Shown here one piece after another: positions 1-33,229 of a stretch of DNA of 33,229 nucleotides. A model generated the notes under the pieces. It was not told where the DNA came from and did no database searches. It saw only the letters and a program-made list of their open reading frames with translations. Both the position numbers and the translations under genes were made by a program. Source of the stretch: Acidobacteriota bacterium (lineage in GTDB: Bacteria > Acidobacteriota > UBA6911); assembly GCA_031271905.1 (NCBI GenBank), contig JAISUT010000038.1, forward strand, positions 1 to 33,229, written 5' to 3'. Each line of letters opens with the position of its first letter. Within the stretch, counting starts at the first letter, position 1.

Positions 1-3000
1 GCCCGCGCCCGACGCCCTGATCCCGCCCACGCCGACGCCGCCGCCGTCATAGGCGTTCAGCGTCGCGCCCGGGTCGAGGAGGACGCCCCACGCCAAGCCC
101 TTCAAGTCGAGGAAGGCGCTGTTGCGCACCGCGACCGCGCTTTTCGCCAGGCTGCCGGTCAGGTCCAGCCCCCCCGCCTCGACCGTCGTCGCGCCCGTGT
201 AGTTGTCGCTCGCGCCGGAAAGGGTCAGGACGCCCGCCCCTTTCTTGGTCAGCGAGCCGGCGCCGGTGACGACGCCGCCGTAGGCCGCGTCGTCGGAGCG
301 GTTGAAGACCACGCGGGCGGCGGCGGAGATGTCGATGTCGCCCTTGACGCTCCCCGCCGTGCCGCCGTCGCCGATCTGCAGCGTCCCGTCGTTGACGGTC
401 GTGCCGCCGGTGTAGGTGTTCTCGCCCGTCACGGTCAGGACGCCCGCGCCTTTCTTTTCCAGCGAGCCGCCGCCGGTGACGACGCCGCCGTAGGCCGCGT
501 CGTCGGAGCGGTTGAATACCACGCGGGCGCCGTTCGCGACGTCGATGTCGCCCAAAACGCTCCCCGCCGCGCCGCCGTCGCCGATCTGCAGCGTCCCGTC
601 GCTGACGGCCGTGCCGCCCGCGTAGTCGTTCTCGCCAGCCAGGGTCAGGACGCCCGCGCCTTTCTTTTCCAGCGAGCCGCCGCCAGTGACGACGCCGCCG
701 TAGACCGCGTCGTCGGAGCGGTTGAAGACCACGCGGGCGGCGGCGGAGATGTCGATGTCGCCCTTGACGCTCCCCGCCGTGCCGCCGTCGCCGATCTGCA
801 GCGTCCCGTCGTTGACGGCCGTGCCGCCGGTGTAGTCGTTCTCGCCAGCCAGGGTCAGGACTCCGGCGCCGGTCTTGAGGACGCCGCCGGAGCCGGTGAT
901 CTTGTCGGCGCTCGTGAATTTGACGTCGCCGTCGCCGACGTCGACGTTGACGGCGGTTTTCGCGCTGCCGGTCGGAGTCGTGTCCAACGTGCCGATGTTG
1001 GCGTCGCCCGCGTAGCCGAACCTCACGTTCTCGAAATTGCCCGCGCTGGCGATCGCCGCGTCGCTGTTCTTGACCAGCGTGTTGCCGGTGAAGGCGTCCA
1101 TCGTGGCGTCGGGCGCGCCGGCGTCGCCGACAAAGCCGCCGTAGACGTCCGCAAGGCTGGCGGCGCCTTGGACGGTCACGGTGTTGCCGGTCGCCTCGCC
1201 GGTCTCTCCGGAGGCGTCGACGAGGCTGTAGCCGCCGTAGACGACGCCGCCGACCGTGCCGCCGTCGATGAGCACCGTGTTGCCGGAAGCCTTGCCCGTC
1301 GCGCCGCCCGTGCCGTCGGAATCGGCATAGCCGCCGTAGACACTGTCGGAGACCTCGCCGGAGACGACGGCGCTGTTGCCCGTGGCGATGGCGTCGCCGG
1401 AGAAGGCGTGGACATAACCGCCGTAGGCGTTGGCCGCTTTGCCTGCGACGTTCGCGGCGTTGCCCTCGACCACGCTGCTGGCGGCGTCGCCCGCGACATA
1501 CCCGCCATAGACGCTGGTCGCCTCGCCGCCGCTTTCCACGTCCGCCCTGTTGCCCGCCGCCTTGGCGTCGCCGGCGTAGGAGTTGGCAGAGCCGCCGTAG
1601 ACCCATCCGTCGACCGTGCCGCCGGCGATGCGCACCGTGTTGCCCTCGGCGGTGGCGCCGGCGTCACCCTCGGCAGAGCCGCCGTAGACGTCGTTGCCGA
1701 CCTTGCCGCCGTTGACCACGTCCACTTTGTTGCCCTTGGCGACGGCCTCGCCAGAGGAGTAGGCTTCGCCGCCGGAGACCCCGCCGTAGACCATGCCGCC
1801 GTCGATGCGCGCCGTGTTGCCCTCTGCGGTGGCGCCGGCGGCACCCACTGCGCGTCCGCCGTAGACGTCGTTGCCGACCTTGCCGCCGTTGGAGGCGGCG
1901 GCGGTGTTGTCCTTGACGGCGGCATCACCGGAGGAGTAGGCTTCGCCGCCGGCAATCCCGTTCTCGACCGTGCCGCCGTCGATGCTTGCCGTGTTGCCCT
2001 CTGCAGCGGCGCCGGCGTCGCCATCGGCACGCCCGCCGACGACGATGCCGGAGACCTCGCCGTCGGCGGCCACGTCCACTCTGTTGTCCTTGGCGGTGGC
2101 GTGGGCGGCGGGGGCGTTGGCAGTCCCGCCGAAGACGCTGCCCGCTGCGCCTGCGACGCTCGCGGCGTTACCCTCGGCAGTGGCGCCGGCGGCACCCTCC
2201 GCAGAGCCGCCGTAGACGTCGCCGCCGACCGCGCCGCCGTTGGCCACATCCACCCTGTTGCCCTTGGCGGTGGCTTCGCCGGACAAGGAGGATGCCTTTC
2301 CACCAGCGGCGTGGCCGTCGACCGTGCCGCCGTCGACGCGCGCCGCATTGCCCTCGGCGGTGGTGTCGGCCCCCCCCCCGGCGCCACCGCCGACGACGCC
2401 GCCATGGATCACGCCGCCACCGGTCACGTCCGCCGTGTTGCCCTTGGCGGTGGCTTCGCCGGACGAGTAGGCCAGCCCACCGGCGGCGTGGTTGGCGACC
2501 GTGCCGCCGTCGACGCGCATCGTGTTGCCCCCGGCGGCGGCGTCGCCGGCATTGACAATGCCGCCTACGACATCCGCGCCCACCGCGCCTTCGACGATCG
2601 CGTGGTTGTCCGTGGCCGTGGCGGTGCCGCTGGTGGAGGCGTAACTGCCGACGACGCTGTCGAGCGCCTCGCCACCCGCCTCGACGGTGGCGCTGTCGCC
2701 CGTGGCGACGATGTCGCCGGAGGTCAGATGGTAACCGCCGAAGGCATCGGCGACCTTACCGTCGGACGTGACGGTCAATTTGTAAGGCCCATCTTCAGGG
2801 GGCAGGTCGCAGGGGGGGCGCCCGGGGTCGCCGGACGCGCTGTTGCCGCAGACGTACAAGTTGCCGAAGGCGTCGGGCGTATCCGAGGAGTAGTCGGTGG
2901 TGGCGTCGAAGTCGATTTCGACGTCCTGCTGCGCCAGCGCGAGCGGAGAGGACGCCAGCGCGAGGAGGGCGACGGCGCACCCCAGAACCAGCGTCTTCTT

Positions 3001-3207
3001 GCCCGGAGCCTTGACCGGCGACAGGGCGATGAAGCTCATGCGGGCGTGGGGGGTGGGTTCGCAGATGAGCGCCGCCGCCATGCCGGCGAAGACACCCAGG
3101 AAGAGCCGGGCGGGCGAGCCCAGCCCTTGCGGCGACGACACGAAATACGGCAGGAACACCGCCAACCCGACGGCGAACGGCAATATGAGCTTCACGGTCT
3201 TGTCCAT
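1..3207 (-). CDS. Large repeat adhesin (PATR / VYGG repeats) with permease-like leader, 3' end outside window
   Basis: The frame runs 1069 codons from the ATG at 3207 to the window edge without a stop. A strong AGGAGG lies about 7 nt before the ATG and fixes the start. Residues 1-62 hold two hydrophobic segments resembling the start of DASS (CitT-type) permeases. A third hydrophobic segment (about 70-93) ends ALA-QQ like a signal peptidase site. After a short Cys-containing stretch come about 19 degenerate repeats of 27-33 residues of the pattern VYGG...GN...V.GG. Three 70-residue units follow, carrying the autotransporter-associated beta-strand motif (KKGAGVLTLAGENDYTGGT, then DGTLQIGDGG). 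By family this is a surface beta-helix passenger, and a C-terminal beta-barrel would be expected beyond the edge but cannot be seen. It lies downstream of the GH3 gene with 198 bp between. Surface adhesion is inferred. Confidence 0.85.
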   Translation of the reverse strand, partial: MDKTVKLILPFAVGLAVFLPYFVSSPQGLGSPARLFLGVFAGMAAALICEPTPHARMSFIALSPVKAPGKKTLVLGCAVALLALASSPLALAQQDVEIDFDATTDYSSDTPDAFGNLYVCGNSASGDPGRPPCDLPPEDGPYKLTVTSDGKVADAFGGYHLTSGDIVATGDSATVEAGGEALDSVVGSYASTSGTATATDNHAIVEGAVGADVVGGIVNAGDAAAGGNTMRVDGGTVANHAAGGLAYSSGEATAKGNTADVTGGGVIHGGVVGGGAGGGADTTAEGNAARVDGGTVDGHAAGGKASSLSGEATAKGNRVDVANGGAVGGDVYGGSAEGAAGATAEGNAASVAGAAGSVFGGTANAPAAHATAKDNRVDVAADGEVSGIVVGGRADGDAGAAAEGNTASIDGGTVENGIAGGEAYSSGDAAVKDNTAAASNGGKVGNDVYGGRAVGAAGATAEGNTARIDGGMVYGGVSGGEAYSSGEAVAKGNKVDVVNGGKVGNDVYGGSAEGDAGATAEGNTVRIAGGTVDGWVYGGSANSYAGDAKAAGNRADVESGGEATSVYGGYVAGDAASSVVEGNAANVAGKAANAYGGYVHAFSGDAIATGNSAVVSGEVSDSVYGGYADSDGTGGATGKASGNTVLIDGGTVGGVVYGGYSLVDASGETGEATGNTVTVQGAASLADVYGGFVGDAGAPDATMDAFTGNTLVKNSDAAIASAGNFENVRFGYAGDANIGTLDTTPTGSAKTAVNVDVGDGDVKFTSADKITGSGGVLKTGAGVLTLAGENDYTGGTAVNDGTLQIGDGGTAGSVKGDIDISAAARVVFNRSDDAVYGGVVTGGGSLEKKGAGVLTLAGENDYAGGTAVSDGTLQIGDGGAAGSVLGDIDVANGARVVFNRSDDAAYGGVVTGGGSLEKKGAGVLTVTGENTYTGGTTVNDGTLQIGDGGTAGSVKGDIDISAAARVVFNRSDDAAYGGVVTGAGSLTKKGAGVLTLSGASDNYTGATTVEAGGLDLTGSLAKSAVAVRNSAFLDLKGLAWGVLLDPGATLNAYDGGGVGVGGIRASGAG
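221..850 (-). repeat. Three tandem 210-bp units encoding PATR beta-strand repeats
   Basis: Blocks beginning at 221, 431 and 641 are nearly identical at DNA level and spaced exactly 210 bp apart; a diverged copy starts at 851. Each encodes a 70-residue unit with the GAGVLTL..ENDYTGGT..NDGTLQIGDGG motif. The in-frame length and high identity allow unequal recombination to change passenger length. Confidence 0.85.
1100..2760 (-). repeat. About 19 degenerate VYGG/GN repeats inside the adhesin
   Basis: The minus-strand frame repeats a 27-33 residue unit: VYGG, a small-residue stretch, A(T/K)A(E/K)GN, a hydrophobic pair, then GG.V. The unit is regular in protein and degenerate in DNA. Some neighbours are more alike, for example 1681-1711 and the block about 177 bp further on. 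The pattern fits rungs of a beta-solenoid. Confidence 0.75.
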
Positions 3208-3405
3208 GCAAGGCCTCCTTTTGAGAGAGGAATGGGAGTTGCGCCCGGGCTTTTCGCCGGCGCTCGTTCCTTGTGTCCCGGCGAGGGGACGGGGGGGCGA
3301 GGCATGACTGCGCCCCCCCGGCTCGCCGTTGCATGACTTTACAGATCGTCAAGAAGGCCGGTGGGAATTAATATCTGGAGAATGTAGCCGTTTTCATGGA
3401 CACCC

Positions 3406-5709
3406 TTACCTGGTAGCGGTCAGCGTCGCGCGGATGTCACGGGACGAGGACGCCAGGTGGAATTTGTATCCCCCCGCGTCCACCACCCACTTGCCCGCGT
3501 CGGCGTCGAACGACGCCAAGTCGCCTGCGGCCACCTTGATCGTCACCCGCTCGCCCTCGCCCGGCTGGAGCAGGCGGGTCTTGGCGAAGCCCTTCAGCTC
3601 CTTCGCGGGCTTGGGGCGGGCGGGGTTCGGCGGCGCGCCCACATACAGTTGCACCACCTCCTTGCCGGCGGCGGCGCCGCTGTTTTTCACCGTCACGCCG
3701 ACCGCGTACCCGTCGCCGTCCCGCGACAGCGACGGCTCGGAATAGTCGAATTTCGCGTAGGAGAGGCCGTAGCCGAACGGATACGAGACCTCCTTGCCGT
3801 GCGTGTCGTAATGGCGGTAGCCGACGAAGACGTCCTCCGCGTAGTCGGTGAAGTCGATGTTGGGGCGGTTCTGCGACGGCTGCGGCGACAGGTCGGGCGC
3901 GCCCGGCGCGTAGTCGAGCGGGAAGTTCTTGTGCGAAGGGACGTCCTCCAGCCTCACCGGGAAGGTCATCGGCAGCTTGCCCGAGGGCGACACGGCGCCG
4001 CCGAGCACGTCCGCCACGGAGTTGCCCCCTTCCTGCCCCGCCTGCCATGCCAGCAAAATCGCGTCGGGATGCCGCTTCCACGAAGCGGTTTCGACGACGC
4101 CGCCGATGTTGAGGATCACCACCGTCTTCTTCCCCGCCCGGCGGAACGCCTCGCTCACGTCCTTCACCAGCGCCGCCTCCTCGACCGCGAGGTCGAAGTC
4201 GCCCGCGACGAGGCGGTCCTGGAACTCGCCGGAGTTGCGGCCGATGGTGACCAGCGCCACATCCGCCCGCTTCGCCAAGGCGTCGAGGAACGCCCTGTCG
4301 GGGACGAACTCCGCGGCGCGCGCCTTGGGCATGAATGCCGCCATCGGGCCCGCCTCCGGCTTGTTCTTCTCGTTTTCGGCGCGCAGGTGCTCCTCGTAGC
4401 GCGCCTTGAGCGCCGCGTCCAGGGTGTATCCGGCATTCTCCAGCCCATCGACCAGCGAAACGGTGTAGGCTTCGTTGACATCGCCGCTGCCCGTGCCGCC
4501 GGAGATGAAGTCGTAGGAGGTCGTCCCGAAGGCGGCGACGGATTTGACGCCCGCCGCCAGCGGGAGCGCGCCGCCGTCGTTTTTAAGGAGCACCATCCCC
4601 TCGGCGGCCGACTCGCGCGTCACCTTGGCGTGCGCGGCGAGGTCCGGCCGGTTGGAGTATTTGTAGCCCTTGAAGCGCGGCGAGCGCACGACCAGCTCCA
4701 GCACGCGCCTGACGCTGGCGTCCACGTCCTTGACGTCGAGCGCGCCGCTTTTCACGGCGTCGATGATGGCCTTCTCCTGGTCGGGACGCCCCGGCATCAT
4801 CAGGTCGTTGCCGGCATGGACCTGCTTCGCGACGTCCGCGCCGCCGAACCAGTCGGTCATCACCGCCCCGTCGAAGCCCCAGTCGGAACGGAGGATGTCG
4901 GTCAGAAGCTCGCGGCTCTCGCTGGCGTACACGCCGTTGACGCGGTTGTAGGAGGACATCACCGTCCACGGCTCGCCCTCTTTCACCGCGATCTCGAACC
5001 CCTTGAGGTAGATTTCGCGCAGGGCGCGCGGGGAGACGCGCGCGTCGTTGCCCATGCGGTTCGTCTCCTGGTTGTTGGCGGCGAAGTGCTTGACGGAGGT
5101 CCCCACGCCGTTGCCCTGCACGCCCCGGACGACGGCGGCGGCGGTCTTGCCGGAAAGCAGCGGGTCTTCGGAGTAGTATTCGAAGTTGCGGCCGCAGAGC
5201 GGGTGTCGGTGGATGTTCAGCGCCGGGGCGAGCAGCACGTCCACGCCGTATTCCAAGACCTCGTTGCCGATGGCCTTGCCCACCTCCTCGTCCAGCGCGC
5301 AGTTCCAGGTCGAGGCCAGCAGCGTCGCCACCGGGAACGCCGTGCCGAAATAGGTGGCGCCATCCCCCTCGCGGCGCGGCGCGATGCGCAACCCCGCCGG
5401 GCCGTCGGCCAGCACGATGGCGGGGATGCCGAGGCGCGGTATGGGCGCGGTCGTCCCCGCCGCCCCCGGCACCAGCGACAGCGTCTCGCCCACCGCCGGC
5501 GCCTTGCCGTCGGAGGCGTCCCCGCCCGCGCCCGCCATCCCCGCGCCGACCAGGAGGCGCGCCTTCTCCTCCAGCGTCATCGCGGCGACGACCTCGTCGA
5601 TGGACGACTCGCCCAGCTTCACCGCCTTGTTCGCGCCTCCCGCGCAAGCCTGCGCAAGCACCGCGCAAAACACCGCCACGCACGCCGTCAAAAGCAATTT
5701 CGTATTCAT
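3406..5709 (-). CDS. Lipoprotein GH3 beta-glucosidase
   Basis: A 767-residue glycoside hydrolase family 3 enzyme, expected to cleave beta-glucosides (or related beta-glycosides) at the outer face of a membrane. The start at 5709 is preceded by GAGGGGG. It gives a lipoprotein signal peptide with lipobox LAQAC (Cys22). The TIM-barrel domain carries ADGPAGLR (about 101-108), KHFAANNQETNR (about 207-218) and the nucleophile motif GAVMTDWFGG (Asp286). The alpha/beta sandwich begins near MVLLKNDGGALPL. The C-terminal fibronectin-III-like domain includes EVVQLYVG. Length and order match full GH3 proteins. The same frame is open for 37 codons upstream, but those residues lack a signal peptide. The gene stands alone upstream of the adhesin. 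The exact sugar specificity cannot be read from sequence. Confidence 0.93.
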   Translation of the reverse strand: MNTKLLLTACVAVFCAVLAQACAGGANKAVKLGESSIDEVVAAMTLEEKARLLVGAGMAGAGGDASDGKAPAVGETLSLVPGAAGTTAPIPRLGIPAIVLADGPAGLRIAPRREGDGATYFGTAFPVATLLASTWNCALDEEVGKAIGNEVLEYGVDVLLAPALNIHRHPLCGRNFEYYSEDPLLSGKTAAAVVRGVQGNGVGTSVKHFAANNQETNRMGNDARVSPRALREIYLKGFEIAVKEGEPWTVMSSYNRVNGVYASESRELLTDILRSDWGFDGAVMTDWFGGADVAKQVHAGNDLMMPGRPDQEKAIIDAVKSGALDVKDVDASVRRVLELVVRSPRFKGYKYSNRPDLAAHAKVTRESAAEGMVLLKNDGGALPLAAGVKSVAAFGTTSYDFISGGTGSGDVNEAYTVSLVDGLENAGYTLDAALKARYEEHLRAENEKNKPEAGPMAAFMPKARAAEFVPDRAFLDALAKRADVALVTIGRNSGEFQDRLVAGDFDLAVEEAALVKDVSEAFRRAGKKTVVILNIGGVVETASWKRHPDAILLAWQAGQEGGNSVADVLGGAVSPSGKLPMTFPVRLEDVPSHKNFPLDYAPGAPDLSPQPSQNRPNIDFTDYAEDVFVGYRHYDTHGKEVSYPFGYGLSYAKFDYSEPSLSRDGDGYAVGVTVKNSGAAAGKEVVQLYVGAPPNPARPKPAKELKGFAKTRLLQPGEGERVTIKVAAGDLASFDADAGKWVVDAGGYKFHLASSSRDIRATLTATR

Positions 5710-5835
5710 AGCCCCCTCTAGCCGCTTTGGAAAGATCGTTTGAAAAACACGGCGCGAACCCCGACCGGCAGGTGCGCCAGCCGCGTCACCGGATTTTTGT
5801 ACAGCAGTTCCGGCTCCCATTACAAGGACAAATGC

Positions 5836-5861
5836 GCGTTTGCGGCAGGCGTTTGCGGCAG
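5836..5861. repeat. Tandem 13-bp duplication
   Basis: GCGTTTGCGGCAG occurs twice head to tail in the spacer between the BadF-type ATPase gene and the GH3 gene. No function is evident. The rest of the 246-bp spacer shows no gene or clear terminator. Confidence 0.5.
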
Positions 5862-5955
5862 GGGCGCCGCGGTCGGGCGCCGTGACGCGAAGCGCCCTTG
5901 GGATGGCGGGAGCGGGACGCGCCCGTCGCTTTTCGCCAGCGCGGCAAACGGCGGG

Positions 5956-6732
5956 CTATTGCAGCAGCGAGAACGCCGCGCCGTGCGCCACCGTGTATTG
6001 CGGCGCGGGCAGCACGCGCACCTCGGCCCCGAGCTCGTCGGCGAGCGCCGCCACCAGGCAGGCGTTCAGCGCCGGACCGCCGTCGAGGTAGACCGCCCCC
6101 GCGTCGCCCGACGCGAACCCCGCCCCCATGAGCCCGGCGGCGCGCCGCGCCACCGAGGCGCACAGGCCGCGGACGATGTCCTCCTTGGCGACCCCCGTCG
6201 CCAGGAGCGACACGATCTCGCTCTCGGCGAAGACCACGCAGGTGCTGTTGATGTCGATCTCCCGGCGCGACGCCGCGCCCAGCCGCGCGAAATCCTCCAG
6301 GGGGGTGTCCAGTATCCGCGCAGCCTGCTCGAAGAAGCGCCCCGTCCCCGCCGCGCACTTGTCGTTCATCCGAAAATCCGCCACGCGCCCGTCCGGCGAC
6401 AGGCGGATGGCCTTCGAGTCCTGCCCGCCGATGTTGACGGCGACCCCCGCCCTGCCGCCGCTCAGGCGGAAAAGCCCGAGGGCGTTGGCGGAGATCTCAT
6501 CGACGCTCCGCCGCGCCGAGGCGCAGAGCCTCTTGCCGTATCCGGTGGCCGCCAGCTCGCAGTCCGCGCCCACCGCGCCGACGGCGGCCAGCCCCTCCGC
6601 CACCAGCCGGTTGACGACCTCCTCCTGCCGGGGGACGGTCGGGGCGCACCCGCGCCAAAGCGGGGTCTCGCCGGAATGGATGACGACCTTGATGGCGGTG
6701 CTGCCCAGATCCGCGCCGATTGACAGTTTCAC
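5956..6732 (-). CDS. BadF/BcrA/HgdC-type ATPase, activator of the 2-hydroxyacyl-CoA dehydratase-like protein
   Basis: A 258-residue ASKHA-fold ATPase of the family that couples ATP hydrolysis to one-electron transfer at very low potential. Motifs in order: phosphate-1 GADLGSTAIKVV (6-17), ATGYGK (62-67), phosphate-2 NIGGQDSKAI (100-109), NDKCAAGTGRFFE (123-135), INSTCVVFAESEI (161-173) and the adenosine motif DGGPALN. Cys126 and Cys165 sit where the two cysteines per subunit of HgdC hold the intersubunit [4Fe-4S] cluster. The length is typical of a single-domain homodimeric activator. It follows the dehydratase-like gene by 48 bp and is the last gene of the riboswitch-led operon. Its partner is very probably the neighbouring double-cubane-type protein. 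Confidence 0.93.
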   Translation of the reverse strand: MKLSIGADLGSTAIKVVIHSGETPLWRGCAPTVPRQEEVVNRLVAEGLAAVGAVGADCELAATGYGKRLCASARRSVDEISANALGLFRLSGGRAGVAVNIGGQDSKAIRLSPDGRVADFRMNDKCAAGTGRFFEQAARILDTPLEDFARLGAASRREIDINSTCVVFAESEIVSLLATGVAKEDIVRGLCASVARRAAGLMGAGFASGDAGAVYLDGGPALNACLVAALADELGAEVRVLPAPQYTVAHGAAFSLLQ

Positions 6733-6780
6733 AAAACCCCCTTCGCATATCCGCGGCGCCTCCGCCGCGCCGTCTCCACA

Positions 6781-8112
6781 TCACCCCAGCGTCTGCCGGA
6801 ACGCCTCCAAGCGCGTCAGCAGGTTGCGCGCGTCCTCGGCGGCGTAGTCGGTCTCGACGCGCAGGAACTTCAACCCCTTCGCCTTGACCGGCGCCTCCAA
6901 GGCGCAACTCTCCAGATCGTAAGGGTGGCACCCCTTCAGGACGTGGAAGACCACGCCGTCGAACCGCCTGCCGCCGCCCCCGTCCAGCGCGCCGAAAATG
7001 CCGTGGACGCGGCGGTCGTTGTCGGCGAAGGTCGGGCAGAGGCAGCCCTGGTGATAGCGTTCCGCCAACGCCGCGACCAGCTCGTATTCGGAAGTCCCCG
7101 CGCCCACGCCGTCGGGGCCGTGGGGCGGGATGACGCGCCCCGAGGAGCAGAGGTCGTCGCCGACGACCGCCAGCCCCGCCTCCTCCAGCAGTCCGGGGAG
7201 CTTGAAGTTGGGGAAGAACACCGGCGACCCGGCGAAAAACACCCTGCCGGCCCGCCGGCCCGCCGCCGCATCCGCCCCACGCGCCCGCGGCAACACGTCA
7301 AGGAGCGCGCCCACCGCCTCCGTCCAGCGCTCTGGCGCATCCAGGAAAAAGGAGTTGGCCACGGCCAGGAACCACGCGAACGGCACATCGCCTGCGCGGC
7401 GCCGCTCCCCGAGGCGCGCAAACGCCGCCCACGCCCGCCCGTAGACCGCCATCGACGCGGCAAGGCGCTTGCGGTCGATCTTCACGCCCGCAGCATCCTC
7501 CAGGAACGCCTTGAAGCCGAAGACCTCCTCCAGCCACCGCCGCCGCCCCGGTTCCGCGTCCTTCAGATGGGGCAGCTCCAGCCAGTGCAGGCCAGGGGCG
7601 AGGTCGGGCGAGCCCAGGCGCAACATCTCCGGCAGCTTCACGATCCAGTCGCAGGTGGTCGGCAAGACCCACGGCCGTCGCAGGAAGGGGTTGCCGCCGT
7701 CCCCGGCGCGTCCCTCGCCCCCGCCCAGGCGCACGACGCCCTGCACCGCCCGCAACATCGGGCAGACCAGCGCCGGCAGCCGCCCCGAGGCGCCCACGGC
7801 GTCGGCGGCATACGATCCGGAGAATATCTTGAACGGCAGGAAGCCCGCCGCATGCGCCAGCTCCAGCGGCGCCTGGATGCAGAGCAGGTTCAGCGCGGGC
7901 TTGCCCGTGCGCCGCTCCAGCGCGTCGGGGCGGACGCCCCCCGCGAGCAGGTCGAGGAAGTAGTCGTAGGCGGGCAGCCGGTCGGGGCGGGCGCGCAACG
8001 CTTGCAGTTCGCGTCCCGCCTCGTCCCGGACGCGCCCGAGGGCCTTGCCCAGCCTATCCGCCGCAGGCGACGCCATCTGCGGCGCGCCCGCCGTGTTTCC
8101 CCCATCCCCCAT
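6781..8112 (-). CDS. 2-hydroxyacyl-CoA dehydratase / double-cubane cluster family protein
   Basis: A 443-residue protein of the HgdB/BcrBC/double-cubane superfamily. Candidate cluster cysteines are in LNLLCIQAP, ALVCPM, TTCDW, DDLCSSGR, GCLCPTF and LKGCHPYDLESC. The ending LKFLRVETDY matches the family's 'ipxlxleTDY' element. There is one gene rather than an alpha/beta pair, so a homodimeric double-cubane reductase is more likely than a classical two-subunit dehydratase. The ATG at 8112 lies 2 nt past the upstream stop, suggesting translational coupling. The same frame is open upstream inside the polyferredoxin gene but encodes only shadow sequence there. The partner activator is next in the operon. 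The substrate is unknown; reduction of a small molecule or of a corrinoid are both possible. Confidence 0.85.
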   Translation of the reverse strand: MGDGGNTAGAPQMASPAADRLGKALGRVRDEAGRELQALRARPDRLPAYDYFLDLLAGGVRPDALERRTGKPALNLLCIQAPLELAHAAGFLPFKIFSGSYAADAVGASGRLPALVCPMLRAVQGVVRLGGGEGRAGDGGNPFLRRPWVLPTTCDWIVKLPEMLRLGSPDLAPGLHWLELPHLKDAEPGRRRWLEEVFGFKAFLEDAAGVKIDRKRLAASMAVYGRAWAAFARLGERRRAGDVPFAWFLAVANSFFLDAPERWTEAVGALLDVLPRARGADAAAGRRAGRVFFAGSPVFFPNFKLPGLLEEAGLAVVGDDLCSSGRVIPPHGPDGVGAGTSEYELVAALAERYHQGCLCPTFADNDRRVHGIFGALDGGGGRRFDGVVFHVLKGCHPYDLESCALEAPVKAKGLKFLRVETDYAAEDARNLLTRLEAFRQTLG

Positions 8113-8114
8113 GG

Positions 8115-9068
8115 TCACAGCCTGATCCTCCGCGCGGCATGGCGGCGCGACGATGAAAACAAGTTGAAGCGGAGCCATCGCAGGCGCAAGGCGCCGTCGG
8201 AGGCGCACGCCTCCGCGCACCGGCCGCAGTCGAGGCATTCGCCGGTCTGCACGTCGGCTTTCGCGCGCTCCCGCTGCACCTCGGCGACGTCCATCGGGCA
8301 GGCGCGGCGGCAGGCGCCGCAACCGACGCACGCCTCCACCCCCTTGGACAGCCGCAGGGCGGTGACGGGCTTCAGCAGGTGGATGAGCGCCAACAGCGGG
8401 CAGAATATGCAGAAGAAGCGCTCCTTGAAAAAAGCCCCTGCCAAGGTGACGCCGGTGACGGTCAAAAGCAGCGTCGAGAACGCCAGCGTGACGACGTTGC
8501 TCATGTTGAGCGCCAAGTATTGCGGGTCGCCCGCCAGCAGCGGCAACAGCGCCTTGCCGGGGCAGATGTTGCAAAACGGGAGGTAGAAGTCCTGGTGCAA
8601 GAGCTTCGCCGTCACCAGGGGCGGCACCGCGACCAGGTACCCCAGCAGGACGTACTTGACCGGCGCGAGGCGGCGCTTGGCGCGCCCGCCCAAGATGCGC
8701 TCGCGCACCCCCAGCCTCCGGCGCAGGCTCGCGAACCAGTCCTGGACGAGGCCGAAGGGGCATATCCAGCCGCACCACGCCTTGCCCAGCAACGCCGTCG
8801 AGACGGCGAAGACCGCCAGCCAGCCGAGGGCGGTCAGCATCGGCGCCCCCCCGAGCGCCGCCAGCCCCATCCCGAAGCCGTAGACCCCTTGCAAGCCCAT
8901 CAGGTAGCACTGCCCGCCGCAACCACGCACGTAGGGGCAGGCGAAGCAGGGGACGGCGGCGCCGAGGTTGACGCCGAAGCGTCCGCCGTAGACGAGGAGG
9001 ACGAAGCTCGCGTACTGCACCGCCGTGCGCACGCGCCCGAGCGTCAGGGGCGTCGCCGTCAGCGCCAT
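8115..9068 (-). CDS. Membrane polyferredoxin, NapH/NosR-like 4Fe-4S protein
   Basis: A 317-residue integral membrane iron-sulfur protein with about five hydrophobic segments. The N-terminus has an unusual Cys41, 44, 50, 54 cluster (CFACPYVRGCGGQC). The NapH/NosR hallmarks are WCGWICPFGLVQDW (Cys99, 103) and FCNICPGK (Cys166, 169), followed by FFCIFCP (Cys220, 223). The cytoplasmic tail has two ferredoxin motifs, CVGCGACRRACP (247-258) and CLDCGRCAEAC (278-288); the second lacks the usual final Pro. The ATG at 9068 overlaps the stop of the preceding gene by 10 nt, so the two are probably coupled. It likely carries electrons across or along the membrane, plausibly to the ATPase/double-cubane pair encoded downstream. 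That link is inferred from operon structure. Confidence 0.88.
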   Translation of the reverse strand: MALTATPLTLGRVRTAVQYASFVLLVYGGRFGVNLGAAVPCFACPYVRGCGGQCYLMGLQGVYGFGMGLAALGGAPMLTALGWLAVFAVSTALLGKAWCGWICPFGLVQDWFASLRRRLGVRERILGGRAKRRLAPVKYVLLGYLVAVPPLVTAKLLHQDFYLPFCNICPGKALLPLLAGDPQYLALNMSNVVTLAFSTLLLTVTGVTLAGAFFKERFFCIFCPLLALIHLLKPVTALRLSKGVEACVGCGACRRACPMDVAEVQRERAKADVQTGECLDCGRCAEACASDGALRLRWLRFNLFSSSRRHAARRIRL

Positions 9069-10012
9069 GGGAAACGCCTCCCCTTCAGGAGCACCGCGCC
9101 CAGGCCGAGGGCGAAGGCGGCGCCGAGCACGCCCAGCCCCAGCGGGAAATGGAGGTTGTCGCGCATGGAGCGGTACAGCGGCAGGCAGCAGGTGAAGCGC
9201 ACGCCGTCCGCCCCGTCCGCCCAGGCGGGGACCAGGAGAAGGTCGCGGTGGTCGAGCAGCGCCCGGCCGCCCAGGCGGCGGTCGCGGGGGAGCACGTAGT
9301 CGTACACGCCCGCCCGCGGCAGCAGCTCCGCGACCTGGGCGCCGTCCAGGAGCACCCGCACCGGCGGCGCGGACGGCGGCGCGGCGCCGCCCCTCATGCT
9401 GAAACTGATCGGCTCCCCGGTCTGGGCGGCGTAAAACCCCCGCCTGCGGTTCAGGTCGAAACCGGGCAGCGCCGGGGGCGCGGACAGCTCCTCGACGCCG
9501 GCCGCCTCGCGCCCCGACTCGCCGTAGAGGTTGAGCGCGGTCTGGGTCACAAAGCGCCTGCATCCACCCCCCGCCCCGTCCCCGCGCACCCGCGCCACCG
9601 CCCAAAGCTCGAGTTGCACGTAACTCCCGCTGTAGACGGTGAGGCGGCGCGTGCCGGGCCCGACCGCCATGCGGTACGCCTTGCGCCGATCCTCCGGCTG
9701 GACGGCGTGATCCGCCGCCGGACCGTAGCGGATGGGGTCGGCCGTGTAGTAGGCCTCCAGATCCTCGACGTCCAGCCCGTCCGCGCCGCGCAAGGCGAAC
9801 GTCGCCTCGACTCCGCCGTCCCGCGTCCTGCGCTGCCCCTCGAAATGCCACCAGATCCCCTCGACGCCGGCGCAGGCATCGCCTGCGGGCAGCCCGGAGG
9901 AAATGCCTGCGGGAACCGCCGTCACCGCGAGCAGGGACGCGACGCAAAGGGGCAGGAGCAGCCGGAGCGGCGTGCGGGGGGATGGAGACGGGTGTTTTTC
10001 CAAGCCGGGCAT
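9059..10012 (-). CDS. Exported, C-terminally anchored protein behind the B12 riboswitch (DUF4198-like?)
   Basis: 317 residues: an N-terminal signal sequence (Arg, then LLLPLCVASLLAVTAVPAG), an extracytoplasmic region of about 230 residues, and a C-terminal membrane segment (about 288-310) ending in Lys/Arg. The middle contains GVYDYVLPRDRRLGG and nearby beta-rich sequence that loosely recalls DUF4198 proteins found beside metal or corrinoid uptake systems; I am not certain of this. Cys47 and a few other Cys are present. It is the first gene after the cobalamin riboswitch and overlaps the polyferredoxin start by 10 nt. A cofactor- or metal-binding receptor, or a periplasmic partner of the polyferredoxin, are possible roles. 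No enzyme motif was recognised. Confidence 0.75.
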   Translation of the reverse strand: MPGLEKHPSPSPRTPLRLLLPLCVASLLAVTAVPAGISSGLPAGDACAGVEGIWWHFEGQRRTRDGGVEATFALRGADGLDVEDLEAYYTADPIRYGPAADHAVQPEDRRKAYRMAVGPGTRRLTVYSGSYVQLELWAVARVRGDGAGGGCRRFVTQTALNLYGESGREAAGVEELSAPPALPGFDLNRRRGFYAAQTGEPISFSMRGGAAPPSAPPVRVLLDGAQVAELLPRAGVYDYVLPRDRRLGGRALLDHRDLLLVPAWADGADGVRFTCCLPLYRSMRDNLHFPLGLGVLGAAFALGLGAVLLKGRRFPWR

Positions 10013-10054
10013 TCCAGGTCTCTTTCTCTCGAAGAGCGTGCTGAAACAGGCGAA

Positions 10055-10252
10055 GGCAGGTTTCCTGGCTTACGGCAAGGGCGGCGGCTTGCGCCGCGAC
10101 GCCCGCCGTCCCACAGGCCTTCCCCGCCCGGGTGGGGCGAGTGACCGGCGTTTGCGACCGGGTTGGCGCAGACGCCCGAGGACGGCTTTCCGATTACAGT
10201 GGCGGGACCGTGCGGGATTCGCACCCGCTTCCCTTCCCTTCGCCGACATCTC
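10055..10252 (-). ncRNA. Cobalamin (AdoCbl-type) riboswitch
   Basis: Read on the minus strand, the segment opens with GGGAAGCGGGTGCGAATCCC and continues with a GCACGGTCCCGCCACTGTAA block containing the GCCACTG B12 box (10197-10203). It contains a GGGGAAGGC element and ends with AAGCCAGGAAACCTGCC, all in consensus order. The aptamer ends about 43 nt before the start codon at 10012 of the exported anchored protein. Known cobalamin riboswitches usually switch expression off when B12 is abundant, so the four-gene operon is expected to be induced on B12 shortage. Whether control is by attenuation or by hiding the ribosome site cannot be decided here. Confidence 0.95.
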
Positions 10253-10267
10253 AAACAGAAAGAAGGA

Positions 10268-10297
10268 TAGATACTACATCGGTCGAAGCTTTGTCAA
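10268..10297 (-). promoter_or_regulatory. Promoter of the riboswitch-led operon
   Basis: The minus strand has a perfect -35 TTGACA (10292-10297) and TATCTA (10268-10273) with an 18-bp spacer. This would start transcription just before the 5' edge of the riboswitch, which supports it despite the imperfect -10. Confidence 0.55.
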
Positions 10298-10385
10298 AAA
10301 AAAGCGGGGCTGCGCTTGGAAACCCTTGGAAATCCTTGGGAATTTGGGGGCGCTCAGGGGAACTCATTGGGGGGGGAACTCGGGA

Positions 10386-10414
10386 TTGACGCAGGAAGCG
10401 ACGACTGCTATGAT
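10386..10414 (+). promoter_or_regulatory. Near-consensus sigma-70-type promoter of rpmB
   Basis: TTGACG (10386-10391), a 17-bp spacer and TATGAT (10409-10414) lie about 30 bp before the rpmB start. It is divergent from the riboswitch operon promoter. The rest of the 430-bp spacer at 10013-10442 is riboswitch plus about 90 bp with short G-rich repeats and no gene. Confidence 0.75.
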
Positions 10415-10442
10415 CTATCCTTTTTTGACGGGAGTGACGACC

Positions 10443-10634
10443 ATGCCGATGCAGTGTTATGTTTGTGAAAAGAAGCCCATCTTCGGGCACACGGTTTCCC
10501 ACGCGCACAACGTCCGCTCGCGCAAGTTCTATCCGAACCTGCAGAGCATCAAGATCGTCGAGAACGGCAATGTGAAGCGCGTCCGCATCTGCACGCGCTG
10601 CCTGCGCTCCGGCAAGGTGCAGAAGGCCGTATAG
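10443..10634 (+). CDS. rpmB: 50S ribosomal protein L28
   Basis: A 63-residue protein beginning MPMQCYVCEKKPIFGHTVSH, with ARG-type L28 features (SRKFYPNLQSIK, RICTRCLRSGKVQK). Two CxxC pairs (CYVC and CTRC) make it the zinc-ribbon form of L28, a structural component of the large ribosomal subunit. The start is set by GGGAG about 8 nt upstream and by a promoter just before it. The frame is open further upstream across the riboswitch region, but that part has no ribosomal content. The gene stands alone, without rpmG, and converges on the Rel gene. Confidence 0.95.
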   Translation: MPMQCYVCEKKPIFGHTVSHAHNVRSRKFYPNLQSIKIVENGNVKRVRICTRCLRSGKVQKAV

Positions 10635-10749
10635 GCGTTCGGCGCACCGGCCGAAAACCATGGGAAGCGGGCACGTCCGCCCAAGCCCGCCAAGGGCTGG
10701 CGCGCGCCCGCATGCGCCGGCACCCTCCCGGCAAGCCGCCCCATCCCAA

Positions 10750-10787
10750 GGGGACCTCTAAAAAGCTCGCAGGCAGGGCGCGCCGCC
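10750..10787. repeat. Left half of the interspersed inverted-repeat element (copy C, truncated)
   Basis: GGGGACCTCTAAAAAGCTCG and the following GCAGGCAGGGCGCGCCGCC match the left arm of the full copy at 20757. The match stops flush with the stop codon of the Rel gene (10788). The right arm is missing. Confidence 0.7.
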
Positions 10788-13013
10788 TCACGACAGTTGC
10801 CGCTCACGCTCCACGTCCTCTATCCCCTCGATCGACTTTATCCCTTGGACGATTTTCTGCAACTGCTTGACGTCGGAGACGTCCAGCATGATGTCGATGA
10901 TGCGCCTCCCCGCGTCGGGCAGGCTGCGGGAGCGGGATTCGCGGATGTTGACCTTCTGCTTGGAGACGGCGGTGATGATCTCGGCGAGCACCTGCTGCTT
11001 GTCCTCGGAGACGATGTTCAGATGCACCTCGAACGTCTCGTGCCCGTCGCCCGCCACCCACTCCACGTCGATGATGCGGTCGGTGCCGAGGAGGTTCTTC
11101 AGGCTGGGGCAGTCCGCCATGTGGACGAAGATGCCCTTCCCGCGTGTGATGTAGCCCAGGATGTCGTCCCCTAGGATGGGGTTGCAACACTTGGCGCGGT
11201 AGATCACCATGTCGTCCGACCCTTTGACGGTGACGGCGGACTGGCCCTTGCCTTTGCCGAAGACGCCGCGCACGACGTTGGATATCATCGCCAGCTTCGA
11301 CGTGGAGTGGGCGGGCGCGGCCGGGACGGCGCCTGCCGACGCATGCTCGACGGACGCCTCCGCCGACGGCGCACGGTCGGGGAACAACGGCCCGAGTATC
11401 TGCCGGGGGGTGAGCATACCGTAGCCCACCGCCGGGTAGATCTCGTCCACCTTGCGCAAACCACACCGCCCCATGACCTGGAACAGCTCCGGCATCTGCA
11501 AGACCTTCTTCCAGGCGACGCCGAAGCGCTGCGACTCCTTCTCCAGCAACGCGCGCCCCACCTCGGCGGCGGCCTCGCGCTCCTTCTGGTTGATGAAGCG
11601 CCTGATCTTGTTGCGCGTCCGCGAGGTCTTGACGAAGGAGAGCCATTCGCGCCGGGGCGAGGCGTCCTCGTCGGTCAGCACCTCCACGATCTCCCCATGC
11701 TTGATCTTGTAGCGCAACGGCACGATGCGCCCGTTCACCTTCGCCGCCACGCACTTGTTCCCGATCTCGGAGTGGATGGCGTAGGCGAAGTCCACCGGCG
11801 TGGCGTCCCGGGGAAGCGTGATGACCTCCCCCTTGGGGGTGAAGCAGTAGACCTCGTCCTGGTAGAGGTCGATCTTCAAGTTGTTCAGGAACTCGCGCGG
11901 GTCGCTGACCTCCTGCTGAGACTCGATCAACTGGCGCAACCAGCGGAACTGCTCCTCGCCCTCGACCACCCCTTGCTTCCCCTCCTTATACTTCCAATGG
12001 GCGGCGAGCCCCTCCTCGGCGACGAAGTGCATCTCCTCGGTGCGTATCTGGATCTCGAACGGCTGCCCGCTGCGCCCGATCACCGAGGTGTGCAGCGACT
12101 GGTAGAGGTTCATGCGGGGGATCGCGATGTAGTCCCGGATGCGGCCCGGAACCGGCTTCCAGAGGTTGTGCAGGAGGCCCAGGATGCTGTAACAGTGCTC
12201 CACGGTGTCGGTGATCACCCGGATGGCGATGAAGTCGAACACCTCGTCGATGGTGATCTTCTGGCGCTTCATCTTGTTGTAGACGCCGTAAATGCGCTTG
12301 ATGCGGCTTTCGAGGCGGGCGGGGATGCCGTGCTCGTCCAGCGCCCTGCGGATGGTGCCCTCGGCCTCGTCGATGAAGTCCTTGCTGACGGCGCGCCGCG
12401 CCTCGATCTGCGCCACCGTGTGCTGGTACGCCGCCGGATCGAGGAAGCTGAAGGAGAGGTCTTCGAGTTCGCCCCTGATCTTGGACATCCCCAGGCGGTG
12501 CGCCAGCGGCGCGTAGATGTTCAACGTCTCCAGCGCGATGCGCTCCCGCTTCTCGGGCGGGAGGTGTTGCAACGTGCGCATGTTGTGCAGGCGGTCGGCG
12601 AGCTTCACGAACAGCACGCGGATGTCGTGGACCATCGCCAGCAACATCTTGCGGAAGGTCTCCGCCTGCTTCGCCTGACGGGTCGCGCCCAGCCTCATCT
12701 GGGCGATCTTGGTGACGCCGTCCACCAATTGGAAGATGTCCTCGCCGAACTGCCTGCGCAACTCGTCGGCGCCGATCAGCGTGTCCTCCAACACGTCGTG
12801 CAGCAGTCCGGCGGTGACCGTCTCCGCGTCCAGCTTGAGTCCCGCGAGGATGTTGGCGACTTCCAGGGGGTGGGTCAGGTAAGGCTCGCCGCTCTGGCGC
12901 ACCTGCCCCTTGTGGTATTTGGCGGAGACGACATACCCCCGCTGGATGACCTCCACCGACGCGCCGGGATGGTAGCGCGTCACCTGCTCCGCCAAATCTT
13001 GATACCGTATCAT
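10788..13013 (-). CDS. rel: Bifunctional (p)ppGpp synthetase/hydrolase, RelA/SpoT family
   Basis: A 741-residue long RSH protein that makes and degrades (p)ppGpp, the stringent-response signal. The hydrolase domain keeps the HD pair (LLHDVLEDT, His72-Asp73) and KLADRLHNMRTL (137-148). The synthetase domain has RIKRIYGVYNKMKRQK (237-252), YQSLHTSVIG (304-313) and EIQIRTEEMHFVAEEG (320-335). The RQK at the specificity loop is the basic type seen in bifunctional Rel enzymes rather than the acidic RelA type. The TGS domain spans about 387-448. A CCNP..GDDI zinc-finger/RIS region and a C-terminal ACT domain follow. Both active sites look intact. It sits alone between two copies of the repeat element and converges on rpmB. 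Confidence 0.96.
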   Translation of the reverse strand: MIRYQDLAEQVTRYHPGASVEVIQRGYVVSAKYHKGQVRQSGEPYLTHPLEVANILAGLKLDAETVTAGLLHDVLEDTLIGADELRRQFGEDIFQLVDGVTKIAQMRLGATRQAKQAETFRKMLLAMVHDIRVLFVKLADRLHNMRTLQHLPPEKRERIALETLNIYAPLAHRLGMSKIRGELEDLSFSFLDPAAYQHTVAQIEARRAVSKDFIDEAEGTIRRALDEHGIPARLESRIKRIYGVYNKMKRQKITIDEVFDFIAIRVITDTVEHCYSILGLLHNLWKPVPGRIRDYIAIPRMNLYQSLHTSVIGRSGQPFEIQIRTEEMHFVAEEGLAAHWKYKEGKQGVVEGEEQFRWLRQLIESQQEVSDPREFLNNLKIDLYQDEVYCFTPKGEVITLPRDATPVDFAYAIHSEIGNKCVAAKVNGRIVPLRYKIKHGEIVEVLTDEDASPRREWLSFVKTSRTRNKIRRFINQKEREAAAEVGRALLEKESQRFGVAWKKVLQMPELFQVMGRCGLRKVDEIYPAVGYGMLTPRQILGPLFPDRAPSAEASVEHASAGAVPAAPAHSTSKLAMISNVVRGVFGKGKGQSAVTVKGSDDMVIYRAKCCNPILGDDILGYITRGKGIFVHMADCPSLKNLLGTDRIIDVEWVAGDGHETFEVHLNIVSEDKQQVLAEIITAVSKQKVNIRESRSRSLPDAGRRIIDIMLDVSDVKQLQKIVQGIKSIEGIEDVERERQLS

Positions 13014-13039
13014 ATGCTTTCACCGCCGGTTCCGCATGA

Positions 13040-13160
13040 GGGAACCTCTAAAACCCCGGACGCCGCGTCACACCTTGGTCGAAAACGCCCAGTCGCCTCG
13101 GCGAACTCCGCTTTTCGACCTGCGGCGACGCCTTGTCTGCGAGGTTTTTTGGAGGTTCCC
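13040..13160. repeat. Interspersed inverted-repeat element, full copy A (121 bp)
   Basis: The ends are inverted repeats: GGGAACCTCTAAAA at the left, and TTTTTTGGAGGTTCCC at the right, which reads inward as GGGAACCTCCAAAAAA. The interior has TGGTCGAAAA and TTTTCGACCTGCGGCG as a second, partly decayed inverted pair around CGCC...CCTCGGCGAAC.CCGC. It shares order and length with copy B at 20757-20878. It lies just upstream of the Rel start and may form a long hairpin in the Rel leader. Confidence 0.8.
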
Positions 13161-13234
13161 ATGATAGCAGATACGCCGCCCGGGTAAAGTGGTTGCACGA
13201 AAATTGTCGCGTGAAGACAACCGGGGGGGGGCGG

Positions 13235-14476
13235 TCAGGGCTCCGCGCCGTAGGCGATCTGCATCCGGCGAACCGCCACGCCCGCCAGCCACAGCATCAC
13301 CGCGGTGATGGCGCAAAGCCCCAGGACGGCGCCTGTGCGCGACGCCGGGGTGGCGGGCGTCATCAGTATGCGCAGGAGGGGGGCCACGTCGCGATCCATC
13401 GCCGCAGGCACGGGGCACAGCGATTGCAGGTAATGCAGGATGCTCGCCTTCTGCAGGACCGCAGGCAGGAAGCTGCCGACCCCCTCCCACGCCAGCAGGG
13501 CGGCGGCGGGGACGACGGGGTTGCGCAAAAACAGCCCGGCGGCCAGGAACACGCTGCCGTAGCCGACGCAACCCATGGTCGCCGCCAGCGCGTACCAGAA
13601 GGCGTGCGCCGCCCCCGCCTCGCGCCAATAGAGCTGCGCCTGCACGGGGTCGTGCGACCAGACCATGATGGCGAACGCCAGGAGCGCGCCGGCGACGAAG
13701 ATCACCGTCGAGGCGGCAAGCCCCGCGCCGTATTTCCCCAGGAGCAGCACCTCCCGCCGCACCGGAGAGAGGAACCAGAAATGCAAGGTCTTATCCAGCA
13801 TCTCCCCGCGAAAGAGGTTCATGAAGACGCCCAGCGCACCGAAGAACACGGCAAGGCGCAGGTAGTAGAACTGGAAGACGCCTGCGAAAGTCCGGCGGTC
13901 GTCCTCGAAGTCGTCCAACGCCGCTCCCATGGCCTTGGACGCCAGCACGCCGTCATGGAAGACCAGCGTCACCCTCCTCTCCCCGTCGAAGTAGACGAGC
14001 GTCCGGACGGAGCGCGGAGGGGGGCGCACGTCCGTCGGCCCGGGCGCGGCAGGCGCGACGGCGGCGGGCGCTCGCGCCATGGACGGCGGTGGCGGCGCCA
14101 CAGACGAGGCGGATGGCGGCGCGGCGGGCGCAGTGCCGGCGGGGGTCTGCGGCACGGGTGGAGGCGCGGGCACCGTGTAACTTCGGTCGTGCGACGTCTT
14201 CCCGAGCCGCGCCAGTACGGCTTCGATCGCATCCCCTTCCTTCACGCCGTCCCGTTGCGCGGGGGTGATGCGTCCGGCGGAAGCCAGCTCGATCCGCCGC
14301 AACTTCGCGCCCATGCCATGGCCGAGGACGATGACGGCGGGCAGCAGCGCCAAGGCGTAGACCCAGAAGGCGCGCCGCGAGAAGAAGGCGCGCCGCAACT
14401 CGATCCTCATGATCGCCAGCGTCTGGCGCGCGTGCCGCGCCTCCCATCGCCGCCATCCCAAAACCTCCACGCCCAT
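13235..14476 (-). CDS. ABC-2 type permease with Pro/Ala-rich extracytoplasmic loop
   Basis: A 413-residue membrane protein with one helix near the N-terminus (about 35-54) and a cluster of about five in the C-terminal half. This is the layout of ABC-2 exporter permeases. Between the first helix and the rest lies an extracytoplasmic region with a stretch of about 50 residues made almost only of Pro, Ala and Ser (about 102-154; DNA 14015-14173), then a compact beta-like segment VRTLVYFDGERRVTLVF. The ATG at 14476 has GGGGA about 8 nt upstream; a GTG six codons earlier overlaps that site and is less likely. It follows its probable ATPase partner by 57 bp as the last gene of the cluster. The substrate is unknown. 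Confidence 0.8.
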   Translation of the reverse strand: MGVEVLGWRRWEARHARQTLAIMRIELRRAFFSRRAFWVYALALLPAVIVLGHGMGAKLRRIELASAGRITPAQRDGVKEGDAIEAVLARLGKTSHDRSYTVPAPPPVPQTPAGTAPAAPPSASSVAPPPPSMARAPAAVAPAAPGPTDVRPPPRSVRTLVYFDGERRVTLVFHDGVLASKAMGAALDDFEDDRRTFAGVFQFYYLRLAVFFGALGVFMNLFRGEMLDKTLHFWFLSPVRREVLLLGKYGAGLAASTVIFVAGALLAFAIMVWSHDPVQAQLYWREAGAAHAFWYALAATMGCVGYGSVFLAAGLFLRNPVVPAAALLAWEGVGSFLPAVLQKASILHYLQSLCPVPAAMDRDVAPLLRILMTPATPASRTGAVLGLCAITAVMLWLAGVAVRRMQIAYGAEP

Positions 14477-14533
14477 CGCCGATCCCCTTTCCACGACAAC
14501 ACCGCCCGCAACGTCTCTGCGACAAACCGCAAT

Positions 14534-15472
14534 TTACCTTCCTTCACCGACCAGGTACTCGTAGAGCGCGTCCACGTTCTCGTCCGCCGGGATGACGCCG
14601 TCGATCTTGTGCCCGCCCGCAGCCAGCCCTCCGACGGCGCGGGCGAGGCGGTCCTGGTCGGTGGTCATCACCAGCAGCCCCCGCCGATCCTCGTTCAGCC
14701 GCACCTCCCGGACATGGTCCTCGCCGAACAGCAGCGCGGCGACGCGCGAAGGGTCTTGGCAACGGATGAGGTACTGGCAGGGACGCTCGTCGATCTCCTC
14801 GCGCACGTCGCGGATCTTCCCCTCGGCGACCACCATGCCGCCGGAGAGCAGCACCACCTGGTCGCTGATGACGTCCACCTCCTGCAGGACGTGGCTGGAG
14901 AGGATGACATGCCGCCCCCGCGCCGCCCAGTCGCGGAAGAGGGCGATGGTCTCGGCGCGCACCAGCGGGTCGAGGCCGTTGAGCGGCTCGTCCAACACCA
15001 GTATCTCCGGGTCGTGCGCGATGGCCTGGGCGAGGCGCACGCGCTGGCGCATCCCCTTGGAATAGGCGGCCATCTTCCGGTGCGCCGCCCCCTCCAACCC
15101 CAACCGCCGCAACGCATCCCACGCCTTCTCCTCGGCGGCGGCGCGGCTGTGGCCGAAAAGCAGCAGGCCGGTCGCGACGAAGCCCAGCCCGGTCGCCCAG
15201 CGCGGCGCGGCGTCGTACTGCGTGGCGTAGCCGGTGATGCGCATGAGCGCCTCCGGGTCGCGCGGGGAGACGCCCCGCATCATGACGACGCCGTCGTCGG
15301 GAAAGACCAGGCCCGTCATCAGGTTCATCAGCGTCGTCTTGCCCGCGCCGTTCGGCCCGACCAGAGACGTGATGCCGGGAGGGATGCGCAACGTGACGCG
15401 GCTCACCCCCAGCACCTCGCCGTAGAAGCGGGACACGTCGTCAAAGACGACCAAGGGCGGCGGCGCGGTCAT
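14534..15472 (-). CDS. ABC transporter ATP-binding protein (second ATPase of the cluster)
   Basis: A 312-residue ATPase with Walker A GPNGAGKTT, Q-loop YATQYD, signature YSKGMRQRVRLAQA, Walker B ILVLDEPLNGLD and switch His in LSSH. After about residue 215 a C-terminal domain of the kind found in CcmA/NatA-type exporters follows. The ATG at 15472 overlaps the stop of the preceding permease gene (ATGA), showing translational coupling. The frame extends upstream without ATPase sequence, so the coupled ATG is preferred. With its neighbours it should power an ABC-2 exporter, possibly a heteromer of two ATPases and two permeases. Confidence 0.92.
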   Translation of the reverse strand: MTAPPPLVVFDDVSRFYGEVLGVSRVTLRIPPGITSLVGPNGAGKTTLMNLMTGLVFPDDGVVMMRGVSPRDPEALMRITGYATQYDAAPRWATGLGFVATGLLLFGHSRAAAEEKAWDALRRLGLEGAAHRKMAAYSKGMRQRVRLAQAIAHDPEILVLDEPLNGLDPLVRAETIALFRDWAARGRHVILSSHVLQEVDVISDQVVLLSGGMVVAEGKIRDVREEIDERPCQYLIRCQDPSRVAALLFGEDHVREVRLNEDRRGLLVMTTDQDRLARAVGGLAAGGHKIDGVIPADENVDALYEYLVGEGR

Positions 15473-16344
15473 GAGACCACCTCCACGGGGCGCAGTTTGC
15501 GCTCCAGCACCAGGACGAGCAGCAGCAGGAGGACGGCGAGCGCCACGGCGGCGGCGGCCGCGCCGGGGGCCGAGGCGATGGCGGCGCCGCCCTTCCCGTC
15601 CGTGCCCATGACGGCGGCGGAGAGCCTCCAGACCGCCCAGGACGGGTTCAGGAGCGAACCCGCCGTGCCGCGAAAGACGAGGTTGACCATCCCCGCGACG
15701 CCGCCGAGGACGAAGAAGAAGCCCAGCACCAAGCCGCTGGCGACGGGGCGCAGCTTCACGTAAGCCGAACCCGCCAGCGCCACCATGCCGCACAGGGCGA
15801 GCCAGAGCCAGAACCCCGCGACCATGCCGACGCCGACCCGCCAATTGGCGGCGAACCACCCGCCGCCCGCCGAGCCGCACTGCAAAAGGAAGAGCAGGAC
15901 GCCGGGGACCCAGGTGGCGAGCGACAGCAGCGCCACGGGCGCCGCCAGCCTGCCGACGACGTAATCGGCGCGCGACAGCGGACGGCTGAAATAGAGGGGG
16001 AGGGCGTTGTCGGTCAGGTCGGGGGAGACCAGCCCCGGCCCCGTCAACGCGACGATGAAGACGGCGAAGACCTTCTGGACGGAGACGAAACGCAGGAAGA
16101 AGGCGCCGTCGATGGCCAGGTATTGCCGGAACGAACCGAGCCGGTCGAGCAGGTCGGCGTTGCCGGCAAGGTAGATGTAGACCGCGCACCAGAGCGGATA
16201 GGCCAGCGAGGCGACCAGGACGACGATGGCGTGCCGTTGGCGGAACATGCGCCGGAAGGTGTAGCGCGGCAGCACCAGAAGCCGTCGCCAGCGCCCTTCC
16301 AGGCGCCCCCGATACCGCTCGTACCCCCGTTTATACACCGCCAT
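15469..16344 (-). CDS. ABC-2 family permease
   Basis: A 291-residue integral membrane protein starting MAVYKRGYERYRGRLEGRW, a charged start I associate with ABC-2 permeases of Acidobacteria and Planctomycetes. About six hydrophobic segments follow, the last just before the C-terminus. The ATG at 16344 has GGAGG about 6 nt upstream. An in-frame extension to 16488 has arginine-rich non-membrane sequence and no such site, so it was rejected. The gene lies 160 bp after the first ATPase and overlaps the second ATPase by 4 nt. It is probably one of two membrane partners in the exporter. Confidence 0.85.
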   Translation of the reverse strand: MAVYKRGYERYRGRLEGRWRRLLVLPRYTFRRMFRQRHAIVVLVASLAYPLWCAVYIYLAGNADLLDRLGSFRQYLAIDGAFFLRFVSVQKVFAVFIVALTGPGLVSPDLTDNALPLYFSRPLSRADYVVGRLAAPVALLSLATWVPGVLLFLLQCGSAGGGWFAANWRVGVGMVAGFWLWLALCGMVALAGSAYVKLRPVASGLVLGFFFVLGGVAGMVNLVFRGTAGSLLNPSWAVWRLSAAVMGTDGKGGAAIASAPGAAAAAVALAVLLLLLVLVLERKLRPVEVVS

Positions 16345-16504
16345 CGAAGCCTCCTGCGCCGCCCGAAGCGGCGAAACCTCCAACGGGACAACCCGCCATG
16401 CGATCTTGCGCGGACGGGCGAGGGGGATTCGCCGGCGGCCCCATGGACGGGCGGACGATCCGGTCTCCGCGTGGCGCGCAGCCCCCACCCCGCCGGTCGT
16501 CGCG

Positions 16505-17458
16505 TCAGGCGGCTTCGCCGGGGGTGTGGGCGATGTGCCCCATCGCCTTCAGGAATATCTCCTCCAAGGTGTCGCGGCGATGCGTCAGCCGATGCACCAG
16601 CAACCCCTCCCGGCGCAGGACGCCCCACAGCGCGTCCACCTCAACCCCGGCGGGCAGCACGACGCGCCAGCGCCCCGCCCCCTCCGCGACGCCGCGCGCG
16701 CCGATCCCCTCCAGCCCCGCGCCGAGGCCGCCGTCGTCCCCGACGACCTCCAGCTCCACGAAACGGCGGTTGGAACGGCGCTCCTCCTCCAGGTTGCACC
16801 CGTGCGCCACCATGCCGTCCTTCAAGATCACCACCTCGTCGCAGACCTGCTCCACGTCGCGCAAAAGATGCGAGCAGAGCAGGATGTTCATCTTCTGCCC
16901 TTCTTTCATCTCCCGCACCAGGCGCAGCATCCGCTGGCGCGCCGCCGGGTCGAGCCCGTTGGTCGGCTCGTCCAGGATGAGCAGCTCCGGCCCATGGACG
17001 ACGGCTTGCGCGAGCTTCACCATCTGCTTCATCCCCAGCGAGTAGGTCCGCAGCTCCCGGTAGCGCGCCTCGCCCAGGCCCACGTGGAACAGCGTCTCGT
17101 GAGCCTTCTCCAGCGCGACCTTCGCGGGCAGCCCGGAAAGCTCGGCGAACATCCGCAGGAAGTTCACGGCGGTGACGTTGCCGATGAACGAGTCGTTCTC
17201 CGGCATGTAGCCGATGCGCAGGCGCACCTCCCGCGTCTCGCGGTGGCAGTCGAAGCCCAGGATGCGGGCGCGCCCCGCCGAAGGCGTGTGAAAGCCCAGC
17301 AGCGTCCGTATGAGCGTGGACTTGCCCGCCCCGTTCGGCCCCAGCAGGCCGACGGCCTTTCCCGCGCCTTCGTCCCCGAGGCTGCAGGAGACGCCGCGCA
17401 GGATCTCCCGCCGCCCGAGGACGACTTTCAGGTTTTCGACCTCCACCACACCCGCCAT
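16505..17458 (-). CDS. ABC transporter ATP-binding protein (first ATPase of the cluster)
   Basis: A 317-residue ATPase: Walker A GPNGAGKST, Q-loop YMPENDS, signature YSLGMKQMVKLAQA, Walker B LLILDEPTNGLD, and LLCSH with the switch His. The C-terminal about 90 residues form the extra domain common in exporter ATPases of the NatA/CcmA kind. GGAGGGG stands 4 nt before the ATG; a GTG one codon earlier is also possible. It is separated from the anti-sigma gene by 114 bp that contain a strong inverted repeat, so the ABC genes may be partly uncoupled from the sigma operon. The transported substrate cannot be inferred. Confidence 0.92.
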   Translation of the reverse strand: MAGVVEVENLKVVLGRREILRGVSCSLGDEGAGKAVGLLGPNGAGKSTLIRTLLGFHTPSAGRARILGFDCHRETREVRLRIGYMPENDSFIGNVTAVNFLRMFAELSGLPAKVALEKAHETLFHVGLGEARYRELRTYSLGMKQMVKLAQAVVHGPELLILDEPTNGLDPAARQRMLRLVREMKEGQKMNILLCSHLLRDVEQVCDEVVILKDGMVAHGCNLEEERRSNRRFVELEVVGDDGGLGAGLEGIGARGVAEGAGRWRVVLPAGVEVDALWGVLRREGLLVHRLTHRRDTLEEIFLKAMGHIAHTPGEAA

Positions 17459-17490
17459 CACGCCCCTCCAACCACGATCGACACGGATGA

Positions 17491-17542
17491 CACGGGCGGG
17501 CGCGGATGACTTCGCGGGGAGTTCCGCCCGCGCCCGCCCGTG
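17491..17542. other. Strong hairpin between the anti-sigma gene and the ABC genes
   Basis: A perfect 15-bp inverted repeat (CACGGGCGGGCGCGG at 17491-17505 and its complement at 17528-17542) surrounds a 22-nt loop. No T-run follows on the minus strand, so it is not a classical terminator. It may stabilise or attenuate the mRNA between the regulatory and transport genes. Confidence 0.6.
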
Positions 17543-17572
17543 CCCCCCGCCGGCGGCAAAACCGGCCGACGG

Positions 17573-20017
17573 CTACCTTCGCCCCATCAGCGCGAGGTCC
17601 AGGAGGACGCCGGACATTCTAGCACGGCTGACGGCCCGTATCTCCTCCGGAGCCGCGGCAAAGACCGCCAACACCGGCTCGCGCCGCTCCAGCGCCTCGG
17701 CCAGCGCCGGGTTTTCCGCGAACCGCGCGACTTCCGCGAACGCCCCCTTGGCGTCGAACCAGGCGAATCCCGCCGGATGCAGGCCCATCGCCGCCGGGAA
17801 CAGGCGTTGGAAATCCGAGGAGCGCACGAGCGCGCCGCCGCCGTCCCGCGCCGAGATCGCCCGCAGCGCGCCGCCGCGCGAGGCCGCCGCGACCATGTAG
17901 CCCCGGTCGTAAGTCCAGACCGCCCCCAGCGGCGAGCCTTCCGTCTTCAGCGAGCTCCAGACGCGGCCGTCGATGCGCTCCTGCCCGAAGACCATCCCGC
18001 CTCGGGAACCGCCCGCCTCCGCCTGGGCGTTGAGCCCCTGCGCCATCCTCGCGATGGCGGCGTCCAGCGCGGCGGGGTCGGCGACCGACGCCGTGAACAC
18101 CCACTCGGGGCCCGAGGTCGAGACGCCTTCCAGCCCGAAAGCGTATTCCACGCCCAAAGCCTCCGCGAAGTCGGCGGCGACGTTGACGCCGAGCCGCGCC
18201 TCCCGCCCAGCCAACCGCTCCGGGAGCGAGGGGTCCAGCTTGGAGAAATACCGCATCATCTCGTCGAACACCTGGCGCGGCTCGCGCGTGGAGACGTAGG
18301 ACGCCGCCAAAAGGTCTCGTGAGAGGTACTCCGCCGCCACCCCCGACCCGGCGTCCGCCAAAAGCGACGCCAGCCCCTGGCGCGGGCCGTCAAAGGCGAG
18401 CGTCAGCTCGTTCTCCTCGCCCCCCGCCGCCGCGCGTTGTTCAAGCATCAGGTGTTTCACTCCGGCGCCGGCGGCGCCGCCGGCGCCCTCGCCCGCCGCA
18501 CCCCCGTCAAACAGGCGGGCGACGTCCAGCGCGAGCAGCCAGCCCACCCCGCGCCCGTAGCGCTTGCGCAACGCCGCGACGAAAGGGTCGTCGGGCGCAG
18601 TCGCCGCGCCCTCGCCCAAAGAGGCGTTCAGGCGGGCGAGGTGCCCTGCGGAATCCGACACCGAGACCAGGTCGTCGCTCATGGCGTAATGCAGCCCCTT
18701 CGCGCCCAAACCGGCGAGCGCGCCTTCGAGCTCCGCCCTCCGCCCCGGCCTCACCTGCGCCAGGACGAACGGCATGGCCGACGGCTTCCCCGTGGCGCCG
18801 AAGACGACCTCGTCGCCCAGCAGGTGGGCGATGTCGTGGACGCGCCCGAGGAGCGCGCGCAGGTCCTTGCCGCCCGCCGACTCCAGCCACGCACCGAAGG
18901 CGGGGTTCTCCGCCGCCTGCCGCCCCATCAGGGCGTCGGCGCCCGCCACGGTGTCGGCGATGTTGGGGATCGCGCCGTAGAACACGACGTCGGGCGGCAG
19001 TATCTCCAGCAGCAGCGACCGGGTGCGCAGCGGCTGCGAGGGGAGCGCGGCGAGCTGCCGCTCGACCTCCGCCAGAGAGGCGAGGATCGAAAGGTACTCG
19101 TCCGCGTCGGCGCTCCAAGAGAATGCGTCGCCGACCGGGCCCGCCAGCGCGGGGTCGGACGCCGACTGCCGCCCCGGCCCCAGCAATTCCTTGCGCCCGG
19201 CGCGCTCGACCGCCACCGTCCCTTCCGCCACGGCGACGCGCGAGCCGCCGAGCCCCGCCGAGACGGCGAACACCGTCCCGCGCACCGACGCCACGGCGTC
19301 GCGCGTCTCGACGCGCAGGCCGCCCCAGCGCCCCTGCTTGGCGGCCTGGACGAGCACGTCGCCGCCGCCCAGGCGCACCGACTTGCCGCCCCACGCCGCG
19401 TGGAGCGCCAGCTCCGTGCGCTCGTTGAGCTCCACCCGGGAGCCGTCCCCGAGCCGCAGGACCGCCCGCGAGCCGGGGCCGGTGCGCACCGCCTGCCCCT
19501 CGCCGACCGCGTCTCCCGGATGCAACGCCCCCGCCGAGACGAGGAAGAGCTGCCCCTGCACGGCGTCCACCGTGGCGCGCGGGCCCCAGGTCAGCGCCGT
19601 GCCCAAACGGTCGCGCCCCGCGTAGGACAGGGCGACCAGCAGGGCGATGGCCGCCGCCCACGCCAGCCAGTGCGCCGCGCGGGGATGGCGGCGCGTCGGC
19701 GCGAAGGGGATCGCAGACGCAGGTTCCGTCCCCGCCCCGTCGCGCCGCCGTGCCAACGCGCGGCGGCATTGCGGGCAACGCCCCAGGTGGTCTTCCAGCA
19801 GGAGGCGGGCGGCTTCGTCCAAACGCCCTCCGAGGTAGCCGTCGAACTGCGCCTGGAACCTCCGGCAGAGCGCGTCCCCGATGGCGCCTCCCGCCTGCCC
19901 CCCCTGCGGCAGGTCGAGTTTGGACAACACGCGGCCGCCCGCGCGGGCGACCTCCCCGTCGGGGGCGTTTTCGTTCTTCATGGCTTCCAACGCCATTTCC
20001 AATTTGTCGTCAGTCAT
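17573..20017 (-). CDS. Zinc-finger anti-sigma / FecR-domain protein with long periplasmic C-terminal part
   Basis: 814 residues. The N-terminal cytoplasmic part has an anti-sigma zinc finger: Cys51, then DHLGRCPQC (His77, Cys81, Cys84). A single membrane helix spans about 116-133. A FecR-type domain follows (about 140-290: VDAVQGQLFLVSAG, RLGDGSRVELNERTEL, VASVRGTVFAVSA). The remaining about 500 residues are presumably periplasmic and resemble DUF3352-type proteins, with helical and beta segments but no catalytic motif I recognise. GGAGGT lies 6 nt before the ATG. The gene follows the ECF sigma factor by 66 bp. By position and domains it should hold that sigma factor inactive and release it on an envelope signal sensed by the large outer part. 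The fusion is unusually long for an anti-sigma. Confidence 0.85.
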   Translation of the reverse strand: MTDDKLEMALEAMKNENAPDGEVARAGGRVLSKLDLPQGGQAGGAIGDALCRRFQAQFDGYLGGRLDEAARLLLEDHLGRCPQCRRALARRRDGAGTEPASAIPFAPTRRHPRAAHWLAWAAAIALLVALSYAGRDRLGTALTWGPRATVDAVQGQLFLVSAGALHPGDAVGEGQAVRTGPGSRAVLRLGDGSRVELNERTELALHAAWGGKSVRLGGGDVLVQAAKQGRWGGLRVETRDAVASVRGTVFAVSAGLGGSRVAVAEGTVAVERAGRKELLGPGRQSASDPALAGPVGDAFSWSADADEYLSILASLAEVERQLAALPSQPLRTRSLLLEILPPDVVFYGAIPNIADTVAGADALMGRQAAENPAFGAWLESAGGKDLRALLGRVHDIAHLLGDEVVFGATGKPSAMPFVLAQVRPGRRAELEGALAGLGAKGLHYAMSDDLVSVSDSAGHLARLNASLGEGAATAPDDPFVAALRKRYGRGVGWLLALDVARLFDGGAAGEGAGGAAGAGVKHLMLEQRAAAGGEENELTLAFDGPRQGLASLLADAGSGVAAEYLSRDLLAASYVSTREPRQVFDEMMRYFSKLDPSLPERLAGREARLGVNVAADFAEALGVEYAFGLEGVSTSGPEWVFTASVADPAALDAAIARMAQGLNAQAEAGGSRGGMVFGQERIDGRVWSSLKTEGSPLGAVWTYDRGYMVAAASRGGALRAISARDGGGALVRSSDFQRLFPAAMGLHPAGFAWFDAKGAFAEVARFAENPALAEALERREPVLAVFAAAPEEIRAVSRARMSGVLLDLALMGRR

Positions 20018-20083
20018 GTCGCGTACCTCCGATGTCGCGGGCGCGCCTGCGCCCCCGCGACCGTCTGATCAAATGCAACTTCC

Positions 20084-20659
20084 CTACCGGTCCATCTCCT
20101 CTTGCAACGTCTGGCGGATGCGGTGCAGCCGGACGGCGACGTTGTTCTTCTCCAACCCGAAGAGCCCGGACAGCTCCTCGTTGGAAAACCCCTCGACGAA
20201 GCGCAGCAGGAACAGCTCCGCGTCTTGCGGCGGCAGCGTCGCCAGCGCCCGGCGCAGGCGCTCCTTCAAAAGCGTCTCGGGCTTCTGCACCAGGTGCGGC
20301 TTGGCTGTGTCGATGGGGACTTCGGCGCGGGTGGAGCGGCGGCGCAGGACGTCGATGGCGGCGTTGGCGGCCGCGCGCCGGATATAGGCGGCTTCCGCCT
20401 GGGCGTCGCCCAGGCGCGGCCGCCCCCCTTGGGACAGGAGGCGGAGGAACACGGTCTGCAGGACGTCCTCGGCGTCCGAGGCGTTCCCCGTGATCCGGAA
20501 GGCGGAGCGGTACACGTCCGCATGATGGCGCTCGTACAGTTCGAGGGATTCCGTCGTCGAGGGCATGGCGTCCCGCGCGCCGGGCGGAAAACCCGCCGCC
20601 GCGTCGCCGTCGCCCCCCTGGGCGGCGAGGCCGCCCTTGACCCTTGCCATCATCTCCAT
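20084..20659 (-). CDS. ECF-type RNA polymerase sigma factor
   Basis: A sigma-70 family protein of about 191 residues with only regions 2 and 4. Region 2 is YERHHADVYRSAFRITGN followed by SDAEDVLQTVFLRLL; region 4 is LPPQDAELFLLRFVEGFSN with a helix-turn-helix (EELSGLFGLEKNNVAVRLHR). The start is uncertain: ATGs at 20659, 20653, 20650 and 20566 are in frame; the first follows GGGAGGGGGG closely. It is followed by a zinc-finger anti-sigma gene and the ABC cluster, which are its likely targets together with its own promoter. The family assignment is firm; the inducing signal is unknown. Confidence 0.92.
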   Translation of the reverse strand: MEMMARVKGGLAAQGGDGDAAAGFPPGARDAMPSTTESLELYERHHADVYRSAFRITGNASDAEDVLQTVFLRLLSQGGRPRLGDAQAEAAYIRRAAANAAIDVLRRRSTRAEVPIDTAKPHLVQKPETLLKERLRRALATLPPQDAELFLLRFVEGFSNEELSGLFGLEKNNVAVRLHRIRQTLQEEMDR

Positions 20660-20717
20660 GCCCCCCTCCCACAACCGATACAGACGCGCGAGGGCGGGCG
20701 TTATTACAAGGCGGCCG

Positions 20718-20752
20718 AAAAAAAATCCCCCGGGAGCCGTCGGCAGGCGCCC
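20718..20752 (-). terminator. Possible rho-independent terminator after the MetX-like gene
   Basis: On the minus strand GGGCGCC pairs with GGCTCCC (one mismatch) around a 7-nt loop, followed by GGGGGA and eight Ts (20718-20725). It lies just beyond repeat copy B. The stem is short and imperfect. Confidence 0.35.
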
Positions 20753-20756
20753 TTCA

Positions 20757-20878
20757 GGGAACCTCTGAAAAGCTCGCAGGCAAGGCGTCGCCGCAGGTCG
20801 AAAATGCCCATTCTCCTCGGCGAACCCCGCCTTTCGACCTGCGGCGCAACGCAGCGTCCGGTTTTTTCAGAGGCTCCC
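20757..20878. repeat. Interspersed inverted-repeat element, full copy B (122 bp)
   Basis: The left end GGGAACCTCTGAAAA mirrors the right end TTTTTTCAGAGGCTCCC. Inside, GCCGCAGGTCGAAA and TTTCGACCTGCGGC form a perfect 14-bp inverted pair around a centre of about 27 nt containing CTCCTCGGCGAAC. It matches copy A in length and order. Its right end is 1 bp from the stop codon of the MetX-like gene (20880). Confidence 0.85.
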
Positions 20879-20879
20879 C

Positions 20880-21935
20880 TCAATCGGCCAGGAACTTCAT
20901 CAACGCCGCGCCCATGCCGCCGTCCTGGCAGTAGTGGACGCTGTGGCCGCAGTCGCCTTCATAGATGAAGGGCACGACGCCCAGGCGCCGCGCGAACTCC
21001 AGCGCCGGGCCGGGGGTCACCGTGTGGTCGGTCTTGGAGACGGCGATGAACATCTCCGCCTTCACCTTCCCGGCGTCGTCGGCGACGTCCAGCGCCATCA
21101 TCGCCTCCGCCTGGCGTATCTTGTCGTTGGCGTCGGGGCCGGAGTAGGCGTCGCGGCTCTTGGCGATCTCCGCGAACAGTTGCTCCCGCGTCGTGTGCGC
21201 GTTGTAGTAGTCGGGCGAGGTCAGTATGAGCGCGCCGATCTCGTACTCGAACTCCGTCGCCGGGTTCTCGGTGTAGTCGCCCCCGTTCCAGCGCCGGTCG
21301 TTCTTGATGGCGTCGATCTGCGTCTGCCACAGCAGCATGTCGTAGGGGGCGAGGCGCGGCGAGCCGACCAGCGCCACGGCCTTGTCCATGAAGCCGGGGT
21401 AGGCCGTCGCCCACTGGAACGCCTGCATCCCGCCCATGCTGGTCCCCATGACCGCCTTGATGTGCGTGATGCCCAGCACGCGCGTGAGCAGGCGGTGCTG
21501 GCTCTCGACCATGTCGCGCACCGTGATCTTGGGGAAGCGCATCCTCGGCTGCAGGCGGCTGTTGGAGGGGGAGGAGGAGACGCCGTTGGACAAGGCGTCC
21601 ACGGTGATCACGTAGAAGCCCGCCGCCACCAGCCCCGCCACGCCCCCTTCCATCTGCTCGGTGCGCCCGTTGGCCCAGGTGGGCTGGAGGATGACGTTCG
21701 ACTTGTCCGCGTTCGGCGCGCCGTAGGCGCGGTAGCCCACGCGGCATTCCTTCAGGACTTCGCCGGAGGCCAGCTCCAAGTCGCCGATGTCGCCGAAAAG
21801 CTGCCCGGCGCGCGCGGGCGCGGCGCCGGGCAGCGCCAGCGCCAGCACGAAGAAAAACGCCGCCCGCCAAGGACGGCGGGCGGCGCCATCGGCCGTATTT
21901 CGCATTCCATGTACTCCAGCATGCATTCCAGGCAT
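20880..21935 (-). CDS. Exported alpha/beta hydrolase of the homoserine O-acetyltransferase (MetX-like) family
   Basis: 351 residues with an N-terminal signal peptide (RRPWRAAFFFVLALALPGAA, then PARA-GQ). The MetX-like alpha/beta-hydrolase fold follows: YGAPNADKSNVILQPTW, oxyanion/nucleophile elbow VMGTSMGGMQAF (Ser166), Asp in VSKTDHTVTPG and His in GDCGHSVHY. The catalytic triad is complete. AAGGAGGT about 7 nt upstream supports the ATG at 21935; a later ATG at 21905 would also give a signal peptide. True MetX enzymes are cytoplasmic and use acetyl-CoA, which is absent outside the inner membrane, so an esterase-like hydrolase of unknown substrate is more likely. It follows the PiT transporter by 98 bp. 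Confidence 0.88.
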   Translation of the reverse strand: MPGMHAGVHGMRNTADGAARRPWRAAFFFVLALALPGAAPARAGQLFGDIGDLELASGEVLKECRVGYRAYGAPNADKSNVILQPTWANGRTEQMEGGVAGLVAAGFYVITVDALSNGVSSSPSNSRLQPRMRFPKITVRDMVESQHRLLTRVLGITHIKAVMGTSMGGMQAFQWATAYPGFMDKAVALVGSPRLAPYDMLLWQTQIDAIKNDRRWNGGDYTENPATEFEYEIGALILTSPDYYNAHTTREQLFAEIAKSRDAYSGPDANDKIRQAEAMMALDVADDAGKVKAEMFIAVSKTDHTVTPGPALEFARRLGVVPFIYEGDCGHSVHYCQDGGMGAALMKFLAD

Positions 21936-21952
21936 AAGGGAACCTCCTTGGC

Positions 21953-21989
21953 GAAGACGTAACCGCACTTCGGGAAGACGTAACCGCAC
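21953..21989 (-). repeat. 16-bp direct repeat with 21-bp period upstream of the MetX-like gene
   Basis: GAAGACGTAACCGCAC occurs at 21953-21968 and again at 21974-21989, just before the ribosome site of the MetX-like gene. A 21-bp period puts both copies on the same DNA face, as expected for a two-site operator. A short in-frame duplication in a leader peptide is the alternative. Confidence 0.55.
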
Positions 21990-22033
21990 ACGACGGCGCC
22001 CCGCCCCGCGCGGGCTCAAGCCCACGACCGGGC

Positions 22034-23053
22034 CTACCGGTGCATCAGCGCGCGGCAGGCGAGCTCCAGCAGGGCCCCGAAGAAGGCTGCGCACGGGATG
22101 GTCAGCACCCACGCCCAGACGATGTTGCGCGCCACGCCCCAGCGCACGGCCGAGAGCCGCTGCATGGAGCCCACGCCGACGATCGCCCCGGTGATGGTGT
22201 GCGTGGTGCTGAGGGGGATGCCGAAAAGGGAGAGCGCCACGATGGTGGCGCCGCCGCCGGTCTCCGCGCAGAAGCCCCCCACGGGCTGGAGCTTGGTCAG
22301 GCGCAGCCCCAAAGTCCTCACGATGCGCCATCCGCCGAAGTAGGTACCTGCGGCGATGGCGATGGGGCAGGAGAGCTTCACCCAAAGCGGCATGGCGTCG
22401 TCCCTGCCGACGAACCCCGTGGAGATCAGGAGCATCAGGATGATGCCCATGGTCTTTTGCGCGTCGTTCATCCCGTGGCTGAAGCTGAAGATGGCGGAGG
22501 ACAGGAGCTGCCCACGGCGAAAGAGGTGGTCCACCTTGCGCGGCGAGGATTTTCGGAAGACGTGGCAGACCAGCATCATCATCAGGCGGCCGAGGACGAA
22601 GCCGACGATCGGCGCGAGGACGATGTAGGGGAGCACCTTGAGCAGCAACCCCTCCTTGAACTGTATCGCGCCCCAGCCGAACCGGGTGACCGCCGCCCCT
22701 ACGAGCCCGCCGATGAGCGCGTGGGACGAGCTGCTCGGCATGCCGAAGAACCAGGTGATGAGGTTCCAGATGATCGCGCCCAGGAGCCCCGCCAGCACCA
22801 TGTATATGGCGTCGCCTTCATCAAGGATGTGCGGATAGACGATCCCCTTGCCGATGGTCGCCGCCACATGCGTCTCGGTGAACGCCGCCCCCAGGTTGCA
22901 GACGGCGGCCAGCAGCACCGCCGCGCGGGGCGAGAGCACCCGCGTCGCCACGACCGTGGCGATGGAGTTTGCCGAATCGTGGAATCCGTTGAGGAAATCA
23001 AAGGCGAGCGCGATGATCACGCCCAGGATGACGACCAGAAGCAGACTGTCCAT
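22034..23053 (-). CDS. pitA: Inorganic phosphate transporter, PiT family
   Basis: A 339-residue inner-membrane transporter of the PiT/PHO-4 family, which takes up metal-phosphate with protons or sodium. The duplicated family signatures are present: NGFHDSANSIATVVATRVLS near the N-terminus and SHGMNDAQKTMG in the second half. WFFGMPSSSSHALIGGLVG and GIPLSTTHTITGAIVGVG are the paired loop motifs. About ten hydrophobic segments are seen. A GGTGAA lies just before the ATG. No PhoU-like (DUF47) partner gene is adjacent, although many PiT genes have one. The exported MetX-like gene follows downstream. Confidence 0.94.
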   Translation of the reverse strand: MDSLLLVVILGVIIALAFDFLNGFHDSANSIATVVATRVLSPRAAVLLAAVCNLGAAFTETHVAATIGKGIVYPHILDEGDAIYMVLAGLLGAIIWNLITWFFGMPSSSSHALIGGLVGAAVTRFGWGAIQFKEGLLLKVLPYIVLAPIVGFVLGRLMMMLVCHVFRKSSPRKVDHLFRRGQLLSSAIFSFSHGMNDAQKTMGIILMLLISTGFVGRDDAMPLWVKLSCPIAIAAGTYFGGWRIVRTLGLRLTKLQPVGGFCAETGGGATIVALSLFGIPLSTTHTITGAIVGVGSMQRLSAVRWGVARNIVWAWVLTIPCAAFFGALLELACRALMHR

Positions 23054-23074
23054 TTCACCTTACTGTCTTCCTTG

Positions 23075-23113
23075 CATGCCGGGGCGGAGCCGCCTGCGCC
23101 CCCGTCCGGCATG
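23075..23113. other. Inverted repeat in the PiT leader
   Basis: CATGCCGG (23075-23082) and CCGGCATG (23106-23113) are perfect complements around a G/C-rich loop with further partial pairing. It is about 20 nt before the PiT start on the minus strand. A leader hairpin is possible; no T-run follows. Confidence 0.4.
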
Positions 23114-23181
23114 GAGGTTTTACACCATGTCCCGCCTGTCGCGGATTGCCGTCCGGGCGTTGGGCGGAAAACCCGGATGCC

Positions 23182-23207
23182 GCCCGCAAGCCTCCGGCGG
23201 GCTTTTT
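23182..23207 (+). terminator. Terminator-like hairpin in the GT4-PiT spacer
   Basis: GCCCGC (23182-23187) and GCGGGC (23197-23202) enclose a 9-nt loop and are followed by five Ts on the plus strand. No plus-strand gene lies upstream, so its role is unclear. On the minus strand the stem lies about 80 nt after the glycosyltransferase stop without a T-run. Confidence 0.35.
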
Positions 23208-23282
23208 CGATATCCCCTTTCGTAATCCGTGGCAATTTATACCAAATCGGACGCCCCCCGTCCCCCCGAAAATCGGAGAAAT

Positions 23283-24374
23283 TTAACCTGCGGCCACCCG
23301 CCCGCCGAAGAGCCCGCGATAGACGGCGTTGAGCCCCTCGGCCTCCCTCTGGATGGAGAAGGACTCGCACGCCCTCCGGCGCGCCGCCGCCCCCATCCGC
23401 TCCAGGGTCCCCGGCGAGGAGAGCAGCCGCTCGCAGGCGTCGCGCAGCGCCTCCACGACCTCCCCGGAGGGGGCGCAGGGGATGAGGATCCCGTCCACGC
23501 CGTCGCGCACGAGCAGGTCGAACGCCCCGGTCCGCGTGGCGACCACGGGGGTGCCGCTGGACATCGCCTCCAGGGCGGTGAGCCCGAACCCCTCGTTGCG
23601 CGGGACGGCGACCGCGAGCGAGACGCGGCGGAGCCATGCGCGCACCTCCCCGGCGGGCACCTTCCCCAGCCAGAGGAAGCGCCCCTCCAACCCCCTCCCC
23701 CGTATCTTCCCCTTCAGCCGCGCCTCGAACGCGCGGTGCTCCGGCGTCACCTCCCCCGTGAGGACGGCGGTGACGTCCGGGTGGCGCGGCAAGACCTCGC
23801 ACAGCGCATCGACGAACTCCTCCACCCCCTTCTGCGGACGGACGCGCCCGAAGATGCCCACGCCGCGCCTCCCCGGCGCGCCGCACCCCGCCCATTCCCG
23901 CCCCCGGTCGCCGGAGGGGCGGTAGGCGTCCGTGTCAACCCCGTGCGGCACGATGGCGGCGACGGGGCGGCTCAAGAAGGACGCCGAGCGCGGCGAGGTC
24001 GAGACCAGGGCGTCCATCCGGGAGTACAGGAAGCGGGTCCACGCCGAATGGCGGCGCTGCGCGACCGAGGTGAACACCAAAAGCAATTTCCTGCGGAAGG
24101 CGCGGCGCAACAGGAGCCCGACCAGCATCTCGACGTTGCGGCGCGCATGGAAGATGCGCCAGCGCCCGTCCGGCAGGGGGCGTGCGGTCAGCCGGAGCAG
24201 CTCCCCCCAGCCGATCGACGGGACGTCGATCCCCAGCGCCGCGCCGAGCGGGCGGCTGATCTGGGCGAAGCCGAAATCCTTCGCCTGGTGCGGGACGACG
24301 GCGGCGGCGGCGGCGGTCACGCCGGAGAAGCGATGGTTGAAATTGGGGATGACGACTTCGATCTCCCGCCGCAT
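23283..24374 (-). CDS. GT4-family glycosyltransferase
   Basis: A 363-residue GT-B fold enzyme. The C-terminal donor-binding half has GIFGRVRPQKGVEEFVDA, LTGE and the EX7E motif EGFGLTALE, then SSGTPVVAT and GILIPCAPSGEVVEAL. The N-terminal half includes IFHARRNVEMLVGLLLRRAF and IVPHGVDTDAYRP. The closest general resemblance is to lipopolysaccharide- or glycan-modifying GT4 enzymes using nucleotide sugars at the cytoplasmic face. It is divergent from the DUF3108 operon, and its start lacks a clear ribosome site. The acceptor and donor cannot be assigned. Confidence 0.9.
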   Translation of the reverse strand: MRREIEVVIPNFNHRFSGVTAAAAAVVPHQAKDFGFAQISRPLGAALGIDVPSIGWGELLRLTARPLPDGRWRIFHARRNVEMLVGLLLRRAFRRKLLLVFTSVAQRRHSAWTRFLYSRMDALVSTSPRSASFLSRPVAAIVPHGVDTDAYRPSGDRGREWAGCGAPGRRGVGIFGRVRPQKGVEEFVDALCEVLPRHPDVTAVLTGEVTPEHRAFEARLKGKIRGRGLEGRFLWLGKVPAGEVRAWLRRVSLAVAVPRNEGFGLTALEAMSSGTPVVATRTGAFDLLVRDGVDGILIPCAPSGEVVEALRDACERLLSSPGTLERMGAAARRRACESFSIQREAEGLNAVYRGLFGGRVAAG

Positions 24375-24440
24375 GGCTACGCATGATAGCCCATCGGCGA
24401 GGCGCGGGGCACGTGAAAATCGCGAAAATATTCCCGCGTG

Positions 24441-24469
24441 TTCCCGCGCGGGCGTCCATGCCGTATAAT
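24441..24469 (+). promoter_or_regulatory. Promoter of the DUF3108-DUF4091 operon
   Basis: A perfect TATAAT (24464-24469) is preceded at 17 bp by a weak -35 TTCCCG (24441-24446). It is about 42 bp before the start codon at 24512. The perfect -10 is conspicuous in this GC-rich DNA. Confidence 0.6.
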
Positions 24470-24511
24470 GCGGCCTGCGACCACGACAGAGGAGGATGAG
24501 AAAGAGGTATC

Positions 24512-25378
24512 ATGCGCCCCACGGAACCATTCGCCGCCATCCCGCTCCTTCTCGCGCTCGCGCTCGCCCCGCCTGCGGCGCGCGCCGGGGACGCCCCCCC
24601 GTTCGACGCCACCCCGTTCGTCGGGGAGCGGCTGACCTACTCCGTCCGCTGGAACCCGCCCTGGTACATGTTCTTCCTCCCGGACATGGAGGCGGGGGAG
24701 TTGGAGCTGGAGCTCGCGGGGGTGGATCTGTATCGCGGCAAGCCCGCACTCAGGATAGACCTGCGCGCGCGGTCGAGCGGGGCGCTGGCGAAGCTGGCGA
24801 ACATGGCGGTGGACGACCGGTTCACGTTCTATTCCGATCCGGGGACGCTCTGCGCCGCAGGCGGGACGACCCGCATCCGCGAGGGGGGGCGCAAGCGCCT
24901 CCTGGAGCTGGAGTATTTCCAAGACGAGCGCAGGCTGCGCTTCCGTGCCACCGACGAGGCTGCGACGCCGCCCAAGTTGCAGCGGGACGTCACGAAAGAC
25001 GGCCTGCCGCCGTGCGTGCAGGATCCGTTCTCCGCCTCCTACCTCTACCGCACGCTGCCGCTCGGGCCCGGCTACGCCAAGCGGCTGGTCATCGGCAACG
25101 ACGACAAGGTCATGGAGGTAGACACCAGGATAGACGCCCGGGAGGAGGTCTCGACGCCCGCCGGGCGGTTCGCCGCATGGAAGGTCGGCACCGACGCGCT
25201 GAAGGGGGGGCTGTTCCGCGAAGGCGGGCAGTTCCACGTCTGGATCGCCGCCGACGGCAGCAGGGCGCCGGTGAAATTCGAGGCGAAGGTGCGGCTGGGC
25301 CACATCGTCGGGGTCTTGAAGGGCGACTCTAAAAAATCCGCAGGCGGCGGGGAGGGCGGCGGGGAGGGCCAAGAATGA
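24512..25378 (+). CDS. Exported DUF3108 protein
   Basis: 288 residues with a signal peptide (AIPLLLALALAPPAARA-GD). The DUF3108 pattern follows: FVGERLTYSVRWNP near the start of the mature chain, FYSDPGTLCA in the middle, and GGLFREGGQFHVWIAADGSR, PVKFEAKVRLGHIVGVL at the end. The family is a periplasmic beta-rich fold of unknown activity in Gram-negative-type bacteria. AGAGGT precedes the ATG by 5 nt. Its stop overlaps the start of the next gene (ATGA), so the two are co-translated and probably act together at the envelope. The Gly/Glu/Ser-rich last 17 residues look unstructured. Confidence 0.88.
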   Translation: MRPTEPFAAIPLLLALALAPPAARAGDAPPFDATPFVGERLTYSVRWNPPWYMFFLPDMEAGELELELAGVDLYRGKPALRIDLRARSSGALAKLANMAVDDRFTFYSDPGTLCAAGGTTRIREGGRKRLLELEYFQDERRLRFRATDEAATPPKLQRDVTKDGLPPCVQDPFSASYLYRTLPLGPGYAKRLVIGNDDKVMEVDTRIDAREEVSTPAGRFAAWKVGTDALKGGLFREGGQFHVWIAADGSRAPVKFEAKVRLGHIVGVLKGDSKKSAGGGEGGGEGQE

Positions 25379-28299
25379 GCTTGACGAGGAAACCCGTTTT
25401 GCAGCACCTGGCGGCGGCGGCTTTGGCGGCGGCGGCGCTGGCGCTGTTTTCATGCGACCTGTTCACCGAGCCGCCGGCCAAGGCCGCGCCTGCGGGCGAC
25501 CTGCGCGTGGAGGTGACGCGGGACGCCGGCGTGTCGAGCTATCCGGGGGAGACCGAGGACAACAACGGCGGGGCGGCGCAGATCAAGCTCAAGGGCTTCC
25601 AGGAGATGGTGCTGCTGGACATCGACGCGGCGCCGCTCGCCGGCCGCGTCATCGAGCGGGCGACGCTGCACCTGAGGGTCGTCTCGCCCGACACCCCGTT
25701 GAAAAGGGTCGGGGTCAGCTCCCTCGCCGCGCCGTTCACCGAAGGGACGGGGCGGTACGCGAAAATCGCCGGCGCCTCGACGTTCCGCTGGCGCGCCTAC
25801 CCCGACGCGCCCTGGCTCGACGGCGACGCATGGGGCTATTCCGACCTGACCCAGGTGATGTTCGGCGAAGGGGGCACCTTCTGGAGCCATGCCGACGCCA
25901 CGCCGCCCGACGCCGAAGGCTGGCAGTCCGTCGAAGTGGACCCGAAAATCCTCGCCGCCCGCGCCGCCGGGCTCAGCGAGGGGTTCGTGCTCTTCGACGA
26001 CACCGGCACGGAGCTGGTCCGCAGCGGGGCGGGCGGCGAGCACGTCACCATCGACACCTTCCCGAACCGCCTGTTCTACAGCCGCGAGCAGAACGCCTCC
26101 TCCGCCCCGTATTTCACCGTGCGCCTCGCGGGGCTGGACGCGGACGCCCGCCCCCCGGCGCCCCCGGAGGACCTCCGCGCCGAGGTCGCCGGACACCCTG
26201 CGGGCGAGGCGACGGTCCGCTGGGAGGCGCCGTCCTGGCGCGACGGGAGGATCATCGGGTTCAGGGTGAAGGTCGATGGCGCGCCGGCGCCGCGCCACAT
26301 GATCCCCGCCCCCGGCTTCGGCGACGCCTCGGCGCGCCAGACGGTCTCGATGCGCCTGCGCGGCCTGGGGCTGAAGCCGGGGCAGGCGACGCGGCTGGAG
26401 GTCGCGGCGGTGGACGAGGCGGGACGGACGGGCGAGGCGGCGGCGCTGACGTTCGCCGTCTCCGCCGAGGCGTTCGCCGCCCCCGCCGGGTTCGGGCAGG
26501 CGGAGGCGCCGCAGGCGGACGAGGCGGCGGCGCCGCAGATCCTGCGGCTGCCCGGCTCGGGGACGGCGACCCTCTCCATCCTGGACGAACTCGACAAGGT
26601 GAGCGCCAAGGGCGAGCTGATCCCGCGCCGCCCCGCCTCCTATTTCGCGTCCAACCACGTTTGGAGCGCGTCCCAGGACCGCATACGCCTCGCGGCGGCG
26701 CGGGGCGAGTTCACCGGGTTCCAAATCCACCTCGCTGGCGACGTCCCCGCGTTGCAGATGCGCCTCGATTGGGCGGAACCCGCCGCGCCCGGGGACGGCG
26801 GCGCGCCGCGCGCCGAGTTCGCGCGCTTCGGCTACATCCCCTCGCCCGCCGGCAACGTCCCCGACCCGGTCATCCCGCTCGCCCCCGGCGCCCGCATGAA
26901 CGTCAAAGGCTCGGCGTCCCTCCTCTGCGAGGTCTTCGTCCCCAAGTCCGCCAAGGCGGGGGTGCGGCGCGGGACGCTGACGCTGTCCTCGGGCGGCGCC
27001 GACGTCTACGCCGCCGAGGTGGAGCTGACCGTCTGGGACTTCGAGCTCCCCGACGCGCTCAGCTTCCTGCCGGAGATGAACTGCTACGGCCTGCCTGAGA
27101 ACGAGCGGGACTACTACCGCATGGCGCACCTGCACCGCACCTACCTCAACCGCGTCCCGTACTCCCACCGGGGCTACGTCAGCGACGGCTGCGCGCCGAA
27201 GTGGGACGCGGCCTCGCGCACGTTCGACTGGTCGGCGTGGGATCGCCGCTACCAAGGCTACTTCGACGGCACGGCGTTCGCCGGGCTGCCGCGCGGCGAG
27301 ACGCCGACGGAGGGGTTCTACCTGCCGCTGTTCGAGAACTTCCCCGCCGACATCTTCACCCAGCACGACGGCGGCCCCTGGGCGGACGAGGCGTTCACCG
27401 CGCAGTACAAGGAGACGTTCCAGGCGGCGGCGCGGGAGTTCGCCCGGCATTTCATCGAGCGCGGCTGGCGCCGGACCGGGTTCCAGTTCTACCTCAACAA
27501 CAAGATGAACTACAAGGAGGACGGCTGGAGCAAGGCCAGCTCCCCGTGGCTGCTGGACGAGCCGGCGAGCTTCCAGGACTTCGACGCGCTGCGGTTCTTC
27601 GGCGAGCTCCTCTGGAAAGGCATGAAGTCGCTGCCTTCGGTCGCGGCATCGTCGGCGGGCGCCCCCATCCGCTTCCGCGCCGACATCTCGCGCCCGCAAT
27701 GGCAGCGGGACGCGCTCGACCGCGTCCTGGGGCTCAACGTCGTCAGCGGCGGCGAGTTCCACCGCTACAACCGCATGATCCGCGACCGCAAGGAGCGGTA
27801 CGGGCAGACGCTCTACACCTACGGGGGGACTTGCGCTCCGGAGGAAGGGGCGTACCAGCCGGTCATCTGGTCGCTGGACGCATGGTCGCTCGGCGCCGAC
27901 GGCATCCTCCCCTGGCAGACGGTCGGCACGGCCGACTCATGGAAGGCGTCCGACGCGCTGGCGCTCTTCTACCCCAAGCCGGAGGGGGCGGGGCAAAACT
28001 TCCCGAGGGTCTCGCCGTCGCTGCGCCTGAAGGGGTATCGGCGAGGGCAGCAGGACGTCGAGTACCTGGTGCTCTTGCAGAAGAAGTTGGGCCTGCCGCG
28101 ACGCGACGTCGAGCGTCTGGTGCGCCAAGAGCTGAACCTCCGGTCGGAGAACCTGGCGGCGTCCGACGAAGACGCCGGGACGCTCCGCTTCGACGCCGTC
28201 TCGGCGCAAGACCTGTGGCTGTTCCGCCGGCGCGTCGCCCGACTCCTGCAGGGGGGGCGGCCTTTGGAGGGCGCCGCGGCGAACGGGGCGGCGCGCTAA
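25375..28299 (+). CDS. Lipoprotein with DUF4091 glycoside-hydrolase-like domain
   Basis: 974 residues. The signal peptide ends in lipobox LFSC (Cys27), so the protein is membrane-anchored. Residues about 40-255 form a beta-sandwich of the DNRLRE/disaggregatase-related kind (IERATLHLRVVSPDTPLKRV). A fibronectin-III-like domain follows (about 260-365: PPEDLRAEVAG through RLEVAAVDEAGRTGEA). From about 430 a large region leads to a C-terminal DUF4091 signature: GADGILPWQTVG, then LFYPKPEGAG and SPSLRLKGYRRGQQDVEYLVLL. DUF4091 proteins are TIM-barrel-like presumed glycosidases; the substrate is unknown. It is translationally coupled to the DUF3108 gene and shares its last bases with the stop of topoisomerase VI subunit A on the other strand. 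Confidence 0.9.
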   Translation: MSLTRKPVLQHLAAAALAAAALALFSCDLFTEPPAKAAPAGDLRVEVTRDAGVSSYPGETEDNNGGAAQIKLKGFQEMVLLDIDAAPLAGRVIERATLHLRVVSPDTPLKRVGVSSLAAPFTEGTGRYAKIAGASTFRWRAYPDAPWLDGDAWGYSDLTQVMFGEGGTFWSHADATPPDAEGWQSVEVDPKILAARAAGLSEGFVLFDDTGTELVRSGAGGEHVTIDTFPNRLFYSREQNASSAPYFTVRLAGLDADARPPAPPEDLRAEVAGHPAGEATVRWEAPSWRDGRIIGFRVKVDGAPAPRHMIPAPGFGDASARQTVSMRLRGLGLKPGQATRLEVAAVDEAGRTGEAAALTFAVSAEAFAAPAGFGQAEAPQADEAAAPQILRLPGSGTATLSILDELDKVSAKGELIPRRPASYFASNHVWSASQDRIRLAAARGEFTGFQIHLAGDVPALQMRLDWAEPAAPGDGGAPRAEFARFGYIPSPAGNVPDPVIPLAPGARMNVKGSASLLCEVFVPKSAKAGVRRGTLTLSSGGADVYAAEVELTVWDFELPDALSFLPEMNCYGLPENERDYYRMAHLHRTYLNRVPYSHRGYVSDGCAPKWDAASRTFDWSAWDRRYQGYFDGTAFAGLPRGETPTEGFYLPLFENFPADIFTQHDGGPWADEAFTAQYKETFQAAAREFARHFIERGWRRTGFQFYLNNKMNYKEDGWSKASSPWLLDEPASFQDFDALRFFGELLWKGMKSLPSVAASSAGAPIRFRADISRPQWQRDALDRVLGLNVVSGGEFHRYNRMIRDRKERYGQTLYTYGGTCAPEEGAYQPVIWSLDAWSLGADGILPWQTVGTADSWKASDALALFYPKPEGAGQNFPRVSPSLRLKGYRRGQQDVEYLVLLQKKLGLPRRDVERLVRQELNLRSENLAASDEDAGTLRFDAVSAQDLWLFRRRVARLLQGGRPLEGAAANGAAR

Positions 28300-29420
28300 G
28301 GCAGGAAGCGCTCCGGGTGCGCCAGCTTCTCGGGCAGGTAGGTGTCGATGACGTAGTTCAGCCCGTGCTTGGCCAACGCCTGCTGCTCGGCGCGCACCCC
28401 CATCTTCAGCATCTGCTCTATCGCCCGTATCCACGGCTTGTAGTGCTTGATGAACGGGTCGTTCTTGATGGCGTCCTTGGCCCGCTTCACGTCCACGTCC
28501 TTGAGCGGGTGGGTGGGGAGCTTGTAGTCCAGCACGTCCTGCGGCGTGATGCCCAGGAACGTCGCCTGCGGCACGCAGAAGAACTCGTTCAGGTGCGCCG
28601 CGTTGCCCGAGCCGACCTTCAGCGTCCGGTAGATGTTGGTGATGCCGTAGGGGTCGCCGTCCACGAAGACGTACACGGGGATCTTCTTGAAGTCGGCCAG
28701 GCGCCGCACGAAGCGCCGGCAAGCCCGCGTCGGCACCCCGCCCATGCTGACCAGGATGCAGTTGGCCTTCTTCCAGTAGTTGTGCTTCACCAGGCGCTGG
28801 AACATGCCCGCCGTCTCGATGGCCAGGATGAAGTCGGCGTCGGTCTCGAACCGCAACTGCTCCACCGAGATGGGGACGCTGTAGGCGCCCGAGCCGAACT
28901 TGGTGCAGTCGATGCGCAGGGTCTGCCCCGTGTCGCGGTCGTGGTCGATGACGAAGAGCTTGCCCGCCACGTCCCCGCCTTTTTCCTCCGGGACGAAGCC
29001 GAGCTGTTCGCGGTTGACGCTGAAATACGCCTCCACGTCGTCCATCACCGTGTCGGACTCGGGCTGCTCGTGGAAGCGCGCCTCCTCCCAGTTCTTGGAG
29101 ACGTAGTACGCCTCCCTCTTGGTGGCGATGTCGTCGTTCTCCACCAGCTCCTTGGACAGCGCGATCATCCGCAGGGTCTGGGCGAAGGTCTTGACCGTGT
29201 TCACGGTCAGGGTGCGCTCCTTCTTCCTCCCCGCCATCTCGAAAAAGCCGCGCTGCGGCTGGTAGCGGACGTTCGCCAGCGAGCGCACCGGCAGCCTCAT
29301 CGTCGGCTTCTTGTGCGCCATGATCTTGCCGTGGATGTCGGCGGCGGAGGTTTTGATCGCCTCCAAGACCTGCCTGTTGGACGCCGGGGCGTCCTTCTCG
29401 GTTTCGGTTTTTTTAGCCAT
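28296..29420 (-). CDS. top6A: DNA topoisomerase VI subunit A (Spo11-like)
   Basis: A 374-residue type IIB topoisomerase cleavage subunit, close to archaeal length (about 370-390). The winged-helix domain contains the catalytic tyrosine motif KREAYYVSKNW (Tyr105/106; the second Tyr aligns with the Spo11 catalytic residue). The Toprim domain has the metal-binding Glu202 (LAIETAGMFQRL) and FVDGDPYGI (Asp254, Asp256). The ending LPEKLAHPERFLP is intact. It follows subunit B with 15 bp between and should form an A2B2 enzyme that relaxes or decatenates DNA by ATP-dependent double-strand passage. All key residues are present, so it looks functional. Confidence 0.95.
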   Translation of the reverse strand: MAKKTETEKDAPASNRQVLEAIKTSAADIHGKIMAHKKPTMRLPVRSLANVRYQPQRGFFEMAGRKKERTLTVNTVKTFAQTLRMIALSKELVENDDIATKREAYYVSKNWEEARFHEQPESDTVMDDVEAYFSVNREQLGFVPEEKGGDVAGKLFVIDHDRDTGQTLRIDCTKFGSGAYSVPISVEQLRFETDADFILAIETAGMFQRLVKHNYWKKANCILVSMGGVPTRACRRFVRRLADFKKIPVYVFVDGDPYGITNIYRTLKVGSGNAAHLNEFFCVPQATFLGITPQDVLDYKLPTHPLKDVDVKRAKDAIKNDPFIKHYKPWIRAIEQMLKMGVRAEQQALAKHGLNYVIDTYLPEKLAHPERFLP

Positions 29421-29435
29421 GCCTGTCTTCCCTCG

Positions 29436-31070
29436 TCATTTCTCCCCGCGGGCGCGGCTGCGCTCGAGCACGTCCACCAGCCTCGCCACCAGCTCCGCCT
29501 CCCCCTCGGCGGAAAGCCCCAGTATCTCGCGCAGGGCGATGCCGATGTGCGGGATGTACTTCTCGATGTACGACTTCTTCTTCTCCTCGTCCAAGGCGCG
29601 GCGGTGGGCGCGGATGTGCGTCGCCAGCTTGCGGCCGCACTCCTGCAACGCCAGGCGCAGCTCCTTCATGATCTCGGGATAGGCCGCCACGGCCTCCTTG
29701 CTCTCCGAGGTGAAGGGCACCCAGACCGAGGCGATGTGGACGAAGATCGCCGCCGGGCCGGTCGGCAGCGCCCCCTTGGACTGCCCGAGGCCGTAGCTGC
29801 GCCAGTCGATGCCCAGCACCGCCTTGGAGATGGCGCACGCCGACTGCTGGTATTGCAACGGCACGCGGTTGGCGAAGCGGAGCAGGTCCACCAGCTCGTC
29901 CCCCGGCATGTCGCCGCCGTACGCCAGCCCCACCTCGACCTGGAACGGGTTGCCCCGGTAGACGGACGGGGCGCGGGTGACGGCGGTGTGGAAGTCGGCG
30001 GGGATCTCCTTGCGCAAACCTGCCAATATCTGCTCCTCGCCGATGGGCGAAAGGCAGTTGGTGGCGGGGCTCATGATCTTGATGGCGTTGATCGCCTTGA
30101 AAAGCCGCTCCGCCTCGTTCACGGCGATGGAGTGGGGGTTGGCCTTCAGGCTCAGGCCGGCGGCGGAGCAGATGTCCTCGGCGACGCGGGCGCTGACGCG
30201 CGAGAAATCGTTCTGCAGGGCGAGGGAGATGTGCTTGGCGGAGGTCTCCTTCATCATGCCGATCAGCACCCCCAGCTCGACGCCGTAAGGGTGCGGTTTG
30301 ATCTCCTTGGGCTCCGGCGGCAGCGTCTCCGAGCCGCGCCGCAAGTGCAGGGGCGCCTCCGCGTCGGGGGTCGTGAAGAAGATCTCGCAGTGCGGGTTGG
30401 CGATGGCGGTCTGGCGCACGTAGTCGTCTACAGAGTGCCGCCCCTTCTTGTAGGTGCCGGTCAGCTCGATCTCGACCCGCGTGCCGTGCGGCGGCGCCCA
30501 TTCGACGACCTTGTCGGTGATGACCTGCGGCACGTTCTTGCGCGTGTCGATCTGGATCTCGTAATAGTGCGCCGGATGCCCGGAACCGGTGCGCGAGGTG
30601 ACGGCCACCGACTTGCCCGTGGTGAGCAGCCCGTACATCCCCGCCGCCGAGATGCCTATCCCCTGCTGGCCGCGCGCCTGCTTGCGGGTGTGGAACTTGG
30701 AGCCGTACAGGAGCTTGCCGAACACCTTGGGGATCTGCGCCTTGACGATGCCGGGGCCGTTGTCCTCGACCGCGATGCGGAAGCGGTCTTCGCCGAGCTG
30801 CCGTATCTCCACCCGGACGGAGGGCAGGATGCCCGCCTCCTCGCAGGCGTCCAGGGAGTTGTCCACGGCCTCCTTGACGGCGGTCAGGAGCGCCTTCTGG
30901 GGGTTGTCGAAGCCGAGCAGGTGCCGGTTCTTGCTGAAGAACTCCGAGACCGAGATCTCGCGCTGGCGCGCCGCCATGCTCTCGGCGGTCTGGCGGCCGC
31001 CCGCAGCCTTGCCGGATTGTGCATCAGTCGCCACGCCCCACCCCCTTTCCAAACCTTCCCGAAACGACAT
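29436..31070 (-). CDS. top6B: DNA topoisomerase VI subunit B (GHKL ATPase)
   Basis: A 544-residue ATPase subunit, near the usual archaeal length. GHKL motifs: N box [11 protein letters not shown] (66-76), G1 VEDNGPGI (101-108) and G2 [12 protein letters not shown] (133-144). The helix-two-turn-helix region ([17 protein letters not shown] then [13 protein letters not shown]) and the transducer with its switch-lysine motif [10 protein letters not shown] are present. ATP binding closes the B dimer and drives strand passage by subunit A, encoded next. An alternative GTG start at 31034 has AAGGGGG 6 nt upstream and would remove 12 residues; the ATG at 31070 lacks a good site. The enzyme is common in archaea and plants but sporadic in bacteria. 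Confidence 0.95.
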
Positions 31071-31092
31071 CCGTTAAAATGCAAAACGCCAA

Positions 31093-31121
31093 ATATTAGG
31101 GAATCGGGCTCCCGGATGCAA
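31093..31121 (-). promoter_or_regulatory. Candidate promoter of the topoisomerase VI operon
   Basis: The minus strand has TTGCAT (31116-31121), a 17-bp spacer and TAATAT (31093-31098), in a locally AT-richer patch. It would give a leader of roughly 15 nt to the ATG or 50 nt to the GTG start. Both hexamers are imperfect. Confidence 0.4.
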
Positions 31122-31299
31122 CCGCGAAGGTGAACAAAATGTGAAAACCCCGGGGGCGCGGGGGGCGCGGCCCCGAAGTGCGGCGATGTTTTCGGTTCCT
31201 TTTCGACGCCCCGATCTGCTATCGTGCCCCTGTCGTCGCGTGGCGGCGGCAGGGGGGATTTCCGGGGGAGGCCCGGACCGAGCGGGAAGGAGGCGTTGC

Positions 31300-32586
31300 G
31301 TGGGGACATTCGGCAAGGAAGAGGCGCTGCCCAAGGGCGAGCAGTACGGGTTCACTTCCGACGGCAGGAAGGTCGTGTACGAGATCGAGGTCGGGCCGTC
31401 GGACGACCTCGGATTCCAGCGGCTGTACCGGCATGTGAAGCGCGTCTGCGAGGACTACAAGGCGCCGGAGAGGATCGACCCGCGCAGCTTCGACGCGGCG
31501 AAGTTCGCGCTGGAGTGCGCCTCGGGCGGGCGCAATACGCTGCTTTTCGACGACCTGGGCAGGCCCTCGGTCATGGTGCGCATCCCGCGCTTCAATTGGT
31601 CGGACGTGGTGGCGGGGGGCGAGGACAAGCCCTGCTCCGCATTCGTCGTGGGCGGCAGGGTCCTGGACTCCGTCTACATCAGCAAATACCCGAACGTCAT
31701 CGAGGACGGGCGCGCCTACTCGCTGCCGGGGCGCGACCCGGCGCACACCGTCACCATCGACGACGCGCGCGAGGCGTGCGCCCGCAAGGGGAGGGGCTGG
31801 CACCTGTTCACCAACGCCGAGTGGTGCGCCCTCGCGCACTGGTGCATGAAAAACGGCACGGTGCCGCGCGGCAACTCGAACTTCGGCCTCGCCGACAAGA
31901 ACGAGCACGAGCGCGGCGTCCTCTCGCCGGAGAACGAGCTGAGCGCCACCCCGTCGTCAAGGACGCTGACCGGCTCCGGGCCCGACTCCTGGAACCACGA
32001 CTTCGGCCCCTTCGGCGTCACCGACCTGAACGGCAACGTCTGGGACTGGGTGGCGGGGGCGCGCGTCATGGACGGCGAGATCCAGATCATCCCCGACAAC
32101 GACAGCGCGCTGAACGTGGACGAGGGGACGGACAGCCCCTGCTGGCGGGCGGTCAACACCAAGGGGGAGCTGGTCGCGCCCGGCAGCCCGGACACCTATA
32201 AATACGACGGCGTGACGCCGGGGGTCGATACGCAGAAGGTCGTCATCGTCCCCGGCGGCGTGAAGCTCAGCACCAGGCTGGAGCTGCCGCAGTACACCGG
32301 CCCGATGACGCCGGATGCGGACTACGCCTACGCCTACACCATGTTCAAGGACACGCTGGCAGACACGCCGCCCCACATCCTCCTGAAGGAGCTGGGGCTG
32401 TTCCCCGTGGACCACCCCGCGAGCGACGGCCTCTTCTTCATCAAGAACTACGGCGAGCGGCCGCTCGCGCGCGGCGGCTCCTGGTGGGACAAGTCCCCCG
32501 GCTGGCTGTGGGACCTGTATTTCCGCGAGTTGAAGGACTTCATCTTCCCCGACATCGGCCTGCGCGCCTCGTATGTCGAGCTGTGA
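31300..32586 (+). CDS. SUMF1 / C-type-lectin-fold protein, probably a non-catalytic binding protein
   Basis: A 428-residue protein from a GTG with GGAAGGAGG 6 nt upstream; the open frame before it is arginine/glycine-rich noise. The formylglycine-generating-enzyme fold is seen in RGWHLFTNAEWCALAHWCMK, VPRGNSNFG, DLNGNVWDWVAGARV, DGEIQIIPDN and the end RPLARGGSWWD...GLRASY. True enzymes have two active-site cysteines after GGSW; here that stretch is Trp/Asp-rich and has none. The VPRGNSN...GEIQIIPDN arrangement resembles tail-fibre and diversity-generating-retroelement target proteins, in which this fold binds ligands. No reverse transcriptase or template repeat lies in the window. No signal peptide is visible. 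A Uma2 gene follows by 152 bp. Confidence 0.85.
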   Translation: MGTFGKEEALPKGEQYGFTSDGRKVVYEIEVGPSDDLGFQRLYRHVKRVCEDYKAPERIDPRSFDAAKFALECASGGRNTLLFDDLGRPSVMVRIPRFNWSDVVAGGEDKPCSAFVVGGRVLDSVYISKYPNVIEDGRAYSLPGRDPAHTVTIDDAREACARKGRGWHLFTNAEWCALAHWCMKNGTVPRGNSNFGLADKNEHERGVLSPENELSATPSSRTLTGSGPDSWNHDFGPFGVTDLNGNVWDWVAGARVMDGEIQIIPDNDSALNVDEGTDSPCWRAVNTKGELVAPGSPDTYKYDGVTPGVDTQKVVIVPGGVKLSTRLELPQYTGPMTPDADYAYAYTMFKDTLADTPPHILLKELGLFPVDHPASDGLFFIKNYGERPLARGGSWWDKSPGWLWDLYFRELKDFIFPDIGLRASYVEL

Positions 32587-32630
32587 ACCGGTGCGGCGCC
32601 AAGGGCGGGACGGTCGCGCCGCGCCCGCCT

Positions 32631-32656
32631 TGCCGCCTCCGTCGGCGGAGGGGGCG
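32631..32656 (+). other. Hairpin after the SUMF1-fold gene
   Basis: CCTCCG and CGGAGG enclose TCGG (with an alternative CCGCC/GGCGG pairing) about 50 bp after the stop. No T-run follows. A -10-like TAAAAT (32663-32668) comes next, without a clear -35. Confidence 0.3.
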
Positions 32657-32738
32657 ATGTGGTAAAATCCCCGTGTCCGCGATCCCGGACGAGGATTCCG
32701 CAAGGGTCAAGGGTAAAGACAAAGGGAGGGGTGACGCC

Positions 32739-33229
32739 ATGCCGCTGCCGCGAAGAGAACAGCGATACACCTACGCCGACTACTGCACATGGAATGACGG
32801 CGAGCGCTGGGAGCTGATCGACGGCGCGCCTTATCTGATGTCGCCCGCACCGGGGCGCAGGCACCAGGAAATCAGCGGCGAACTGTTCGCCCAACTGCAC
32901 AATTTCCTCGAAGGCAAGCCCTGCAAGGTTTACATCGCGCCGTTCGACGTCCGCCTGGACGCCGGCGGGGAGGACGACACGGTCTGCCAGCCCGACATCA
33001 TCGTCGTGTGCGACACGTCCAAGCTGGACGAGAAGGGCTGCAAGGGCGCGCCCGACCTGGCCGTCGAAGTCCTCTCCCCCTCCTCCACCCGCATGGACGG
33101 CGTGGTCAAGCTCGAGAAATACCGCGAGGCGGGGGTGCGCGAATACTGGATCGTCTCGCCGGACGCGCGCGGCGTGCAGGCCTTCCTGCTGGACGGCGGG
33201 CGCTATTACGTGGCCGTCTACACGGACCA
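32739..33229 (+). CDS. Uma2-family (DUF820) putative restriction-like nuclease, 3' end outside window
   Basis: About 163 residues are visible, starting MPLPRREQRYTYADYCTW; GGGAGGGG stands about 8 nt before the ATG. The PD-(D/E)XK core is present: ERWELIDGAPYLMSPAPGRR, QPDIIVVCD (Asp), APDLAVEVLSPSS (Glu) and KLEKYREAGVREYWIV (Lys). Only the last C-terminal residues are missing. Uma2 proteins are abundant in Cyanobacteria, Planctomycetes and similar groups; their biological role is poorly known. The frame reaches the window edge intact. Confidence 0.92.
   Translation, partial: MPLPRREQRYTYADYCTWNDGERWELIDGAPYLMSPAPGRRHQEISGELFAQLHNFLEGKPCKVYIAPFDVRLDAGGEDDTVCQPDIIVVCDTSKLDEKGCKGAPDLAVEVLSPSSTRMDGVVKLEKYREAGVREYWIVSPDARGVQAFLLDGGRYYVAVYTD

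Follow-up and report, generated by a model that had tools for sequence, protein, structure and literature searches.

HgdC-type activases take their electrons from ferredoxins, and NapH handles quinol electrons. BzdNO, which acts on benzoyl-CoA, is a heterodimer and has no membrane partner. In Carboxydothermus hydrogenoformans, DCCP (6ENO/7YYL) has the HGD-D fold in a single subunit and an ATPase partner gene (DCCP/DCCP-R), and the physiological role of such stand-alone double-cubane reductases is unclear (PMC11971306). HmuS, a reductive dechelatase, acts on heme (PMC12583661); its operons in Bacteroidota combine uptake through a TonB receptor with a CobN-family protein that is exported and requires a reductant. 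Nickel is bound by DUF4198 proteins, whose genes lie near Ni/Co uptake genes (PMC12537917). Here we describe a four-gene cassette that has features in common with each of these systems. It lies in a window of 33,229 nucleotides, the whole stretch of DNA analysed, from an Acidobacteriota bacterium. The ORFs follow the riboswitch in the order A-B-C-D, all on the minus strand:

10038 to 10262, minus strand: cobalamin riboswitch RF00174 (cmscan, 64.4 bits against a cut-off of 31.5)
9059 to 10012, minus strand: gene A, 317 aa, predicted exported and membrane-anchored protein (ORF and AF2 model)
8115 to 9068, minus strand: gene B, 317 aa, NapH-like membrane polyferredoxin (Pfam/NCBIfam, alignment)
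6781 to 8112, minus strand: gene C, 443 aa, single-subunit HGD-D/double-cubane-type protein (PF06050 2e-56, PDB, tree, cysteine table)
5956 to 6732, minus strand: gene D, 258 aa, HgdC/BadF-type ATPase activase (PF01869 2e-41, TIGR00241)

The RF00174 match is full-length (model positions 1-189, E 6e-14) and is the sole Rfam match within the window; as it exceeds the cut-off of the covariance model, a chance or misread riboswitch is ruled out. The initial annotation had placed a complete cobalamin riboswitch at 10055-10252 and proposed a scan of that segment, which was nearly right, the element running from 10262 to 10038. The minimum-energy fold of the leader showed no gain in stability over shuffled sequences (z -0.98), which is no argument against the covariance-model match. 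The 3' end of the riboswitch lies 25 nt from the start codon of A, and the ORF coordinates bear out the close packing of the four genes that had been noticed at first, with a 10-nt overlap of A and B followed by gaps of 2 nt and 48 nt. No uptake gene adjoins the cassette within the window.

The first assignments of B as a NapH-like polyferredoxin, of C as a single-subunit dehydratase-like protein and of D as an HgdC-type activator with Cys126 and Cys165 agreed with the Pfam and PDB matches, the activator family model and the alignment. D belongs to BcrAD_BadFG (PF01869) and scores 186.8 bits with TIGR00241 (cut-off 125.4); C126 and C165 are invariant in 15 sequences. Every cassette has one HGD-D gene, and the best PDB relatives of C are the DCCP structures 6ENO/7YYL. 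Its six cluster ligands (C78, C117, C154, C322, C359 and C395) are invariant in the cassette and align with the [8Fe-9S] ligands of BzdN and of DCCP, with which all six double-cubane positions are shared; an [8Fe-9S] double-cubane cluster is thus predicted in C. Against the DCCP model NF040772, C scores 174.7 bits, below the 350-bit cut-off. In the tree, the cassette C proteins form a clade with a support of 100/100 on a stem of 1.68 changes, apart from the clade that contains 6ENO. Compared with DCCP, C carries extra Trp residues and three extra invariant positions, C357, H354 and H396; the seventh cysteine is absent from 61 of 61 other family members examined. HadC does not group with cassette C and BzdN is far from it, so that the clustering with a characterised dehydratase that the initial annotation had held out as a counter-case was not found. 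A catabolic acyl-CoA dehydratase or a benzoyl-CoA reductase is ruled out by the single subunit, the tree position and the neighbours. Selenocysteine in C was also rejected: the in-frame TGA found at one locus (L211) replaces a Trp codon (W156) and not a cluster cysteine, which makes a nonsense mutation or an error the probable cause. Beyond the protein itself, the cassette differs from DCCP/DCCP-R by a membrane conduit, an exported partner and the cobalamin riboswitch.

The putative conduit is B, which matches Fer4_5/Fer4_10 in Pfam and stays under the NapH-type NCBIfam cut-offs (75.4 bits versus 213). It has in common with NapH/MauN four predicted TM segments and 12 cysteines, on the cytoplasmic side, that all align with E. 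coli NapH. Unlike NapH/MauN, B has six more cysteines on the predicted periplasmic side and no NapA/NapG; no Nap genes are present in the cassette operon. All 18 cysteines are invariant; four of those on the outer face, which sit in low-charge loops, are kept in 43 homologues and missing from E. coli NapH. The topology was derived from loop charge counts, the AF2 model (pLDDT 49) being left out. B is likely to bear sets of Fe-S ligands on either side of the membrane. A has no match in Pfam or NCBIfam. Its AF2 model (pLDDT 79) has a helix at each terminus and two beta domains between them; the C-terminal helix would anchor the protein with its domains in the periplasm. The fold resembles Zcp (VIA-align Z 9.5-11.9 versus four Zcp structures), and A may be called DUF4198-like by this likeness only. 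The two-domain beta fold is common to the DUF4198/Zcp-type periplasmic metal-binding proteins, from which A differs by the missing Pfam match, the C-terminal membrane anchor and the lack of conserved His. As a 15-member alignment contains no conserved His or Cys, the DUF4198-type metal site is absent; a metal-binding role fits the fold and lacks the metal residues.

The same gene order was found at 20 loci of other genomes, which indicates that the set is not due to chance, and wider searches added further ones. The cassette occurs in Acidobacteriota, Synergistota, Thermodesulfobacteriota, Spirochaetota and Pseudomonadota (at least five phyla). At 20 of the 21 informative main-clade loci the cassette is preceded, on its own strand, by a cobalamin riboswitch; the 147 kb surrounding eight distant homologues contained none. 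Relatives in which the genes lie apart or lack riboswitches would have spoken against the initial annotation; in the main clade they were found together, with riboswitches. Some copies lack A and/or the riboswitch, among them a B-C-D paralogue in the same genome as the window, and one locus (L144) has no D nearby. Named relatives are mostly termite-gut genomes. The scan of genome contigs, in which close relatives look mostly termite-gut, relied on two peptide patterns, and the wider searches gave cassettes in Thermodesulfobacteriota and Spirochaetota and cousins in the order of genome G157, which rejects a purely termite-gut system and limits the habitat claim to an enrichment in termite guts.

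In several genomes the cassette lies inside TonB/BtuF/CbiZ/CobN uptake operons under cobalamin riboswitches. In Synergistaceae the operon reads TonB receptor-DUF2162-ExbB-BtuF/CbiZ-CobN-A-B-C-D; a TonB receptor precedes A at two loci (L048 and L049), and CobN follows the cassette at two others (L057 and L144). Of 17 cassette genomes, 12 have CobN, which is linked to the cassette operon at no fewer than five loci; the genome of the window (99.8% complete) and four other cassette genomes gave no match. The operon chelatase is exported and CobN/HmuS-like, with HmuS the closest. CbiC is found in 12 of 19 cassette genomes, so that the cassette belongs neither to corrinoid makers only nor to salvagers only. 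These data support a linkage to uptake genes and a regulation of the cassette by cobalamin.

The reading that we favour, with about even confidence, is that A-D form a low-potential reductase that spans the membrane, is driven by ATP, is produced under cobalamin shortage and works together with TonB-dependent uptake; in the riboswitch clade its likeliest cargo would be a corrinoid. Of the two alternatives offered initially, the low-potential corrinoid reductase is favoured because the cassette occurs in such uptake operons under riboswitches; the export of A and the periplasmic-side cysteines of B favour a role in the envelope. The riboswitch distribution, the ligand cysteines of C and D and the exported, HmuS-like chelatase of the operons also speak for it. 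Against it weigh the absence of CobN from five cassette genomes, including that of the window, where the cassette has no uptake gene beside it, the copies that lack A and/or the riboswitch, the missing D at L144, the reliance of the B topology on charge counts, and the one operon with nrdDG. D would hydrolyse ATP and load C, whose predicted cluster would store electrons of very low potential; B would relay electrons between the cytosolic C/D pair and the periplasm, where A may serve as a docking site for arriving cargo or for the protein that binds it. A corrinoid cargo would be reduced from Co(III)/Co(II) towards Co(I), shed its axial ligands and enter salvage or remodelling; in some operons CbiZ or the exported CobN/HmuS-like chelatase may then take it over.

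Electrons could also run inwards: B would take them from menaquinol or the periplasm and feed D/C, which would bring cob(II)alamin to the Co(I) state in the cytosol, where it could be adenosylated or reactivated. The membrane part would then be an electron source only, as in the membrane-fed reductase of the initial annotation. The match of the C-terminal ferredoxin domain of B to NapH and the feeding of HgdC-type activases by ferredoxins fit this scheme, as do the BtuR-type adenosyltransferases, which require Co(I), in 13 of 19 cassette genomes. However, the exported A and the invariant outer-face cysteines of B would be superfluous, the operons seen carry uptake genes and not cobS/cobT/btuR, and a search restricted to transferases of the BtuR type gave no match in the window genome. 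We consider the inward direction unlikely.

A reductase for another metal complex, such as heme or cobalt or nickel chelates, with cobalamin control reporting only cobalt/corrinoid status, appears quite unlikely. It would agree with the fold of A, since Zcp was solved with Zn, Cu and Co, with the nickel binding of DUF4198 proteins, and with the action of HmuS on heme. It is also in line with the lack of a riboswitch in cousin operons. The lack of conserved His and Cys in A argues against it, and corrinoids are suggested by CbiZ and a BtuF-like protein in the operons with the fullest sets of neighbours. The cousins keep the TonB receptor, a DUF4198-like protein (the counterpart of A, matching DUF4198 weakly) and B, mostly together with C and D, which supports the favoured reading of a reductase tied to TonB-dependent uptake. 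They were unforeseen in the initial annotation and indicate that, within a wider family, probably one branch has a corrinoid as its substrate. A B12-free replacement, the other initial alternative, in which the cassette would be switched on at B12 shortage to do the reaction of a B12 enzyme without B12, is very unlikely: it can draw on the riboswitch and on one locus (L055) where nrdD-nrdG, the B12-independent ribonucleotide reductase pair, stands between riboswitch and cassette, but uptake genes are linked at many more loci than any replacement enzyme, a cytosolic isozyme would need neither the exported A nor the membrane-spanning B, and the cassette occurs in corrinoid-making genomes.

The favoured uptake-linked reductase also recalls the HmuS operons, with their TonB receptor and exported chelatase. 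In contrast to these, cassette operons have a cobalamin riboswitch, CbiZ and BtuF-like parts, use an ATP-driven reductase and a membrane conduit in place of NADH, and lack the chelatase in several genomes, including that of the window. A bolder proposal, which we put forward tentatively and hold to be unlikely, is a new class of envelope machine that would export electrons of double-cubane level across the inner membrane at the expense of ATP and strip ligands, or with the exported HmuS-like chelatase even cobalt, from incoming corrinoids, as one branch of a wider TonB-receptor/DUF4198/polyferredoxin family that reduces imported metal complexes. As the initial annotation had stated of the exact set, no description of the four genes, or of such an ATP-powered machine, was found in the literature searched, which included few subscription papers.

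The cassette ties one branch of the DCCP-like family to cobalamin control, corrinoid uptake and a membrane conduit, and the question of what stand-alone double-cubane proteins do thereby becomes directly testable. If the favoured reading is true, anaerobes would invest ATP in rendering foreign or inert corrinoids usable, and a reducing step would be added to a route that is usually described as transport only.

The cassette operon of the window genome (3.4 Mb, 99.8% complete) was confirmed by a covariance-model scan to be headed by a complete cobalamin riboswitch, and the spacing of genes A to D in the initial annotation agreed with the following coordinates, in which B, C and D were assigned by both Pfam and NCBIfam.

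10262-10038, minus strand: complete cobalamin riboswitch (64.4 bits, cut-off 31.5)
10012-9059, minus strand: gene A, directly after the riboswitch, without Pfam or NCBIfam match
9068-8115, minus strand: gene B, NapH-type membrane ferredoxin
8112-6781, minus strand: gene C, HGD-D protein, double-cubane model nearest
6732-5956, minus strand: gene D, acyl-CoA dehydratase activase
10443-10634, plus strand: gene resembling that of ribosomal protein L28, oriented divergently to the operon, without Pfam confirmation
10788-13013, minus strand: RelA/SpoT-like gene, without Pfam confirmation
3406-5820, minus strand: GH3 glycosidase downstream of the cassette, Pfam-confirmed

The three neighbouring genes appear ordinary. 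A second B-C-D set, 65-72% identical, is present in the same genome (G000:C3, L038 7760-10800, minus strand); it carries neither gene A nor a riboswitch and adjoins a GH67 glycoside hydrolase gene.

Recurrence of the gene set was analyzed by scanning 84,980 species genomes with an alignment of three C proteins. Sixteen loci were recovered at 50% identity or more, every other match being at or below 35%; the hosts were Acidobacteriota, Candidatus Adiutrix, Synergistaceae, Spirochaetaceae, 'Accumulibacter' and a betaproteobacterium. The named genome closest to that of the window is an Acidobacteriota MAG. Three sample codes in the titles of these loci (Kf353, Gx485, Pcl387) were traced to termite samples (PMC11707648, PMC12887300). 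A profile of B identified four additional cassettes in Synergistota, where B is present in 7 of 188 genomes; among 297 sampled Acidobacteriota genomes B was found only in that of the window, and broader searches revealed further members in Thermodesulfobacteriota and Spirochaetota. At the 16 loci of the C scan, A-B-C-D keep this order and strand in every contig long enough to show it. With B in so few genomes, the cassette is rare and patchily distributed, suggesting horizontal transfer.

Upstream sequence was available for 22 cassettes of the main clade (the window, L044-L055, L057, L058, L142-L145 and L209-L211, with L211 placed in the clade by score). A same-strand upstream cobalamin riboswitch was found in 20 of these, compared to none at eight loci (147 kb) carrying distant C homologues. 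L047 reaches the contig end and is uninformative; L053 has no cobalamin riboswitch, even at permissive thresholds. The interval from riboswitch to A contains no other recognised gene in 14 of the 20, a TonB receptor in L048 and L049, nrdD-nrdG in L055, a long uptake operon in L046 and L050 and a 2.4-kb unannotated stretch in L211. Since the window genome has four cobalamin riboswitches in all, the linkage is beyond chance. The other three head a long frame without further annotation (L039) and, as named by sequence inspection only, BtuF/BtuC/BtuD-type genes (L040) and a BtuB/CobU/CobT/CobS-type set (L041). On contig C22 of genome G985, about 12 cobalamin riboswitches lie within some 60 kb.

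The order in L046, L047 and L050 is TonB receptor, DUF2162, MotA/ExbB-like, BtuF-like+CbiZ, CobN-family chelatase, A, B, C, D and ExbB; in L046 (2175-8081, plus strand) the BtuF-like, CbiZ and CobN/HmuS-like chelatase parts form a single 1968-aa protein that carries a signal peptide. A-B-C-D are followed by DUF2162/MotA and then CobN in L057, and a protein resembling the BtuF+CbiZ fusion follows D in L209 and L210; in L144, A-B-C precede a TonB receptor and CobN, and D is not nearby. The chelatase begins with a signal peptide or a hydrophobic stretch and has a C-terminal TM segment, and the one tested against the PDB, that of L047, scored higher with HmuS (517 bits) than with CobN (463 bits). 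HmuS, which is predicted to be membrane-anchored, takes iron out of heme with NADH as reductant (PMC12583661). Combined, the TonB receptor, BtuF+CbiZ and chelatase linkages point to the envelope and corrinoids. In L157 (3273-4610, plus strand) and L144 (6398-7732, minus strand), the TonB receptor is adjoined by an exported protein of about 445 aa that has no Pfam match and may be a corrinoid-binding surface protein.

The AF2 model of A (pLDDT 79) consists of two beta domains flanked by an N-terminal and a C-terminal helix. The four Zcp structures headed its structural search, with Z 9.5-11.9 across about 185 residues; later entries matched one domain only (Z at most 7.8). A has no conserved Cys or His and is therefore more likely to serve in docking or binding than to bind metal. 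In B, 18 Cys are invariant in 17 sequences; all 12 that match E. coli NapH are retained, whereas C41, C44, C50, C54, C166 and C169 have no counterpart there, and B was rejected by the NapH test. The loops holding these six (34-74 and 157-191) contain 0.14 and 0.55 K+R per ten residues, compared to 1.76 and 1.38 for loops 99-131 and 215-317, and are predicted to be periplasmic by the positive-inside rule. C44, C54, C166 and C169 are invariant in 43 of 43 homologues (five of them found without C and D or unchecked for these); C41 and C50 occur only in the main clade and in half of the cousins, the B-linked operons outside it. Cys sets on both predicted faces suggest that B is a transmembrane electron conduit.

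The closest PDB relatives of C are the double-cubane cluster proteins (DCCP) 7YYL/6ENO; C was rejected by the DCCP ortholog test. The double-cubane ligands of BzdN (C36/73/100/263/293/327; PMC11971306) align with C78, C117, C154, C322, C359 and C395, which are invariant throughout the cassette; two of the six are missing from HadC. Grouping with a characterised dehydratase would have counted against the initial annotation; in a maximum-likelihood tree the 22 cassette C proteins form one clade (100/100) on a stem of 1.68 changes per column, separate from DCCP, HadC, BzdN and MbdN. A seventh Cys, C357, is invariant in cassette C proteins and in sixteen further B-linked ones, and present in none of the 61 other family members examined. 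H354 and H396 are characteristic of the cassette and its closest cousins; in cousins farther out, position 354 is Leu or Met and position 396 is Leu, Gln or Ile. Gene C of L211 contains an in-frame TGA at the conserved Trp156 codon (7046-7048, minus strand).

HgdC-type ATPases drive electrons into HGD-D proteins, and in cobalamins the Co(II)/Co(I) couple has a very low potential. BzdNO clusters accept electrons below -600 mV (PMC11971306). The cassette would connect an ATP-driven source of electrons to the envelope, beside corrinoid importers, and is best explained by putative reductive processing of corrinoids during uptake. An inward version, in which B would feed electrons to D/C for cytosolic corrinoid reduction, is unlikely, and it is improbable that another metal complex is the substrate of the reductase. 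The linkage to uptake genes favours the corrinoid-handling reductase of the initial annotation over its other proposal, a B12-free replacement of a B12-dependent reaction, kept here as a rival of low probability.

Cousin loci (L219, L220, L223, L224, L227, L228) carry B-C-D without a riboswitch nearby; where seen, an exported protein lies upstream, DUF4198-like by weak Pfam matches where scanned. TonB receptors and a DsbD_2-type membrane protein mostly lie close by (Pfam-confirmed in L223, L224 and L225). L225 and L226 contain a TonB receptor, a DUF4198-like protein and B but lack C and D, and may represent a simpler relative that serves a different metal complex; the order of G157 contains more such sets. 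In the B tree the riboswitch label clusters (6 changes compared to 11.9 for shuffled labels); three members with a riboswitch fall outside the main group. Together with the cousins, this clustering suggests a general reductase linked to TonB, one branch of which acquired cobalamin control. The gene set is not described in the full texts searched, among which subscription papers are few. Every part is a member of a known family or lies close to one. We regard the cassette as a variant of ATP-driven double-cubane systems that has an appreciable chance of representing a new type of envelope machine.
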